This document shows positions 1 to 64,000 of a DNA stretch of 64,000 nt, one piece after another. The notes beneath the pieces were generated by a model. It ran no database searches. It had not been told where the DNA came from and worked only from the letters and a program-made list of their open reading frames with translations. The stretch is from Usitatibacter rugosus (GTDB lineage Bacteria > Pseudomonadota > Gammaproteobacteria > Burkholderiales > Usitatibacteraceae). The position numbers were made by a program, and so were the translations under genes. Where the stretch lies: the NCBI RefSeq assembly GCF_013003965.1, contig NZ_CP053069.1:3627419-3691418 (forward strand), read 5' to 3'. The first letter of the stretch is position 1. Each line of letters begins with the position of its first letter.

Positions 1-1149
1 CTCCTGGTGAAGAACCTCCTGGACAACGCCTTCCAGCTCGTGCCCGGCGCGGAAGTCACGCTCCACATCACGCCCGAATACATCACCGAATCCGGCATCC
101 AGCTCTCGTTCGGCGTCTCGGCCGCGATGGACGGCGCCGACAAGCCGATCCCGCGCTTCTCGCCCGAAGGCGGCATGGGGGTCGCGGTCGCGAAGTTCAT
201 GGTGATCGCGATGGGCGGCAAGCTCGCCGTGTCCTCGCGGCCCGGCGGCGAGATCTACTCGTTCACGATCGAGTTCCCGATCCTTCCGGTTCCGCCCGCG
301 CCGCGCCGCGCGACGTTCGCCTCGATGGTGGGCCTCACGGTGCTCATCGTCTCGGCCGAGCCCGACCAGCGCCTGGAGCTCTCCAACACCCTGCGCGGCT
401 GGCGCATGAATCCCATGGAAGCCGACAACCCGGAGATGGCGCTGAAGCTCCTCGAGCGCATGCACGAGGAAGGCGCGGCCGTCCCGCTCGTGATCCTCGC
501 CGACCAGCTGCCGGTGCAGGATGGCTACATGCTGGCTTTCCGCATCAAGTACCACCGCACCTTGAGCGGCACGATCCTCATGATGCTCGCCACGCGCGGC
601 AAGCCGGGCGATGCGATCGCCTGCCGCGAGAACGGCATCTCGGCGTACATGCGCTACCCGATCGGCGAGCACCAGCTGGAAGAAGCCATCAAGGCGGTGA
701 CGGGCGCTTCGGTCGACGCCGACGAGACGCCGACGCTGGTCACGCGGCATTCGCTGCGCGAGCAGCGCAAGGGCGCCACGATCCTGCTGGTGGACGCGAA
801 CCGCGACAGCCAGATCCTCGCCTCGCACATCCTCGGCAAGCGCGACTGCAACGTGGTCGCCGTGCAGGACGTGGAGGAAGCGCTGGCCGCCCTCGAGCAG
901 GACATGTACGACGTGGTGCTGGTCGATCCTTCGGTGGCCGGCCTTGCGGACGGGCCGGCGAAGCTGCGCTCGGCGATCCAGCGCGATTCGGAGAAGGTCC
1001 ACTTCGTCGCCTGCAGCGTGGAGCACTCGCCGAAGTGGAGCGAGGCGCGCAAGGCCGAGGGCTACAACGCCACGCTCGGGAAGCCCTTCAACAAGGACCA
1101 CCTCCTCGGGGTCCTGCAGGCTCTCGGAAAGCTGCCCGAAGAAACCTAG
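1..1149 (+). CDS. Hybrid sensor histidine kinase, C-terminal part (5' end outside window)
   Basis: The frame is open from base 1, so the gene starts upstream. Counting from the GTG at 7, residues 1-92 are the end of a histidine-kinase ATPase domain: an N-box (KNLLDNA) and a degenerate glycine-rich G2 region (GGMGVAVAKFM). Two receiver domains follow, at about 109-233 and 257-377. Receiver 1 keeps the phosphoacceptor position (D166 in LADQLP) but has RYP where the conserved KP lysine normally sits, so its phosphorylation or signalling may be altered. Receiver 2 has D307 (VLVD) and the lysine (GKPF, K369). The architecture resembles BarA/ArcB-type kinases, but the input domain is not visible, so the signal cannot be named. 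The gene is convergent with corA across a long inverted repeat. Confidence 0.85.
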   Translation, partial: LLVKNLLDNAFQLVPGAEVTLHITPEYITESGIQLSFGVSAAMDGADKPIPRFSPEGGMGVAVAKFMVIAMGGKLAVSSRPGGEIYSFTIEFPILPVPPAPRRATFASMVGLTVLIVSAEPDQRLELSNTLRGWRMNPMEADNPEMALKLLERMHEEGAAVPLVILADQLPVQDGYMLAFRIKYHRTLSGTILMMLATRGKPGDAIACRENGISAYMRYPIGEHQLEEAIKAVTGASVDADETPTLVTRHSLREQRKGATILLVDANRDSQILASHILGKRDCNVVAVQDVEEALAALEQDMYDVVLVDPSVAGLADGPAKLRSAIQRDSEKVHFVACSVEHSPKWSEARKAEGYNATLGKPFNKDHLLGVLQALGKLPEET

Positions 1150-1160
1150 GGCGAAAGGCT

Positions 1161-1258
1161 TCCTCCGCAGATAAACGCGGATAAACGCAGATGAAACCTT
1201 GCAGGGCTAAACCCAAAGACGGGTTTATCGGCGTTTATCCACGTTTATCTGCGGAGGA
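1161..1258. repeat. 28-bp inverted repeat built on an ATAAACG motif, between convergent genes
   Basis: The left arm (1161-1188) and right arm (1231-1258) are inverse complements at 27 of 28 positions, separated by a 42-base loop. Each arm holds the unit CGCAGATAAACG plus a second GATAAACG copy, so there is short direct repetition inside the palindrome. It sits between the stop of the kinase gene and the stop of corA, so it can fold in transcripts from either side. No long T-tract follows. It may be a bidirectional terminator or mRNA-protecting hairpin, or a dispersed palindromic repeat. Confidence 0.8.
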
Positions 1259-1291
1259 CGCCTTTTGCCGTAGCGCGCCGCATGCGCTTCT

Positions 1292-2260
1292 CTAGAGCCA
1301 CCCCGCGCCGCGAAGGCGCCGGAAGATCCAGAAGTCGGACACGGCCATGATCACGAGCGCCATCGGGTATCCGTACGTCCACTCCAGCTCGGGCATGTTC
1401 TTGAAGTTCATCCCGTAGATGCCGGCCACGAGCGTGGGCACGGCGATCAGCGCCGCGTACGACGCGAGCCGCTTGGTGACCTTGTTGTCCTCCAGGGTGA
1501 TCATCGCGAGGTTCACCGACATCGCGGTGACCACCATGTCGCGCAGGCCATCCAGTTGCTGGGAGACGCGCAGCAAATGGTCATAGACGTCGCGGAAGTA
1601 CGCCTGCGTGCCCACGCACACCTGCGGCACGCGCCCGCCGTAGAGCTTGTGGATCGCCTCGATCAACGGCTCCACCGCGTGGCGAAGCGTCATGCCGTGG
1701 CCTTTCAAGTCGTAGAGCGACTCGATGTTGGCGCGCGGCGAGGTCCCGTCCTTGAAGATGCGCTCCTCGATCTTCTCCAGCTGCCCTTCGAGGAAATCGA
1801 CGACCGGGAAGTAGCGGTCGACGATGTTGTCGATCAGCGCGTAGAACACGAAGCCCGAGCCCGCCTTCAGCAGCTCCGGCTCTCGCTCGGCGCGTTCGCG
1901 CACCGCCTGGAAGCCCACCTCCGTGCCGCGGCGCACCGAGAGCACGAAGTTGGGGCCGACGAAGATGTCGACCTCGCCGGTGTTGATCTCGGCACCCGCC
2001 ATCTCCACGACGTGCACGACCGCGAAGAGCTGGTCGCCCCACTCCTCCACCTTCGGGCGCTGGTGGCCGTGGCGCGCGTCCTCGACGGCGAGGGGGTGGA
2101 GCGAGAACTGCACCGCCATCTCGTCGATCTCCTCCGCGGAGGGCTCGTAGAGCGCGACCCACACGAACGTGTCGGGGCGGTGGATGTAGTCGGAGATCTC
2201 GTTCTTCTGGATGTCCGCGATCCGCTTGCCGTTCTGGTAGGCGCAGCAATTGACGAGCAT
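1292..2260 (-). CDS. corA: CorA-family magnesium/cobalt transporter
   Basis: Encodes a 322-residue CorA channel for Mg2+/Co2+ in the inner membrane. The large soluble N-terminal domain and long helical stalk are followed by two C-terminal membrane helices. The family signature YGMNF is at 282-286, at the end of the first membrane helix, and the loop after it is acidic (MPELEW), as in CorA. The protein ends in a short basic tail. It lies 12 bases downstream of the HAD phosphatase gene and is probably the last gene of the minus-strand cluster coming from nuo, ending at the inverted repeat 1161-1258. Confidence 0.93.
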   Translation of the reverse strand: MLVNCCAYQNGKRIADIQKNEISDYIHRPDTFVWVALYEPSAEEIDEMAVQFSLHPLAVEDARHGHQRPKVEEWGDQLFAVVHVVEMAGAEINTGEVDIFVGPNFVLSVRRGTEVGFQAVRERAEREPELLKAGSGFVFYALIDNIVDRYFPVVDFLEGQLEKIEERIFKDGTSPRANIESLYDLKGHGMTLRHAVEPLIEAIHKLYGGRVPQVCVGTQAYFRDVYDHLLRVSQQLDGLRDMVVTAMSVNLAMITLEDNKVTKRLASYAALIAVPTLVAGIYGMNFKNMPELEWTYGYPMALVIMAVSDFWIFRRLRGAGWL

Positions 2261-2272
2261 GGGGGGTTCTCC

Positions 2273-3082
2273 TTATCGCGCCGCGAGCAGCGCCGCGGCC
2301 AGCTCGGCGAAACCGGCCGAGCCCTCCGAGGGCGTGATCCACGCGGGCAGGTCCTGCATCAGGTCGGCCATCGCGCGCACGTTGGCGACGCCGACCGCAT
2401 GGGGAAAGAACTTGAACATCGGCTGGTCGTTGGGGGAATCGCCGGCGAAGACGTAGTGCCCAGCGTCGCGGTCGAGGTCCACGCCGAAGTCCTCGCGCAG
2501 CATGAGCCGCGAGGATGACAGCTTGTCGTAGCCGCCGAACCATCCGTTCACGTGGATGGAGCTCACCTTCGCCGTGAGGCCCTCGGATTCCATGACCGAG
2601 ACGATGCGCGAGACGGCCTCGCGTGGCAAGGGCGCAACGTCCTCGCAGAAGTCGATGGCGAGGTCGGCTTCGCGGTAGGCCTGGTCGGAGGCGATGGCCG
2701 AGCCGGGCACTTCGCGGAGCACCCGCTGGGCGATGGCCTCGAGCTTCGCGGAGCGCTGCGCACGCTCGGTCTCGCCCATCACGTAGCGCTTCACGAGCTT
2801 GCCGGCCTTCGCGTCGTGGCGGAACCAGAAGGCGCCGTTCTCTCCCACGACGGCATCCACCGGCCACATGCGGGCGATGTGGTCGCACCAGCCGGCGGGC
2901 CGTCCGGTGACGGGGATCACGAGCAGGCCGGCGGCGCGAAGCTGCGCCAGCGCTGCGTAAGCCTCGGGCAGCAGGCGGCCGTGCGTGGTGAGCGTGTCGT
3001 CGATGTCGGTGAGCACGCCGCGGATCGCGCGGCGCGCGGCGCGCGGGAATTCGGCGAGCGGCCGCATCGTGCCCGCGCTCAT
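2273..3082 (-). CDS. HAD-superfamily IIB-type phosphatase
   Basis: A 269-residue HAD hydrolase. Motif I is TDIDDT (D26 nucleophile, D28 acid/base), followed by the Thr/Gly motif PVTGRP and a late GDSPND motif that holds the metal-binding acids. The large cap between motifs II and III suggests subclass IIB (sugar-phosphate or mannosyl-3-phosphoglycerate phosphatase-like). The start is the ATG at 3082, which overlaps the glpD stop (ATGA). An in-frame ATG five codons later is an alternative. Longer upstream reading is excluded because it would run inside glpD. Its place after glpD suggests a sugar- or glycerol-phosphate substrate, but none can be assigned. Confidence 0.8.
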   Translation of the reverse strand: MSAGTMRPLAEFPRAARRAIRGVLTDIDDTLTTHGRLLPEAYAALAQLRAAGLLVIPVTGRPAGWCDHIARMWPVDAVVGENGAFWFRHDAKAGKLVKRYVMGETERAQRSAKLEAIAQRVLREVPGSAIASDQAYREADLAIDFCEDVAPLPREAVSRIVSVMESEGLTAKVSSIHVNGWFGGYDKLSSSRLMLREDFGVDLDRDAGHYVFAGDSPNDQPMFKFFPHAVGVANVRAMADLMQDLPAWITPSEGSAGFAELAAALLAAR

Positions 3083-4569
3083 CCGCCGAGGTAGCGCGCC
3101 ACCGCCTCCCGCTGGGCGGCATCCATGTGCAGGCCGGCCTTGGTGCGGCGCCACAGCACGTCCTCGGCCGTGCGCGCCCACTCCTCGCGCTTCAGGTAAT
3201 CCACCTCGGCCTGCGTGAGGCCGGCGCCGAAGTGCGTGCCCAGGCTCTCCATCGTCGCCGCTTCGCCCACCACTTGCGGCGTGCGGCTGCCGTGACGCCG
3301 GACGATGCCCTCCAGCAAGTCGCGCGGCAGGGAGGGATAGTCGCCCTGCATCTTGTCGCGGAACGCGTTGAAGTGCCGCACGTCGCCGCCGGGCAGCGGC
3401 TCGGTGGCGGTCCACGCGCCCTTCAGCCCGGGGAAGAACGGCTGGAGCTTTTCCATCGCCTCTTCGGCGAGGCGCCGGTACGTGGTGATCTTGCCGCCGA
3501 AGATGGAGAGCAGCGGCGCCCTGCCGCCTTCGTGGTCGACCTTGAGCACGTAGTCGCGCGTGACCTGCGAGGGATTCTCGGAGCCGTCGTCGTAGAGGGG
3601 GCGGACACCCGCGTAGCTCCAGACGATGTCGGACTTCGCGAGCGGCTTCGCGAGGAAGCGGTTGGCCGCCTCGAGCAGGTACTGCGTCTCGGCCTCGGAG
3701 ATCTCGGCCGCTTCGCCGATCGTGTCCACGGCGACATCCGTGGTGCCGACGAGGCTGTATTTCCCCTCATACGGAATCACGAAGACGACGCGGTCGTCGG
3801 CGTTCTGCAGGATGTAGGCGTGGCCCCGCGTGTGCACCTGGGGAACCACGATGTGGCTGCCCTTCACCAGGCGCACCTTCGCGGTGATGCGGTCATCGGG
3901 GATGGCCTCGAGCACGTTCGCGACCCAGGGACCGGCCGCATTCACCAGCGCCTTCGCCCGCACCGGCCGGCGCTCCCCGGTGGCGACATCCTCGATCGTG
4001 GCCTCCCAGAGGCCGCCGGAGCGCTTCGCCTCGACGAAACGCGTGCGGGTGAGGATCTCGGCGCCCTTGTCGCGCGCGCCCAGGGCGTTCAGCACGGTGA
4101 GGCGCGAGTCGTCGACGCGGCAGTCGGAATAGACGAAGCCCGAGCGGAAGTCGGGCTTCAGGCCCGCGCTGTACTCGATGTGCGGGAACTTCACGCGCAC
4201 CGAGCCCGGAAGCGTGATCTTGCCGCCGATGTGGTCGTAGAGCCACATGCCGATGCGGATCATCCAGGCCGGCCGCATGCTCGCGTCGTGCGGCAGCACG
4301 AAGAGCAGCGGGCGGATGATGTGGGGAGCCAGGCGCAGCAGCACCTCGCGCTCCTGCAGCGCCTCGCGCACCAGGCGGAATTCGTATTGCTCGAGGTAGC
4401 GCAGCCCCCCGTGGATCAGCTTGGAGCTTCCCGAGCTGGTGGACGAGGCGAGGTCGCCCTGCTCCACCATCGTGACCGCGAGTCCCCGGCCGGCAGCGTC
4501 GCGCGCGATGCCCGCGCCATTGATGCCGCCGCCGATGATGAGGAGGTCCCGGACCCCGCCCGCCGTCAT
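3079..4569 (-). CDS. glpD: Aerobic glycerol-3-phosphate dehydrogenase
   Basis: A 496-residue FAD enzyme that oxidises sn-glycerol 3-phosphate to dihydroxyacetone phosphate and passes electrons to quinone at the inner membrane. The N-terminal FAD-binding GGGINGAG motif is at 13-20, followed by the family signature SSKLIHGGLRYLE. The arginine/lysine-rich C-terminal cap domain is present, so length and layout match GlpD. The start ATG (4569) overlaps the stop of the NUDIX gene, and its own stop overlaps the HAD gene. Lying downstream of nuoN and in the same transcript direction, it puts a second quinone-reducing dehydrogenase with complex I. DHAP can feed TpiA, encoded at the head of the cluster. 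Confidence 0.95.
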   Translation of the reverse strand: MTAGGVRDLLIIGGGINGAGIARDAAGRGLAVTMVEQGDLASSTSSGSSKLIHGGLRYLEQYEFRLVREALQEREVLLRLAPHIIRPLLFVLPHDASMRPAWMIRIGMWLYDHIGGKITLPGSVRVKFPHIEYSAGLKPDFRSGFVYSDCRVDDSRLTVLNALGARDKGAEILTRTRFVEAKRSGGLWEATIEDVATGERRPVRAKALVNAAGPWVANVLEAIPDDRITAKVRLVKGSHIVVPQVHTRGHAYILQNADDRVVFVIPYEGKYSLVGTTDVAVDTIGEAAEISEAETQYLLEAANRFLAKPLAKSDIVWSYAGVRPLYDDGSENPSQVTRDYVLKVDHEGGRAPLLSIFGGKITTYRRLAEEAMEKLQPFFPGLKGAWTATEPLPGGDVRHFNAFRDKMQGDYPSLPRDLLEGIVRRHGSRTPQVVGEAATMESLGTHFGAGLTQAEVDYLKREEWARTAEDVLWRRTKAGLHMDAAQREAVARYLGG

Positions 4570-5129
4570 GCCTTGTCCCCGAACTGCAACCACCACAGGA
4601 TACCGAAGGCGGTCTTGGTGTCGGTGATGAGCCCTTCGCGCAGCCACTGCGCGGCTTCGTCGAGGCGCGCGGGGAAGGTGAGGAGGTGCTCGCCCACGTC
4701 GAGCTGGTGGCCCACGTGGGTGAGACCGCGGGCGCCGTACAGCTCGATGATCTCGTCGGAGTAGCCGATGCAGGGCTCGAGCCGCGCGATCCGCCACCAC
4801 TCGGCCGCCTCGTAGCCGCACTCCTCCACCAGCTCGCGCTTCGCGGTCTCCAGGGGCGGCTCGGTGGGCTCGATCTTGCCGGCCGGCAGCTCGATGAAAT
4901 GCGCCGCGCGCGGGTAGCGGTACTGGCGCTCGAGGAGGATGGTCTCGGGATCGAGGAAGGCGAGGATCATCACCGCGCCGGGGTGCTTCACGTACTCGCG
5001 CCAGGCGACCGCGCCGTCGGGCAGGCGGATCTCGTCGCGGTGGAGCTTCAGCAGGCCGCCGTCGTAGGCGAGCCGCGAGGACAGCGGGTGCTCGGTGAAA
5101 TCCGGGCCGTCGGGCGGCTTCACGCTCAC
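4566..5129 (-). CDS. nudF: NUDIX hydrolase, ADP-ribose pyrophosphatase type
   Basis: A 187-residue NUDIX enzyme. The Nudix box is complete: G-x5-E-x7-RELVEECGY (residues about 99-121). The tail fits the NudF/ADP-ribose diphosphatase group, which cleaves ADP-ribose to AMP and ribose 5-phosphate. The start is the GTG at 5129, which overlaps the nuoN stop; a second in-frame GTG lies at 5123. No ATG is available without entering nuoN. The symbol is by similarity; other nucleoside-diphosphate-sugar substrates are possible. Coupling to nuo suggests clearance of nucleotide breakdown products, but this is inference. Confidence 0.8.
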   Translation of the reverse strand: MSVKPPDGPDFTEHPLSSRLAYDGGLLKLHRDEIRLPDGAVAWREYVKHPGAVMILAFLDPETILLERQYRYPRAAHFIELPAGKIEPTEPPLETAKRELVEECGYEAAEWWRIARLEPCIGYSDEIIELYGARGLTHVGHQLDVGEHLLTFPARLDEAAQWLREGLITDTKTAFGILWWLQFGDKA

Positions 5130-6577
5130 ATCGAGAGCTTGACGGCGGTGGCGCAGAGGTCCATCAGCGGCCCGGGCAGGATGCCCAGCACGAGCGCGGC
5201 GAAGGCGTTGGCCGAGAGCACGAGGCGCGTGTCGGAGCGTCCGGCCAGCACGAGCTCGCCCGCGGGCTCGTCCATGTACATGAGCTTCACGATGCGCAGG
5301 TAGTAGAACGCGCCGATCACGCTCATCACGACGGCGAAGACGACGAGCCAGATGTAGCCGGCATCGAGGGCCGACTGCAGCACCGAGAGCTTGGCGAAGA
5401 ACCCGACCGTGGGCGGGATGCCGGCGAGCGAGAACACCAGCACCATCATCAGGAACGCGAACCACGGCGACTTCTTCGCGAGGCCTTTCCAGTCGTCCAG
5501 GTTCTCGGCCTCGAAGCCGGCGCGCGTGGCCATCATGAGGATGCCGAAGGTGCCGAGGGTGGTGAGCACGTAGGTGATCACGTAGAACATCGCGGCGCCG
5601 TAGCCCACCACGGTGCCGGAGAGGATGCCCAGCACCATGAAGCCCATCTGGCCGATGGTCGAGTAGGCGAGCATGCGCTTCAGGTTCGTCTGCGCGATGG
5701 CGACCACGTTGCCGAGGGCGAGCGAGCCGACCGCGAGGATCACCAGCATCTGGGCCCAGTCCGCCGTCATGCCCTGCAGGCCCGTGACCAGCACGCGGAT
5801 CGTGAACGCGAAGGCCGCGATCTTGGGTGCCGCGGCGATGAAGAGCGTGGCCGGCGTGGAGGCGCCGTGATAGACGTCCGGGATCCACATGTGGAACGGG
5901 ACCAGGCCCACCTTGAACGCGAGGCCCGCCACGACGAACACGAGGCCGAAGACGAGCAGCGTGCCCGACACCTGGGCCGAGCCGATGGCCTTCGAGATCG
6001 CCGTGAGCTCCAGCGCACCCGTGCCGCCGTAGACCATCGACATGCCGTAGAGCAGCAGGCCCGAGGAGAGCGCTCCGAGGATGAAGTACTTCATCGCGGC
6101 CTCGGTGGCGCGCGTGGAATCGCGCTGCAGCGCCACCATGGCGTAGAGCGAGAGCGCCTGCAGCTCGAGGCCGATGTAGAGCGTGATGAAGTGGTGCGCG
6201 GAGACCATCATCATCATGCCGAGCGCGGCGAAGAGCGAGAGCGACAGGAACTCGCCCGTGAGCAGGCCCCTCGCCTCGAGGTATTCGCGGCCGTAGAGCA
6301 GCGTGGCGGCCACCGAGAGCAGCACCGCGGCCTTCAGCACCTGCGACATGAGGTCGGAGACGAACATGCCGTTGAAGGCCAGCGCCGGCGCGTGGCCCGC
6401 GCCCCACACCGTGAGCACGCCTACGCCGGCGAGGGCCAGGAGCGACAGCCAGTAGGTGACGTACTTCTCGTCGTCGGCCAGGAAGAGGTCGACCACCAGG
6501 AGCGCGCAGGCCAGCGTCGCCAGCGCGATCTCGGGGAGCGCGGGCGCGAAGCTGGAGAGGGTGTAGGCAGCGCTCAT
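5126..6577 (-). CDS. nuoN: NADH-quinone oxidoreductase subunit N
   Basis: A 483-residue antiporter-like membrane subunit of complex I with about 14 transmembrane helices. It shows the helix-5 glutamate (YIGLELQALS) and the broken-helix lysine segment (FKVGLVPFHMW) used for proton transfer. It is the last of the 14 nuo genes. Its ATG overlaps the nuoM stop by four bases, and its stop overlaps the GTG of the NUDIX gene, so translation is probably coupled into the following non-nuo genes. Confidence 0.97.
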   Translation of the reverse strand: MSAAYTLSSFAPALPEIALATLACALLVVDLFLADDEKYVTYWLSLLALAGVGVLTVWGAGHAPALAFNGMFVSDLMSQVLKAAVLLSVAATLLYGREYLEARGLLTGEFLSLSLFAALGMMMMVSAHHFITLYIGLELQALSLYAMVALQRDSTRATEAAMKYFILGALSSGLLLYGMSMVYGGTGALELTAISKAIGSAQVSGTLLVFGLVFVVAGLAFKVGLVPFHMWIPDVYHGASTPATLFIAAAPKIAAFAFTIRVLVTGLQGMTADWAQMLVILAVGSLALGNVVAIAQTNLKRMLAYSTIGQMGFMVLGILSGTVVGYGAAMFYVITYVLTTLGTFGILMMATRAGFEAENLDDWKGLAKKSPWFAFLMMVLVFSLAGIPPTVGFFAKLSVLQSALDAGYIWLVVFAVVMSVIGAFYYLRIVKLMYMDEPAGELVLAGRSDTRLVLSANAFAALVLGILPGPLMDLCATAVKLSM

Positions 6578-8058
6578 TTCGTCTTCGACTCGGCGATGTG
6601 CTTGAGGAGGCCCTGGACCGAGGGGTTCATGACGTCCGTGAGGGGCTTGGGATTCACGCCGAGGGCGAGCACGGCGGCGGCGAGCACCGCGAGGAAGAGC
6701 TTCTCGCGGCCGTTCAGGTCCTTCAGCGCCTTCACGTTCTCGTTGGCCACCTCGCCGTAGATGACGCGCTTGGTCATCCACAGGGTGTAGGCGGCGCCGA
6801 AGATCAGCGTCGTGGCGGCGAGGAACGCCCACCAGAAGCTCACCTTCATGGTGCCCAGGATCACGAAGAACTCGCCCACGAAGCCGCTGGTGCCCGGCAG
6901 GCCCGAGTTGGACATCGCGAAGAAGACGAAGAACGCGGCGAAGACGGGCATGGTGTTCGCCACTCCGCCGTAGTCGGAAATCCGCCTCGAGTGCACGCGG
7001 TCGTAGAGCACGCCCACGCACAGGAACATGGCCGCCGAGATGAAGCCGTGCGAGATGCACTGCACCAGGCCGCCGAGGATGCCGTCGGCGTTGAAGACGA
7101 AGAAGCCCAGCGTCACGAAGCCCATGTGCGAGATCGACGAGTAGGCGATCAGGCGCTTCATGTCGTCCTGCACCAGCGCCACCAGGCCGATGTAGACGAT
7201 CGCCACGAGCGAGAGCACGACCATGAAGCCCTGCAGGGCCTGCGCCGCATCCGGCGCGATCGGCAGGTTGAATCGCAGGAAGCCGTACGCGCCGATCTTC
7301 AGCGTGATGGCCGCGAGGATCACCGAGCCGCCCGTGGGCGCTTCCGTGTGCGCGTCGGGCAGCCACGTGTGCACCGGCCACATCGGCACCTTCACCGAGA
7401 ACGACGCGAACATCGCGAGGAAGATGAGGATCTGCGCCTCGAGCGGGATGGCCAGGCGGTGGTAGTCGAGGATCTCGAAGCTGCCGTTGGTCTTGCCGTA
7501 GAGGTAGATGAACGCGGCCAGCATCAGCAGCGAGCCCAGCAGCGTGTACAGGAAGAACTTCACCGCGGCGTACACGCGGTTCGGACCGCCCCAGATCCCG
7601 ATGATGAGGAACATCGGGATCAGCATCGCCTCGAAGAAGACGTAGAAGAGGATGGCGTCGAGGGAGGCGAAGACGCCGTTGATCAGCCCCGACATGATCA
7701 GGAAGGCGGCGTTGTACTGCGGCACGCGCTCCGACACCGAGCCCCAGCCCTGGATCACCACCAGGATGGTCGTGAAGCAGTTCAGCAGCAGCAGCGGCAT
7801 CGCGATGCCGTCCACGCCGAGGTGGTAGTTCACGTTGAAGTGCGCGATCCACGGCTTCATCTCGACGAACTGCATCGCCGGCGTGACCTGGAACTGCGTC
7901 CACAGCGGGATGGCCACCAGCAGCCCCAGCACGGCACCGGCGAGCGAGAGCCAGCGCGCGGCCGCGGGGTTGCGCTCGTTGCCGACGGCGAGCACCAGCA
8001 CGCCGAAGGCGATCGGCACCCAGATGGTGAGCGAGAGAACCGGGAATCCGAAAAGCAT
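6574..8058 (-). CDS. nuoM: NADH-quinone oxidoreductase subunit M
   Basis: A 494-residue antiporter-like proton-pumping subunit of complex I. Conserved features are the acidic helix-5 motif (FEAMLIPMF) and the lysine/proline segment (SVKVPMWPVHTWLPDAHTE), followed by the LIAYSSISHMG helix. About 14 membrane helices are expected. It lies 13 bases after nuoL and overlaps nuoN by four bases. Confidence 0.97.
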   Translation of the reverse strand: MLFGFPVLSLTIWVPIAFGVLVLAVGNERNPAAARWLSLAGAVLGLLVAIPLWTQFQVTPAMQFVEMKPWIAHFNVNYHLGVDGIAMPLLLLNCFTTILVVIQGWGSVSERVPQYNAAFLIMSGLINGVFASLDAILFYVFFEAMLIPMFLIIGIWGGPNRVYAAVKFFLYTLLGSLLMLAAFIYLYGKTNGSFEILDYHRLAIPLEAQILIFLAMFASFSVKVPMWPVHTWLPDAHTEAPTGGSVILAAITLKIGAYGFLRFNLPIAPDAAQALQGFMVVLSLVAIVYIGLVALVQDDMKRLIAYSSISHMGFVTLGFFVFNADGILGGLVQCISHGFISAAMFLCVGVLYDRVHSRRISDYGGVANTMPVFAAFFVFFAMSNSGLPGTSGFVGEFFVILGTMKVSFWWAFLAATTLIFGAAYTLWMTKRVIYGEVANENVKALKDLNGREKLFLAVLAAAVLALGVNPKPLTDVMNPSVQGLLKHIAESKTK

Positions 8059-8071
8059 TTTTGTTATGTCG

Positions 8072-10102
8072 TCAGAACTTGGTGTACCAGAACATGAGGA
8101 GCAGGAGGACGCCGATGATCATCGTGAAGGCGTAGTGGTACACGTAGCCGGTCTGCACGCGCCGGACGACCGAGGCCCCCCAACCCACCGCGCGAGCGCT
8201 GCCGTTCACGATCAACCCGTCGATCAAGCGCTGGTCGCCCCACTTCCACAGGGCCGTGCCGAGGCGGCGCACACCGCCGGCGAAGAACCAGTCGTTGAAG
8301 TCGTCGAAGCCGTATTTCTTCTCGAGGATCACGGCCAGGATGCCGCTCTTCTTCTTGATGACGGCCGGCAGGTCCGGCCGCACGATGTAGAGGAAGTACG
8401 CGAGGGCCGCGCCGCCCAGGGCCAGCCACAGCGGCACCGAGGTGAGCGAGTGCACGAGCATGGCGCCGGCGCCGTGGAACTCCTCGGCCATCTTCTTCAT
8501 GGTCTCGGTCGCGGCGATCGACTTGCCGAAGTAGCCGCCATAGAGCATCGGCTGGATCGCGAACCAGCCGATCACCACCGAAGGAATGGCGAGCAGCACC
8601 AGCGGCACGGTGACGACCCACGGCGACTCGTGCGGCACGTGGACGCCATGGTCGTCATGACCCGGCTCCTCGTCGTGGAGCTCGTGGTGGTCCTTCGGGG
8701 CCGGCTCGCGCCAGCGCTCTTTGCCATGGAATGCAAAGAACACGAGGCGGAACGAATAAAAGCCGCCGACGAACACGCCCGCGAGGGCGAGCCAGTAGGC
8801 GAAGTGCGCACCCGGTGTCGTCGAGAGATGCAGCGCCTCGATGATCGAATCCTTGGAGAAGAACCCCGCGAACGGCGGAATCCCCGCGTTCGCGAGGGCG
8901 CCGATCAGCACCGTGATGTACGTGATCGGCAGGTACTTCCGCAGCCCGCCCATCCGGCGCATGTCCTGCTCGTGGTGCATCGCGATGATGACCGAGCCGG
9001 CTCCGAGGAAGAGCACCGCCTTGAAGAACGCGTGCGTCATCAGGTGGAAGATCGCGACGGGGTACGCGGCGGCGCCGAGCGCCATCGTCATGTAGCCCAG
9101 CTGCGAGAGGGTCGAGTACGCCACGACCCGCTTGATGTCGTACTGCACGATCGCGACCAGCGCCATGAAGAACGCCGTGATCGCGCCGATCACCACCACG
9201 AACGACAGGGCGGCCGGCGAGCGCTCGAAGAGCGGCGACATGCGCGCCACCATGAAGATGCCCGCCGTCACCATCGTCGCCGCGTGGATCAGCGCGGAGA
9301 TGGGCGTGGGGCCTTCCATCGAATCCGGCAGCCACACGTGCAGCGGGAACTGGGCGCTCTTGCCCATCGCGCCGATGAAGAGGCCGATGCAGATCACGGT
9401 GACCACGCTCACCTCGTACGCCTGCACGGTCGCCGCGGAGAACCAGTCGGGCAGCAGGTAGACCGGGACGTTGGCGTAGCGCTTCACGGAATCGAACACC
9501 GGTGCGTAGTCGAGCGTGCCGAACACCATGAAGACGATCGCGATGGCGAGCAGGAAGCCGAAGTCGCCGACGCGGTTCACGAGGAAGGCCTTCAGGTTCG
9601 CGTAGATGGCCGTGGGGCGCGTGAACCAGAAGCCGATCAGGAGGTAAGAGACCAGGCCCACCGCCTCCCAGCCGAAGAAGAGCTGGAGGAAGTTGTTCGC
9701 CATCACCAGCATCATCATCGAGAAGGTGAAGAGCGAGATGTAGGCGAAGAAGCGCTGGTAGCCCGGATCGTCGGCCATGTAGCCGATGGTGTAGAGGTGC
9801 ACCATCAGCGAGACGAACGTGACCACGCCCATCATCGTGACGGTGAGCGGATCGAGCAGGAAGCCGACCTGGAAGCGGAAGCCGTCGCCCACCATCCAGG
9901 TGTAGAGCTCCTGGTTCAGCGTGGCGCCGCTCCCCACGACCTGCTGGAAGATCATCATCGAGGCGCCGAAGGAGATCGCCACCGATGCGATGGTCACCGT
10001 GTGGGCGAAGGCCCGGCCGAACTTCCAGCCGAGGAAGCCCGCGAGCGCGGCGCCCACCAGGGGCGCGAACGCGGCGACGCAAGCGAGGGTCATCAGGTCC
10101 AT
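8072..10102 (-). CDS. nuoL: NADH-quinone oxidoreductase subunit L
   Basis: A 676-residue distal antiporter-like subunit of complex I with the long C-terminal extension that forms the lateral helix. It carries the helix-5 glutamate (FGWEAVGLVSYLLI) and the channel segment SAQFPLHVWLPDSMEGPTP. A histidine- and acid-rich stretch near residue 465-485 (KDHHELHDEEPGHDDHG) lies in a loop before the lateral helix and is poorly conserved. The start ATG is two bases from the nuoK stop. Confidence 0.97.
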   Translation of the reverse strand: MDLMTLACVAAFAPLVGAALAGFLGWKFGRAFAHTVTIASVAISFGASMMIFQQVVGSGATLNQELYTWMVGDGFRFQVGFLLDPLTVTMMGVVTFVSLMVHLYTIGYMADDPGYQRFFAYISLFTFSMMMLVMANNFLQLFFGWEAVGLVSYLLIGFWFTRPTAIYANLKAFLVNRVGDFGFLLAIAIVFMVFGTLDYAPVFDSVKRYANVPVYLLPDWFSAATVQAYEVSVVTVICIGLFIGAMGKSAQFPLHVWLPDSMEGPTPISALIHAATMVTAGIFMVARMSPLFERSPAALSFVVVIGAITAFFMALVAIVQYDIKRVVAYSTLSQLGYMTMALGAAAYPVAIFHLMTHAFFKAVLFLGAGSVIIAMHHEQDMRRMGGLRKYLPITYITVLIGALANAGIPPFAGFFSKDSIIEALHLSTTPGAHFAYWLALAGVFVGGFYSFRLVFFAFHGKERWREPAPKDHHELHDEEPGHDDHGVHVPHESPWVVTVPLVLLAIPSVVIGWFAIQPMLYGGYFGKSIAATETMKKMAEEFHGAGAMLVHSLTSVPLWLALGGAALAYFLYIVRPDLPAVIKKKSGILAVILEKKYGFDDFNDWFFAGGVRRLGTALWKWGDQRLIDGLIVNGSARAVGWGASVVRRVQTGYVYHYAFTMIIGVLLLLMFWYTKF

Positions 10103-10104
10103 CG

Positions 10105-10410
10105 TCAGCCCTTGAGCGACCCGAGGTCGTCCACGTTGATCGAGCGCAGGTTCCGGAAGAGGGCCACGAGGATCGCGAGGCCGATGGCGGATTCGGCCGC
10201 GGCCACGGTGAGGATGAAGAACACGAAGACCTGCCCGGCGAGGTCGCCCAGGTGGTGCGAGAAGGCGATGAAGTTCAGGTTCACCGCGAGCAGCATCAGC
10301 TCGATCGCCATCAGCAGCACGATGAGGTTCTTGCGGTTGAGGAAGATCCCCACGACGCTGATCGCGAAGAGCAGCGCGCCCAGGACGAGGTAGTGGTTCA
10401 GCGGGATCAC
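10105..10410 (-). CDS. nuoK: NADH-quinone oxidoreductase subunit K
   Basis: A 101-residue, three-helix membrane subunit (E. coli NuoK is about 100). The two membrane glutamates needed for proton translocation are visible ([11 protein letters not shown] and [10 protein letters not shown]). The start is the GTG at 10410, which overlaps the nuoJ stop (GTGA). The longer upstream frame is a shadow of nuoJ and nuoI. Confidence 0.95.
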
Positions 10411-10994
10411 TTGACGCCCTTGATGATCTTCAAACGGTTGCCCGCGTTGGCGGCGAGCTGCTCGCGCGGATCCTGGTACTTCGATTCCTTGCGGCGGCGA
10501 AGGGTGATCGCGATGGCGGCCACGATCGCCACCAGCAGGATCACCGCGGCGAGCTCGAAGGCCAGCAGGTAGTCGGTGTAGAGGACGGCTCCCAGCGCCT
10601 TGGTGTTGGAGCCGGCCGGCATCGTCGTGGTGACGGGGATCTCGGTGATGTTGACCTTCGTGTAGAGGATCATCGCCATCTCGAAGGCCATCAGGAAGCC
10701 GACCAGGCCGGCCAGCGGCAGGTAGCTCCAGAAGCCTTCGCGCAGCTTGTCGAAGTTGATGTCGAGCATCATCACGACGAAGAGGAACAGCACCATCACC
10801 GCGCCCACGTAGACGAGCACCAGCGTGATGGCGAGGAACTCCGCGTACGCGAGCAGCCAGATGGCCGCGGCGTTGAAGAAGCACAGCACCAGGAACAGCG
10901 CCGCGTGCACGGGGTTGCGCGCGGTGATCACGCGCAGCGCCGAGAGCACCAGCACGGTGCCGAAGAAGTAGAAGAGGACTTGGGAGGCGGTCAT
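10407..10994 (-). CDS. nuoJ: NADH-quinone oxidoreductase subunit J
   Basis: A 195-residue complex I membrane subunit with five predicted helices in the N-terminal 165 residues and a basic C-terminal tail. The [20 protein letters not shown] segment is the conserved third helix, whose pi-bulge links quinone reduction to pumping. It starts six bases after the nuoI stop. Confidence 0.96.
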
Positions 10995-11000
10995 CGGGGG

Positions 11001-11498
11001 TTAGCGGAACGCCGCGTCGGAGGCGCGGTCCTCGGCGATCTGCTGCTCCCAGCGGTCGCCCACGGCGAGCAGCATCGGCTTGGTGAAGTAGAGGTCGCCG
11101 CGCTTCTCCCCGTGGTACTCGAGGATGCGCGTCTCGACGATGGAATCGACCGGGCAGCTCTCTTCGCAGAAACCGCAGAAGATGCACTTCGTGAGGTCGA
11201 TGTCGTAGCGAGTGGTCCGGCGCGTGCCGTCGTCCCTCTGCTCGCTCTCGATGGTGATGGCGAGCGCCGGGCAGATCGCCTCGCACAGCTTGCAGGCGAT
11301 GCAGCGCTCTTCGCCGTTGGGATAGCGACGAAGCGCGTGCAGGCCGCGGAAGCGCGGGCTCTGCGGCGTCTTCTCCTCGGGGAACATCACCGTCACCTTG
11401 CGGGCGAACAGGTACCGGCCCGTGAGGCGCAGGCCCTTCAGCAGCTCGCCCAGCATGAGGCTGTCGAGGACGTCCTTGGTACGCGTGGCGACGCTCAT
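11001..11498 (-). CDS. nuoI: NADH-quinone oxidoreductase subunit I (8Fe ferredoxin)
   Basis: A 165-residue peripheral-arm subunit carrying clusters N6a and N6b. Two CxxCxxCxxxCP motifs are intact: [12 protein letters not shown] (about 67-78) and [12 protein letters not shown] (about 106-117). Its length matches the betaproteobacterial form. The start ATG at 11498 overlaps the nuoH stop. Confidence 0.97.
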
Positions 11499-12610
11499 TT
11501 TCCGAACCACCAGGAGAAGGGTGCGATGCCGGACACGGGGGGCAGCATCATGATGCCGACCAGCGCGATCCACACCAGCGTGATGGGGATGAAGACCTTC
11601 CAGCCCAACCGCATGATCTGGTCGTAGCGGTAGCGCGGGAACGACGCGCGGATCCACAGGAACAGGAACATGAAGAAGCCGATCTTCGCGAAGAACCACC
11701 AGATGCCGGGGACCGCGAGGAACGCGAGCGCCGTGCCATCCAGGAAATAGACCGGGAACGGCGAGAGCCAGCCGCCCAGGAAGAGCAGGCTCGCCAGCAC
11801 GCCCACGAGGATCATGTTCGCGTACTCGGCGAGGAAGAAGACCGCGAAGGTCATGCCGGAGTACTCGACGTGGAAGCCTGCGACGATCTCGCTTTCGCCC
11901 TCGGCCACGTCGAACGGGTGGCGGTTGGTCTCGGCGAGGCCCGCGATGAAGTACACGATGAAGAGCGGGAAGAGCGGGATGAAGAACCACTCGAGGATGC
12001 CGTACTTGCCGTCCTGGCGCAGCACGACGTCGGTCAAGTTCATGCTCTGCGCGGCCATCAGCGCGCCGACCAGCGCGAAGCCCATCGCGATCTCGTACGA
12101 GACCACCTGCGCGGCCGAGCGCAGAGCACCGAGGAAGGCGTACTTCGAGTTCGAGGCCCAGCCCGCGACGATGATGCCGTAGACACCCATCGAGGTGAGC
12201 GAGAGCACGACGAGGAGCCCGGCGTCGACGTTGGCGACGACCCAGCCCGGAGCGAACGGCACCACGGCCCACACGCCCAGCGCGGGCGCGACGGCGATGA
12301 TCGGCGCCAGCAGGAACAGCGCCTTGGACGACCCGCTGGGGATGATCTGCTCCTTCATGAGGAGCTTGATGGCATCGGCGATCGGCTGGAGGATGCCCTT
12401 CCAGCCCACGCGGTTCGGGCCCTTGCGCACCTGGATCCAGCCGATCACCCAGCGCTCGACCAGCTGGTAGTAGAGGACCGTGAGCAGCAGGGGCACCAGC
12501 ACCATCACGATGCCGGCAAGCGACTTCGCGAACATCCACGCGTACGGCCCGTAGTGCGGGCCGAAGTAGCCGGTCACGCCGGCCTGCGCCTGGGCGAGCA
12601 GCTCGTTCAC
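11495..12610 (-). CDS. nuoH: NADH-quinone oxidoreductase subunit H
   Basis: A 371-residue membrane subunit that forms the quinone-binding chamber at the junction of the two arms. It has eight helices with the conserved acidic loop [16 protein letters not shown], where substitutions affect quinone access, and the segment [11 protein letters not shown] near the N-terminus. The ATG overlaps the nuoG stop by four bases. Confidence 0.97.
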
Positions 12611-14852
12611 GCGACCCTCTGCACGGAGACTTTCTCGATCGTGAGCTCGCCCTCGCCCAGCGCCACCGTTTCGCGGATGCCGCGCGCGACGCGCACGCAG
12701 CCTTCCGGAACCGCGGCGTCGATGGCGGCAGGCAGCACGGCTTCACCTCCGCCCTGGCGCAGGCGCACGGACTGGCCGTCGGCCAGGCCCAGCGCGGCGA
12801 ACGTGGCGGGGTTCATGCGCGCCTTGCCGGCCGCGGCCGCATCGGCGGTCTTCTGCAGCGGGGCCGAGCGGCGCACGATCGCATCCGTGGCGTACAGCGG
12901 CACTTCGGCGATGCGCTCGTAGGTGCCGCTGCCGGAACGGCCGGCGGCGCCTTCGGTGGAGATGGCGTTGTCGAGGCCAGTGCGGGCCCAGGCCGCGAGA
13001 TCCGGCGCGATGGCGTGGCGAAGCTGCTCGATCGTCTCGACCTGAAAGCCGTCCAGGCCCAGCTCGTCGCCGAGCATGCGCAGCACTTTCCACGCAGGCT
13101 TCGAGTCGCCGAGCGGCTTCACGACCGCGTTGAAGGTCTGCGCGCGGCCTTCCATGTTCACGAACGTGCCGCCGGTCTCGGTGAACGGGCCGATCGGCAG
13201 CATCACGTGCGCATGGTCGGCGAGGCCGTTGCGGTAGGCGGTGAGGGCCACGACGAATTCCGCGCCGGCGAGCGCGCGCACGGTTCCGGCGGGGCAATCG
13301 ACTTCGGGTTCCACGCCGGCCAGGAAGTAGCCCTTGCGCGGCGCGGCGACCATGCCGCGCGCGTCCAGGCCCTTGCGCGGGAGGGCGCCGACGCGGTGCG
13401 CTCCGACGGCATTGGCGCCGTCAGGCAGCACGCCGACCGTGGCACCGGTTTCCTTCGCGAGGCGCTGCACGGCGGAGAGCAGCTCCGAGAATTGCGAATG
13501 CTGCTGCGCGTAGTGGCCGAGGAGGATCGCGGCCTTCTTGCCCTTCAGCGCCTCGGCGAACGAGGCCACTTCGGAGACGAGCTTCGAAGGCTTCACGATG
13601 CGCTTGCCGGCCACCGGCATCAGCAGGGAATCATCGGCCGCGTGCAGCACGTGCACGGCGAGGCCCTTCTTGGCCGCGGCGCGCAGGCGCGTGGCGAGGA
13701 GCGGTTGTTCCTTGCGGAGCGTCGAGCCCACCAGCAGCACGGCCTCCAGCTTCGAGAGATCCGCGACCGGCATGCCGAGCCACGGAGCGCCGGCCGTCTT
13801 CGGGAACGAGGACTGGCGCAGGCGGTGATCGATGTTGTCGCACCCCAGGCCGCGCACCAGGGCCTGGGCCAGGTGCAGCTCCTCGACGGTGAGGTTCGGG
13901 GCCACGAGGCAGCCGAGCGCATCGCCGCCGTGCTTCACGGCGACGTCCTTCAAACCCTTGGCGGCGACGTCGAGGGCCTCGGCCCACTCGACCTCGGCCC
14001 AGCCGGTGGAGCGCTTCACCATCGGGCGGGTGAGGCGGTCGTCGGCGTTCAAGCCTTCGTAGGCGAAGCGGTCGCGGTCGGAGAGCCAGCCTTCGTTCAG
14101 CGTCTCGTCCTCGAGCGGCAGGGAGCGCATCACTCGGTCCTGCTTGGTCTGGATGACCATCGGGGAGTTGAGCGAGTCGTGCGCGGAGACGGACTTGCGG
14201 CGGGAGAGCTCCCACGAGCGAGCCGTGTAGCGGAACGGCTTGGAGGTGAGCGCGCCGACCGGGCAGAGGTCGATCATGTTGCCCGACACTTCGGAGTCGA
14301 CCGTGCGGCCGACGAACGAGAGGATCTCGGAGTGCTCGCCGCGCCCAGCCATGCCGAGCTCCATCACGCCGGCGACTTCCTGGCCGAAGCGAACACAGCG
14401 CGTGCAGTGGATGCAGCGCGTCATGTCCGTGGAGATGAGTGGGCCGAGGTCCTTGTTCGCCACCGAGCGCTTCTCTTCCTGGTAGCGCGAGGCGGAGCCG
14501 CCGTAGCCCACGGCGAGGTCCTGCAGCTGGCATTCGCCGCCCTGGTCGCAGATCGGGCAGTCGAGCGGGTGGTTGATGAGCAGGAACTCCATCACGCCCT
14601 TCTGCGCGTCGATGGCCTGCTTCGAGTGCGTCTGCACCTTCATGCCCTCGGTGGCGGGCGTGGCGCAGGCCGGCAGCGGCTTGGGCGCCTTCTCCACTTG
14701 CACCAGGCACATGCGGCAGTTGGCCGCGATGCTCAATTTCTTGTGGTAGCAGAAGTGCGGGACGAAGAGGCCGAGCTTGTTCGCGGCTTCCATCACCGTC
14801 TGGCCGTTCTCGACCGTGACGGCCGTACCGTCGATTTCCAGGTTGATGGGCA

Positions 14853-14853
<1 letters not shown>
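12607..14853 (-). CDS. nuoG: NADH-quinone oxidoreductase subunit G
   Basis: A 748-residue peripheral-arm subunit. The [2Fe-2S] ligands are C35, C46, C49 and C63. The His/Cys [4Fe-4S] motif is H95, C99, C102 and C108, and a further cluster uses CIHCTRC (147-153) with a later Cys in LCPVGAL. The molybdopterin-oxidoreductase-like domain follows from about residue 220 without catalytic residues, as is normal for NuoG. Its ATG overlaps the nuoF stop by one base. Confidence 0.97.
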
Positions 14854-16189
<1,336 letters not shown>

Positions 16190-16190
<1 letters not shown>

Positions 16191-16669
16191 TACTTGAGCT
16201 CCTCGATCAGCTTGTCCAGCTTCTCGTTGCTCATGAAGCTGCACATGCGCTTGTTGTCCACCAGCAGCACCGGCGCATCGCCGCAGGCGCCCATGCACTC
16301 GCCTTCCTTCAGCGTGAAGCCGCCGTCGGCCGTGGTCTCGTTGAAATCCACGCCGAGCTTCTTCTTCAGGTATTCGGCCGCATCCGCGCCGCCCGAGAGC
16401 GCGCACGGCAGGTTGGTGCACACCGTCACCTTGTGGCGCGCGTTCGGCTTGAGGTTGTACATCGCGTAGAACGTGGCGACCTCGTAGACCGCGACGGGCG
16501 GCATGCCCAGCACCTTCGCGACCTCTTCCATCAGTTCGTTGGACAGCCAGCCGTGCTCATCCTGGGCGATGGCGAGCGCGCTCATCACCGCGGACTGCCG
16601 CTGCTCGGGCGGGTACTTGGTGGCCTCCCGCTCGATCTTCGCGAGGGCGCCGTCGGAGAGCAGGCTCAT
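16190..16669 (-). CDS. nuoE: NADH-quinone oxidoreductase subunit E
   Basis: A 159-residue thioredoxin-like [2Fe-2S] subunit. The cluster ligands are in CTNLPCAL (about 84-89) and [10 protein letters not shown] (about 124-131). The N-terminal helical domain is complete. Its ATG at 16669 overlaps the stop of the cupin gene (ATGA). In most betaproteobacteria nuoE follows nuoD directly; here the cupin lies between them. Confidence 0.97.
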
Positions 16670-17172
16670 GCCTCGTCCTTCCAGTAGTCCACGCCGCTGT
16701 CGGCCTTGGTCATGTGGCGCAGCCGCGGCGTGCTGGCACCGCCGAACGCTCCGACCTTGCCCGAATCCGGGTACTCGCAGATCTCGGCGGGCAGCATGGT
16801 CGAGACGGAAATGTAGGCGAGCGGCGCATCGGAGTCGTTCACGAGCTGGTGCGCCGTCTCGGGGCCGCCCGTGGGGCAGCAGATGAAATCGCCGGCGCGG
16901 ACCTTGCGCGTCTCCGGGCCGTAGCGCAGCGTGCCGCTGCCCTTCACGATGAAGAACATCTCCTCTTCGCCGTGGTGGCTGTGGAACGGGCACGAGCGCT
17001 TGCCGGGAGGAACGACGTCGTACGAATAGCCGAGCTGCTTCGCGCCCAGCAGCGGGCCGATGCGCACGGCGTCGCAGCCGTACTTGTCGCCCTGCTCGAA
17101 GCGCTCGAGCTTCAGCTCGTCGAGGTTGGCGACGCGCTGGTCGATGACGCGGGAGGCGGTCGCGCCGCTCAT
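16666..17172 (-). CDS. Cupin-domain protein inserted in the nuo operon
   Basis: A 168-residue single-domain cupin. Cupin motif 1 is around residues 56-78: [18 protein letters not shown] gives the HxH...E metal ligands. Motif 2 ([19 protein letters not shown]) supplies the last histidine. It has no signal peptide. The start ATG (17172) overlaps the nuoD stop and its stop overlaps the nuoE ATG, so it is fully embedded and translationally coupled. The downstream part ([14 protein letters not shown]) resembles stand-alone cupins of unknown substrate. The function is unknown: it could be an assembly or metal-handling accessory of complex I, a small-molecule enzyme or sensor, or an unrelated passenger. 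Confidence 0.85.
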
Positions 17173-18422
17173 CGATCCACCTCGCCGAACACGATGTCCA
17201 TGGTGCCGATGATCGCGACCACGTCGGCGATCATGTGGCCGCGCGAGAGCTCGTCCATGGCGGAGAGGTGCGCGAAGCCCGGGGCGCGGATCTTCAGGCG
17301 CCACGGCTTGTTGGCTCCGTCGGAGACCAGGAAGATGCCGAACTCGCCTTTCGGATGCTCCACCGCGGCATACACCTCGCCCGGGGGCACGTGGAAGCCT
17401 TCGGAGAAGAGCTTGAAGTGATGGATGAGCTCCTCCATCGATTCCTTCATCTCGACGCGCGTCGGCGGGGCCACCTTGTGGTTCGAGGTGATGACCGGGC
17501 CGGGGTTCTTGCGCAGCCAGGCGATGCACTGCTGGATGATCTTGTTCGACTCGCGCATCTCCTGCACGCGCACGAGGTAGCGGTCGTAGCAGTCGCCGTT
17601 GGTGCCGACGGGGATGTCGAAGTCCATCCGGTCGTAGACCTCGTACGGCTGCTTCTTGCGGAGGTCCCAGGCGATGCCCGAGCCGCGGACCATCGGGCCG
17701 GTGAAGCCCAGGGCCTGAGCGCGCTCCGGCGTCACGACGCCGATGCCCACCGTGCGTTGCTTCCAGATGCGGTTGTCGGTGAGCAGCGTCTCGTATTCGT
17801 CGATGTAGCCCGGGAAGCGCTTCGTGAAGTCGTCGATGAAGTCGAGCAGCGAGCCCTGGCGGTTCTCGTTCAGGCGCTTGATCTCGGCCTCGTTCTTCAC
17901 CTGCGAGGGCTTGTACTGCGGCATGCGCTCGGGGAGGTCGCGGTAGACGCCACCCGGGCGGTAGTAAGCCGCGTGCATGCGCGCGCCCGAGACCGCCTCG
18001 TAGCAGTCCATGAGGTCTTCGCGCTCGCGGAAGCAGTAGAGGAACACCGTCATCGCGCCGACGTCGAGCGCGTGCGCGCCGAGCCAGAGCAAGTGATTCA
18101 GCACGCGCGTGATCTCGTCGAACATCACGCGGATGTACTGCGCTCTCTCGGGGACATCGACGCCCAGCAGCTTCTCGATGGCCATCACGTACGCATGCTC
18201 GTTGGCCATCATCGAGACGTAGTCGAGGCGGTCCATGTACGGGACCGACTGGATGTAGGTGCGCGTCTCGGCGAGCTTTTCGGTGGCCCGGTGCAGCAGG
18301 CCGATGTGGGGATCGGCTCGCTGGATCACTTCGCCGTCCAGCTCCAGCACCAGGCGCAGCACGCCGTGGGCCGCCGGATGCTGCGGGCCGAAGTTCATCG
18401 TGTAGTTGCGGATCTCGGCCAT
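17169..18422 (-). CDS. nuoD: NADH-quinone oxidoreductase subunit D
   Basis: A 417-residue 49-kDa-type subunit that lines the quinone site with NuoB. The N-terminal [11 protein letters not shown] motif holds the conserved quinone-site histidine, and a tyrosine-containing segment [11 protein letters not shown] follows further on. C and D are separate genes, not the fused CD of enterobacteria. The ATG shares one base with the nuoC TAA. Confidence 0.97.
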
Positions 18423-19027
18423 TACACCTTCCCCGCGTCGCCGTACTGATCCTCGCGGATCACGCGCGGCACGATCTCGCGCGGCTCGATGGACACCGGC
18501 TGGTAGACCACGCGGCGCTGCGACTCGTCGTAGCGCATCTCGACGTAGCCGGACACCGGGAAATCCTTGCGGAACGGATGGCCCACGAAGCCGTAGTCCG
18601 TGAGGATGCGGCGAAGGTCGTTGTGGCCCTTGAACACGATGCCGTAGAGGTCGAAGGCCTCGCGCTCGAACCAGTTGGCGCCGGCCCAGGTGTCGATCAT
18701 CGAGTCGACCACCGGCAGGTCGTTGTTCGGGGCGAACACTTTCACGCGCAGGCGCCAGTTATGGATGATCGACAGGAGGTTGTAGACCACCGCGTAGCGC
18801 GGGCCCTCGAGCACTTGGTCCCCGAAGCCGTCGTAGTCCATGCCGATCACGTCGATCAGCGTGGAGAACGCGAGCGTGGGCTCGTCTCGCAGCGCCTTCA
18901 TGACGGAGAGCAGGTCGGCCGCGGACACCTCGATGGTGATCTCGCCGCGGTCGACGACGCTCTTCTTCACGCGATTGCCAACGGCGGAATCGACGCTGGC
19001 CTTCAGGGCTTCCAGGTGGGCTGGCAT
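18422..19027 (-). CDS. nuoC: NADH-quinone oxidoreductase subunit C
   Basis: A 201-residue 30-kDa-type peripheral subunit. The signature ERE(A)FDLYGI (about 122-130) and the C-terminal SHPFRKDFP-like segment ([19 protein letters not shown]) are present. It lies four bases after nuoB. The C-terminal extension after the signature is typical of betaproteobacteria. Confidence 0.96.
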
Positions 19028-19031
19028 TCGG

Positions 19032-19520
19032 CTAGCGGCGGGAAATGGTGTGGGTTCGCTTGATCTTGTTCTGGAGCTGGATCAGGCCGTAGAGCAGGGC
19101 CTCGGCCGTCGGCGGGCAGCCCGGGACGTACACATCCACCGGAACGATGCGGTCGCAGCCGCGCACGACGGAATACGAATAGTGGTAATAGCCGCCGCCG
19201 TTGGCGCACGTGCCCATGGAGAGCACCCAGCGCGGCTCGGCCATCTGGTCGTAGACCTTGCGAAGCGGCGGGGCCATCTTGTTGCAGAGGGTGCCGGCCA
19301 CGATCATGAGGTCGGACTGGCGCGGGCTCGGGCGGAAGACGATGCCGAAGCGGTCGAGGTCGTAGCGCGCGGCGCCGGCGTGCATCATCTCGACCGCGCA
19401 GCAGGCGAGGCCGAAGGTCATGGGCCAGAGCGAGCCGGTGCGCGCCCAGTTGAGCACGTTGTCCACGGTGGTGACGACGAAGCCCTGGTCGGACAGGCCG
19501 CCTTCCTTCATCACTCCCAT
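19032..19520 (-). CDS. nuoB: NADH-quinone oxidoreductase subunit B
   Basis: A 162-residue subunit carrying cluster N2. Ligands are in [10 protein letters not shown] (about 38-47), GTCANGGG and VPGCPP. The chosen start, ATG at 19520, gives MGVMKEGG. A second ATG three codons later (19511) sits on the nuoA stop as TGATG and is equally plausible. Confidence 0.96.
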
Positions 19521-19879
19521 TCCAGGGCCCCTTTCTTCCACTCGTAGATGAAGCCCACGGTGAGGACCCCGAGGAACACCATCATCGCCCAGTAACCGAA
19601 CCAGCCGAGGTCCTGGAGGACGACGGCCCACGGGAAGAGGAAGGCGATCTCGAGGTCGAACAGGATGAAGAGGATGGCGACGAGGTAGTAGCGCACGTCG
19701 AACTTCATGCGCGCGTCCTCGAACGCCTCGAAGCCGCACTCGAAGGGCGAGAGCTTTTCCGGATCCGGGTTCTGGGCGCCGGACAGGCGCGCCAGCGCTC
19801 CACTCACCGCGATGCCGCCAATGCCCACGGCCGCGCCTACGGCGAGGAACAGCAAGACCGGGAAGTAGTTCTCGAGCAT
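19511..19879 (-). CDS. nuoA: NADH-quinone oxidoreductase subunit A
   Basis: A 122-residue, three-helix membrane subunit. The conserved loop YECGF-type motif appears as [14 protein letters not shown], and the [11 protein letters not shown] helix holds the functional acids. The start ATG is at 19879; the longer frame upstream enters the tRNA-Leu gene and is not real. Only 24 bases separate it from the mature tRNA 3' end, so the nuo message may be created by tRNA processing of a longer transcript. The weak Shine-Dalgarno is AGGG. Confidence 0.96.
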
Positions 19880-19903
19880 GCAGCCCTGTTGTTGCCTGGT
19901 TGT

Positions 19904-19988
19904 TGGTGCCGTCGAAGAGACTCGAACTCTTACGCCTTTCGGCACTGCCCCCTCAAGACAGCGTGTCTACCAATTCCACCACGACGGC
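19904..19988 (-). tRNA. tRNA-Leu (anticodon GAG)
   Basis: An 85-nt cloverleaf read on the minus strand. The acceptor arm pairs GCCGTCG (19988-19982) with CGACGGC, followed by discriminator A and an encoded CCA (19906-19904). The anticodon arm is CTGTC-TTGAGGG-GGCAG, giving GAG (reads CUC/CUU). The long variable arm, the D-loop GGTAGA and TTCGAGTC in the T-arm are typical of class II tRNA-Leu. It lies between secG and nuoA, a position known from other betaproteobacteria. Confidence 0.96.
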
Positions 19989-20037
19989 ATTGCATCAGTA
20001 CAGCGAACAGCGAGGGACCCCGCTTGCGCGAGGCTTG

Positions 20038-20406
20038 CTACTTGGGAATGTCGGGCGACTTCTTCTCCGGAGCCGCGGGCTGGGCGGGGGCGGAAGGGGC
20101 CACGGCCTCCTTCTTCGCGTCCTTCGCATCGGCCTTCGGGGCCTCGATGCCGGACGTGACGCCGCCGGCCTTCTGCGGGCCCGACGTGAAATAGGTGAGC
20201 CCCAGGCTGGTGGCGAAGAAGACCGCCGCGAGCACCGCCGTGGAGCGCGAGAGGAAGTTGGCCGCGCCGGCGGAGCCGAAGAGGCTGCCGGCCGAGCCGC
20301 TGCCGAAGGCGGCGCCCATGTCCGCGCCCTTGCCGTGCTGGAGCAGCACGAGGACGACGACGGACACCGCCGCGAGGATGTGCAACACGAGGATCAACGT
20401 CTGCAT
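20038..20406 (-). CDS. secG: Sec translocase subunit SecG
   Basis: A 122-residue inner-membrane SecG with two membrane helices (about 2-22 and 53-73) joined by a Gly/Ser/Ala-rich loop ([19 protein letters not shown]). The C-terminal tail of about 45 residues is rich in Lys, Ala and Pro and is disordered-looking, longer than in E. coli. The start is MQTLILV at 20406; the 12 extra upstream codons have no support. It lies 16 bases after tpiA. Confidence 0.92.
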   Translation of the reverse strand: MQTLILVLHILAAVSVVVLVLLQHGKGADMGAAFGSGSAGSLFGSAGAANFLSRSTAVLAAVFFATSLGLTYFTSGPQKAGGVTSGIEAPKADAKDAKKEAVAPSAPAQPAAPEKKSPDIPK

Positions 20407-20422
20407 TTCTCTTTCCGTTCCT

Positions 20423-21181
20423 TCAAGCCGCGACGGCTGCACGCCAGATCGCGATGAAATCGTCCGCCGCCAGCGACGCCCCGCCGACCAGACCCCCGTC
20501 GACGTTCGGCATCGCGAACAGCTCCGCCGCGTTGGACCCCTTCACGCTTCCTCCGTAGAGGATCGGAAGGCGCCCCGCGACGCCTGCATCCTGGGCCGCG
20601 ATGCGCGCGCGAATGAACGCATGCGCCTCCTCGGCCTGGGCCGACGTTGCCGTCTTCCCGGTGCCGATCGCCCAGACCGGCTCGTACGCGACGACCGCTC
20701 CTTCGAGGGCCGCCGCCCCCTGCTTCGAGAGCAGGGCATCCATTTGCCGGGCGAGCACCGATTCGGTGACACCCGCCTCGCGTTCCGCGAGGGTTTCGCC
20801 CACGCAGAAGATCGGCGTGAGCCCTGCCTTGCGCGCCGCGGCGAACTTCTCCGCGACGATCGAATCCGTTTCGCCGAACATCGACCGGCGTTCCGAGTGC
20901 CCCACGATCGCGAACCGGGCGCCGAGCTCCGCGACCATCGCGCCGGAAACCTCCCCGGTGAAGGCGCCCTTCTCGTGGCGGCTCACGTCCTGGGAGCCCC
21001 AGGCGATGGCCGTTCCCCGGAGGAGCGAACCCACCTGCGCAAGGTACGGATAAGGCACGCACACCGCGCAGATCCGGTCCTTCGCCGCGGAAACCCCGGC
21101 CTGGACCGCTTTCAGGAGGGCTTCGTTGCCGGCGAGGCTGCCGTTCAATTTCCAGTTGCCGACGACGAGCTTGGTTCGCAT
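20423..21181 (-). CDS. tpiA: Triosephosphate isomerase
   Basis: A 252-residue TIM-barrel enzyme interconverting DHAP and glyceraldehyde 3-phosphate. Active-site residues are present: NWKLN (K11), GHSERR (His electrophile) and AYEPVWAIGTGK (catalytic Glu and the mobile loop). It is the first gene of the minus-strand cluster running through secG and tRNA-Leu into nuo. Confidence 0.97.
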   Translation of the reverse strand: MRTKLVVGNWKLNGSLAGNEALLKAVQAGVSAAKDRICAVCVPYPYLAQVGSLLRGTAIAWGSQDVSRHEKGAFTGEVSGAMVAELGARFAIVGHSERRSMFGETDSIVAEKFAAARKAGLTPIFCVGETLAEREAGVTESVLARQMDALLSKQGAAALEGAVVAYEPVWAIGTGKTATSAQAEEAHAFIRARIAAQDAGVAGRLPILYGGSVKGSNAAELFAMPNVDGGLVGGASLAADDFIAIWRAAVAA

Positions 21182-21250
21182 GCCCTTGTTCGCGTGAAAG
21201 TGCGCGCTAACTCTGAAAGCCGAACGACTTAAGGATCGGAAAACCCTGCG

Positions 21251-21280
21251 ATTTTACCGCGTTGCAGCAGGGGGGGTCAA
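21251..21280 (-). promoter_or_regulatory. Predicted sigma-70 promoter of tpiA-secG-tRNA-nuo
   Basis: On the minus strand, TTGACC (21280-21275) and TAAAAT (21256-21251) are separated by 18 bases: five of six -35 and five of six -10 positions match consensus. The expected start is near 21244, about 63 bases upstream of tpiA. It is the only strong promoter-like pair seen upstream of tpiA. Confidence 0.55.
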
Positions 21281-21334
21281 ACACGGCGGAGCCCGGGAAT
21301 TGCCCCGGGTCCCCGAATCCGGGATGCTCGGGAC

Positions 21335-22495
21335 ATGGGACCGCTGGTTGCGGCGCTCGGCGTCGCGCAGATCATCTCCTGGGGCACCCTCTTCTACTCG
21401 ATCGGGGTCCTCGGGCCCGCCATGCGGCGCGACCTCGGCGTGAGCGAGCTGTTCCTGTTCTCGGCTTTCACCGCCGGCCTCATTGTCTCAGCCGTGCTGG
21501 CTCCGCTGGCGGGACGGATGATCGACGACCGCGGCGGGCGGCTCGTGCTCTCCACGGGCTCGGTCCTCGGGGCCGTCGCGATGGCCCTCCTCGCCTGCGC
21601 CGATGGCCCGGAGCTGATGGTCGCCGGATGGCTCGTGGCCGGCGCGGCGATGGCGGCCTGCCTCTACGATCCGGCCTTCGCGACGCTCGGGCAGCATGCG
21701 GGCGAGCGCTACCGCAAGGCCGTGACCGCCCTCACGCTCTTCGGCGGATTCGCGAGCACGGTGTTCTGGCCCCTGTCGCTGCTGTTGATGGAGGCCTGGG
21801 GCTGGAGGGCGACGCTCGGCATCTACGCGGGCATCCATCTCTTCGTCTGCCTGCCGATCCACCGCGGCTTCGTCCCCGCCTACCTGCGGCCGGCTCCCCG
21901 CGAGATCCCCGTCGAGAGCGCTTCGGCGGCCGCGGCGCGCGATCCGCGCCTGCCGTGGCTCGCGCTCAGCTTCGCGATCGCCACCTTCATCTTCGCCGTG
22001 ATGGCCGTGCACCTCATCACGCTGCTCACGTCGGCGGGGCTCACGCCCGCGCAGGCCGTCACGGTCTCGATGCTGGTGGGTCCGCTGCAGGTGGCGGGGC
22101 GCGTGATCGAGTTTCGTTTCTCCGCGCGCGTTCGCGCCGTCACGGTCGGCATCGTCGCGTTCTCTTTGATGCTGCTCTCGCTCGTGGCGCTGATCTCGGT
22201 ACAGGGCTTCGGCATCGCGGCCGTCGTCTTCATCGTGGCCTACGGCGTGGGCAACGGCGTGCTCACCATCGTGAAGGGCACGGCGCCGGTGGAGCTCTAC
22301 GGGCGCGAGCAGCTCGGGCGACTGCTCGGCAAGCTGGGCGCGGCGAGCCAGTTCGCCAAGGCCGTGGCACCCGCGGCCTTCTCGGGATTGCTCGCGATCG
22401 GCCTCACGCGCAACGCCGCGCTCGGTGCGCTGGTGGCGGTGGGCTTCGCGGGACTCGGCAGCTTCGCGCTCGCGGTACGCAAGCGCACGCCGTGA
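21335..22495 (+). CDS. MFS transporter
   Basis: A 386-residue major facilitator protein with about 12 membrane helices and a central cytoplasmic loop near residues 183-203. The loop after helix 2 has the MFS motif in degenerate form (GRMIDDRGGRLVL). It most resembles small bacterial MFS efflux or uptake proteins; the substrate is unknown. It is divergent from tpiA and overlaps the next gene by four bases (GTGA), so it may carry the substrate or product of the FAD oxidase. Confidence 0.82.
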   Translation: MGPLVAALGVAQIISWGTLFYSIGVLGPAMRRDLGVSELFLFSAFTAGLIVSAVLAPLAGRMIDDRGGRLVLSTGSVLGAVAMALLACADGPELMVAGWLVAGAAMAACLYDPAFATLGQHAGERYRKAVTALTLFGGFASTVFWPLSLLLMEAWGWRATLGIYAGIHLFVCLPIHRGFVPAYLRPAPREIPVESASAAAARDPRLPWLALSFAIATFIFAVMAVHLITLLTSAGLTPAQAVTVSMLVGPLQVAGRVIEFRFSARVRAVTVGIVAFSLMLLSLVALISVQGFGIAAVVFIVAYGVGNGVLTIVKGTAPVELYGREQLGRLLGKLGAASQFAKAVAPAAFSGLLAIGLTRNAALGALVAVGFAGLGSFALAVRKRTP

Positions 22496-23895
22496 CCGAC
22501 AGCGTTTCCGCGCGCCGCACGTTTCTCGCGCGCGTTGCAGCGGCCACCGCTGCGGGTCTGGCTCCCGCGTTCGGAACCGAAGCGCGCGACGGCGACGTCG
22601 CCTTCCTCGAACGCGGCCATCCGGACTTCGAGCGCCATCGCGCCCTCTTCAATAAACGCATCACCCTCGTTCCCGCGTCGATCGCGGTGTGCGCCTCCGA
22701 GGCGGGCGTCCAGAAAGCGGTGCGCGAGGCGGCCGCGCGTCGACTGCCCGTCGCGATCAAGGGCGGAGGACACGGCTTCGAGGGCTTCAGCCTGAACGAC
22801 GGTGGCCTCGTGGTGGATCTCGCGGCGATGAACCGGCTCGCGCTCACCGGCGAGGTGCTGGTCTCGGGCCCGGGCAGCCGCCTCTCCCAGCTCAACGATT
22901 TCCTGCTGCCGCGCTCCCGCATCCTGCCCGCGGGTTCGTGCGGCGGCGTCGGCCTCGCGGGCCTGACCCTCGGCGGCGGCTACGGCCTCTTCAGCCGCCG
23001 GTTCGGCCTCACGTGCGACAACCTCACGCGCGTGCGCCTCGTCGACGGCCTCGGCGAGGTTCGCGATTCGCGCGAGACACCCGAGATCCTCTGGGCCTGC
23101 CGCGGCGGGGGCAATGGCGGGTTGGGCGTCGTCACCCATCTGGAGTTCGCGACGCATGCGGCGCCCTCGACGCTGCACGCCTTCCGGTATCGCTTCACGG
23201 TCGCGAAAGCCGAGGATGCCTTCGAGGTCGCCTCCGAATGGGACACGCTCGCACGCACGTTGCCGCCCGAGGCGTATTCCGCGCTGATCGCCAACGGCAA
23301 GACGCTCACCATCCTCGTGACCACTTTCGCGAGCCGTCCCCGCAGCGGACCGACGGGCTCCGTCCTCGATCGCCTCGCCGCGCGCGCCCGCAAGGTGGAA
23401 GCACCGACGTCGTTGCCGCTCGCGGCTGGCGTGCGGAAGTACTACGGCGAGAAGGGACCGATCCTGTTCAAGAACGTCTCGGCAGGTTTCTACGATCGCC
23501 TCGAGGACGTCCGGCCCGCGGCCCTGGCCCTGTTCGGCGCCGTGCTCCAGAACCCGGGCCTCATCTACCAGGTGAATACGTTCGGGCCGTTCCCGGCGGC
23601 GAGCGACGGCGCATTCCCGCATCGCGACCGGCGGCTGATCGGCGAGCTCCAGGCCTATTGGGATACGGCAGCGCGGGGCGCACGCCTGATGCCGGTGGTC
23701 GCGGATCTCCAGAAGCAGCTCGCCGACGCGGGTGTGCGCACGCATTACTCGAACTATCCGGACGTCGGGATCACGGACTGGGCGCGCGCGTATTACGGCG
23801 ACAGCTATCCGCGATTGCAGGCCCTGAAGAAGATCCTGGATCCCGAGGATCGCTTTCGCCATCCCCAGGGCATTCGACTGCCCGAAGCCGGCTAA
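22492..23895 (+). CDS. Tat-exported FAD-dependent oxidase with berberine-bridge C-terminus
   Basis: A 467-residue PCMH-type flavoenzyme. The N-terminus has a Tat-like signal (ARRTFLARVAAATAAG, residues 6-21). The FAD domain shows GGGHGFEGFS (the His usually bound to FAD C8) and GSCGGVGLAGLTLGGGYG, whose Cys fits the second covalent bond at C6. The C-terminal BBE motif is seen in YSNYPDVG...YYGDSYPRLQALKKILDP...F. This points to a periplasmic oxidase acting on a sugar, alcohol or aromatic ring, probably using O2. The start is the GTG at 22492 overlapping the MFS stop. Its stop overlaps the stop of the convergent gene by four bases. Confidence 0.85.
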   Translation: MTDSVSARRTFLARVAAATAAGLAPAFGTEARDGDVAFLERGHPDFERHRALFNKRITLVPASIAVCASEAGVQKAVREAAARRLPVAIKGGGHGFEGFSLNDGGLVVDLAAMNRLALTGEVLVSGPGSRLSQLNDFLLPRSRILPAGSCGGVGLAGLTLGGGYGLFSRRFGLTCDNLTRVRLVDGLGEVRDSRETPEILWACRGGGNGGLGVVTHLEFATHAAPSTLHAFRYRFTVAKAEDAFEVASEWDTLARTLPPEAYSALIANGKTLTILVTTFASRPRSGPTGSVLDRLAARARKVEAPTSLPLAAGVRKYYGEKGPILFKNVSAGFYDRLEDVRPAALALFGAVLQNPGLIYQVNTFGPFPAASDGAFPHRDRRLIGELQAYWDTAARGARLMPVVADLQKQLADAGVRTHYSNYPDVGITDWARAYYGDSYPRLQALKKILDPEDRFRHPQGIRLPEAG

Positions 23896-24716
23896 AAGCC
23901 CTGGCGCTCGATGGGCTGGTCCTGCACGTGGCCGTTGATCGTGGTCCTGAACCGGGCCGTGTTCGCGCCGAACTGGAAGTTCATCGTCCCCACTTCGGTC
24001 GCCACGAACCTCGAGGCGTCGTAGGTCATGCCGTACCACGCCGAACCGCGCGTGGAGTACGCCTTGCCGGTAAATCCGGGACCGCCGCCGGCCACGCAAC
24101 CCGAGAGCTCGGTGCAGGGCGAGGAGTCGGGCATCACGAACCAGATCGGCCTGCCGTACTCGTCGTAGGTGTACCAGACGGCGAACAGCTTCTCGCCCTG
24201 CTGCGTGAGTGCGAGGCCCCAGCCATCCTGGCTCTTTCCGCCCCACCACAGGTCGGAGTAATTGTTCGTGGGCGACCCGGGCGCGAAGACAGACCTCGTG
24301 ACCGTCTTCGTCATCGTCGAGTAGTTCAGCGACACGGCGAGCTGCGCCGTCGACTCCGACGTGAATTCGATCCTCACCACGCCGACGGAGAGCCCGCTCC
24401 CGAATCCCGCCGTGTCATAGGCGTAGTAGGGCGAGCCCGTCGGATAGTAGAGGTCGCCCGAGTACGCCGTGTGCGAGCTGTTCCACACGCCGCCGGGCAG
24501 CACCAGCCACACCGGGCGTCCGTCGTTCGCGTAGATGAAGAGCGCCACGAAGAGCGTGTCGCGGTGCTGCGTGATGGTCATGCCCCAGCCGTTCTCGGCG
24601 CTGCCGCTCCACCAGAGGTCCTGGTAGTTGACCGGCGGGTCGGCCGCGAGCGCCGGGCCGGAGCCGAGGGCGAACGCAAGGAAGGCCGCTGCGGCGGCGC
24701 GTGCGATCTTGATCAT
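23892..24716 (-). CDS. Secreted protein with two tryptophan-rich repeats
   Basis: A 274-residue protein with a Sec signal peptide (about 1-25, ending ALAA). Two homologous units follow. Unit 1 starts YQDLWWSGSAENGWGMTITQ and unit 2 starts YSDLWWGGKSQDGWGLALTQ; both continue with F.....Y..DGRPvWlVlP-type segments. A less conserved beta-rich stretch follows each unit. I do not recognise a named family with a function. The repeat looks like a beta-sheet module and resembles uncharacterised exported proteins of betaproteobacteria. It lies seven bases after glmM with a GGAAG Shine-Dalgarno, so it is probably the last gene of the ftsH-folP-glmM transcript. Confidence 0.8.
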   Translation of the reverse strand: MIKIARAAAAAFLAFALGSGPALAADPPVNYQDLWWSGSAENGWGMTITQHRDTLFVALFIYANDGRPVWLVLPGGVWNSSHTAYSGDLYYPTGSPYYAYDTAGFGSGLSVGVVRIEFTSESTAQLAVSLNYSTMTKTVTRSVFAPGSPTNNYSDLWWGGKSQDGWGLALTQQGEKLFAVWYTYDEYGRPIWFVMPDSSPCTELSGCVAGGGPGFTGKAYSTRGSAWYGMTYDASRFVATEVGTMNFQFGANTARFRTTINGHVQDQPIERQGF

Positions 24717-24723
24717 GGACTTC

Positions 24724-26094
24724 CTACGCGGCAGCCGGCGTCGTCGATGCACGCATCGCGGCGGCGATCGAATCGGCGAGGCGCTTCACGCGCTCCGCAT
24801 CCTCGCCCTCGACCATCACGCGCACGACGGGCTCGGTGCCCGAAGGCCGCAGCAGCACGCGGCCCTTGCCCGCCAGCTCCGATTCCGCGGCCTCGACGGC
24901 GCCGCGCACCGCGGAGGACGACTTGAAATCGAAGCTGCGGCTGGTCTGCACGTTCACGAGCACCTGCGGCATCAGCACGAGGTCGCGCGTGAGGTCGCCC
25001 AGCGTCTGGCCGGAGGCCACGAGCGCGGCCAGCACCTGCAGCGCGGAGATGATGGCGTCGCCGGTCGAGTGGCTGTCCAGGCACAGGAGGTGGCCGGAAT
25101 TCTCGCCGCCGCACTCCCAGCCCTTCTCCAGCAGCATCTCCAGCACGTACCGGTCGCCGACCTTCGCGCGGTCGAACGCCACGCCGAGCTCGCCCAGGCG
25201 CTTCTCGAAGGCGAAGTTGGTCATCAGCGTTCCGACCACGCCGCCCTTCAGCCTTCCCTCGCGCAAGCGATGCTTCACGATGGCGTAGAGCAGCTCGTCG
25301 CCGTCGAAGATGCGGCCGTCGTGGTCGGCCATCGCGAGGCGGTCGCCGTCGCCGTCGAAGGCGATGCCGAAGTCGGCCTTCTGCTCGACCACGGCGCGCG
25401 CAAGCGTGGACGGATGCGTGGCGCCGCACCCGTCGTTGATGTTGATGCCGTTGGGGCGGTCGCCGATCGTGTAGACCTCCGCGCCCAGCTCCTGGAAGAC
25501 GCGCGCGCCGACGCGATAGTTCGAGCCGTGGGCGCAATCGACCACGAGCTTGAGGCCCCGCAGCGACCGCTGCTTCGGGAACGTCTGCTTGCAGAACTCG
25601 AGATAGCGGCCTTCGGCGTCGTGCACGCGCTCGGCCTTGCCGTAAGCCGAGGGGGCGGGCGGCGTCATCGGCTCGTCGAGCGCCGCTTCGATCTCGCGCT
25701 CCACCGCATCGGGGAGCTTCATCCCGTCGTTGGAGAAGAACTTGATGCCGTTGTCCTCGAACGGGTTGTGCGAGGCGGAGATCATGATCCCGGCCGAAAG
25801 CCGCAGGGCCCGTGTCAGGAACGCGACGGCGGGCGTGGGCATGGGGCCTACGAGGAGGGTATCCACGCCGGCCGTGGACAGCCCCGACTCGAGCGCGGAT
25901 TCGAGCATGTAGCCGGAGAGCCTCGTGTCCTTGCCGACGAGGACCGCGGGGCGATCGCGATGGGGCGGGGCCACGTCGGCGCGCGAGAGCACCTTGCCCG
26001 CGCAATAACCGAGCTTCATGACGAACTCCGGCGTGATCGGCGCCACGCCGGCGCGGCCGCGGATCCCGTCGGTGCCGAAGTACTTCCTGCTCAT
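24724..26094 (-). CDS. glmM: Phosphoglucosamine mutase
   Basis: A 456-residue enzyme converting glucosamine 6-phosphate to glucosamine 1-phosphate for UDP-GlcNAc synthesis. It has the phosphoserine loop [12 protein letters not shown] (catalytic S108), the metal loop DGDGDR, the sugar loop GENSGH and the C-terminal phosphate loop RPSGTEP. Its ATG overlaps the folP stop by four bases. The ftsH-folP-glmM order is widely conserved. Confidence 0.96.
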
Positions 26095-26912
26095 CGAAGC
26101 GCCATCCAGACTTTGATCGCGTCCACCGTTTCCTTCACGTCGTGCACGCGCACGAGGCTCGCGCCATTCTGCACGGCGAGGAGAGCCGCCGCAACGCTCG
26201 CGGCCATGCGGTCTTCCACGCTGCGGCCGGTGATGTCGCCCAGGGTTCGCTTTCGCGACAGGCCCGCGAGGACCGGATGGCCATGCGCGGCGAGCTGCGG
26301 CAGCGCCCGGAAGAGCGCCACGTTGTGCGCCATGTTCTTGCCGAAGCCGAAGCCCGGATCGAGGACGATCGCCTCGCGGGGCAACCCCGCCTTCTCGAGG
26401 ACGGCGGAGCGCTCGAGCAGGTACGCGGTCACCTCGGCCACGACGTCGCCATAGCGCGGATCGGCCTGCATGGTCGCGGGCTCGCCCTGCATGTGCATCA
26501 CGCACGCGGCCACGTGGCGGCCCGCGACGGCCTCGACCGCGCCCTCCGCGCGAAAGCCGTTCACGTCGTTCACCATCGCGCAGCCCGCGTCGATCGCGGA
26601 GCGCATGACCAGGGGCTTCATCGTGTCCACGGAGACCGCGATGCCCAGGCGAGCGAGCGCATCGACGACGGGGACCACGCGGCGCAGCTCCTCGTCGGCG
26701 GCCACTGGTTTCGCGCCCGGCCGTGTCGATTCGCCGCCGACGTCGATCCAGTCGGCGCCTTCCTCCACCAGCCGCAAGGCGTGCTCGATCGCGCGCGGGG
26801 TCTCGAAGAACTTGCCGCCGTCGGAGAAGGAATCGGCGGTGATGTTGACGATGCCCACCACGAGCGGGCGTCCAGACGCAAAACGGGGCGGCCAGGGCCG
26901 CCCCGTCTCCAC
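26091..26912 (-). CDS. folP: Dihydropteroate synthase
   Basis: A 273-residue TIM-barrel enzyme of folate synthesis joining p-aminobenzoate to the pterin diphosphate. Signatures are [34 protein letters not shown] and LSRKR. The start is uncertain because no ATG is available. The GTG at 26912 keeps the usual N-terminal strand ([10 protein letters not shown]) but lies only 20 bases after ftsH and next to a terminator-like hairpin. The GTG codons inside LVVGIVN are less likely. Confidence 0.92.
26880..26906 (-). terminator. Terminator-like hairpin after ftsH, inside the folP start region
   Basis: On the minus strand a 10-bp perfect GC stem (ACGGGGCGGC / GCCGCCCCGT) with a four-base loop is followed by only a short T run (TTTG). 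It lies 27 bases after the ftsH stop and overlaps the predicted first codons of folP. It could act as a partial terminator or attenuator, or as a translation-hindering stem. Confidence 0.5.
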
Positions 26913-26932
26913 GACAGTCTGCTGCTTCTTGC

Positions 26933-28834
26933 TCAGGCGCTTTCCGCGGGTGCCGGCGCCGCCGTACCCGTGCCCTTGTTGCCGCCGTCGGTGGGCTGGA
27001 CCGGCTTGGCCGCCACCGGCTTGGGCGGACGCGGGGGCTTGCCCGACATGATGTCCTCGATCTGGTTGGCATCGATCGTCTCCCACTCGAGCAGCGCGTA
27101 GGTCATGGCCTCGACCTTGTCGCGGTTCTCCTCGAGCAGGCGGCGGGCGAGCGCGTATTGCATGTCGATGATGGCGCGCACTTCCTTGTCCACGGCCTTC
27201 ATGGTCTCTTCGGAAACGTTCTGGTGCTGCGTGACCTGGCGGCCGAGGAAAACTTCGCCCTCGTTCTCCGCGTAGACCATCGTGCCCAGCGCATCCGACA
27301 TGCCCCACTCGGTGACCATCCTGCGAGCCATGTCCGTGGCGCGCTTGAAGTCGTTCGAAGCGCCCGTGGTCATCTGGTTCATGAACAGCTCTTCGGCGAT
27401 GCGGCCGCCGAACAGCACCGCGATGTTGTTCAGCAAGTAGTTGCGGTCATAGCTGTAGCGGTCCTCGACCGGCAGCTGCATCGTGACGCCCAGCGCGCGG
27501 CCGCGCGGGATGATCGTGACCTTGTGCACCGGATCCGTCTTGGGCAGCAGGCGCGCCACGATCGCGTGGCCGGACTCGTGGTAGGCGGTGTTGCGCCGCT
27601 CTTCCTCGGGCATGACCATCGAGCGGCGCTCGGCGCCCATGATGACCTTGTCCTTGGCGCGCTCGAAATCGTCCATGTCCACGAGGCGCTTGGCGCCGCG
27701 GGCGGCGAAGAGGGCGGCCTCGTTCACGAGGTTGGCGAGATCCGCGCCCGAGAAGCCCGGCGTGCCGCGCGCGATGATCGACGCATCCACGTCCGGCGCG
27801 ATCGGGACCTTGCGCATGTGCACGACGAGGATCTGCTCGCGGCCGCGGATGTCGGGCAGCGGCACCACGACCTGGCGGTCGAATCGGCCCGGGCGCAGCA
27901 GCGCGGGGTCGAGGACATCCGGCCGGTTGGTGGCGGCGATGACGATCACGCCCGAGTTGCCCTCGAAGCCGTCCATCTCCACCAGCAATTGGTTGAGCGT
28001 CTGCTCGCGCTCGTCGTTGCCGCCGCCGAGGCCCGCGCCGCGCTGGCGGCCGACCGCGTCGATCTCGTCGATGAACACGATGCAGGGCGCGTTCTTCTTC
28101 GCCTGCTCGAACATGTCGCGCACGCGGGCCGCGCCCACGCCGACGAACATCTCCACGAAGTCGGAGCCCGAGATCGAGAAGAACGGCACCTTGGCTTCGC
28201 CGGCGATCGCGCGAGCGAGCAGCGTCTTGCCCGTGCCGGGATTGCCGACCATGAGCACGCCGCGCGGGATGCGCCCGCCCAGCTTCTGGAACTTGGTCGG
28301 ATCGCGCAGGAACTCGACCAGCTCGCCGACCTCTTCCTTGGCCTCGTCCACGCCCGCGACGTCCGCGAACGTGACCTGGTTGGTGTTCTCGTCGAGCATG
28401 CGCGCGCGGCTCTTGCCGAACGAGAACGCGCCGCCGCGGCCGCCGCCCTGCATCTGGCGCATGAAGAAGATCCACACGCCGATCAGCAGCAGCATCGGGA
28501 ACCACGAGACGAAGATGTTCATGAGGAGCGAGGGCTCCTCTTCCGGCTTGGCCTCGACCTGCACGTTGTACTTGAGGAGATCGCTCACCATCCAGGGGTC
28601 CTGGAGGCCGGGGGTGACCACCGTGTAGGTCTTGTTGTCGCGACCGACGGCCTTCAGGGTGCGTCCGCCGCCCATCGTCACCTTGGCGATGCGGTTCTGG
28701 CGCGCCTCCTCCATGAAGGTGGAGTAGTCGATCTGGTTCTGGCTCGTCTGGCGGTTGCCGACCTGCATGAAGACCATGGTCAGGATGACGCCGATGACCA
28801 GCCAGACCATGATGGTGCGAAGCGTGTTGTTCAC
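26933..28834 (-). CDS. ftsH: ATP-dependent zinc metalloprotease FtsH
   Basis: A 633-residue membrane-anchored AAA+ protease that degrades membrane and regulatory proteins. Two membrane helices flank a periplasmic domain (about 5-23 and 101-125). Walker A is GNPGTGKT (197-204), with Asn where Pro is common. Walker B is FIDEID (about 254-259), the second region of homology follows ([20 protein letters not shown]), and the zinc motif is HESGH (419-423). A disordered Pro/Ala/Gly-rich tail follows residue about 600. It is transcribed with folP and glmM. Confidence 0.97.
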
Positions 28835-28850
28835 GAGCCGTCCTCAGGTG

Positions 28851-28874
28851 AAAAAGGCCCGACGAATCAGGGCC
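28851..28874 (-). terminator. Intrinsic-terminator-like hairpin between rlmE and ftsH
   Basis: On the minus strand GGCCC (28874-28870) pairs with GGGCC (28860-28856), followed directly by five T residues (28855-28851). It could end rlmE transcription. It also lies just downstream of the predicted ftsH start site and so would form at the 5' end of the ftsH leader. Confidence 0.5.
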
Positions 28875-28888
28875 ATGGATCGAAACCT

Positions 28889-28897
28889 ACTATAGCA
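28889..28897 (-). promoter_or_regulatory. Predicted extended -10 promoter of ftsH
   Basis: The minus strand reads TGCTATAGT, an extended -10 element (TGn plus TATAGT). No good -35 is present at 16-18 bases. The predicted start is near 28882, about 48 bases before the ftsH ATG. I see no clear heat-shock (sigma-32) hexamers. Confidence 0.45.
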
Positions 28898-28920
28898 AAG
28901 TTCGGGCGCTTTCCCGGGAA

Positions 28921-29544
28921 TCAAGCCTGCCGCAAGACTCTCGCCAGCAAATATTGCTCGGCGCTCTCGTCGCGGGAGGCATTGGGCTTTCGGACCACGA
29001 CTTTCTCGAAGCGTTGCTTGATCAGCTTCACGTACTCCTGGTAGCCGTCGCCCTGGAATACCTTCACCAGGAACGCACCGCCGGGCTTCAGGTGCTCGAG
29101 CGCGAAATCCAGGGCCAGTTCCGCGAGGGCCATGGACCGCGCCTGGTCCGTGAAGGGGATCCCGGTCAGGTTGGGCGACATGTCCGACAGGATGAGGTCG
29201 GCCTTCTTCCCGCCGAGCGCTTCCGTCAATGCAAGTAGACCACGGGTTTGGGTGAAATCTCCCTGGAGAAATGTCACACCGGTAACGGGTGGCATCGCCA
29301 GCAGGTCGATAGCGACCACCAAGCCATTGGGGACCGCTCGCTTGCCCAGAACCTGGCACCAGCCGCCGGGCGCGGAGCCCAGGTCGACCGCCACCATGCC
29401 CGGCTTCAGGAGCTGGTCGCGCTCGTCGATCTCCAGCAGCTTGTAGGCGGCGCGCGACCGGTAGCCCTCGCGCTTGGAGCGCTGGACGTACGGGTCGTCG
29501 ACGTGCCGGCGCAGCCACTGCTTGGAAGACGGTGATTTCTTCAT
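28921..29544 (-). CDS. rlmE: 23S rRNA 2'-O-methyltransferase (U2552)
   Basis: A 207-residue RrmJ/FtsJ-type methyltransferase that uses SAM to methylate the ribosomal A-loop. The SAM site is DLGSAPGGWCQ, and the catalytic K-D-K-E set is visible in SRAAYKLLEID, LSDMSPNLTG, FLVKVFQG and SAEQYLLA. It is divergent from yhbY and upstream of ftsH, the same arrangement as in E. coli. Confidence 0.96.
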   Translation of the reverse strand: MKKSPSSKQWLRRHVDDPYVQRSKREGYRSRAAYKLLEIDERDQLLKPGMVAVDLGSAPGGWCQVLGKRAVPNGLVVAIDLLAMPPVTGVTFLQGDFTQTRGLLALTEALGGKKADLILSDMSPNLTGIPFTDQARSMALAELALDFALEHLKPGGAFLVKVFQGDGYQEYVKLIKQRFEKVVVRKPNASRDESAEQYLLARVLRQA

Positions 29545-29552
29545 CGCTCGCC

Positions 29553-29558
29553 TATAAT
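29553..29558 (+). promoter_or_regulatory. Consensus -10 box placing the yhbY start site at its ATG
   Basis: A perfect TATAAT ends seven bases before the A of the yhbY ATG (29565), so the predicted transcript starts at or within one base of the start codon, giving a leaderless mRNA. No strong -35 was found and no Shine-Dalgarno precedes the ATG. Confidence 0.45.
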
Positions 29559-29564
29559 CCGCCC

Positions 29565-30092
29565 ATGCTGACGACCCCCCTCACCCCCGCGCGCCGCAGC
29601 GAGCTGCGCGGCGAAGCGCACAACCTGAAGCCCGTCGTGATGATCGGCGACAAGGGCCTCACCGACGGAATCGTTGCCGAGGTCGAGCGGGCGCTCAAGG
29701 CGCACGAGCTCATCAAGATCAAGGCCGCGACCGACGACCGCGAGGCGCGCGAGACCTGGCTCCTGGTGCTCTGCGAACGGCTGGGTGCGCATGCGGTGCA
29801 GCAGATCGGCAAGGTGCTGGTGATCTATCGCGAGAACCCGGACAAGCGCCCGGCCCCGAAGCCCGTACCGGTGAAGCCGGCCAAGGCCGCGAAGAAACCG
29901 GTGAAGAAGCCGATCCGCAAGCGCCCGCCGAAGGGCAATCCGATCGAGAACCAGGTTCCGATCGAGGAGCGCGCGAAGCTGAAGCGGCCGAAGGAGACCG
30001 TCTTCACTGGTACTTCACGTCGACGATCTCGAACTCTTTCACCCCGCCCGGCGTCCGGACCTCCGAAACGTCGCCCGCGTACTTCCCGATAA
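29565..30092 (+). CDS. yhbY: CRS1/YhbY-type RNA-binding protein with long basic tail
   Basis: A 175-residue protein. Residues 1-97 are the KH-like CRM domain found in pre-50S particles (LTPARRSELRGEAHNLKPVV, IGDKGLTDG, and the GKVLVIYRENP end). The remaining 78 residues are Lys/Arg/Pro-rich and low complexity, so the protein is much longer than E. coli YhbY (about 97). The last 89 bases overlap the 3' end of greA on the other strand, so the terminal 28 or so residues are encoded antisense to greA and may be under little selection of their own. The start is the ATG at 29565. Confidence 0.88.
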   Translation: MLTTPLTPARRSELRGEAHNLKPVVMIGDKGLTDGIVAEVERALKAHELIKIKAATDDREARETWLLVLCERLGAHAVQQIGKVLVIYRENPDKRPAPKPVPVKPAKAAKKPVKKPIRKRPPKGNPIENQVPIEERAKLKRPKETVFTGTSRRRSRTLSPRPASGPPKRRPRTSR

Positions 30093-30480
30093 GGGCCTTC
30101 GCGATCGGCGAGGAGTAGGAGATCTTCCCCAGCTTGATGTCGGCCTCGTCCTCGCCGACGATCTGGTAGGTCTCCGTCGCGGTTCCCGAGGTATCCATCA
30201 GCTCCACCGTCGAGCCGAAGACGACGCGGCCGTCGTCGTCCAGCAGCGCGGGATCGACCACCTGGCAGTTCGAGAGCTTCGCCTCGAGCTCGATGATCCG
30301 GCCCTCGATGAAGCCCTGGCGCTCGCGCGCCGCCTCGTACTCGGCGTTCTCGGAGATGTCGCCCTGCGCCCTCGCCTCGGCGATGGCGACGATGACGTTG
30401 GGGCGTTCGGCGGTCTTCAGCTTGTGCAGCTCGGCCTTCAGCAGCTCGGCGCCGGCCAGCGTGACGGGGATCTTGCTCAT
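30004..30480 (-). CDS. greA: Transcription elongation factor GreA
   Basis: A 158-residue factor that rescues backtracked RNA polymerase. The N-terminal coiled coil ends at the acidic tip (ISENAEYEAARE, holding the Asp/Glu pair that enters the secondary channel). The C-terminal FKBP-like domain carries the ISYSSPIAKALIGK motif. It lies 13 bases after carB, the same order as the Pseudomonas carA-orf-carB-greA operon. Confidence 0.97.
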   Translation of the reverse strand: MSKIPVTLAGAELLKAELHKLKTAERPNVIVAIAEARAQGDISENAEYEAARERQGFIEGRIIELEAKLSNCQVVDPALLDDDGRVVFGSTVELMDTSGTATETYQIVGEDEADIKLGKISYSSPIAKALIGKYAGDVSEVRTPGGVKEFEIVDVKYQ

Positions 30481-30493
30481 GGGGGGTTGCCCT

Positions 30494-33700
<3,207 letters not shown>

Positions 33701-34831
33701 CTACTGGTTCTTTTCCATCATCGTGACGAACTTGTCGAAGAGATACGACATCTCGCGCGGCCCCGGGCTCGCCTCGGGGTGGCCCTGGAAGCTGAACGCG
33801 GGCTTGTCGGTGCGCTCGATGCCCTGCAGCGATCCGTCGAAGAGCGACTTGTGCGTGGTGCGCACGTTGGCGGGCAGCGTCTTCTCGTCCACCGCGAAGC
33901 CGTGGTTCTGGCTCGTGATGAAGACGCGCTTCGTGTCGAGGTCCTGCACCGGGTGGTTCGCGCCGTGGTGGCCGAACTTCATCTTGATCGTCTTGGCACC
34001 ACTCGCCAGGCCCAGGAGCTGGTGGCCGAGGCAGATGCCGAAGGTGGGCGTGCCCGACTCGACGATCTCGCGGATGGCGGTGATCGCGTAGTCGCACGGT
34101 TCCGGGTCGCCGGGACCGTTGGAGAGGAAGACGCCGTCGGGCTTGAGCGCGAGGGCTTCCTTCGCGGTGGCCTGCGCGGGCAGCACCGTCACCTTGCAGC
34201 CGCGCTCGGCGAGGTTGCGCAGGATGTTGTGCTTCACGCCGTAGTCGAAGGCCACGACGTGGAACCGGGTGCTGCCGTCGGCCTTGTAGCCGGTGCCGAG
34301 CGCCCAGAGGCTGCCGTTCCAGTCATAGCCCTTCTCGCACGACACGACCTTCGCGAGATCCTGGCCGGCCATGTTCGGCGCCGCCTTGGCGAGCGCGAGC
34401 GCCTTCGCCTCGTCCACCTGGCCGCCCATGATGCAGCCGTTCTGCGCGCCCTTTTCGCGAAGGATGCGCGTGAGGCGGCGGGTGTCGATGCCCGCGATCG
34501 CCACGACCTTGTGGCGCTTGAGGTATTCGGGGAGGTCCTCCTGCTTCCGCCAGCTGGAGGCCTCGCGCGGGAGGTCGCGGATGATCAAGCCGGCCGCATA
34601 GACGCCGCGCGACTCGAAATCCTCGGGATTCGCGCCGACGTTGCCGATGTGGGGGTACGTGAGGGTGACGACCTGCCCGGCGTAGGAGGGATCCGTGAGG
34701 ATTTCCTGGTAGCCGGTCATCGCGGTGTTGAAGACCACTTCGCCGGAGGTAACCCCGTCGGCGCCGACGGAAATTCCACGAAATACGCTCCCGTCGGCAA
34801 GGACCAGGACAGCGGGCGATTTCGGCGACAC
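33701..34831 (-). CDS. carA: Carbamoyl-phosphate synthase small subunit
   Basis: A 376-residue glutaminase subunit that feeds ammonia to CarB. The C-terminal class I amidotransferase domain has the nucleophile motif [10 protein letters not shown], with His and Glu in [11 protein letters not shown]. The start is GTG at 34831 with GGAG eight bases upstream. A long leader with a terminator-like hairpin precedes it. Confidence 0.97.
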
Positions 34832-34861
34832 GTAGTGCTCCAGTGCGAAAACGATAGGCGC

Positions 34862-34907
34862 AAAAAAACGGGCGAGCTCTGTTAGTACTTGTCGAGGCTC
34901 ATCCCGC
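34862..34907 (-). terminator. Terminator/attenuator-like hairpin in the carA leader
   Basis: On the minus strand CGGG-AT-GAGC (34906-34897) can pair with GCTC-G-CCCG (34877-34869), a stem of two 4-bp helices with a small internal loop, followed at once by seven T residues (34868-34862). It lies between the predicted carA start site (about 34916) and the gene, as expected for an attenuator. A tiny frame (ATG AAA GCG GGA TGA, 34913-34899) overlaps the 5' arm. Confidence 0.45.
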
Positions 34908-34922
34908 TTTCATGAGTCCAAA

Positions 34923-34931
34923 ATTATAGCA
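34923..34931 (-). promoter_or_regulatory. Consensus extended -10 promoter of carAB-greA
   Basis: The minus strand reads TGCTATAAT, a full match to the extended -10 consensus, after a run of seven T. No good -35 is needed or seen. The expected start is about 34916, giving a leader of about 85 bases before the carA GTG. Confidence 0.65.
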
Positions 34932-34944
34932 AAAAAAGGAGCGG

Positions 34945-35748
34945 CTAGGCGAGTCCCAGCACGTCGTCCATGCCGTGCAGGCCCGTGGACCTGGAGGCGA
35001 GGAATTGCGCGGCACGAAGCGCGCCCTGCGCATAGGTGGTGCGGCTGTTCGAACGGTGGGTGATCTCGATCCGCTCGCCCGGCCCGGCGAAATACACCGT
35101 GTGGTCGCCCACCACGTCGCCGCCGCGCGCGACCGAGAAACCGATGCTGCCGGCCTTGCGCTCGCCGGTCACGCCATGGCGCGCGAAGACGCCGTCGGCC
35201 TCGAGCGTCGTGCCGCGCGCCTGGGCCGCGACCTCGCCCAGCTTGAGGGCGGTGCCGGAAGGCGCGTCGACCTTGAGGCTGTGGTGCATCTCGAAGACAT
35301 CGACGTCGTACGCGGGGCCCAGGGCGCGCGCCGCGAGCTCGACCAGCTTCAGCGTCACGTTCACGCCGATGCTCATGTTGGGCGCGAAGACGATGGCGAT
35401 GTCCTTCGCGGCGGCGCGGATCTTCTCGATCTCGGCCGCCTTGAACCCGGTGGTGCCGATGACGATCTTCCGGCCGGCCGCGCGGCACGCTTCCAGGTGG
35501 ACGAGCGTTCCCTCGGGGCGGGTGAAGTCGATGAGGACGTCGCTGGCCTTGAGCGCCGCGGCAATGTCCGATCCGATGGTCACGCCCTTTGCGCCCGCGG
35601 CGAGATCGCCCGCATCGCGGCCCACCCAGGGGCTGCCGGCGGCTTCGAGCGCCGCGCCGACGCGCACGCCTTCGGTGGCGGCGGCGGCTTCCAGCAGCGC
35701 GCGGCCCATGCGGCCTCCGGCGCCGGCGATCGCCAGCGCCAGGCTCAC
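34945..35748 (-). CDS. dapB: 4-hydroxy-tetrahydrodipicolinate reductase
   Basis: A 267-residue NAD(P)H-dependent enzyme of lysine and diaminopimelate synthesis. The N-terminal nucleotide loop is AGAGGRMGRAL. The catalytic HHSLKVDAPSGTALKLGE region holds the His-His and Lys residues. The start GTG at 35748 overlaps the bamE stop. It lies directly upstream of the car promoter. Confidence 0.96.
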   Translation of the reverse strand: MSLALAIAGAGGRMGRALLEAAAATEGVRVGAALEAAGSPWVGRDAGDLAAGAKGVTIGSDIAAALKASDVLIDFTRPEGTLVHLEACRAAGRKIVIGTTGFKAAEIEKIRAAAKDIAIVFAPNMSIGVNVTLKLVELAARALGPAYDVDVFEMHHSLKVDAPSGTALKLGEVAAQARGTTLEADGVFARHGVTGERKAGSIGFSVARGGDVVGDHTVYFAGPGERIEITHRSNSRTTYAQGALRAAQFLASRSTGLHGMDDVLGLA

Positions 35749-36074
35749 TTGCGTTCCTCGCCCTTGATCGCGACCGGGGCCGCGCCGTCGATGCGCGTGA
35801 CCTTGTCGTCGGCGAAGTGGATGGTGATCTTGTTGCGCTCGATCTCCCGGCCCTTCTTCTCGTTGTAGAAGAAGTAGTCCCAACGATTGGCGTGGAAGGC
35901 ATCCGCGAGCAGCGGCGTGCCGAGCGTCTGGCGGACTTCCGGCCGCGACATGCCCACCTTCACCTTGGCGAGCTGTTCGGCCACGACCACGTTGCCCTGC
36001 TGGATATCGATCTTGTGGACGCAGCCCGAGAGGACCGCGGCGGCGAGGCACAGCGTGGTGAACGTGAAGCGCAT
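35745..36074 (-). CDS. bamE: Outer-membrane assembly lipoprotein BamE
   Basis: A 109-residue SmpA/OmlA-type lipoprotein of the BAM complex. The signal peptide ends in the lipobox LSGC (C18). The mature part has the family motif KVGMSRPEVRQTLGTPLL and the FFYNEKKG strand. It is divergent from fur, a conserved arrangement in many proteobacteria. A TATAAT on the minus strand (36109-36104) is a likely -10 box 30 bases upstream. Confidence 0.95.
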   Translation of the reverse strand: MRFTFTTLCLAAAVLSGCVHKIDIQQGNVVVAEQLAKVKVGMSRPEVRQTLGTPLLADAFHANRWDYFFYNEKKGREIERNKITIHFADDKVTRIDGAAPVAIKGEERK

Positions 36075-36103
36075 GGGTGGCGGACGGCGGGAATGAAGCG
36101 TGC

Positions 36104-36131
36104 ATTATAGGGCTTCGAATCCCGGTATGAT
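36104..36131. promoter_or_regulatory. Divergent bamE/fur promoter region
   Basis: The 85-base gap between bamE and fur holds a minus-strand TATAAT (36109-36104) for bamE and a plus-strand TATGAT (36126-36131) for fur, giving predicted starts near 36097 and 36138. Neither has a convincing -35 box. No clear Fur box was seen. Confidence 0.4.
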
Positions 36132-36159
36132 TTCCGGCACGCACTTCCAGCCGTCCTCC

Positions 36160-36591
36160 ATGAGCGATCCCAAAGAACTTCGCAGCCAGGGCCTGAAGGT
36201 CACGGTCCCGCGCCTCAAGGTGCTGGACCTCTTCAAGCACAGCCCTGATCGCCACCTCACCGCCGAGGACGTCTACCGCAAGCTCCTCGACGAGCATTCC
36301 GACGTCGGCCTCGCCACCGTCTATCGCGTGCTCACGCAGTTCGAGCAGGCGGGCCTGCTCCAGCGCACCCACTTCGAGGGCGGCAAGGCCGTCTACGAGC
36401 TGAACGAGGGCACGCACCACGACCACATCGTGTGCCAGCAGTGCGGCCGCGTCGAGGAGTTCTACGATGCGGAGATCGAGAAGCGCCAGCTCAAAGTCGC
36501 GAAGGAGCGCGGCTTCACGATCCGCGAGCACCAGCTCCACATCTACGCGGACTGCATCAAGCCCAAGTGCCCGCACCGCCCGAAGGACTGA
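36160..36591 (+). CDS. fur: Ferric uptake regulator
   Basis: A 143-residue Fe2+-responsive repressor. The N-terminal winged helix ([19 protein letters not shown]) is followed by the metal-binding [11 protein letters not shown] motif (H87, H88, D89, H90, C92, C95) and a second Cys pair (C132, C137), so both structural and sensing sites look complete. The start is the ATG at 36160; a frame 20 codons longer crosses the promoter. A thioesterase gene follows after seven bases. Confidence 0.95.
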
Positions 36592-36598
36592 GCGCGCG

Positions 36599-37033
36599 AT
36601 GAAGCCGACGTTGAAGGCCGGGCTCACCGGCACGTACCGCTACAAGGTGCCGCCCTCCAAGACGGTGCCCAACGTCTACCCCGAGGCGCCCGATTTCCAG
36701 CTGATGCCGCGCGTGCTCGCCACCGGCTACCTGGTCGCGCTGTGCGAGTGGGCCGCGATCGAGCTGATGAAGCCGCACCTGGACTGGCCGCGCGAGCAGA
36801 GCGTCGGCACGCACGTGAACCTCTCCCACACCGCCGCCACGCCCCCGGGCCTCACGATCGAGATCGTGGTCACGGTAAGCGAGGTGCAGGGCCGCATGGT
36901 GGGCTTCTCGATCCGCGCCAGCGACGGCATCGACCCGATCACCGAAGGCACGCACCAGCGCGTTGTCATCGACGCGGAACGCTTCAATGCGAAAGTCGCC
37001 GAGAAGGTGGCCGAGGCGGAGGGCGCGGGGTGA
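36599..37033 (+). CDS. FlK-like hotdog thioesterase
   Basis: A 144-residue hotdog-fold thioesterase closely resembling FlK, the fluoroacetyl-CoA thioesterase of Streptomyces cattleya as I recall it, with matching segments VPPSKTV, YPEAPDF, HTAATPPGLT and RFNAKV. The catalytic set is present: T42, E50 and H77 (FlK T42, E50, H76), plus G70 and R121. Phe33 is kept, but the gating Phe36 of FlK is Met36 here, so selectivity may differ. Only seven bases separate it from fur, and it overlaps the RNase gene by GTGA. Related stand-alone proteins may simply clear unwanted short acyl-CoAs. Confidence 0.82.
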   Translation: MKPTLKAGLTGTYRYKVPPSKTVPNVYPEAPDFQLMPRVLATGYLVALCEWAAIELMKPHLDWPREQSVGTHVNLSHTAATPPGLTIEIVVTVSEVQGRMVGFSIRASDGIDPITEGTHQRVVIDAERFNAKVAEKVAEAEGAG

Positions 37034-37425
37034 ACGCGCGCGCGCTGCTCGCTCCGCTGCTGGTGCTCGCGCTGGCGTTGGCGGGCGTCGCGGCCGCGCA
37101 GAAGGAAGGCGCGCCCGCGGGCTCGCCGAAGGCCGCCGCGGCTTCCGGCGCCGAGCCGATTCCCGCCGCGGAGCTGCCCAAGGAAGCGCGCGAGACGATC
37201 GCGCGGATCCACAAGGGCGGACCGTATCCCTACGCGAAGGATCACGCGGTCTTCGGCAACCGCGAGGGCAAGCTCCCGAAGCAGAAGCACGGCTACTACC
37301 ACGAGTACACTGTGAAGACACCCGGCGAGCGCACGCGAGGCGCACGCCGCATCGTGGCGGGACGTGGCGGCGAGCTGTACTACTCGCCCGACCACTACAA
37401 CAGCTTCCGCCGCGTGAAGGACTAG
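37030..37425 (+). CDS. Secreted guanyl-specific ribonuclease (RNase Sa/N1 family)
   Basis: A 131-residue protein with a signal peptide (about 1-23, ending VAAAQ) and an Ala/Pro-rich spacer, then a microbial RNase domain. The domain shows PYPYAKDHAVFGNREGKLP, GYYHEYTVKTPG (general base E92), RGARRIV (Arg cluster) and YYSPDHYNSF (His122), i.e. the Glu/Arg/His catalytic set. It should cleave single-stranded RNA after guanosine outside the cytoplasm. The start is the GTG at 37030, which overlaps the previous stop. The barstar gene follows ten bases later. Confidence 0.9.
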   Translation: MNARALLAPLLVLALALAGVAAAQKEGAPAGSPKAAAASGAEPIPAAELPKEARETIARIHKGGPYPYAKDHAVFGNREGKLPKQKHGYYHEYTVKTPGERTRGARRIVAGRGGELYYSPDHYNSFRRVKD

Positions 37426-37435
37426 CGGAGATCCC

Positions 37436-37888
37436 ATGGCGAACGCGGCGCTCGAATCGTTGCTCGGGGAGGATCGCGGAGGCGTGTTCTTCCTCCCGGG
37501 GAACGTCGCGCCGAAAGCCGTGCAGCAGTCGGCCAAGGCCGCGGGCTTCGCCTTCTTCCACATCGAGGGCAAGAGCATCGAGCGCAAGGAGCAGCTCATG
37601 AACGCCGTCGCCACGGCGCTGCGGCTGCCCAAGCACTTCGGCGACAACTGGGATGCGCTCGAGGAATGCCTCGTCGACCTCGACTGGGCCGGCTCCGCGG
37701 GCGTGGTCATCTACTACGACCACATCGACGGCCTGCTCACCACGCATCCCGATCAATTCGAGACGCTGGTCGAGATCTGCCGCGACGCCGTCGCTTCGTG
37801 GAAGGAAGACGACACGGCGTTCGTCGTCCTCTTCTCCGGAGAGAAAGCGCCGAAGGGCGTCTCGAAACTCTCCTCGAAAGAGGAGTAA
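37436..37888 (+). CDS. Barstar-family RNase inhibitor
   Basis: A 150-residue cytoplasmic protein of the barstar family. The inhibitor core includes FFHIEGKSIERKEQLMNAVA and the signature HFGDNWDALEECLVDLDW, whose acidic residues mimic RNA in the barnase active site. About 25 extra residues at each end make it longer than classical barstar (about 90). The Shine-Dalgarno GGAG precedes the ATG. It should protect the cell from its own RNase before export, and perhaps from RNases of neighbours. Confidence 0.9.
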   Translation: MANAALESLLGEDRGGVFFLPGNVAPKAVQQSAKAAGFAFFHIEGKSIERKEQLMNAVATALRLPKHFGDNWDALEECLVDLDWAGSAGVVIYYDHIDGLLTTHPDQFETLVEICRDAVASWKEDDTAFVVLFSGEKAPKGVSKLSSKEE

Positions 37889-37891
37889 CGG

Positions 37892-37994
37892 GTCAAAGGC
37901 AGAGGGGTGGGGAGGGGGTTGTCGAAACCTTCTGGAACCAGCCGGTGTCCAGACATCGTTTCGCCAACCCCCTCCCCACCCCTCTGCCTTTGAC
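37892..37994. repeat. Giant hairpin: 30-bp perfect inverted repeat between barstar and putA
   Basis: The left arm 37892-37921 and right arm 37965-37994 are perfect inverse complements (30 of 30). After one mismatch the pairing continues for six more bases (37923-37928 with 37958-37963). The loop itself holds a TCTGG/CCAGA mini-stem. One strand of the arm is very G-rich (GAGGGGTGGGGAGGGGG). It starts three bases after the barstar stop and ends six bases before the putA stop. No T-tract follows. It may be a bidirectional terminator or mRNA stabiliser, or a dispersed repeat. Confidence 0.88.
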
Positions 37995-38000
37995 TCCGCT

Positions 38001-41000
38001 CTACTCCGAGCTCGCGATGAGCGTCGCGTTGCCGCCTGCGGCTGCCGTGTTGACGGTGAAGGTCCGCTCGGTGGCGAACCGGAAGAGGTAGTGCGGCCCA
38101 CCGGCCTTCGGGCCGGTGCCCGAGAGGCCCTCGCCGCCGAAGGGCTGCACGCCCACCGTGGCGCCGATCATGTTGCGATTCACGTAGACGTTGCCCGCCT
38201 TCGCGCGGCGCCGCACGGCCTCGACCGTGTGCTCTATGCGGCTGTGGATGCCGAGCGTGAGGCCGTAGCCCTTCGCGTTGATCGCGTCGACGACCGCTTC
38301 CAGCTCGTCGGCCTTGAACGTGACCACGTGCAGGATCGGCCCGAACACCTCGCGGTCGATCGCATCGAGGTCGGCGATCGCATAGGCGCGCGGCGCGAAG
38401 AAGAAGCCCGTGAGCCCCTCCGGCAGCGGCGCCTTGCACACGAGGGTCTCCTGGCGGTCCATCTTGCGCGCGTGCGCTTCCAGCATCTCGAGCGCGTCCT
38501 GGTCGATCACCGGGCCGACGTCGTTCTCCAGCCGCGCGGGGTCGCCGACGCGTAGCAGCGCCGTCGCCCCCTCCAGCAGCTGCAGCACGCGCGGGGCGAT
38601 GTCTTCCTGCAGGCACAGCACGCGCAGCGCCGAGCAACGCTGGCCCGAGCTGTTGAACGCCGAGGCGATCACGTCCGTGACCACCTGTTCGGGGAGCGCG
38701 CTCGAATCGACCAGCATGGCGTTCAGTCCGCCGGTCTCGGCGATGAACGGCACGATCGGGCCGTCACGAGCGGCGAGCGCCCGGTTGATGGCGCGCGCGG
38801 TGTCGGTGGAGCCGGTGAAGGCGACGCCCGCGGTCCTCACATCGGACACCAGGCCAGCCCCCACGGTCTCGCCGCGGCCGGGAATGAACGCCAGCGCATC
38901 GCCGGGCACCCCGGCCTCGAGCAGCAGCTCAATCGCGCGGAAGGCCACCAGCGGCGTCTGCTCCGCGGGCTTCGCGATCACCGCGTTGCCGGCCGCGTAC
39001 GCCGCGACGACCTGGCCCACGAAGATCGCGAGCGGGAAATTCCACGGGCTCACGCAGACGAACGGACCGCGCCCCGCGAGGTAGAGATCGTTGGACTCGC
39101 CGGTCGGGCCGCGCAGCGATTCCGGCTCGCCGAAGTGCCGCCGCGCGAGCATCGCGTAGTAGCGGCAGAAATCGGCCGCCTCGCGCACTTCGCCCAGCGC
39201 ATCGGGCAGCGTCTTGCCGGCTTCGCGCGCGAGCAGCGCGATCAGCTCCACGCGATGGGCTTCGAGGAGATCGGCCCCGCGCTCGAGCGCGGCCGCGCGT
39301 TCTTCGGCCGGCGGGATCACGGCCGCCACCGCGCGAGCGAGCGCCGCATCGACCGTCTTCGCGTCACCCTCCTCCACGCGCCCCAGCACGCGGCCCGTCG
39401 AAGGATCGCGCACGTCGAGAAGCACGCCCGGCTGTGCCTTGCCGCCGATCAACGGCGATGCACGGCGATCGGTGCGCGCGAGCTCGGGCTCGAGCGCGGC
39501 GAGGAACGGAATGGACACAGCCTCGTCGGCGAAGACGAAGCCCGCGGAGTTGCGCCGGTCGCCATACAGGTCCGCGGGCAACGGGATCTTGGGATTGGCC
39601 GGCGTCGCGTTCGCCATGGCCACTTTCACGGGATCGGCCACGACGCTGTCCACCGGCACCGCGGCATCCGCGATGCGGTTCACGAACGACGTGTTGGCGC
39701 CGTTCTCGAGCAGGCGCCGCACGAGATACGGCAGCAGGTCCTCGTGGCTGCCGACCGGCGCATAGACGCGGCACGCGTGGCCGAGGCGCGTGACCTCGCC
39801 GTAGAGCTCGTCGCCCATGCCGTGCAGGCGCTGGAACTCGAATGCCTGGCCCGGCTTCGCGCGCTCGAGGATGGTGGCGACGGTGTGCGCGTTGTGCGTG
39901 GCGAACTGGCCGTAGAACGCCTCGGGCGCGGCCAGCATCTTCGCGGCGCATGCGAGGTACGAGACATCGGTGTTGGACTTGCGCGTGTACACCGGATACC
40001 CCGTGAGCCCCTGCGTCTGCGCGCGCTTCACTTCGGAATCCCAGTAGGCGCCCTTCACGAGGCGGACCATGATGCGCCGCCCGCCACGGCGCGCGACCTC
40101 GGCCAGCCAGTCGACCACGAACGGCGCGCGCTTCTGGTAGGCCTGCACCGCGAGGCCGAAGCCCTCCCAGCCCGCGAGCGCCGGCGAGGAGAACACGCGC
40201 TCGAAGATGTCCAGCGAGAGGTCGAGGCGGTCGGCCTCTTCCGCATCCAGCGTGACGCCGATGTCGCCTCGGCGCGCGCGCTCGGCGAGCGACCGCACGC
40301 GCGGCGTGAGCTCCTCGAGAACGCGCTCGCGCTGCGCGAATTCATATCTTGGGTGAAGTGCGGAGAGCTTGATCGAGATGCCCGGCTTCTCGAACACCGT
40401 CCGGCTTCCCGCCATGCGCGCCGCGGCGGACGAGATCGCGTCGATCGCGTCCTCGTAGGCCTTGAAGTAGCGCTGCGCGTCGGCTTCCGTGAAGGCCGCC
40501 TCGCCGAGCATGTCGTAGGAGTGCCGGTAGCTCGCCTGCTCCGCGGTCTGCGCGCGCGCGAGCGCGTCCTCGATCGTCCTGCCCATCACGAACTGCTCGG
40601 CCATGAGCTTCATCGCCTGGCGAAGCGCGAGGCGAACCACGGGTTCTCCGGCCTTCGCCGCGAGCGACGCGACCCAGCGGCCGATGCCGCTCGTGTCCAC
40701 TTCGTCCACGGCCACCAGCTTCCCGGTGAGCATCATTCCCCAGGTGCCGGCATTCACCAGCATCGAGTGGCTCTTGCCGAAGTGGCGGTCCCATTCGCCT
40801 TGCGAGAATTTGTCGCGGATCAGCTTGTCCGCGGTGGCGGCGTCGGGAATGCGCAGCAGCGCTTCGGCCACGCACATGAGCAATACGCCCTCGCGGGACG
40901 AGAGGTCATATTCCTGCAGGAAGGACTGCATGCCCGCCGAGGCTCGCTGCTTCGCGCGCACCGTCTCGACCAGCGAGCGGGCGCGCTCGGTTACGCGGGC

Positions 41001-41114
41001 ATCGGCTGCCGGCTCGAGCCGCGCCGTGGCGAGGAGCTCGCCGAGCGCTTCGGGTTCATCGCGGAGGTAGTGCGCGCGGATCTGCGCGCGCAGCGGCGAT
41101 TCGGAGATATCCAT
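38001..41114 (-). CDS. putA: Bifunctional proline dehydrogenase / glutamate-semialdehyde dehydrogenase
   Basis: A 1037-residue enzyme oxidising proline to glutamate and reducing quinone and NAD+. The proline dehydrogenase barrel (about 60-480) has the FAD-binding RLVKGAYWD and the YAPVGSHEDLLPYLVRRLLENGA region. The aldehyde dehydrogenase (about 520-1000) has SPWNFP, the Glu in AETGGLNA and the nucleophile Cys in NSSGQRCSA. It lacks the N-terminal ribbon-helix-helix of trifunctional PutA, so it does not repress itself. No regulator gene is adjacent. Confidence 0.96.
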   Translation of the reverse strand: MDISESPLRAQIRAHYLRDEPEALGELLATARLEPAADARVTERARSLVETVRAKQRASAGMQSFLQEYDLSSREGVLLMCVAEALLRIPDAATADKLIRDKFSQGEWDRHFGKSHSMLVNAGTWGMMLTGKLVAVDEVDTSGIGRWVASLAAKAGEPVVRLALRQAMKLMAEQFVMGRTIEDALARAQTAEQASYRHSYDMLGEAAFTEADAQRYFKAYEDAIDAISSAAARMAGSRTVFEKPGISIKLSALHPRYEFAQRERVLEELTPRVRSLAERARRGDIGVTLDAEEADRLDLSLDIFERVFSSPALAGWEGFGLAVQAYQKRAPFVVDWLAEVARRGGRRIMVRLVKGAYWDSEVKRAQTQGLTGYPVYTRKSNTDVSYLACAAKMLAAPEAFYGQFATHNAHTVATILERAKPGQAFEFQRLHGMGDELYGEVTRLGHACRVYAPVGSHEDLLPYLVRRLLENGANTSFVNRIADAAVPVDSVVADPVKVAMANATPANPKIPLPADLYGDRRNSAGFVFADEAVSIPFLAALEPELARTDRRASPLIGGKAQPGVLLDVRDPSTGRVLGRVEEGDAKTVDAALARAVAAVIPPAEERAAALERGADLLEAHRVELIALLAREAGKTLPDALGEVREAADFCRYYAMLARRHFGEPESLRGPTGESNDLYLAGRGPFVCVSPWNFPLAIFVGQVVAAYAAGNAVIAKPAEQTPLVAFRAIELLLEAGVPGDALAFIPGRGETVGAGLVSDVRTAGVAFTGSTDTARAINRALAARDGPIVPFIAETGGLNAMLVDSSALPEQVVTDVIASAFNSSGQRCSALRVLCLQEDIAPRVLQLLEGATALLRVGDPARLENDVGPVIDQDALEMLEAHARKMDRQETLVCKAPLPEGLTGFFFAPRAYAIADLDAIDREVFGPILHVVTFKADELEAVVDAINAKGYGLTLGIHSRIEHTVEAVRRRAKAGNVYVNRNMIGATVGVQPFGGEGLSGTGPKAGGPHYLFRFATERTFTVNTAAAGGNATLIASSE

Positions 41115-41176
41115 GGCGGGGACGGTTGCGGGAAGGGCGCCATTCTAGCGCCCCCACCCGCCCCGCGCCGCGGCGT

Positions 41177-41578
41177 TCAGCCGGTGGCGGCCCCGGCCTG
41201 CGGGGGCTCGTCCGCCTGCTGCGCGGCGATCTGCTTGCGGACGTCGTCCATGTCCAGCGCCTTCGCCTTGGCGATCACCTGCTCCAGCGCGCCCTCGGGC
41301 AGCGCCCCGGGCTGCGAGAAGATGATGATGTTGTCGCGGAAGACCATGAGCGTCGGGATCGAACGGATCTGGAAATGACCCGCGATCTCCTGCTCGTCCT
41401 CCGTGTTCACTTTGGCGAACACGACGTCGGGGTGCCTCTCCGACACGCGCTCGAAGGTGGGCGCGAAGGCGCGGCACGGGCCGCACCAGGGGGCCCAATA
41501 GTCCACGATCACGGTAGGACTCCCCGTGACGACCTGCTCGAAGTTTTCCTTCGTGAGTTCCTGGACAGCCATGGTCAT
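41177..41578 (-). CDS. Thioredoxin-family protein coupled to dps
   Basis: A 133-residue cytoplasmic thioredoxin with the active site WCGPC (31-35), the cis-Pro segment SIPTLMVF and a standard fold of about 108 residues. A C-terminal extension of about 25 residues ([14 protein letters not shown]...) is charged and helical. The ATG at 41578 overlaps the dps stop; an in-frame ATG two codons later also fits. It probably reduces disulfides made during oxidative stress. Confidence 0.92.
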
Positions 41579-42066
41579 TGCTCCAAAAGCGAGCGCAACA
41601 TCCACGCGGTTTTCTCGTGGATTTGCAATCTCTGGGTCAGTAGGTCGGCAGTCGGCTCATCGCCTGCTTTTTCGACCGCGGGAAAGATCTTTCGTGCCGT
41701 GCGCGCGACGGCTTCATGGCCCTGGACCAGTAGGCGGACCATCTCCTTCGCCTCGGGAACGCCGGCCGTCTCCTTGATCGAGGAGAGCTTGGCGAACTGC
41801 GAGTAGGTGGCCGGGGCATCGTGGCCGAGGGCGCGGATGCGCTCGGCGATGGCGTCCAGCGCCAGCCACAGCTCGTTGTACTGGGCCTCGAACATGAGGT
41901 GCAGCGTCTGGAACATCGGGCCGCGCACGTTCCAGTGGAAGTTGTGGGTCTTGAGATACAGCGTGGCGTTGTCGGCCAGCAGGCGCGACAGGCCCTCGGC
42001 GATCTTCGCGCGGTCGGAGGCGCTGATGCCGATGTCCATCGCCGGCGCGGCGGATTTCCTGGCCAT
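41575..42066 (-). CDS. dps: Dps-type DNA-binding ferritin
   Basis: A 163-residue Dps dodecamer subunit that oxidises and stores iron with H2O2 and shields DNA. The inter-subunit ferroxidase residues are in [10 protein letters not shown] and [19 protein letters not shown]. The short N-terminus has Arg and Lys (MARKSA), weak for DNA binding. A good Shine-Dalgarno (GGAG) is present. Confidence 0.94.
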
Positions 42067-42102
42067 GGTCACTCCTTTTCTTTTTCCAGTGTCGGTCCGT
42101 CG

Positions 42103-42132
42103 AATATGGGGGCGGAAACCTTGCCGCGCCAA
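42103..42132 (-). promoter_or_regulatory. Predicted promoter of dps-trx
   Basis: On the minus strand TTGGCG (42132-42127) and CATATT (42108-42103) are 18 bases apart, a moderate sigma-70 match. The start would be about 42096, 30 bases before dps. The upstream NADPH-FMN reductase gene ends only 26 bases away. Confidence 0.35.
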
Positions 42133-42158
42133 TGAATTATTCCAATGGGGCCGATTGG

Positions 42159-42749
42159 TCAGGCTTTCAACTTGAGGGTCGTTTCGACGAGCGATTTCGC
42201 GAACGCCGCGACGCTCTTCGCGACCTTCGGATCGCGCAGCTCCCCCTGCTCGTCGAACGCCTCGTCGGCGTGGGGCAGCGGCACCTGTTGCGGGATCACC
42301 GTCACGGTGAGCTTCGTGAGGATGATGCGCAGGTGGGGCAGGCACTGGTAGAGCGTGCCCCAGGGCCCCGGCGTCGCACCCGCGAGCCCGGCCACCTTGC
42401 CTCGATAGGGTGCTATGCCGGAGTTGGTCCCGTGGCCGTCGCCCGTACCGCGCGAAAGCCAGTCGATCGTGTTCTTCAGCACGGCCGGCACGGAACCGTT
42501 GTTCTCGGGCGAGACGATCAGCAGCGCGTCGTGCGCGAGGAAGAGCTCCCGCAGCTTGAGCGCATTGGGCGGCAAGCCTTCCGCATCCTCGAGGTCGCCG
42601 TGGTAGATCGGCATCGGGAAGTCGTCGAGGTCGATCAACGTGACCTCGCCGCCCGCCTCTCGCGCCGCGCGCGCCGCCACCCGGACCAGCTTCTTGTTCA
42701 ACGAGTCGCGCCGCGCGCTTCCGGCGAATGCGAGGATCTTGGCTGCCAT
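42159..42749 (-). CDS. NADPH-dependent FMN reductase / quinone reductase
   Basis: A 196-residue flavodoxin-like flavoprotein. The phosphate loop [12 protein letters not shown] (10-21) and the flavin-binding [18 protein letters not shown] (80-97) are characteristic of the NADPH-dependent FMN reductase/ArsH-ChrR group. It should reduce quinones, azo or nitro compounds, or metals by two electrons. Its ATG overlaps the upstream pirin stop, so it is the last gene of the pirin operon. Confidence 0.9.
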
Positions 42750-43639
42750 CAGGTCTCCGAGAGTTGGCCCATGCGTCCCGTATGGTAGGCAATTTCCGCG
42801 GCACGAACCTGCTCGACGCTGTTCATCACGAACGGCCCGTGGAAGACGAGCGGTCCCTCGGCCGGCGCACCGCCCAGCAATAGCACCTCGAGCTTCGCCG
42901 ACGCGGAAGCGTTCGCAATGCGGATGCGCTCCTCCGATCCGTCGAAGATCGCGATGCGTCCCGTGACGGCCGATTCCTCGCCCGTATCGCCGAGATCCGC
43001 TTCGCCTTCGATGACATACGCCGCCGCCTCGAACGACGAGGGAATCGCGGCTTCGAACGCGGCGCCCGGCTCGAGCGACACGTGCCAGAGGAAGAGCGGC
43101 ATCTGCGTCTCGGCCGGCCCCGCCGTCCCGGCGAAGTCGCCGCCGATCACGCGCACCGTGCCCCCGGCGATCGCCACGGCCGGAATGGATTCGGCGGCGA
43201 TGCGCTGGTAACGCGGCGGCATGAGCTTCTTCGCGCGCGGCAGCGACGTCCAGAGCTGGATGCCGTGCATCGTGAGTTCGTCGTCGTTCTCCGCCAGCGG
43301 GCGCTCGGCGTGCACGATGCCGCGCCCCGAGGTCATCCACTGCGCGCCACCCTTGCCCACGACGCCGAGGTGCCCGGCCGAATCGCGGTGCTGCATGCGG
43401 CCCGACATGAGGTACGTCACGGTCTCGATGCCCGCATGCGGATGGGCGCCGACGCCGTCCTCGCCCGGCTTCACGCGGAAGGGGCCGAAGTGGTCGAGGA
43501 ACACCCAGGGGCCGACGGAGTGGCGGTCGCGAAGCGGCAACGCCCGGCGCACCGTGAACGTCCCCACCGGGGCGACTTGCGAGGCCGCGACCTGAGCGAC
43601 CTCGCGGCCTTTCACGACTTCACGCAGGATGGCATTCAT
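42749..43639 (-). CDS. Pirin-family bicupin protein
   Basis: A 296-residue two-domain cupin. The N-terminal metal ligands are seen in [19 protein letters not shown] (HxH) and GIVHAERP. The C-terminal cupin lacks these histidines, as in other pirins. Bacterial pirins can oxidise flavonols such as quercetin or act as redox-sensitive modulators. It overlaps the DoxX gene upstream by four bases and the reductase downstream by one. Confidence 0.92.
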
Positions 43640-44037
43640 GATTTGTCCAGGCTGTAGCGACCGGGGCCATGCGCGAACACCATCAGCATGCCGCCCATGA
43701 TCGCGAGGTTCTTGAGGAAGTTGATCTGCTGCGTCGCGGCTTCCTTGGGATCGATCCCCCAGAAGGCGTGGAAGACCAGCGTGGTCGGGATCAGGAACAG
43801 GAAGATCGCGAGCGCGGCCCAGCGCGCCTTGAGCCCGATGGCGAGCAGCAGGCCGCCGCCCAGCTCGACCGCGATCGCGGCCGGCAGCAGCAGGTTCACC
43901 ATCGGCATGCCCTTCGAGGCCATGTAGCCGGCGGTGCCCTCGTAACCGGTGATCTTGCCGAAGCCGGAGAGCATGAAGATCGCGCCGAGCAGGATGCGGC
44001 CGGCGAGGACGGCGGTGTTGGACACGTTCGCATTCAT
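43636..44037 (-). CDS. DoxX-family membrane protein
   Basis: A 133-residue protein with four predicted membrane helices. It has the DoxX segments LGAIFMLSGFGKITGYEGTA, AVELGGGLLLAIGLKARWAA and the C-terminal QINFLKNLAIMGGML. DoxX proteins are often linked to redox stress or thiol metabolism; an exact role is not known. It lies between the two pirin genes. Confidence 0.9.
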   Translation of the reverse strand: MNANVSNTAVLAGRILLGAIFMLSGFGKITGYEGTAGYMASKGMPMVNLLLPAAIAVELGGGLLLAIGLKARWAALAIFLFLIPTTLVFHAFWGIDPKEAATQQINFLKNLAIMGGMLMVFAHGPGRYSLDKS

Positions 44038-44047
44038 GGTTTTCCTT

Positions 44048-44749
44048 TTATTTGTTGAGATCGAAAAGAAGGACTTCGGCGTCGCGGCCCTTCGAGATGC
44101 GGACCGCGGCTTCGCCGGTGAGCTTCATCGCGTCGCCGCCCACGAGCGCCTGGCCGTTCACCTCGACCGCGCCGCGGATCACGTGCACGTAGGTGAGCCG
44201 ACCGGGCTTCTGCGTGAACTCGACGCTCTCCGCGCCGTCCACCAGCGCGGCGTAGAGGTTGGCATCCTGGTGAACCGTGACCGAGCCTTCACGGCCATCC
44301 GGCGAAGCGATGAGGCGCAGCGTCCCGCGCTTGGCGGCTTCGTCGAAGCGCTTCTCTTCATACGAGGGCTTGTCGCCGCGCGAGCTGGGCTCGATCCAGA
44401 TCTGGAGGAAGTGGACGGGCTTGTCGCTCGAGCCGTTGAATTCGCTGTGGTGCACGCCGGTGCCCGCGCTCATGCGCTGCACGTCGCCCGGGCGGATGAC
44501 GGAGCCGTTGCCCATCGAGTCCTTGTGGGCGAGCTCGCCGTCCAACACGTAGCTGATGATTTCCATGTCGCGGTGGCCGTGCGTGCCGAAGCCCTTGCCG
44601 GCCTGGACCCGGTCCTCGTTGATCACGCGAAGCGGCCCGAACCCCATGTGCTCCGGGTCGTAGTAGTCGGCGAAGGAGAAGCTGTGGAAGGAGTCGAGCC
44701 AGCCATGTTGGGCGTGGCCGCGTTCCTGGCCTTTGCGGAGCTCGTTCAT
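44048..44749 (-). CDS. Pirin-family protein, YhaK type
   Basis: A 233-residue bicupin pirin of the YhaK group. Metal ligands are in GFGTHGHRDMEIISYVLDGEL, with the second motif GVHHSEFNGS. It is shorter than the first pirin in this operon, so they are paralogues of different subfamilies, not a recent duplication. It is the first gene of the operon and is divergent from a LysR gene, like E. coli yhaK/yhaJ. Confidence 0.92.
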   Translation of the reverse strand: MNELRKGQERGHAQHGWLDSFHSFSFADYYDPEHMGFGPLRVINEDRVQAGKGFGTHGHRDMEIISYVLDGELAHKDSMGNGSVIRPGDVQRMSAGTGVHHSEFNGSSDKPVHFLQIWIEPSSRGDKPSYEEKRFDEAAKRGTLRLIASPDGREGSVTVHQDANLYAALVDGAESVEFTQKPGRLTYVHVIRGAVEVNGQALVGGDAMKLTGEAAVRISKGRDAEVLLFDLNK

Positions 44750-44793
44750 GTTCAGTTTCCTTGTCCTAGGTTTGCCTGCGATGTAGCCATGTT

Positions 44794-44808
44794 GGGCTTC
44801 ACAAGCCC
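44794..44808. promoter_or_regulatory. Palindromic candidate operator between pirin operon and LysR gene
   Basis: GGGCTT-cac-AAGCCC is a perfect 6-bp dyad with a three-base centre in the 104-base divergent region. A TTTAAA follows two bases later, and an AT-rich stretch with a GATTAAT motif lies next to the LysR start. It is a plausible binding site for the divergent LysR protein, though it does not have the classic T-N11-A form. Confidence 0.35.
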
Positions 44809-44853
44809 GGTTTAAAAGCGAATAATTGCGACAGACTCGTTCGATTAATCTGA

Positions 44854-45756
44854 ATGAAACTGTCCCTCGACTCCTTGCAGGTGCTCGACGCCATCGACCG
44901 CCGCGGCTCGTTCGCCGCGGCGGCGGAGGAGCTCCATCGCGTGCCGTCAGCGATCACTTACTCCATCCAGCAGTTGGAGGAGGGGCTGGACGTCCTGCTC
45001 TTCGACCGGCGCGGCCACCGGGCCAAGCTGACCGAGGCCGGAAAGGAGCTTTTGAACGAGGGCCGGCACCTGCTGCGCTCCGCCGCGGACCTCGAATGCC
45101 GGGTCCAGCAGGTGGCGAGGGGCTGGGAATCGGAGCTGCGCATCGCGGTCGACACCATGGTGGGAATGGACAAGCTCTTCGGCGTCGTCGCGGAGTTCTA
45201 CGGGGAGAACCCGGGCACGCGCCTGCGCTTCGGTCATGAGGTCCTGGGCGGCACGTGGGATGCGCTTGCTTCGGGGCGCGCCGACCTCGCCATCGGCGCC
45301 ATCGGCGACGGCCCGCCCGGCGGCGGCTTCGCGAGCCGTCCGCTCGGCCGCCTCACGCTGGCGCTCGCCGCCGCACCCTTCCATGCCGTGACGCGCGAGC
45401 CGCAGCCGCTCACGTCCACGGTGCTCACGGGCTACCGCGCGGTGAGCATCGCCGACAGCTCGCGCCTGCTGCCCCCGCGCACCGTGGGCCTGCTCTCCGG
45501 GCAGGACGTGCTCACGGTGCCCACGCTCGAAGCGAAGGTCTCCGCGCTCGTGGCCGGGCTCGGCGTCGGCCGCATCCCGAAGTGGATCGCCGAGCGCGAG
45601 GCGTATGCCGGGCGGCTCCGCATCCTCGAAGTGGAGACCGGGCCCGTCGAAGGCGAGCTTCTCTACTCATGGCATCCCGACCGCGCGGGCAAGGCGCTCA
45701 AGTGGTTCGTGAAGCGTCTCGAAGATCCCCTCGTGGCGGCCACCCTCCTTTCATGA
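44854..45756 (+). CDS. LysR-type regulator, YhaJ-like
   Basis: A 300-residue LTTR. The N-terminal helix-turn-helix is at about 16-45 (GSFAAAAEELHRVPSAITYSI), and the effector domain is at about 90-295. The position and N-terminus match E. coli YhaJ, which lies divergent from yhaK and responds to aromatic compounds or quinones. It likely controls the pirin/DoxX/reductase operon. Its stop overlaps the gluQ ATG. Confidence 0.9.
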   Translation: MKLSLDSLQVLDAIDRRGSFAAAAEELHRVPSAITYSIQQLEEGLDVLLFDRRGHRAKLTEAGKELLNEGRHLLRSAADLECRVQQVARGWESELRIAVDTMVGMDKLFGVVAEFYGENPGTRLRFGHEVLGGTWDALASGRADLAIGAIGDGPPGGGFASRPLGRLTLALAAAPFHAVTREPQPLTSTVLTGYRAVSIADSSRLLPPRTVGLLSGQDVLTVPTLEAKVSALVAGLGVGRIPKWIAEREAYAGRLRILEVETGPVEGELLYSWHPDRAGKALKWFVKRLEDPLVAATLLS

Positions 45757-46646
45757 ACTATCGAGGCCGTTTCGCGCCGTCACCCTCCGGGCCGCTGCAC
45801 TTCGGCTCGCTGGTCGCCGCGCTCGCGAGCTGGCTCGACGCGCGCGCTGCGGGCGGCGAATGGCTCGTTCGCATGGAAGACGTCGACACGCCCCGCACCG
45901 TGACCGGTGCCGAGGACGCGATCCTTCGCGCGCTCGAAGCCTTCGGCCTGCATTGGGATGGACCCGTGGTCCGCCAGAGCGAGCGCACGGCGCTCTACGG
46001 CGCCGCGCTGGAACGCCTGCGCGAACGCGGGCTCGTCTACCGATGCAAGTGCTCGCGCAAGGAGATCGCCGACTCCGCCATGGCGAGCGTCGAAGGCATC
46101 GAGGGCGTCGTCTATCCCGGGACGTGCCGCCACCGAGCGCTCGGCCTCGACGTCGACGGCGCCGACCGCATCCTCTCCGCCGGCGAGGCGATCGCGTTCA
46201 CCGACCGCGCGCAAGGGCCGGTGTCGCAACGGATCGCGCAGGACGTCGGTGATTTCGTGCTCAAGCGCCGCGACGGATTGTTTGCCTACCAATTGGCGGT
46301 CGTCGTCGACGATGCTGACCAGGGCATCACCGACATCGTGCGCGGCGCCGACCTCCTGTTGTCCACGCCGCGCCAGGTCTTCCTGCAACGCGTGCTCGGA
46401 TACCCCACGCCCCGCTACCTGCACATTCCCGTGGCGACCCGCGACGGCCAGAAGCTCTCGAAGCAGAACCGCGCGCCCGCGCTGGATGCGAAAGCGGCCA
46501 CGCGGCTCCTCGGCCAGGGCCTCGCCTTCCTCGGCCAGCCGGTTCCGCGGTCCGGCGACCCGCGCGAGCTGCTCGCCGCGGCAACGCGAGATTGGGACCC
46601 GGCGCGAATACCGGGAACCCCGGCGGCCGAAATCCACAATATGTGA
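45753..46646 (+). CDS. gluQ: Glutamyl-Q tRNA(Asp) synthetase
   Basis: A 297-residue truncated GluRS paralogue that attaches glutamate to the queuosine base of tRNA-Asp. It has the HIGH-like APSPSGPLHFGSL (8-20), the Zn-binding Cys set (YRCKCS and YPGTCRH) and the KMSKS-like KLSKQN; the anticodon-binding domain is missing, as in all GluQ. The ATG overlaps the LysR stop. Confidence 0.94.
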   Translation: MNYRGRFAPSPSGPLHFGSLVAALASWLDARAAGGEWLVRMEDVDTPRTVTGAEDAILRALEAFGLHWDGPVVRQSERTALYGAALERLRERGLVYRCKCSRKEIADSAMASVEGIEGVVYPGTCRHRALGLDVDGADRILSAGEAIAFTDRAQGPVSQRIAQDVGDFVLKRRDGLFAYQLAVVVDDADQGITDIVRGADLLLSTPRQVFLQRVLGYPTPRYLHIPVATRDGQKLSKQNRAPALDAKAATRLLGQGLAFLGQPVPRSGDPRELLAAATRDWDPARIPGTPAAEIHNM

Positions 46647-46670
46647 CAAGGGGGTTCCCGCGGTGGAGCC

Positions 46671-46676
46671 TATAAT
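46671..46676 (+). promoter_or_regulatory. Consensus -10 box of the RND operon
   Basis: A perfect TATAAT 25 bases after the gluQ stop. No convincing -35 was found at 16-18 bases. The predicted start is near 46683, leaving a leader of about 105 bases before the periplasmic adaptor gene, GC-rich with small inverted repeats. Confidence 0.4.
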
Positions 46677-46787
46677 CGCGGCATCCAAAGGCGGTCACGC
46701 GAATCCGCCACGGCCCGCCCCGGCATCCAACGGGGCAGAGCGAGCCCACCATCCCCGAGCCCGCGCGCCGTCCACGAGAGATACCCC

Positions 46788-47948
46788 ATGCTCTTCAAGA
46801 AAAAGTACGTCATCGCCGCCCTCGCCCTCCTCGTCGCCGCCGGTGTCGGCACGGCCCTCGCGCTGAGCCAGACCGGAGCGAAGAAGGACGCCAAGAAGAA
46901 CGAGGAGAAGGTGTTCGAGTTCGCCGCCGGCGATCTCGCCGAGATGCAGCGCGTGCCGCTCGGACGCCAGATCCCGGTCTCGGGCTCGGTGAAGCCGCTG
47001 CTGCAGGCGACGGTCCGCTCCAAGGTCCCCGCCGAGGTCGCGAAGATCCACGTGCAGGAAGGCCAGCGCGTCGACGCGGGCACGGCGCTCGTCACGCTCG
47101 ACACCGCCGACCTCAAGGCGCGCTACGACGCGCAGGCCGCGACGGTCGCCGAGGCGAAGGCGCGGCTCGACCTCGCCCGCAAGAACCTCGCGAACAACAA
47201 GCAGCTGCTCGAGAAGACCTTCATCTCGCAGAACGCGTACGACACGGTGAGCAACACGGTGCTGGTTGCCGAGGCCATCCTGCTCTCCGCGGAGGCGCAG
47301 GCCACGATCGCGCAGCGCGCGCTGAACGACGCGTCGATCCGCGCGCCCTTCAACGGCGTGGTGGCCAAGCGCTGGGTGAACGTGGGCGACAAGGTCACCG
47401 CCGACATGCCCGTGGCCTACGTCGTCGATCTCGGCCGCATGGAGCTCGAAGCCGCGGTGCCGGTGGGCGAGATCCCCTTCGTGCACGTGGGCCAGGAGAT
47501 CCTGTTCACCGTCGACGGCTTCCCTACCCGCAAGTTCAGCGGCAAGGTCGAGCGCGTGAACCCCTCGGCGGAGGCGGGCTCGCGCACGATCATGGTGTTC
47601 GTGACGCTTCCGAACGCCGACTCCTCGCTGAAGGGCGGCATGTTCGCCAACGGCATCCTCGCCACCGGAGCCGGCACGGACGTGAACGTGATCCCGATCA
47701 CCGCCATCCTCGAGGAAGGCGGCCAGACGTTCGTGCACGTCGTGAAGGGCGGCAAGATCGAGCGCCGCTCCGTCGTCACGGGGCCGCGCAGCGTCGAGCG
47801 CGGCGTGATCGTCGTGAAGGAAGGCCTCGAACCCAACGTGCCCGTGGTGATCGTGAAGGCCGACGGCATCAAGGCCGGGGCGACCGCCATCGTCAAAGGC
47901 GCTGCCGGCGCCCCGCCCGCGGCCGCAGCCGCCCCGAAGGCGTCCTGA
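46788..47948 (+). CDS. RND efflux periplasmic adaptor subunit
   Basis: A 386-residue membrane-fusion protein. An N-terminal anchor helix (7-25) is followed by the lipoyl half-motifs (VRSKVPAEVAKIHVQEGQRV and IRAPFNGVVAKRWVNVGDKV) flanking a helical hairpin at about 108-180, then beta-barrel and membrane-proximal domains. An Ala/Pro-rich tail ends the protein. It is two bases upstream of the RND pump gene. No outer-membrane channel gene is in the window. Confidence 0.94.
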   Translation: MLFKKKYVIAALALLVAAGVGTALALSQTGAKKDAKKNEEKVFEFAAGDLAEMQRVPLGRQIPVSGSVKPLLQATVRSKVPAEVAKIHVQEGQRVDAGTALVTLDTADLKARYDAQAATVAEAKARLDLARKNLANNKQLLEKTFISQNAYDTVSNTVLVAEAILLSAEAQATIAQRALNDASIRAPFNGVVAKRWVNVGDKVTADMPVAYVVDLGRMELEAAVPVGEIPFVHVGQEILFTVDGFPTRKFSGKVERVNPSAEAGSRTIMVFVTLPNADSSLKGGMFANGILATGAGTDVNVIPITAILEEGGQTFVHVVKGGKIERRSVVTGPRSVERGVIVVKEGLEPNVPVVIVKADGIKAGATAIVKGAAGAPPAAAAAPKAS

Positions 47949-47950
47949 CC

Positions 47951-50900
47951 ATGTGGTTCACGCGCGTCTCGATCAACAACCCGGTCTTCGCGACCATGGT
48001 GATGGCCGCGATCATGGTGCTCGGCCTCTTCTCCTACCAGCGCCTGTCGATCGAGCAGATGCCCGACGTGAGCATTCCCGTTGCGGTGGTGCGCACGCCT
48101 TACCCCGGTGCGTCGGCCGAGGCGGTCGAGCAGGAAGTCACGCGCCGCATCGAAGAGGCGGTGAACACCGTCTCCGGCATTCGTACCATCCGCTCCGGCT
48201 CGCAGCTCGGCTTCTCGTGGGTCGTGGCCGAGTTCGAGCTCGACGTCGACATCAAGACCGCCATCCAGGACGTGCGCGACAAGGTCGCCGAGGCACGCCG
48301 CACGTTCAACCGCGACGTGGGCGAGCCCACGGTCTCGCGCGCGGACAACGACAACGACCAGCCCGTGGTCTACCTCACGATGCAGTCCGACGTGAGGAGC
48401 CTGCGCGAAGTCTCCGACCTCGCCGAGGATCTCGTCGCCAAGCGCCTGCAGGGCGCCCCGGGCGTGGGCAACGTCGAGGTGAACGGCTCGGTGCAGCGCG
48501 AGCTCGCGATCCGCCTGAAGCCCGAAATGATGGCCGCCTACGGCGTGGGCATCGACCAGATCATCGCCGCCGTGCGCGTGGAGAACCAGGACGCGCCCGC
48601 CGGCTCGCTCATCTCCGACAAGATGGAGCGCGTGGTGCGCGTGCAGGGCAAGATCAAGAGCCCGCAGGAATTCGAGCGCATCATCGTCGCGCGCCGCGGC
48701 ACCGGGGCCAATACCACCGCGGTCACGCTGGGCCAGCTCGCCGACGTGCGCGACACCCAGCGCGAGGAGAACTCGCTCGCCACGATGGACGGCAAGCGCG
48801 CGATCTCCATCCAGATCCGCAAGACCCGCGGCGCCAACACCATCGAGATGGCCGCCGCGATCCGCAAGCAGATCGAATCGCTCAAGAAGACGCTCCCCGC
48901 CGACGTGAAGCTCGAGGTGAGCTTCGACCGGTCGGAGTTCATCCGCGATTCGGTGGACAACGTGAAGCACACGATCATCGAGGGCGCGCTGCTCACGGTG
49001 CTGATCGTCTTCCTGTTCCTGCACTCGTGGCGCTCGACGGTGATCACCGGCCTCACGCTGCCGATCTCCGTGTTCGCGACCTTCATCGCGATGAACGCGT
49101 TCGGCTTCACCATCAACTTCATCACGCTGCTGGCGCTGTCGCTGTCCATCGGCGTGCTGATCGACGATGCGATCGTGGTGCGCGAGAACATCGTGCGGCA
49201 CCTGAAGATGGGCAAGACCCACCGCCAGGCCGCGCTCGAAGCCACGCAGGAGATCGGCCTCGCGGTGATGGCCACCACGTTCACCATCGTGGCCGTGTTC
49301 GTGCCCGTGGCGTTCATGGGCGGGATCATCGGGAAGTTCTTCTACCAGTTCGGCATCACGGTGGTCGTGGCCGTGATGGTGTCGCTCTTCGTGTCCTTCA
49401 CGCTCGACCCGATGCTCTCGTCGGTGTGGAAGGACCCGCCCTCGGCCTGGATGCAGCGTGGCCCGCTCGGCTGGGTGCTGCGCCAGCAGGACCGCTTCAT
49501 GGACTGGCTGCACGCGAAGTACGACGCGATCCTGCGCTGGGCCTTCAAGACCGACTACCGGAAGCTCTGGATTCCCACCTACTCGTTCCACGAGAAGCGC
49601 TTCCGCCGCGCGACCATCCGCAACCGCGGCATCGTGCTGTGGATGGCGCTGCTCACGCTGGCCGCCGCGTTCGGCCTGCTGGCCGCCGGCCTGGTGAAGA
49701 GCGAGTTCGTGCCGCAGACCGACGAGGGCTGGACCAGCCTTCGTATCCAGACCCCGGTGGGCTCCTCGCTCGCCTACACCACGTCCAAGGCCGAGCAGGT
49801 AGAAGCGGCGCTCAAGGACTATCCCGAGATCAAGCGCCTGTCGAAGAGCGTGTGGCGCAACTCCGCGTGGTTCGAGATCCAGCTCGTGGACAAGAAGAAG
49901 CGCTCGAAGAGCCAGAAGCAGATGGACGACGAGTTCCGCAATCGTCTCAAGCGCATCGCCGGCCTCGAGGTGAACATCGGCTGGAACCGCCCGATCCGCA
50001 TCTTCGCGCAGGGCTCCGACATCAAGGAGCTCGACCGCATCTCGCAGGAGGTGATCGCGAAGATCAAGGAAGTGAAGGGCACGGTGGACGTGGAGAGCAG
50101 CTTCAAGCCCACCAGCCCGGCGCTCGACATCGTCGTGAACCGCGAGCTCGCGAGCGACATGGGTGTGTCGATGCAGCAGATCGGCCTCACCACGCGGGCG
50201 CTGCTCGCCGGGGAGCTCGCCGGCCAGTGGGAAGGCCCGGACGGCGAGAACCACCAGATCCTGATTCGCCTGCCGCGCGACGAGCGTACCGGCATCGCGG
50301 ACCTGGACAAGATCTACGTCGCCTCCTACTCGTTCAACGCCGACGCCACGCCGCGCATGGTGCCGCTGCGCCAGATCGCGGAGTTCAGGCCGTCGCTTTC
50401 CGAGCGCACGATCGAGCGCCGGAACCTGCAGCGCCAGATCCAGATCTGGGGCGGTGTCGGCAGTGGTGCCACCTCGGGCGAGGTGCTGGCCGAGGTGCGC
50501 AAGATCACCTCGTCGACCGCCCTGCCGCCGGGCTACCGCTTCGACTACGGCGGCGACGGCGAGATGATGCAGGAGTCGGGCAAGTACGCCGTCATCGCGC
50601 TCGGCATCGCGGTGATCTTCATCTACCTCGTGCTCGCCTCGCAGTTCGGCAGCTTCCTGCAGCCGCTCGCCATCATGGCCTCGCTGCCGCTGTCGCTGAT
50701 CGGCGTGTTCCTCGCGCTGATGATCTTCAAGAGCACGCTCAATATCTTCTCGGTGATCGGCTTCATCATGCTGATGGGCCTCGTCACCAAGAACGCCATC
50801 CTGCTGGTGGACTTCACGAACCAGGGCATCCGGGAAGGCAAGGATCGCTACACCGCCATCCTCGACGCGGGCCAGGTGCGGCTGCGGCCCATCCTCATGA

Positions 50901-51157
50901 CCACGGCGGCGATGGTCTTCGGCATGCTGCCGCTGGCGCTGGCCCTCGGGGCCGGATCCGAGCAGCAGTCGCCGATGGCGCACGCGGTGATCGGCGGCAT
51001 CATCACCTCGACGGCGCTGACGCTCGTGGTGGTGCCCGTGCTCTTCACGTACTTCGACACGCTGGGCCGCAAGGCCACGCAGTGGATCACGAAGGGCGAG
51101 ACGGTCGATTCGCACCGGGCGCCGACGGCCGCGCTGCCCGCGGAGGGCGACGACTGA
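47951..51157 (+). CDS. RND multidrug efflux pump (HAE1/AcrB type)
   Basis: A 1068-residue inner-membrane proton-driven pump with 12 helices and two large periplasmic loops. The proton-relay aspartates are in IGVLIDDAIVVREN of helix 4, and the helix-10 lysine is in MGLVTKNAILLVDF. Its NNPVFATMVMAAIMVLGLFSY start and length fit the HAE1/MdtC-like group exporting drugs or organic acids. A third gene overlaps its stop codon. Confidence 0.95.
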   Translation: MWFTRVSINNPVFATMVMAAIMVLGLFSYQRLSIEQMPDVSIPVAVVRTPYPGASAEAVEQEVTRRIEEAVNTVSGIRTIRSGSQLGFSWVVAEFELDVDIKTAIQDVRDKVAEARRTFNRDVGEPTVSRADNDNDQPVVYLTMQSDVRSLREVSDLAEDLVAKRLQGAPGVGNVEVNGSVQRELAIRLKPEMMAAYGVGIDQIIAAVRVENQDAPAGSLISDKMERVVRVQGKIKSPQEFERIIVARRGTGANTTAVTLGQLADVRDTQREENSLATMDGKRAISIQIRKTRGANTIEMAAAIRKQIESLKKTLPADVKLEVSFDRSEFIRDSVDNVKHTIIEGALLTVLIVFLFLHSWRSTVITGLTLPISVFATFIAMNAFGFTINFITLLALSLSIGVLIDDAIVVRENIVRHLKMGKTHRQAALEATQEIGLAVMATTFTIVAVFVPVAFMGGIIGKFFYQFGITVVVAVMVSLFVSFTLDPMLSSVWKDPPSAWMQRGPLGWVLRQQDRFMDWLHAKYDAILRWAFKTDYRKLWIPTYSFHEKRFRRATIRNRGIVLWMALLTLAAAFGLLAAGLVKSEFVPQTDEGWTSLRIQTPVGSSLAYTTSKAEQVEAALKDYPEIKRLSKSVWRNSAWFEIQLVDKKKRSKSQKQMDDEFRNRLKRIAGLEVNIGWNRPIRIFAQGSDIKELDRISQEVIAKIKEVKGTVDVESSFKPTSPALDIVVNRELASDMGVSMQQIGLTTRALLAGELAGQWEGPDGENHQILIRLPRDERTGIADLDKIYVASYSFNADATPRMVPLRQIAEFRPSLSERTIERRNLQRQIQIWGGVGSGATSGEVLAEVRKITSSTALPPGYRFDYGGDGEMMQESGKYAVIALGIAVIFIYLVLASQFGSFLQPLAIMASLPLSLIGVFLALMIFKSTLNIFSVIGFIMLMGLVTKNAILLVDFTNQGIREGKDRYTAILDAGQVRLRPILMTTAAMVFGMLPLALALGAGSEQQSPMAHAVIGGIITSTALTLVVVPVLFTYFDTLGRKATQWITKGETVDSHRAPTAALPAEGDD

Positions 51158-51705
51158 CGGACCTGCTGCAACGCTCGTTCGGCCTCTCCGGTACCGCCAC
51201 TCCCCAGGAGCTCAAGGCGCGCTATCGCTCGCTCGCGCAGCGCTGCGCGCAGCCCGGGGCGCCGCCCGACGAGATCGAACGGCTGCGGGTCGCGAGCGTG
51301 GCACTCGCCCAGGAGCTGGTGTTCATCGGCTTCGACCGCATGCAGGTCGAGCAAGCGCTGGTCGACGAAGGCTGCCCGCCGTCCGTGGCAGCCGAGGGCG
51401 CCGCGGCCATCGCCGGCGCCGTCTCGCGGCGCGTGAAGTCTCCCCTGGAGCGTGAGTTCGTCTCGCCGGTGGACGCCGCCTATGCGCGCCTCGCCGACCG
51501 GACCGTGGCGGCCGAATCGGCGCGCAACCTGACGCCCTCCAGCTACGGGCTCGGCTTCATCATCAAGCTCGCCGTCGCGTTCCTGGTCGTCATGGGGGCG
51601 CTCGTCACGTCGCTCGACTTCTTCCCGCGCGTCCTGCGGCCCGCGAAGGTCGAACCCGCACCGGTGCAGATCCAGCTGCTGCCCGCGGAGAACCCCAAGA
51701 AATAG
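51154..51705 (+). CDS. Uncharacterised single-helix membrane protein with probable CTG start
   Basis: The frame is open after the RND pump and ends at 51705, but has no ATG or GTG in its first 130 or so bases. The best start is CTG at 51154, which overlaps the pump stop (CTGA) six to seven bases after GGAGGG, giving 183 residues. The N-terminal 90 residues are helical and charged (TPQELKARYRSLAQR looks faintly J-domain-like). One membrane helix lies at about 133-155 and a short Pro-rich tail follows. No family is recognised. The next in-frame starts (GTG or ATG after residue 48) would remove half of the soluble part. Confidence 0.6.
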   Translation: MTDLLQRSFGLSGTATPQELKARYRSLAQRCAQPGAPPDEIERLRVASVALAQELVFIGFDRMQVEQALVDEGCPPSVAAEGAAAIAGAVSRRVKSPLEREFVSPVDAAYARLADRTVAAESARNLTPSSYGLGFIIKLAVAFLVVMGALVTSLDFFPRVLRPAKVEPAPVQIQLLPAENPKK

Positions 51706-51707
51706 GC

Positions 51708-51736
51708 AAATAAATGGGGTCAGACCCCATTTATTT
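51708..51736. repeat. 29-bp perfect palindrome with GGGGTCAGACCCC core
   Basis: 14-bp arms (51708-51721 and 51723-51736) flank a single central A and are perfect inverse complements. It begins two bases after the upstream stop and its last base is part of the ggt stop codon. The ends AAATAAA/TTTATTT give each strand a GC stem followed by T-rich sequence. It shares the GGGGTCAGACC core with the repeat at 55042-55096. Confidence 0.9.
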
Positions 51737-53319
51737 CAGAAGCCGATCGCGCAGCCGTCCTTGCGGTGGTCGGACGCGGCGAGGTAGCCGTCCTCGAGAC
51801 GGTGGATGAGCTGCGCACCGCCGAAGCCGAACATCGGCACCTCGGGCGGCACGATCTTGTGGCCGCGGCGCACCAGCTCCTCGGTCACGGTCGCGGGCAT
51901 CCGGTCCTCGACGCAGATCGTGTAGTCGGGATTCACGATCCAGCGCGGCGCATCGGTGCAGGCCTGCGGGTTCTGGTGGTAGTCGACGAGGCGCACGACC
52001 ATCTGCAGGTGGCCCTGCGGCTGCATCATGCCGCCCATCACGCCGAAGGACATGACCGGAACGCCGTCGCGCGTGAGGAAGCCGGGGATGATCGTGTGGT
52101 ACGGGCGCTTCCGCGGGCCAACCTCGTTCGCATGGCCGGCCACGAGCTTGAAGCCCGCGCCGCGGTTCTGAAGGCTGATGCCGGTGCCGGGCACCACGAC
52201 GCCCGAGCCGAAGCCCATGTAGTTGGACTGGATCAGCGAGACCATCATTCCGCTCTCGTCCGCGGTGGTGAGGTAGACCGTGCCGCCGTCCTTCGGGATG
52301 CCGGACTTCGGATGCGATGCGCGCTTCATGTCGATCAGCTTCGCGCGCTGGGCGAGGTAGCCGGCGTCCAGCAGCTCCTCGACCGTCGTCTGCATCGTCG
52401 ACGGATCGGACACGTGCTTCCACGCATCCGCGAAGCCGAGCTTCATGGCCTCGATCTGCAGGTGGATGCTGTCGGCGGAATCGGCCGGGTGCGAGGAGAC
52501 GTCGAAGCCGGAGAGGATGCCGAGCGCGGTGAGCGAGGCGATGCCGTGGCCGTTGGGCGGGATCTGGTGCAGGCGATAGCCGCGGTAGTCGATGGAGATC
52601 GTGTCCACCCAGTCGTTCTTGTGGGCGGCGAGATCCTCGGCGGTCATCGCGCCGTCGTCGGAGGCGCTGGCGAGGGCGATGCGCTCGGCGAGCGGGCCGC
52701 GGTAGAAGCTCTCGCCGCGCGTGGCGGCGATTTCCTCGAGTGTGTCGGCCTGTTGCGGGCAGTAGAAGCGCTCGCCCGCGTAGGGCGCGCGATCCTTCGG
52801 CAGGAAGGTCCAGGAGAACTCGGAGAAGTCCTTGAAGTTCGGCGCCTGGCGCGCCCACGACAGCGCCGTGATCGGCGAGACCATGTAGCTCTCGCGCGCG
52901 TACTTGATCGCGAACTCGAAGAGCTGCGCGAAGGGAAGCTTGCCGAACTTGGCGGAGAGGTCGGCCCAGGCGGCCACGCAGCCCGGAACCGTCACCGCGT
53001 CCCAGCCGTGGATCGGCATGGCCGTCTTGCCCTTGAAGCGCTCGGGCGTCCAGCCGGCGGGCGAGCGGCCCGAGGCGTTGAGCCCATGCAGCTTCTTCCC
53101 GTCCCACAGGATGGCGAAGAGGTCCGAGCCGATGCCGTTGCTGGTGGGCTCGACCACCGTGAGCGTGATGGCGGCGGCGAGCGCGGCATCCACGGCGTTG
53201 CCGCCGCGGTGGAGCATCTGCAGGCCGGCCTGCGCGGCGAGCGGCTGCGAGGTGGCGACGACGTTCTTCGCCAGCACCGGCATGCGCTGCGAGGTATACG
53301 GGAAATCCCAGGTGAACAT
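51736..53319 (-). CDS. Gamma-glutamyltransferase-family protein
   Basis: A 527-residue Ntn-hydrolase. The self-cleavage threonine is T347 in KDGGTVYLTTADESG, and the substrate-binding region is SGVVVPGTGISLQNRGAGF. No signal peptide is seen, so it is likely cytoplasmic, unlike classical Ggt. It could hydrolyse gamma-glutamyl amides, glutathione derivatives or acyl amides. It lies 16 bases after a Bug binding-protein gene in the same direction, so the pair probably takes up and cleaves one compound. Confidence 0.9.
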   Translation of the reverse strand: MFTWDFPYTSQRMPVLAKNVVATSQPLAAQAGLQMLHRGGNAVDAALAAAITLTVVEPTSNGIGSDLFAILWDGKKLHGLNASGRSPAGWTPERFKGKTAMPIHGWDAVTVPGCVAAWADLSAKFGKLPFAQLFEFAIKYARESYMVSPITALSWARQAPNFKDFSEFSWTFLPKDRAPYAGERFYCPQQADTLEEIAATRGESFYRGPLAERIALASASDDGAMTAEDLAAHKNDWVDTISIDYRGYRLHQIPPNGHGIASLTALGILSGFDVSSHPADSADSIHLQIEAMKLGFADAWKHVSDPSTMQTTVEELLDAGYLAQRAKLIDMKRASHPKSGIPKDGGTVYLTTADESGMMVSLIQSNYMGFGSGVVVPGTGISLQNRGAGFKLVAGHANEVGPRKRPYHTIIPGFLTRDGVPVMSFGVMGGMMQPQGHLQMVVRLVDYHQNPQACTDAPRWIVNPDYTICVEDRMPATVTEELVRRGHKIVPPEVPMFGFGGAQLIHRLEDGYLAASDHRKDGCAIGF

Positions 53320-53335
53320 GCGGCGTCTTTTCGTT

Positions 53336-54295
53336 CTATTCGGGTTTGACGTTGGCGTCGTGGATCACCTTCGACCACTTCGCCGATTCGCTCGCGATCA
53401 CCTTCACGAAATCCTGCTGCGTCCCGCCGGTGATGTCGAAGCCCAGCTGGCGGAAGCGCTCCTTGATCGCGGGATCCCCGAGGATCTTGTTCATCTCGGT
53501 GTTCACGCGGTCGACGACGGCCTTGGGCGTGCCCGCGGGCGCGAAGATGCCGAAGTAGTTCCAGGAGTCGAAGCCCTTGAGGCCCGACTCGTCGATCGTG
53601 GGGAGGTTGGGCACGAGATCGGAACGCTGCAGCGACGAGATGCCCAGCGCGTTCAGGCGCCCGCTGTCCAGGTGCGGCTTCGCGGTCATCACGCTGTCGA
53701 AGAGGATCGAGACCGTGCCCTGCGCGAGGTCGGGGATGGAGAGCTGCGTCCCCTTGTACGGCACGTGCGTGAGCTTGATGCCGGCCTGCGCGGAGAACAT
53801 CTCCGCCGTCAGGTGCGCGACGCTGCCGATGCCGCTGGTGGAATAGTTGTACTTGCCCGGATCCTTCTTCGCGAGCTCGATGAACTCGCGCACGTTCCTC
53901 GCCGGGATCTTCGGCGAGATGAGCATGATGTTCGTGGCGTAGCCGACGTACACGACCGGGACGAAGTCCTTCACCGGATCGTAGGGCAGCTTCTGCAGGT
54001 AGGGGCCGACCGAGTGCGTGCTGCCCGTGGCCATCAGCAGCGTGTAGCCGTCATTGGGGCTCTTCGCCGCGAGGTCCGAGCCGATCGTGCCGCCGGCGCC
54101 GGGCTTGTTGTCGACGACGACCGCCTGCCCCAGGGCGGTGCTGAGCTTGTCCGAGAGCGAGCGCGTGAGCACGTCGGTCGGGCCGCCCGCCGGGAACGGC
54201 ACGATCATCTTGATGGGCTTGGTGGGCCACGCCTGGGCGTGGGCGGCGGATGCGGCGAGCGCAAGCGCGAGGCTCGCGGCGATTCGGACGAGCAT
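53336..54295 (-). CDS. TTT-family periplasmic solute-binding protein (Bug type)
   Basis: A 319-residue extracytoplasmic receptor. Sec signal (1-21, AHAQA), then the Bug motifs PIKMIVPFPAGGPTDVLTR, VDNKPGAGGTIG and a C-terminal helical lobe. Bug proteins bind carboxylates such as citrate, tartrate or aromatic acids and pass them to TctAB. No membrane genes are beside it, so it may use the TctAB encoded at 55106-57135 or act as a sensor. It is divergent from the dehalogenase. Confidence 0.93.
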   Translation of the reverse strand: MLVRIAASLALALAASAAHAQAWPTKPIKMIVPFPAGGPTDVLTRSLSDKLSTALGQAVVVDNKPGAGGTIGSDLAAKSPNDGYTLLMATGSTHSVGPYLQKLPYDPVKDFVPVVYVGYATNIMLISPKIPARNVREFIELAKKDPGKYNYSTSGIGSVAHLTAEMFSAQAGIKLTHVPYKGTQLSIPDLAQGTVSILFDSVMTAKPHLDSGRLNALGISSLQRSDLVPNLPTIDESGLKGFDSWNYFGIFAPAGTPKAVVDRVNTEMNKILGDPAIKERFRQLGFDITGGTQQDFVKVIASESAKWSKVIHDANVKPE

Positions 54296-54352
54296 GGGGC
54301 GTTCCGGATGTGCGGGGTTGCCCCAATGGTAGCATCGGCCAAAAGCACACCC

Positions 54353-55030
54353 ATGGCCCAAGAGATATCAGCCCTTGTGTTCGACGCGTACGGCACGCTC
54401 TTCGACGTGCACTCCGTCACGCGCCTCGCCGACACGCTCTTTCCCGGGCGTGGCGCCGCGCTCTCGGCAGCCTGGCGGACCAAGCAGCTCGAGTACACGT
54501 GGCTGCGCTCGCTCATGGACCGCTACGAGGATTTCAACCGCGTGACCGCGGCCAGCCTCGACTGGTCGCTCGAGCACCTGGGCCTCGAGGCGGACGAGGC
54601 GGCGCGGCGCGCGCTGGTCGCGGAATACCGGACGCTGGCGGTGTTTCCCGAAGTGCCCGCGGCGCTCGATGCGATGGCGCGGCAACGCCCGCTCGCGATC
54701 CTCTCCAACGGGCATCCCGAGATGCTCGAGGCCGTCGTCGAGCACAACAAGCTGAGGAACCTCTTCCGCGGCGGCGTGCTCTCGGTGCACGCGGCCAAGG
54801 TCTTCAAGCCGCACCCGAGCGTCTACGCGCTCGCCGAGAATCGCCTCGGCGTGCCGCGCTCGCTCACGGGCTTCGTGTCGTCCAACGGGTGGGATGCGGC
54901 GGGCGCGCGAACCTTCGGCTTCCAGGTCTTCTGGGTGAATCGCGGGAAGGCGCCGGTGGAGCGGCTGGGCGTGCGGCCCGATGCCGTGATCTCGAATCTC
55001 TCCGAACTTGCCGAGCTCCTGAAGCAATAG
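54353..55030 (+). CDS. L-2-haloacid dehalogenase (haloacid dehalogenase type II)
   Basis: A 225-residue HAD-superfamily dehalogenase. Nine active-site residues of L-DEX-type enzymes have counterparts: D11 nucleophile, T15, R42, S118, K152, Y158, S176, N178 and D181. The cap helices with YTWLRSLMDRYEDF are typical. The family replaces halogen by hydroxyl with inversion at C2, turning L-2-halo acids into D-2-hydroxy acids. It is flanked by Bug and TctAB genes for carboxylate uptake. It is transcribed alone on the plus strand. Confidence 0.92.
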   Translation: MAQEISALVFDAYGTLFDVHSVTRLADTLFPGRGAALSAAWRTKQLEYTWLRSLMDRYEDFNRVTAASLDWSLEHLGLEADEAARRALVAEYRTLAVFPEVPAALDAMARQRPLAILSNGHPEMLEAVVEHNKLRNLFRGGVLSVHAAKVFKPHPSVYALAENRLGVPRSLTGFVSSNGWDAAGARTFGFQVFWVNRGKAPVERLGVRPDAVISNLSELAELLKQ

Positions 55031-55041
55031 GCGCAAAAGAA

Positions 55042-55096
55042 AGGGGTCAGACCCTTTTATTCGCGAAAAGCACGCGAATAAAAGGGTCTGACCCCT
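55042..55096. repeat. 24-bp perfect inverted repeat with GGGGTCAGACCC core
   Basis: Arms 55042-55065 and 55073-55096 are perfect inverse complements with a seven-base loop. Each arm begins AGGGGTCAGACCC and ends TTTTATTCGCG. It lies between the stops of the dehalogenase and tctA. The arm itself contains a GGGTCAGACCC palindrome, so it can fold as one long hairpin or as two small ones. Confidence 0.9.
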
Positions 55097-55105
55097 GGAT
55101 TCTCT

Positions 55106-56605
55106 CTACTCCTGGAAAGCTTCTTCGCGCTTCTTGGAGATCGACGGCGCCATCACGATCAGCAGCAGCGCGGCGGAGAGGATCAGCAGCACGAGGCTGA
55201 TCGGGCGTTCGTAGAACACGTCGATCTTGCCTCGCGAGAGCAGCAGCGCTCTTCGCAAGTTCTCCTCCATCATCGGTCCCAGCACGAAGCCCAGCAGCAA
55301 CGGGGCTGGCTCGGTGTCGAGCTTGATGAAGAGGTAGCCGATGAAGCCGAAGAGCGCCGTCAGGAAGACGTCCATCGTGGCGTTGTTGATCGAGTACACG
55401 CCGATGCAGCAGAACGTGAGGATCGCCGGGTAGAGGTACTTGTAGTCGACCGACAGCAGCTTCACCCACAGGCCGATCATCGGCAGGTTCAGCACCACGA
55501 GCAGGAAGTTGCCCACCCACATCGAGGCGATCATCCCCCAGAAGAGCTCGGGCTTCGCCGTCATGATCTGCGGGCCGGGCTGGATGCCGTGGATGATCAT
55601 CGCGCCGATCATCAGCGCCATCACCGGGTTGGACGGGATGCCGAGCGTGAGCAGCGGGATGAAGGAAGTCTGCGCGGCCGCGTTGTTCGCGGACTCCGGG
55701 GCGGCCACGCCCTCGAGGGCGCCCTTGCCGAAGCGGCTCGGGTCCTTCGACAGCTTCTTCTCCAGCGTGTAGGCCGAGAACGAGCCCAGCACCGGGCCAC
55801 CGCCCGGCAGGATGCCGAGGAACGCACCCAGCGCGGTTCCGCGCAGCGTCGCCGGCGTGACCTGCTTGATGTCGGCGAAGTTCGGAAGCAGGCCGGTGAT
55901 CGACTTCGTGAACACCTCGCGCTTCTCGCCTTGCTCCAGGTTCCGGATGATCTCGGAGAAGCCGAAGATGCCCATCGCGATCGTGCCGATGCCCACGCCG
56001 TCGATCAGCTCCGGAAGGCCGAAGCTGTAGCGCGCCACGCCGGAGTTCACGTCGGTGCCGATCAGCCCCATCAGCAGCCCGAGGATGATCATCGCGATCG
56101 CCTTGATGAGCGAGCCGTGCGCCAGCACCACCGCGGCGACCAGGCCCAGCACCATCAGCGAGAAGTAGTCCGCGGGGCCGAACTTCAGGGCCAGCTCCGC
56201 GAGCGGCGGGGCGAAGCCCGCGATCAGCAGCGTGGCCACCGAGCCCGCGAAGAAGGACGAGAGCGCCGCGACCCCGAGTGCCTTCCCTGCCTTTCCCTGC
56301 CTCGCTAACTGATAGCCGTCCAGGCAGGTCACCACCGATGAGACCTCCCCCGGCAGGTTCACCAGGATGGCCGTCGTCGAGCCGCCGTACTGCGCTCCGT
56401 AGTAGATGCCGGCCAGCATGATCAGCGCGGACACCGGTGGCAGCACGAACGTGGCGGGCAGCAGCATGGAGATCGTCGCGATCGGTCCGATGCCGGGCAA
56501 CACCCCGATCAGCGTACCGAGCAGCACGCCGATGAAGCAATACATGATGTTGCTGAAGGTCAGCGCGACCGAGAAGCCGAGTGCCAGGTTGTTGAGGAAG
56601 TCCAT
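55106..56605 (-). CDS. tctA: Tripartite tricarboxylate transporter large subunit TctA
   Basis: A 499-residue inner-membrane permease with about 12 helices. Signature regions are GTLIGVLPGIGPIATISMLLP near the N-terminus, YGGSTTAILVNLPGE and GILPGGGPVLGSFSAY. With TctB and a Bug protein it imports carboxylates using the ion gradient. It follows tctB by 11 bases. Confidence 0.95.
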   Translation of the reverse strand: MDFLNNLALGFSVALTFSNIMYCFIGVLLGTLIGVLPGIGPIATISMLLPATFVLPPVSALIMLAGIYYGAQYGGSTTAILVNLPGEVSSVVTCLDGYQLARQGKAGKALGVAALSSFFAGSVATLLIAGFAPPLAELALKFGPADYFSLMVLGLVAAVVLAHGSLIKAIAMIILGLLMGLIGTDVNSGVARYSFGLPELIDGVGIGTIAMGIFGFSEIIRNLEQGEKREVFTKSITGLLPNFADIKQVTPATLRGTALGAFLGILPGGGPVLGSFSAYTLEKKLSKDPSRFGKGALEGVAAPESANNAAAQTSFIPLLTLGIPSNPVMALMIGAMIIHGIQPGPQIMTAKPELFWGMIASMWVGNFLLVVLNLPMIGLWVKLLSVDYKYLYPAILTFCCIGVYSINNATMDVFLTALFGFIGYLFIKLDTEPAPLLLGFVLGPMMEENLRRALLLSRGKIDVFYERPISLVLLILSAALLLIVMAPSISKKREEAFQE

Positions 56606-56616
56606 GGCTTATTCCT

Positions 56617-57135
56617 TTAGACGCGGCAAGCGCGCATGTCCTGCAGGTTCGCGACGTCGGGACAGAGCGGGATCGGCAGCTTCAACCCGTAGACGAACAC
56701 CCCGGTCGCGAAGATGATCAGGCACACCGCGAGGATGATCGTGGGCTTCCAGCGGAAGTCGTGGCTTCCCATGCTGGCGATGACGACGAGGATGATGCCC
56801 GCGATCGGCATGCCCAGCGGCTTCATGAGCAGGCCGAAGGACACCACGGCGGAGAGGACCCAGAGGATCGGGCCCCAGTGGAATTTCTCGACGGGCTTCA
56901 CCTCGCTGCTGCGCAGCGCCATCACGGCGATGGCGACGCCGAGGATGAACAGGATGAGGCCGAGCCAGAAGGGGAAGAATGCGGGGCCCATGCGCGCCGG
57001 GGTACCCATCGAGTAGCCGGCCATCAGCACCTTGTCGCCGATCTTCACGCCGTAGGCAACGATCAGGAACAGGAATCCGATGCTGGCGAACATCACGCCG
57101 GCCCAGAAATCCGTCTGGTTTCCTTTCTTCATCAT
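56617..57135 (-). CDS. tctB: Tripartite tricarboxylate transporter small subunit TctB
   Basis: A 172-residue protein with four predicted helices and the TctB segment GTPARMGPAFFPFWLGLILF. The start is one of two adjacent ATG codons (57135 or 57132). It has its own predicted promoter. Confidence 0.92.
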   Translation of the reverse strand: MMKKGNQTDFWAGVMFASIGFLFLIVAYGVKIGDKVLMAGYSMGTPARMGPAFFPFWLGLILFILGVAIAVMALRSSEVKPVEKFHWGPILWVLSAVVSFGLLMKPLGMPIAGIILVVIASMGSHDFRWKPTIILAVCLIIFATGVFVYGLKLPIPLCPDVANLQDMRACRV

Positions 57136-57177
57136 GGCTTTCTCTCTCTCGGTGTGCGCATCGGTGCGGCCGGCCTG

Positions 57178-57186
57178 ATTATGTCA
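57178..57186 (-). promoter_or_regulatory. Predicted extended -10 promoter of tctBA
   Basis: The minus strand reads TGACATAAT, an extended -10 element in the 93-base gap between the Bug gene and tctB. The predicted start is near 57172. No -35 match is seen. It suggests tctBA can be made independently of the upstream operon. Confidence 0.4.
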
Positions 57187-57228
57187 GCATCGCGGACCGC
57201 GGGAATGACGCAGTGCAGCAACGCAACG

Positions 57229-58179
57229 TCACTTCGCGAGGCCCATCAGCTTGGCGGTGCCCAGGTAGATCTTCTTCCGCTCTTCCATGAAGGCGGGCAT
57301 CTTGTCGTAGGTGATGTCCATCAGCTCGAAGCCGTTGTCGAGCATCTGCTTCCTGAATTCGGGATCGCGGTTGATCTCGGAGAACATGTCCGAGAGCTTC
57401 TTGCGGAGGTCCTCCGGCGTGGACTTCGGCACGCCGATGCCGCGGATGGCGCCGTCCACCCAGTCCAGCCCCAGCTCGCGGAAGGTCGGCACATCGGGGA
57501 AGAGCTCGAGGCGCTTCTCCGAGGCGACGGCGAGCATGCGCGCCTTGCCTTTCTGCTGGAGCGCGAGCGGCGAATACGACATGGCGCCGTCCACGTGCCC
57601 GCCGATCAGCGAGGCGACGAGGTCTCCCGTGCCCTTGAACGCGACGTACTGCGTCTTGATGCCGGCGAGGTTGTTCAGCCGCTCGTGCGCCGCGTGGTTC
57701 GCGGAATTGGTTCCGGAACCGGCGAAGTTGAGCTTGCCGGGATTTGCCTTGGCTGCGGCCACGAGGTCCTGGTAGGTCTTGAGGGGGCTTTCGGCGCGAA
57801 CGATGATCGCGTCGGGCGTGTACTGGAAGAAATGGATGTTCGTGATGTCTTCCGTCTTGTACTGGACATTCCCTTCAAGGGGCTGAAGCACGATGTGGGG
57901 CAGGTTGGTGCCCATCACGGTGTAGCCGTCGCCGGGGAAGGTGTTCAGCTGCGACCAGGCGAGCGCGCCGCCGGCGCCGGGCTTCGAATCGACGATGAGC
58001 TCCTGGCCGAATTTCTTCCGGAAGTACGGCTGCTGCAGGCGCGCGGCGACATCCGATTCGCCGCCGGGGGCGAACGCGATGTAGTAGCGCACGGGCTTCT
58101 CGGGAAATGCCGCGCGCGCGGGCAGCGATAGCGACATGGCGAGCGTGCCGCCCGCCACCAGGAATTCGCGTCTTTTCAT
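57229..58179 (-). CDS. TTT-family solute-binding protein with Tat-type signal
   Basis: A 316-residue Bug receptor. The N-terminus MKRREFLVAGGTLAMS has a twin-arginine motif followed by a hydrophobic stretch and PARAA, so export by Tat is likely, which is unusual beside the Sec-type Bug protein at 53336. Bug motifs are YIAFAPGGESDVAARL and VDSKPGAGGALAW. The start at 58179 is favoured by GGAGG nine bases upstream; an ATG three codons earlier overlaps the previous stop. It probably serves the adjacent TctAB. Confidence 0.92.
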   Translation of the reverse strand: MKRREFLVAGGTLAMSLSLPARAAFPEKPVRYYIAFAPGGESDVAARLQQPYFRKKFGQELIVDSKPGAGGALAWSQLNTFPGDGYTVMGTNLPHIVLQPLEGNVQYKTEDITNIHFFQYTPDAIIVRAESPLKTYQDLVAAAKANPGKLNFAGSGTNSANHAAHERLNNLAGIKTQYVAFKGTGDLVASLIGGHVDGAMSYSPLALQQKGKARMLAVASEKRLELFPDVPTFRELGLDWVDGAIRGIGVPKSTPEDLRKKLSDMFSEINRDPEFRKQMLDNGFELMDITYDKMPAFMEERKKIYLGTAKLMGLAK

Positions 58180-58184
58180 GTCTC

Positions 58185-59246
58185 TCATCCTCCGATGATT
58201 TGTGCGATGGCCTTGCCGACGTCCTGCGTGCCCGCGTTGCCGCCCATGTCGCGCGTGCGCGGGCCATCCTTGAGCACCGTCTCGATCGCCTGCACGATCG
58301 CGGCGGCCGCGGCGGGCTCGCCCAGGTGCTCGAGCATCATCGCGCCCGACCAGACCTGGCCGATGGGATTCGCGATGCCCTTGCCGGCGATGTCCGGCGC
58401 GCTTCCGTGCACCGGCTCGAAGCACGACGGGAACTCGCGCTCGGGATTCAGGTTCGCCGAGGGCGCGATGCCGATCGTGCCGGTGCACGCGGGCCCGAGG
58501 TCCGAGAGGATGTCGCCGAAGAGGTTGGAGCCCACGACGACATCGAACCAGTCGGGATGCTGGACGAAGTGCGCCGTGAGGATGTCGATGTGGTATTGCG
58601 AGGTCTTCACGTCCGGATACTTCGCGGACATCTCCTTGAAGCGCTCGTCCCAGTACGGCATGGTGATCGCGATGCCGTTGGACTTGGTGGCCGAGGTCAC
58701 GTGCTTCCTCGTGCGCTTCCGCGCGAGCTCGAAGGCGAATTTCATGATGCGGTCGGTGCCGCGGCGCGTGAACACCGAGAGCTGCGAGGCGAACTCGTGC
58801 TCCGTGCCCGCGTGCATGCGCCCGCCCATCGAGGAGTACTCGCCCTCGTTGTTCTCGCGCACGACCCAGAAATCGATGTCGCCGGGCTTGCGGCCCGCGA
58901 GCGGCGAAGGCACGCCGGGCATCAGGCGCACGGGACGCAGGTTCACGTACTGCTGGAACTCGCGGCGGATCGGGATCAGCAGGCCCCAGAGCGAGACGTG
59001 GTCGGGAACGCCGGGAAACCCGCACGCGCCGAGGAAGATCGCGTCGTGCCCCTTGATCGACGCGAGCCCGTCCTCGGGCATCATCCGGCCGTGCTTGGCG
59101 TAGTACTCGCAGCTCCAGGGCTTCTCGTCCCACTGGAACTCGAAGCCGAACTTGCGGCCCGCGGCCTCGAGCACGCGGATGCCTTCAGGCACCACTTCGG
59201 TGCCGATCCCGTCGCCCGCGACGACGGCAATGCGAAAACGCTTCAC
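58185..59246 (-). CDS. Tartrate/D-malate dehydrogenase-type decarboxylating enzyme
   Basis: A 353-residue member of the isocitrate/isopropylmalate dehydrogenase family. It has GDGIGTEVVPEG at the N-terminus, RPVRLMPGV (substrate arginines), ENNEGEYSSMGGR and the metal-binding DILSDLG. The sequence style fits tartrate dehydrogenase/D-malate dehydrogenase (TtuC/DmlA), which oxidise D-malate to pyruvate and CO2, better than LeuB. It lies upstream of the Bug and tctBA genes, suggesting the imported acid is a hydroxy-dicarboxylate. Confidence 0.9.
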   Translation of the reverse strand: MKRFRIAVVAGDGIGTEVVPEGIRVLEAAGRKFGFEFQWDEKPWSCEYYAKHGRMMPEDGLASIKGHDAIFLGACGFPGVPDHVSLWGLLIPIRREFQQYVNLRPVRLMPGVPSPLAGRKPGDIDFWVVRENNEGEYSSMGGRMHAGTEHEFASQLSVFTRRGTDRIMKFAFELARKRTRKHVTSATKSNGIAITMPYWDERFKEMSAKYPDVKTSQYHIDILTAHFVQHPDWFDVVVGSNLFGDILSDLGPACTGTIGIAPSANLNPEREFPSCFEPVHGSAPDIAGKGIANPIGQVWSGAMMLEHLGEPAAAAAIVQAIETVLKDGPRTRDMGGNAGTQDVGKAIAQIIGG

Positions 59247-59267
59247 TTCCCCTCCTTCGGTACCGGG

Positions 59268-60152
59268 TTACTTGAAGAACCCTTCGAATTCGTCGGCCAC
59301 CTGCTCCGGGACTTCCTCCGGCAGGTAGTGCCCCGCGGGCAGCGCGTGCCCTTTCGCATCTTGGGCGACGCGCAGCCATTCGTCTACGGGCTTGAAGCAG
59401 GCTTCGACCACGCCGTGCCCGCCCCACAACGCCAGCAGCGGCATGGGGAGCTTCCGCCCCGCGTCGCGGTCGGCGCGATCGTGCACGAGATCGATCGCCG
59501 CCGCTGCACGATAGTCCTCGCACATCGCGTGGATCGATTCGTCCGTGAAGCACCGTTCATACTCGGCGAGCGCTTCCCGCGCGAAAGGCTTCATGCCGGC
59601 TCGCCCCTGGCCGATCTTGAAGTGCAGGTAGGCGAGGCGGTCGCCGCCGATCATGCGCTCGGGCTGCGGCGCCGGGAGGATGAGGAAGAACCAGTGCCAG
59701 TAGGCGCGCGCGAAAGCCTCGGTCGTCTGCTCGTACATCGCGAGCGTCGGCGCGATATCCAGGACGGCGACTTTCGTGACCGCCTTCGGATGGTCGGCCG
59801 CGAGCCGGTGCGCCACGCGCCCTCCGCGGTCGTGGCCCGCGAGGAAGAAGCTCTCGTGGCCCAGCGAGCGCATGAGCTCGACCTGGTCCGCGGCCATCGC
59901 GCGCTTCGAGTAGCCCGCGTGGTCGGTTCCGCCCGCGGGCTTGGCGGAGTCTCCGTAGCCGCGCAGATCCGAGGCCACGACGGTGTAGCGCCGGGCGAGG
60001 CGCGGCGCGACCCTGTGCCAGATGGCGCGCGTCTGCGGATAGCCGTGCAGCAAGAGCAGGGGCGGGCCGGAGCCGCCGACCCACGCGGCGATCTCGGTCT
60101 CGCCGGTGCGGATGCGCGTGTCGCGAAAGCCTTCGAAGAGGGGAGCGCTCAT
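59268..60152 (-). CDS. Alpha/beta hydrolase, fluoroacetate/haloacetate dehalogenase-like
   Basis: A 294-residue alpha/beta hydrolase with the fluoroacetate dehalogenase layout. Nucleophile D108 is in GHDRGGR with R109 and R112 for the carboxylate, the acid is D132 (LDIAPT) and the base H275 (AGHYLPEE). The halide-binding H153 and W154 (YWHWFF) and Y214 (CEDYRA) match the known halide pocket. The fourth pocket residue, a Trp (W185 in the Rhodopseudomonas enzyme as I recall), appears to be Gln here (GQGRAG), so defluorination cannot be assumed; an epoxide or ester hydrolase is the alternative. It overlaps the acyl-CoA ligase stop. Confidence 0.85.
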   Translation of the reverse strand: MSAPLFEGFRDTRIRTGETEIAAWVGGSGPPLLLLHGYPQTRAIWHRVAPRLARRYTVVASDLRGYGDSAKPAGGTDHAGYSKRAMAADQVELMRSLGHESFFLAGHDRGGRVAHRLAADHPKAVTKVAVLDIAPTLAMYEQTTEAFARAYWHWFFLILPAPQPERMIGGDRLAYLHFKIGQGRAGMKPFAREALAEYERCFTDESIHAMCEDYRAAAAIDLVHDRADRDAGRKLPMPLLALWGGHGVVEACFKPVDEWLRVAQDAKGHALPAGHYLPEEVPEQVADEFEGFFK

Positions 60153-61645
60153 GGGGTGTCGAGTCTACCGCGCAGCTCGGTCTTCAGGACCTTGCCGTAG
60201 TGATTCTTCGGCAGGCTCTCGACGAACCGGTAGTCCTTGGGCCGCTTGAAGCGCGCGATGTGCTCGAGGCACCAGCGGTCGAGCTCCGCGGCCGAAGGCG
60301 CCGTCCCGCGGGCGACGACGAAGGCCACCACGCTCTCGCCCCATTCGGGATCCGGACGGCCCACCACCGAAACCTCGGCCACCGAGGGATGCGCGAGCAG
60401 GACCTCCTCCACCTCGCGCGGGTAGATGTTGGAGCCGCCGCTGATGATGAGGTCCTTGCTGCGGTCCTTGAGCGTGAGGAAACCGTCGGCATCGAGCGCT
60501 CCGAGGTCTCCGGTCCAGAGCCAGCCGCCGCGTAGCGCGCGAGTTGTCGCTTCCGGATCCTCCCAGTAGCCCGACATCACGGTGCCGCCGCGAACGCAGA
60601 CCTCACCCACCTCGCCGGGCGCCAGGTCGCGCCCGTCTTCACCGCGGATCGCGACCTCCACGCCGTGGTGCGCAACGCCCACCGAAGCGAGACGCTGCGC
60701 GTGCCTCGGATGCGCCGTGTCGCCGTGGTGGAATTTCGACAGCGCGGTGATCGTCATCGGCGTTTCTCCCTGGCCGTAGATCTGCGCGAAGCGGTTGCCG
60801 AGCACGGCGATGGCCTCGTGGATGTCCGCCTGGTACATCGGCCCGCCTCCATACACGAGGGTGCGCAGCCCTGGCGCCGATCGCCCCGAGGCGCGCGCGG
60901 CCTCGGTGAGGCGTTTCACCATCGTCGGTGCCGCGAAGAGGGAGACCTCGTCATGCGATTCGCAGAGGCGCAGCACCTCGTCCGCGTCGAAGCCGCCCGA
61001 CTCGGGGACGACCTGGGCCGCGCCCGCCGCGAGGTGCGTGAACGTGTAGAGCCCCGAGCCGTGCGACATCGGGGCCGCGTGCAGCAGGCATCCGCCGGCA
61101 GGCACCTCGTCGACGCTGCGGAAGTAGCTCTCCGTCATGCACGCCAGGTTCGCGTGCGAGAGCATCGCGCCCTTCGGCCGCCCGGTGGTGCCGCTCGTGT
61201 AGAAGAGCCACGCCAGTCCGCCCTGCGGATCGGGCTCGGCCAGGGGCCCGGAAGCCAGCAGGCGGCGATAGTCCGCGCCCTCCGTCTCGAAGCGGTAACG
61301 CACGCCCGCGTGTTCAGTGATGTAGCTCACTTCTTTCGGGTGCAACTTCGCGTTTACTGGCACCACGACGAGACCGGCCCACCACGCGGCATACATCGCC
61401 TCCAGGTACTCGGGGGCGTTGCGCTGCAGGATCATGACGCGGCTGCCGGGCTCGAGGCCGCGCGCACGCAGGCCCCCGGCCAGCGCGGAGACGCGCCGGG
61501 CGAGATCCTTGTAGGACGCCCAGGGCGAGCTTCCGAGGTACAGTGCGGTCCGCTCGGGATGGTTCCGGGCGGCCTTTGTCAGGTATTCCGTGGCATTCAC
61601 GACTAACGGCGCGCCAGGGGCGACGGATGGTTGGGAGGGTCGCAT
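60149..61645 (-). CDS. Acyl-CoA synthetase (AMP-dependent ligase)
   Basis: A 498-residue ANL-superfamily enzyme. It has P-loop-like FYTSGTTGRPKGAML, the adenine motif YGQGETPM, WLWTGDLG and the C-terminal catalytic lysine in YGKVLKTELRG. It activates a carboxylic acid to its CoA thioester through an acyl-AMP; the acid is not known. The start is ATG at 61645; a GTG at 61600 (NATEYLTKAARNHPE) matches many homologues' N-termini and is a good alternative. It is first in an operon with the hydrolase, dehydrogenase and Bug protein. Confidence 0.9.
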   Translation of the reverse strand: MRPSQPSVAPGAPLVVNATEYLTKAARNHPERTALYLGSSPWASYKDLARRVSALAGGLRARGLEPGSRVMILQRNAPEYLEAMYAAWWAGLVVVPVNAKLHPKEVSYITEHAGVRYRFETEGADYRRLLASGPLAEPDPQGGLAWLFYTSGTTGRPKGAMLSHANLACMTESYFRSVDEVPAGGCLLHAAPMSHGSGLYTFTHLAAGAAQVVPESGGFDADEVLRLCESHDEVSLFAAPTMVKRLTEAARASGRSAPGLRTLVYGGGPMYQADIHEAIAVLGNRFAQIYGQGETPMTITALSKFHHGDTAHPRHAQRLASVGVAHHGVEVAIRGEDGRDLAPGEVGEVCVRGGTVMSGYWEDPEATTRALRGGWLWTGDLGALDADGFLTLKDRSKDLIISGGSNIYPREVEEVLLAHPSVAEVSVVGRPDPEWGESVVAFVVARGTAPSAAELDRWCLEHIARFKRPKDYRFVESLPKNHYGKVLKTELRGRLDTP

Positions 61646-61691
61646 CCAGACGGTAGTATGTCGCGTAAGGCAAGCCGGGAGGGCACAAGCC

Positions 61692-62567
61692 ATGGGTCTC
61701 AGACTCAAATTCAACATCGTTTTGTTTCTCGTTTTCGCAGCCGGGATGGGCGTTTCGGCCTACGTCTCGCACAGGCTCCTGCAGGACAACGCGAAGGAAG
61801 AAGTCCTTCGCAACGCCGGCCTCATGATGGAGGCTGCGCTGTCGATCCGGGGCTACACGGTCACGCAGGTGAAGCCGCACCTGGAAGCGCAGCTCGCGGA
61901 GACCTTCCTGCCGCAGACGGTCCCGGCCTACGCGGCCACGGAGACCTTCAATACCCTGCGGAAAAAGTATCCCGACTATTCGTACAAGGAAGCCACGCTG
62001 AATCCCACCAATCCGCGCGACAAGGCGGTGGAGTGGGAAGCCGACGTGGTGAACGCCTTCCGCAACGCGGGCGCCTCGCTCCCCGAAGTGACGGGCATGC
62101 GCGACACGCCCGTGGGCCCGATGCTCTACCTCGCCCGCCCGCTGCAGATCAAGGATCCGGCCTGCCTCGTCTGCCATAGCGTTCCGGCAAACGCTCCCGC
62201 CTCGATGATCAAGCTCTACGGCGAGAACAACGGCTTCGGCTGGAAGCACCAGGAGATCATCGGAGCGCAGGTCGTGTCGGTGCCGATGTCGCTGCCGATC
62301 AAGAACGCGAACAAGGCCTTCGTCACGTTCATCGGCTCGCTGGCGGCGATCTTCGTGGTGACCTTCATCGTGCTGAACGTCATGCTCTCGGTGATGATCA
62401 TCCGGCCGATCTCGCGCATGAGCGCGGCCGCGGACCAGGTGTCGACCGGGGACTTCGACGTGCCCGAGTTCAAGACCAAGGGCCGGGACGAGATCCACGC
62501 GCTGGGGACCTCCTTCAACCGGATGCGCCGCAGCCTGCAAAAGGCCCTCAAGCTGATCGAGCGGTAA
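61692..62567 (+). CDS. c-type-haem sensor with HAMP domain but no output domain
   Basis: A 291-residue membrane protein. Helix 1 (8-26) and helix 2 (about 210-236) flank a periplasmic domain of the DUF3365/Tll0287-like type with a CLVCH haem-attachment motif (C158, C161, H162) in the sequence ADP-like DPACLVCHSVP. A HAMP linker (about 238-290) begins RPISRMSAAADQVSTGDF, and the protein stops right after it. It should sense redox state, O2 or NO through haem, but has no kinase, cyclase or methyl-accepting part of its own. The Ser/Thr kinase 12 bases downstream is the obvious partner. A GGGAGGG Shine-Dalgarno precedes the ATG. Confidence 0.88.
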   Translation: MGLRLKFNIVLFLVFAAGMGVSAYVSHRLLQDNAKEEVLRNAGLMMEAALSIRGYTVTQVKPHLEAQLAETFLPQTVPAYAATETFNTLRKKYPDYSYKEATLNPTNPRDKAVEWEADVVNAFRNAGASLPEVTGMRDTPVGPMLYLARPLQIKDPACLVCHSVPANAPASMIKLYGENNGFGWKHQEIIGAQVVSVPMSLPIKNANKAFVTFIGSLAAIFVVTFIVLNVMLSVMIIRPISRMSAAADQVSTGDFDVPEFKTKGRDEIHALGTSFNRMRRSLQKALKLIER

Positions 62568-62579
62568 AATCGGGGCTTC

Positions 62580-64000
62580 ATGGCAGACAACGCCCCGGAG
62601 AAGATCGGCAAGTACAAGGTCGTCCGCCCATTGGGCAAGGGCGCGATGGGCATGGTCTACGAGGGCTACGACCCGGTCATCGAGCGCCGGGTCGCCATCA
62701 AGACCATCCTTGCCGAATACCTCGAAGCCGCCGAGATGGAGGAGGCCGTCGCGCGCTTCAAGCGCGAGGCCCAGGCCGGCGGCCGCCTCATGCACCCCGG
62801 CATCATCGGCGTCTACGAGTACGGCGACGAAGGCGGCATGGCCTACATCGTCATGGAGTACTGCGACGGCGAGGAGCTGAAGAACGTCTTCCGCGAGGGC
62901 CGGCGCTACGAGCTGATCGACACCTTCGAGATCATGAAGCAGCTGCTCTCGGCGCTCGAGTACTCGCACAAGCAGGGCGTCGTGCACCGCGACATCAAGC
63001 CCGCGAACCTCATGATCCTGCCGGGCCCGAAGGTGAAGATCATGGACTTCGGGATCGCGAGGCTGGAGTCGTCCTCGCTCACGCAGGTGGGCACCGTCGT
63101 CGGCACCCCCACGCACATGGCGCCCGAGCAGCTGATGGGCATCCAGGCCGACGGCCGCGCCGACCTCTGGTCCGCGGGCGTGATCCTCTACGAGATGCTC
63201 ACCGCCGTGAATCCCTTCCTCGCCGAGACGCCGGCCACCGTGATGCACCGCGTGCTGCAGGTGACGCCCGAGCCGCCGTCGAGCGTGAATCCCGCGTTGC
63301 CGCCGGGCTTCGACGGCGTGATCGCGCGCGCCCTCGCCAAGAAGCCCGCGGACCGCTTCGCCAGCGCCCGCGATTTCCAGCTGGCGCTCCTGCAGGCGCT
63401 GCAGGGGAAGGCCGTGGCCGGCACCTCTTCCGTCGAGCGCACGCTGCCGCCGGGCGCCGCCGCGCGCGCCGAGTCCACGCGCATCTCGATGCGCGCGCCC
63501 GCCGAACGCCGGCCGCTCGTCGTCGATCCCTCGATCTTGGCCGAGCTCGAGCGCTCGCTCTCGCGCCACATCGGCCCGCTCGCCAAGGTGCTCGTGAAGC
63601 AGGGCCAGGGCGAGGCGAAGGACATGGACGAGCTCCTCGAGCTGCTCGCGGCCAACATTCCCCGGGAAGAGCGCGGCGAGTTCCTCGCCAAGGCCGCGAC
63701 GATCCGCAAGAAGGCCGTGGCGGCGGCCGAGGCGCCGGCACCCGCGCCGGCCGCTCCCGCACCGTCGCCCGCCGTGGACGCGACGCAGTCCGCCAAGGCG
63801 CAGAAGACGCGCATCAACTTCACGCCCGAGGCGGTGGCCACGGCCGAGAAGCGCCTCGCGAGCTACGTCGGCCCGCTCGCCAAGATCCTCATCAAGGACG
63901 CCGTCAACAAGTCGGCGACCCTGAAGGAGCTCTACCTCTCCCTCGCCTCGCACATCGACGACGAGGACGAGCGCAAGGCCTTCCTCAAGTCCGTCGACCT
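62580..64000 (+). CDS. Ser/Thr protein kinase with duplicated C-terminal domain (3' end outside window)
   Basis: At least 473 residues, still open at the window end. The kinase domain (11-272) is complete: glycine loop LGKGAMGMV, K41, HRDIKPAN (D138), DFG (156-158), APEQ (181-184) and the activation-loop threonines (GTVVGTPT). No membrane helix is seen, so it is cytoplasmic. After an Ala/Pro linker two copies of a unit of about 53 residues occur at about 321-373 and 421-473, sharing IGPLAK(V/I)L(V/I)K and an ER..FL end. Its closeness to the haem-HAMP gene suggests a two-gene signal chain. Confidence 0.9.
   Translation, partial: MADNAPEKIGKYKVVRPLGKGAMGMVYEGYDPVIERRVAIKTILAEYLEAAEMEEAVARFKREAQAGGRLMHPGIIGVYEYGDEGGMAYIVMEYCDGEELKNVFREGRRYELIDTFEIMKQLLSALEYSHKQGVVHRDIKPANLMILPGPKVKIMDFGIARLESSSLTQVGTVVGTPTHMAPEQLMGIQADGRADLWSAGVILYEMLTAVNPFLAETPATVMHRVLQVTPEPPSSVNPALPPGFDGVIARALAKKPADRFASARDFQLALLQALQGKAVAGTSSVERTLPPGAAARAESTRISMRAPAERRPLVVDPSILAELERSLSRHIGPLAKVLVKQGQGEAKDMDELLELLAANIPREERGEFLAKAATIRKKAVAAAEAPAPAPAAPAPSPAVDATQSAKAQKTRINFTPEAVATAEKRLASYVGPLAKILIKDAVNKSATLKELYLSLASHIDDEDERKAFLKSVD

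Follow-up and report, generated by a model that had tools for sequence, protein, structure and literature searches.

Organisation of the gene block

The window, i.e. the whole stretch of 64,000 nucleotides of Usitatibacter rugosus DNA that was analysed, carries a block of genes in the order GGT-like – Bug1 – HAD – TctA – TctB – Bug2 – TtuC – FAcD-like – acyl-CoA ligase, of which HAD lies on the plus strand and the others on the minus strand. All genes named in an earlier interpretation made from the letters alone (hereafter the sequence-only reading) were present at the places given there, with the starts of the two Bug genes corrected by reading the sequence (probably 54295 for Bug1 and probably 58188 for Bug2). 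The block also extends to the GGT-like gene, which that reading had omitted.

A tripartite tricarboxylate transporter is encoded by the large permease gene TctA (55106–56605; PF01970, 529 bits), the small permease gene TctB (56617–57135; PF07331, 72 bits) and two genes for TctC-type periplasmic binding proteins, Bug1 (53336–54295; PF03401, 243 bits) and Bug2 (57229–58188; PF03401, 170 bits), all three components scoring above the Pfam cut-offs. As the genome contains 63 Bug genes, these mean little by themselves; TctA is represented only 3 times. The ligand of Bug2 was sought from its sequence, and no close characterised relative was found; Marivita (locus L102) has a 48% relative at 1.1 kb from its FAcD-TtuC pair.

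TtuC (58185–59246), whose stop codon overlaps the Bug2 start codon (ATGA), is a tartrate/D-malate dehydrogenase (decarboxylating) according to TIGR02089 (575.7 bits versus a cut-off of 470.4). It is closely homologous to its nearest solved relative, the tartrate dehydrogenase/decarboxylase 3flk (E 1.9e-148), presumably from P. putida, and differs from that system in its location downstream of an Asp-nucleophile hydrolase and together with transporter genes. Members of this family form pyruvate from D-malate or glycerate from meso-tartrate.

The block is bordered by two further enzyme genes. The GGT-like gene (51736–53319; PF01019, 494 bits) encodes a GGT-family Ntn hydrolase of the 'cephalosporin acylase'-like kind, which remains under the TIGR00066 cut-off (338.2 versus 357.85). 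Its identification as the oxamate amidohydrolase HpxW, which we take 5hft to be, was rejected, as the protein is closer to 2nlz (E 8.4e-155) than to 5hft (E 1.4e-36). At the other end, the acyl-CoA ligase (60149–61645, with the start taken from the sequence-only reading) consists of an AMP-binding and a C-terminal domain (PF00501 and PF13193), and its stop codon overlaps the start codon of the FAcD-like gene (ATGA).

Conservation in the family and the place of HAD

The neighbourhood was followed in 28 genomes of the family, using a per-genome table compiled by hand from the synteny listing. The FAcD-like gene occurs in 25 of them and shares its contig with TctA in 19; TtuC lies beside FAcD in 18, is absent from that position in 5 and is not callable in 2. 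Four of the five genomes without an adjacent TtuC retain FAcD-TctB-TctA, so TtuC is dispensable there. The GGT-like gene, a constant member of the block, adjoins block genes in 21 of the 25 genomes (in 3 of the 21 on a contig other than that of FAcD). The acyl-CoA ligase is a non-constant member, found beside FAcD among the relatives in G023, G024, G025, G027, G011 and G012, its overlap with FAcD being seen in the U. rugosus genome itself. The gene order is conserved across four genera.

HAD (54353–55030) is annotated as an L-2-haloacid dehalogenase of type II (TIGR01428, 205.7 bits versus a cut-off of 125.4) and is the only one of the 5 TIGR01428 matches in the genome to exceed the cut-off. 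It is transcribed divergently from Bug1, 57 bp away, and convergently with TctA. Since it is the only type-II match over the cut-off, since the FAcD-like gene lacks a close paralog (the nearest one in the genome shares 35% identity only), and since the two genes lie 4.2 kb apart in a genome of 4.56 Mb within a block conserved in relatives, their nearness is not due to chance.

The protein matches all ten mapped catalytic residues of L-DEX YL (1jud), i.e. D10, T14, R41, S118, N119, K151, Y157, S175, N177 and D180, with no diagnostic sequence difference; apart from N119, these form what we take to be the catalytic set in L-DEX YL numbering. The cis-epoxysuccinate hydrolase CESH[L] belongs to the same superfamily and also uses an Asp nucleophile. 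The catalytic His of that enzyme (H190, three positions ahead of Asp193) corresponds to an Asn in the window protein, a position assigned by spacing and not from a direct CESH row, and HAD was on this ground rejected as a CESH-type epoxide hydrolase.

According to the sequence-only reading, L-2-halosuccinate could be imported by Bug/TctAB, dehalogenated by HAD to D-malate and oxidised by TtuC to pyruvate. Several observations on HAD speak for this route: the catalytic residues are identical in the window and 17 family rows, and 15 of the 17 carriers keep the gene in its slot, next to GGT/Bug1, to TctA or to both (at 57 bp from Bug1 in the window). Wherever one contig carries both genes (14 genomes), HAD and TctA are on opposite strands. 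However, HAD is located elsewhere in the other two carriers (G009 and G017), an 8.8 kb insert separates it from TctA in G023, and GGT, TctAB and FAcD occur together without it in at least 7 genomes (G003, G009, G011, G013, G014, G017 and G022), 4 of which have TtuC beside FAcD. In the 75 non-family FAcD loci, taken with flanks of at most 10 kb and some shorter, tblastn gave no match to HAD at E up to 1e-10, and 'chlorosuccinate' and 'fluorosuccinate' were absent among the literature matches listed. The supply of D-malate to TtuC by HAD appears quite improbable. What stands of the proposed one-locus route is a conserved carboxylate uptake/TtuC block that includes an Asp-nucleophile 'dehalogenase'. 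Because the GGT, TctAB and FAcD genes stay grouped where HAD is missing from the block, HAD is a lineage-specific accessory, which may broaden its substrate range.

The FAcD-like hydrolase and the question of fluoride

The FAcD-like gene (59268–60152) encodes an alpha/beta hydrolase with an Asp nucleophile, aligned with 9c9f and 3r3u. Its best solved relative is 9c9f, the 'fluoroacetate dehalogenase' of Delftia acidovorans D4B (phmmer E 2.8e-113), which is also the top Foldseek match of its AlphaFold2 model (pLDDT 95.2), with 59–60% identity and TM 0.96–0.97. The alignment retains the triad D108-H275-D132, the Arg pair R109/R112 and the halide pocket H153/W154/Y214, with reference to what we take to be the residue lists of fluoroacetate dehalogenases (triad, Arg pair, His/Trp/Tyr pocket). 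In both dehalogenases of the block the mapped catalytic residues are retained. Close relatives of the FAcD-like protein are deposited as fluoroacetate dehalogenases, an observation that we counted against the role in C4-dicarboxylate metabolism discussed below.

With RPA1163 and 9c9f, the known fluoroacetate dehalogenases compared, the protein thus shares the fold (Foldseek TM 0.97), the Asp-His-Asp triad, the Arg pair and the His/Trp/Tyr pocket. In contrast, W185 of RPA1163 falls opposite a gap in the FAcD-like protein and Y141/K152 are replaced; an operon with TtuC and TctAB belongs to the FAcD-like gene, and its hosts, as seen in three closed genomes of the genus, are without CrcB and CLC. 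The pocket itself varies: its His is replaced by Trp in 11/11 block FAcDs examined from sister genera (g3 and g4) and is missing in 7 of 31 TtuC-adjacent FAcD rows, which suggests that the chemistry may differ between copies. A Trp pocket also occurs in the unrelated TtuC-linked copies L192 and L194. We found no clean cap-residue signature dividing TtuC-linked from other FAcDs.

Taken by its nearest solved relative, the Delftia enzyme, and by its retained triad, Arg pair and pocket, the FAcD-like protein could act with HAD in the use or detoxification of short haloacids, hydrolysing fluoro-/chloroacetate or 2-halopropionate, its neighbours being incidental. There are precedents in two sources, which describe two dehalogenases, dehH1 and dehH2, in Delftia strain B (PMC6100074) and growth of P. 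putida on alpha-fluoro acids enabled by a Delftia enzyme (PMC10790756). Yet the block persists in the sister genera despite the His to Trp exchange, and G000, G023 and G024 have neither CrcB nor CLC. Moreover, glycolate and lactate, the products of such reactions, are to our knowledge not substrates of TtuC. Reported fluoroacetate Km values also count against short haloacids: PMC12184663 gives 86.8 mM for RPA1163, and for the Delftia D4B enzymes values about ten times below another enzyme's 59.8 mM. We regard this explanation as unlikely.

G000, G023 and G024, the only closed genomes from the genus among those compared, contain neither CrcB nor CLC, which argues against fluoride release, and fluoride exporters were rejected as support for an organofluorine reading. 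CrcB is present in 20 of the 28 family genomes and does not track FAcD, as G010, G018 and G019 have CrcB without FAcD. The window gave no Rfam match at gathering thresholds, hence no fluoride riboswitch and no other RNA near the block. Together with the Trp pocket of the sister genera, these results weaken the 'organofluorine' label given to the locus earlier.

Partners of FAcD outside the family and the proposed role

In a sample of 299 genomes of the phylum, with that of U. rugosus included, FAcD was called in 42 (E<=1e-75) and TtuC in 50 (E<=1e-110), and 27 genomes besides our own have both. The two genes are apart in 21 of these, and close together on one strand in 6, with a gap within 53 bp in five (G073, G113, G210, G235 and G258) and of 1.1 kb in G264; random placement would give about 0.01 pairs at distances of up to 1.2 kb. 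Among the 75 loci outside the family, TtuC is co-oriented with FAcD and at most 50 bp away in 8 (Marivita twice, Bosea twice, Salinicola, Chromohalobacter and two more MAGs), and in Massilia (L113) FAcD is convergent with TtuC-TctA-TctB-Bug. The pairing outside the family spans alpha-, beta- and gammaproteobacteria and both gene orders. On an FAcD tree without duplicates and rows spanning fewer than 230 query residues, TtuC adjacency requires 13 changes, at least 8 of them forced; G264 (L177), in which the locus ends inside TtuC, bears no TtuC label on this tree. The link of FAcD-like with TtuC is thus the stronger one, and that of HAD with TtuC the weaker; we found no report of FAcD-TtuC linkage among the matches listed from open-licence PMC text.

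Positional coincidence in a transporter-rich genome, to which the 63 Bug genes and the opposite strand of HAD might point, is largely refuted already by synteny: the order is conserved across four genera and the FAcD-TtuC pairing recurs in other families. We consider it extremely unlikely. A literature search for dehalogenase-TctC clusters returned nothing relevant.

A second partner is a LeuCD-type pair, found within 3.2 kb of FAcD in 16 of the 75 non-family loci, none of which has an adjacent TtuC. Since another, stronger LeuC exists in 8/8 of the LeuCD-linked genomes checked (16 have the pair), the linked LeuC is not the leucine enzyme, and an ordinary leucine operon was rejected. DctA occurs within 6 kb of FAcD in 4/75 loci, and the two adjacent LysR proteins tested had the tartrate activator TtdR as best match, below cut-off. 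Neither partner, as counted, was seen in 50/75 loci; these include L101, as well as L155, where LeuC is matched weakly (28%) and TtuC lies 3.4 kb off on the other strand, and 11/75 loci have less than 1.5 kb on one side. Of 11 plasmid loci examined, 3 have a tartrate dehydrogenase beside FAcD, 2 leuCD and 6 neither.

Based on these gene associations, on the intact active sites and on the tight operon layout with its ATGA overlaps at ligase/FAcD and TtuC/Bug2, we lean slightly towards the view that the block serves to break down a substituted C4 dicarboxylate and that FAcD-like would make the hydroxy-acid substrate of TtuC. The loci and plasmids with neither partner, the 21 genomes that have both genes apart, the family genomes without an adjacent TtuC and the TtuC-adjacent copies that have lost the pocket His count against it. 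Bug1/Bug2 and TctAB, judged by family, would import the compound; the Asp nucleophile of FAcD-like would then attack C2, next to the carboxylate, and the leaving group, an epoxide oxygen or a halide, would be expelled with inversion to give a 2-hydroxy C4 diacid, which TtuC would oxidise and decarboxylate (giving pyruvate if the diacid is D-malate, glycerate if it is meso-tartrate). Both trans-epoxysuccinate and L-2-halosuccinate would fit as candidate substrates. This suggests that the natural job of FAcD-like may be the feeding of a tartrate/malate pathway and not the destruction of fluoroacetate.

As a sub-case of the C4-dicarboxylate explanation, and not exclusive of it, FAcD-like might be the trans-epoxysuccinate hydrolase (EC 3.3.2.4, trans-epoxysuccinate to meso-tartrate), an activity for which we know of no gene, with meso-tartrate passing to TtuC or, where TtuC is missing, to the LeuCD-type hydro-lyase. 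Such an enzyme would account for both alternative partners and for the TtdR-like regulators; enzymes of this fold work by attack of Asp next to a carboxylate, and little would be gained in catabolism by dehydrating D-malate to maleate. On the other hand, we know of no member of the FAcD alpha/beta hydrolase clade that acts on epoxysuccinate, the pocket residues are those of a dehalogenase, and the tartrate activity of the LeuCD-type enzyme is an assumption. Our literature search found no paper on 'trans-epoxysuccinate'. In favour of this version, PMC10869282 has cis-epoxysuccinate opened by Asp-nucleophile enzymes of the HAD type. We hold this version to be possible, though tentative.

In the boldest and somewhat unlikely extension, a large clade labelled 'fluoroacetate/haloacetate dehalogenase' or plain alpha/beta-hydrolase would consist of C4-dicarboxylate enzymes, most boldly trans-epoxysuccinate hydrolases delivering meso-tartrate to TtuC or a LeuCD-type hydro-lyase, with defluorination as a side reaction. 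If so, the Trp-pocket relatives (the sister genera, L192 and L194) would be pure epoxide forms.

Fluoroacetate dehalogenases are among the main models used to study how enzymes cleave C-F bonds, and they serve in PFAS work. The pairing of FAcD with TtuC or a LeuCD-type hydro-lyase, and sometimes with C4-dicarboxylate carriers, offers a testable natural role with a short list of substrates, and could lead to a better annotation of a gene that is common, being present in 42 of the 299 sampled genomes of the phylum.

Organization and conservation of the block

The closed 4.56-Mb genome of Usitatibacter rugosus (G000) carries the window at G000:C1:3627419-3691418. On the minus strand, the genes for an acyl-CoA ligase, a fluoroacetate-dehalogenase-like hydrolase (FAcD; 59268-60152), a tartrate/D-malate dehydrogenase (TtuC), the binding protein Bug2 and the permease subunits TctB and TctA follow in this order. 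ATGA overlaps link the end of the ligase gene with the start of FAcD and the end of TtuC with the start of Bug2, and the FAcD end lies 21 bases from the TtuC start, which makes the stretch from ligase through TctA look like a single operon. Past TctA, an L-2-haloacid dehalogenase gene (HAD; 54353-55030) runs on the plus strand, and beyond it Bug1 and a GGT-like gene (51736-53319) return to the minus strand; the HAD and Bug1 starts are divergent, with 57 bases between them. At the opposite end (within 61677-63998) are a gene for a Tll0287-like protein with a HAMP domain (PF11845, PF00672; DUF3365), which adjoins the ligase, and one for a Ser/Thr-type kinase (PF00069), which extends beyond the window end; both are retained at the ligase in G023 and G024. 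The genome contains 63 TctC (Bug) genes versus three TctA genes.

The family set comprised 28 genomes including that of U. rugosus, with FAcD found in 25 (E <= 1e-60) and the window-type HAD in 17 (E <= 1e-50). TtuC adjoins FAcD in 18 of the 25, but not in five (G013, G014, G016, G017, G020), and contig ends truncate the locus in two (G021, G025). TctA shares the FAcD contig in 19 of these 25 genomes, lies on a separate piece in G021, G025 and, counted apart, G006, and is not seen at the FAcD locus in G026 and G020; the G015 locus is cut. In G026, TctA and TctB are absent between HAD and Bug2 (L072, G026:C287), the other block genes being present, which may be a true loss or an assembly gap. 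Elsewhere in this genome, away from the block, there is another FAcD-like gene, more distant at 51%, and a Bug gene (36%) lies some 3 kb downstream of it (L077, G026:C243). The ligase adjoins FAcD only in G000, G023, G024, G025, G027, G011 and G012. The GGT-like gene adjoins block genes in 21 of 25 genomes, in three cases on a different contig from FAcD; lying outside the interval first delimited, it is among the most constant block members in the family.

HAD occupies its slot (by GGT/Bug1 and/or TctA) in 15 genomes. An 8.8-kb insertion separates it from TctA in G023, it lies away from the slot in G009 and G017, and it was not found in the remaining eight FAcD genomes at E <= 1e-50. Off the G009 block, two HAD copies with intact catalytic residues lie about 4 kb apart (L082, G009:C4). 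GGT, TctA, TctB and FAcD are kept together without HAD, with GGT-TctA distances of up to about 1 kb, in at least seven genomes (G003, G009, G011, G013, G014, G017, G022), four of which (G003, G009, G011, G022) have TtuC adjoining FAcD. HAD is therefore a stable yet optional insertion into a block whose core is GGT, TctA, TctB and FAcD, with Bug2 and TtuC usually present. What the sequence-only reading observed, two dehalogenases, uptake genes and TtuC in one block, is confirmed and even stronger than stated, because the block is conserved across the family.

The two dehalogenases and the question of fluorine

Judged by sequence, both dehalogenases are sound. HAD scores well above the cut-off of the type II model, and the catalytic positions of L-DEX YL are identical in it, as in 17 family rows. 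In FAcD the triad, the two Arg residues and the halide pocket (His, Trp, Tyr) are all retained, and the best structural match of its AlphaFold2 model (pLDDT 95.2) is a fluoroacetate dehalogenase of Delftia D4B (TM 0.96-0.97, 59-60% identity). Some fluoroacetate activity is likely.

We nevertheless lean towards a natural substrate other than fluoroacetate, for several reasons. Neither CrcB nor a CLC protein, described in PMC10790756 as the two known kinds of fluoride exporter, was found in the three closed genomes of the genus (CrcB is present in 20 of 28 family genomes), and no Rfam family was matched in the window at gathering thresholds. The pocket His, kept in the 13 block rows of genera g1 and g2, is replaced by Trp in all 11 examined block FAcDs of the sister genera g3 and g4, where the block is still present; a Trp pocket also occurs in five non-family rows, two of which (L192, L194) adjoin TtuC. 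PMC12184663 gives a Km for fluoroacetate of 86.8 mM for RPA1163 and places the Delftia D4B enzymes roughly tenfold below 59.8 mM. The missing exporters, the lack of an Rfam match and the Trp pockets weaken the organofluorine label given to the block, and such use is probably not what the block mainly serves.

Partners of FAcD outside the family

An even phylum sample of 299 genomes including our own (FAcD E <= 1e-75, TtuC E <= 1e-110) had FAcD in 42 and TtuC in 50. Both occur in 27 genomes besides our own and lie close together on one strand in six: FAcD first at 36-53 bp (G073, G113, G258), FAcD first with an intervening LysR gene and TtuC at 1.1 kb (G264), and TtuC first at 31 bp (G210, G235). 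They are separate in the other 21, the nearest distance being 13.9 kb, and random placement would give roughly 0.01 pairs within 1.2 kb, a rough figure assuming one pair per genome. Among 29 phylum loci with 1.5-kb flanks, TtuC is near FAcD in the six pair loci and a LeuC-type gene in three others (L175, L176, L188).

A two-motif scan added 80 named loci, five of family genomes and 75 non-family; being the best 80 of 558 relatives among the matches listed, they are skewed to close relatives, and one flank is shorter than 1.5 kb in 11 of the 75. Within this best-80 set, TtuC is co-oriented with FAcD and no more than 50 bases away in 8/75 (L102, L106, L118, L120, L130, L134, L138, L147), a LeuC/LeuD-type pair within 3.2 kb in 16/75 (L092, L094, L097, L103, L112, L121, L122, L123, L127, L128, L131, L136, L145, L148, L159, L164), both partners together by these criteria in none, neither as counted in 50, and DctA within 6 kb in four (L112, L131, L145, L148). 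At L113, TtuC is convergent with FAcD, and the genes after it encode TctA, TctB and a Bug protein. The FAcD-linked LeuC is a paralog, since a second, higher-scoring LeuC is present in all eight such genomes checked. Two FAcD-adjacent LysR proteins matched the L-tartrate activator TtdR best, both below its cut-off.

Eleven plasmid records were inspected, taken from the 30 listed among 205. FAcD stands beside an annotated tartrate dehydrogenase in three (Jannaschia, Neorhizobium, Phyllobacterium), with leuCD in two (Methylobacterium, Paraburkholderia) and with neither in six, one of which has a C4-dicarboxylate TRAP system nearby. On the rhizobial plasmid loci L234 and L237, the FAcD-like gene lies between tartrate and isopropylmalate-type dehydrogenases, and MmgE/PrpD and PdxA genes accompany them, so that these loci resemble a larger dicarboxylate cluster.

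In a 132-row FAcD tree, TtuC adjacency requires 13 changes, at least eight of them forced by well-supported branches, versus 28.0 for shuffled labels, a clustering test inflated by near-copies. The pairing has thus been gained or lost many times, as a functional link would produce.

A putative C4-diacid module

By sequence, TtuC is clearly a tartrate dehydrogenase; D-malate and meso-tartrate are both substrates of enzymes of this family. As the alternative partners of FAcD are a malate/tartrate-type oxidative decarboxylase or an aconitase-type hydro-lyase, sometimes with C4-dicarboxylate carriers, its product is suggested to be a 2-hydroxy C4 diacid. FAcD might invert L-2-halosuccinate to D-malate, or convert trans-epoxysuccinate to meso-tartrate, either being passed to TtuC. 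The latter route would seem to suit a hydro-lyase partner better, because dehydration of D-malate to maleate has no obvious onward use. A GGT-type amidohydrolase freeing a diacid from an amide is our guess for the GGT-like protein. HAD might contribute by acting on L-2-haloacids of the same series; judged by spacing, the catalytic His of cis-epoxysuccinate hydrolases, as described in PMC10869282, is not at the expected place in HAD.

The sequence-only reading had HAD supply D-malate to TtuC. This role was probably assigned to the wrong dehalogenase: HAD is not supported as the enzyme that feeds TtuC, since the core is kept without it in the block in at least seven genomes, in four of which TtuC adjoins FAcD. 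That reading is partly right in that the block is likely a C4-diacid module.
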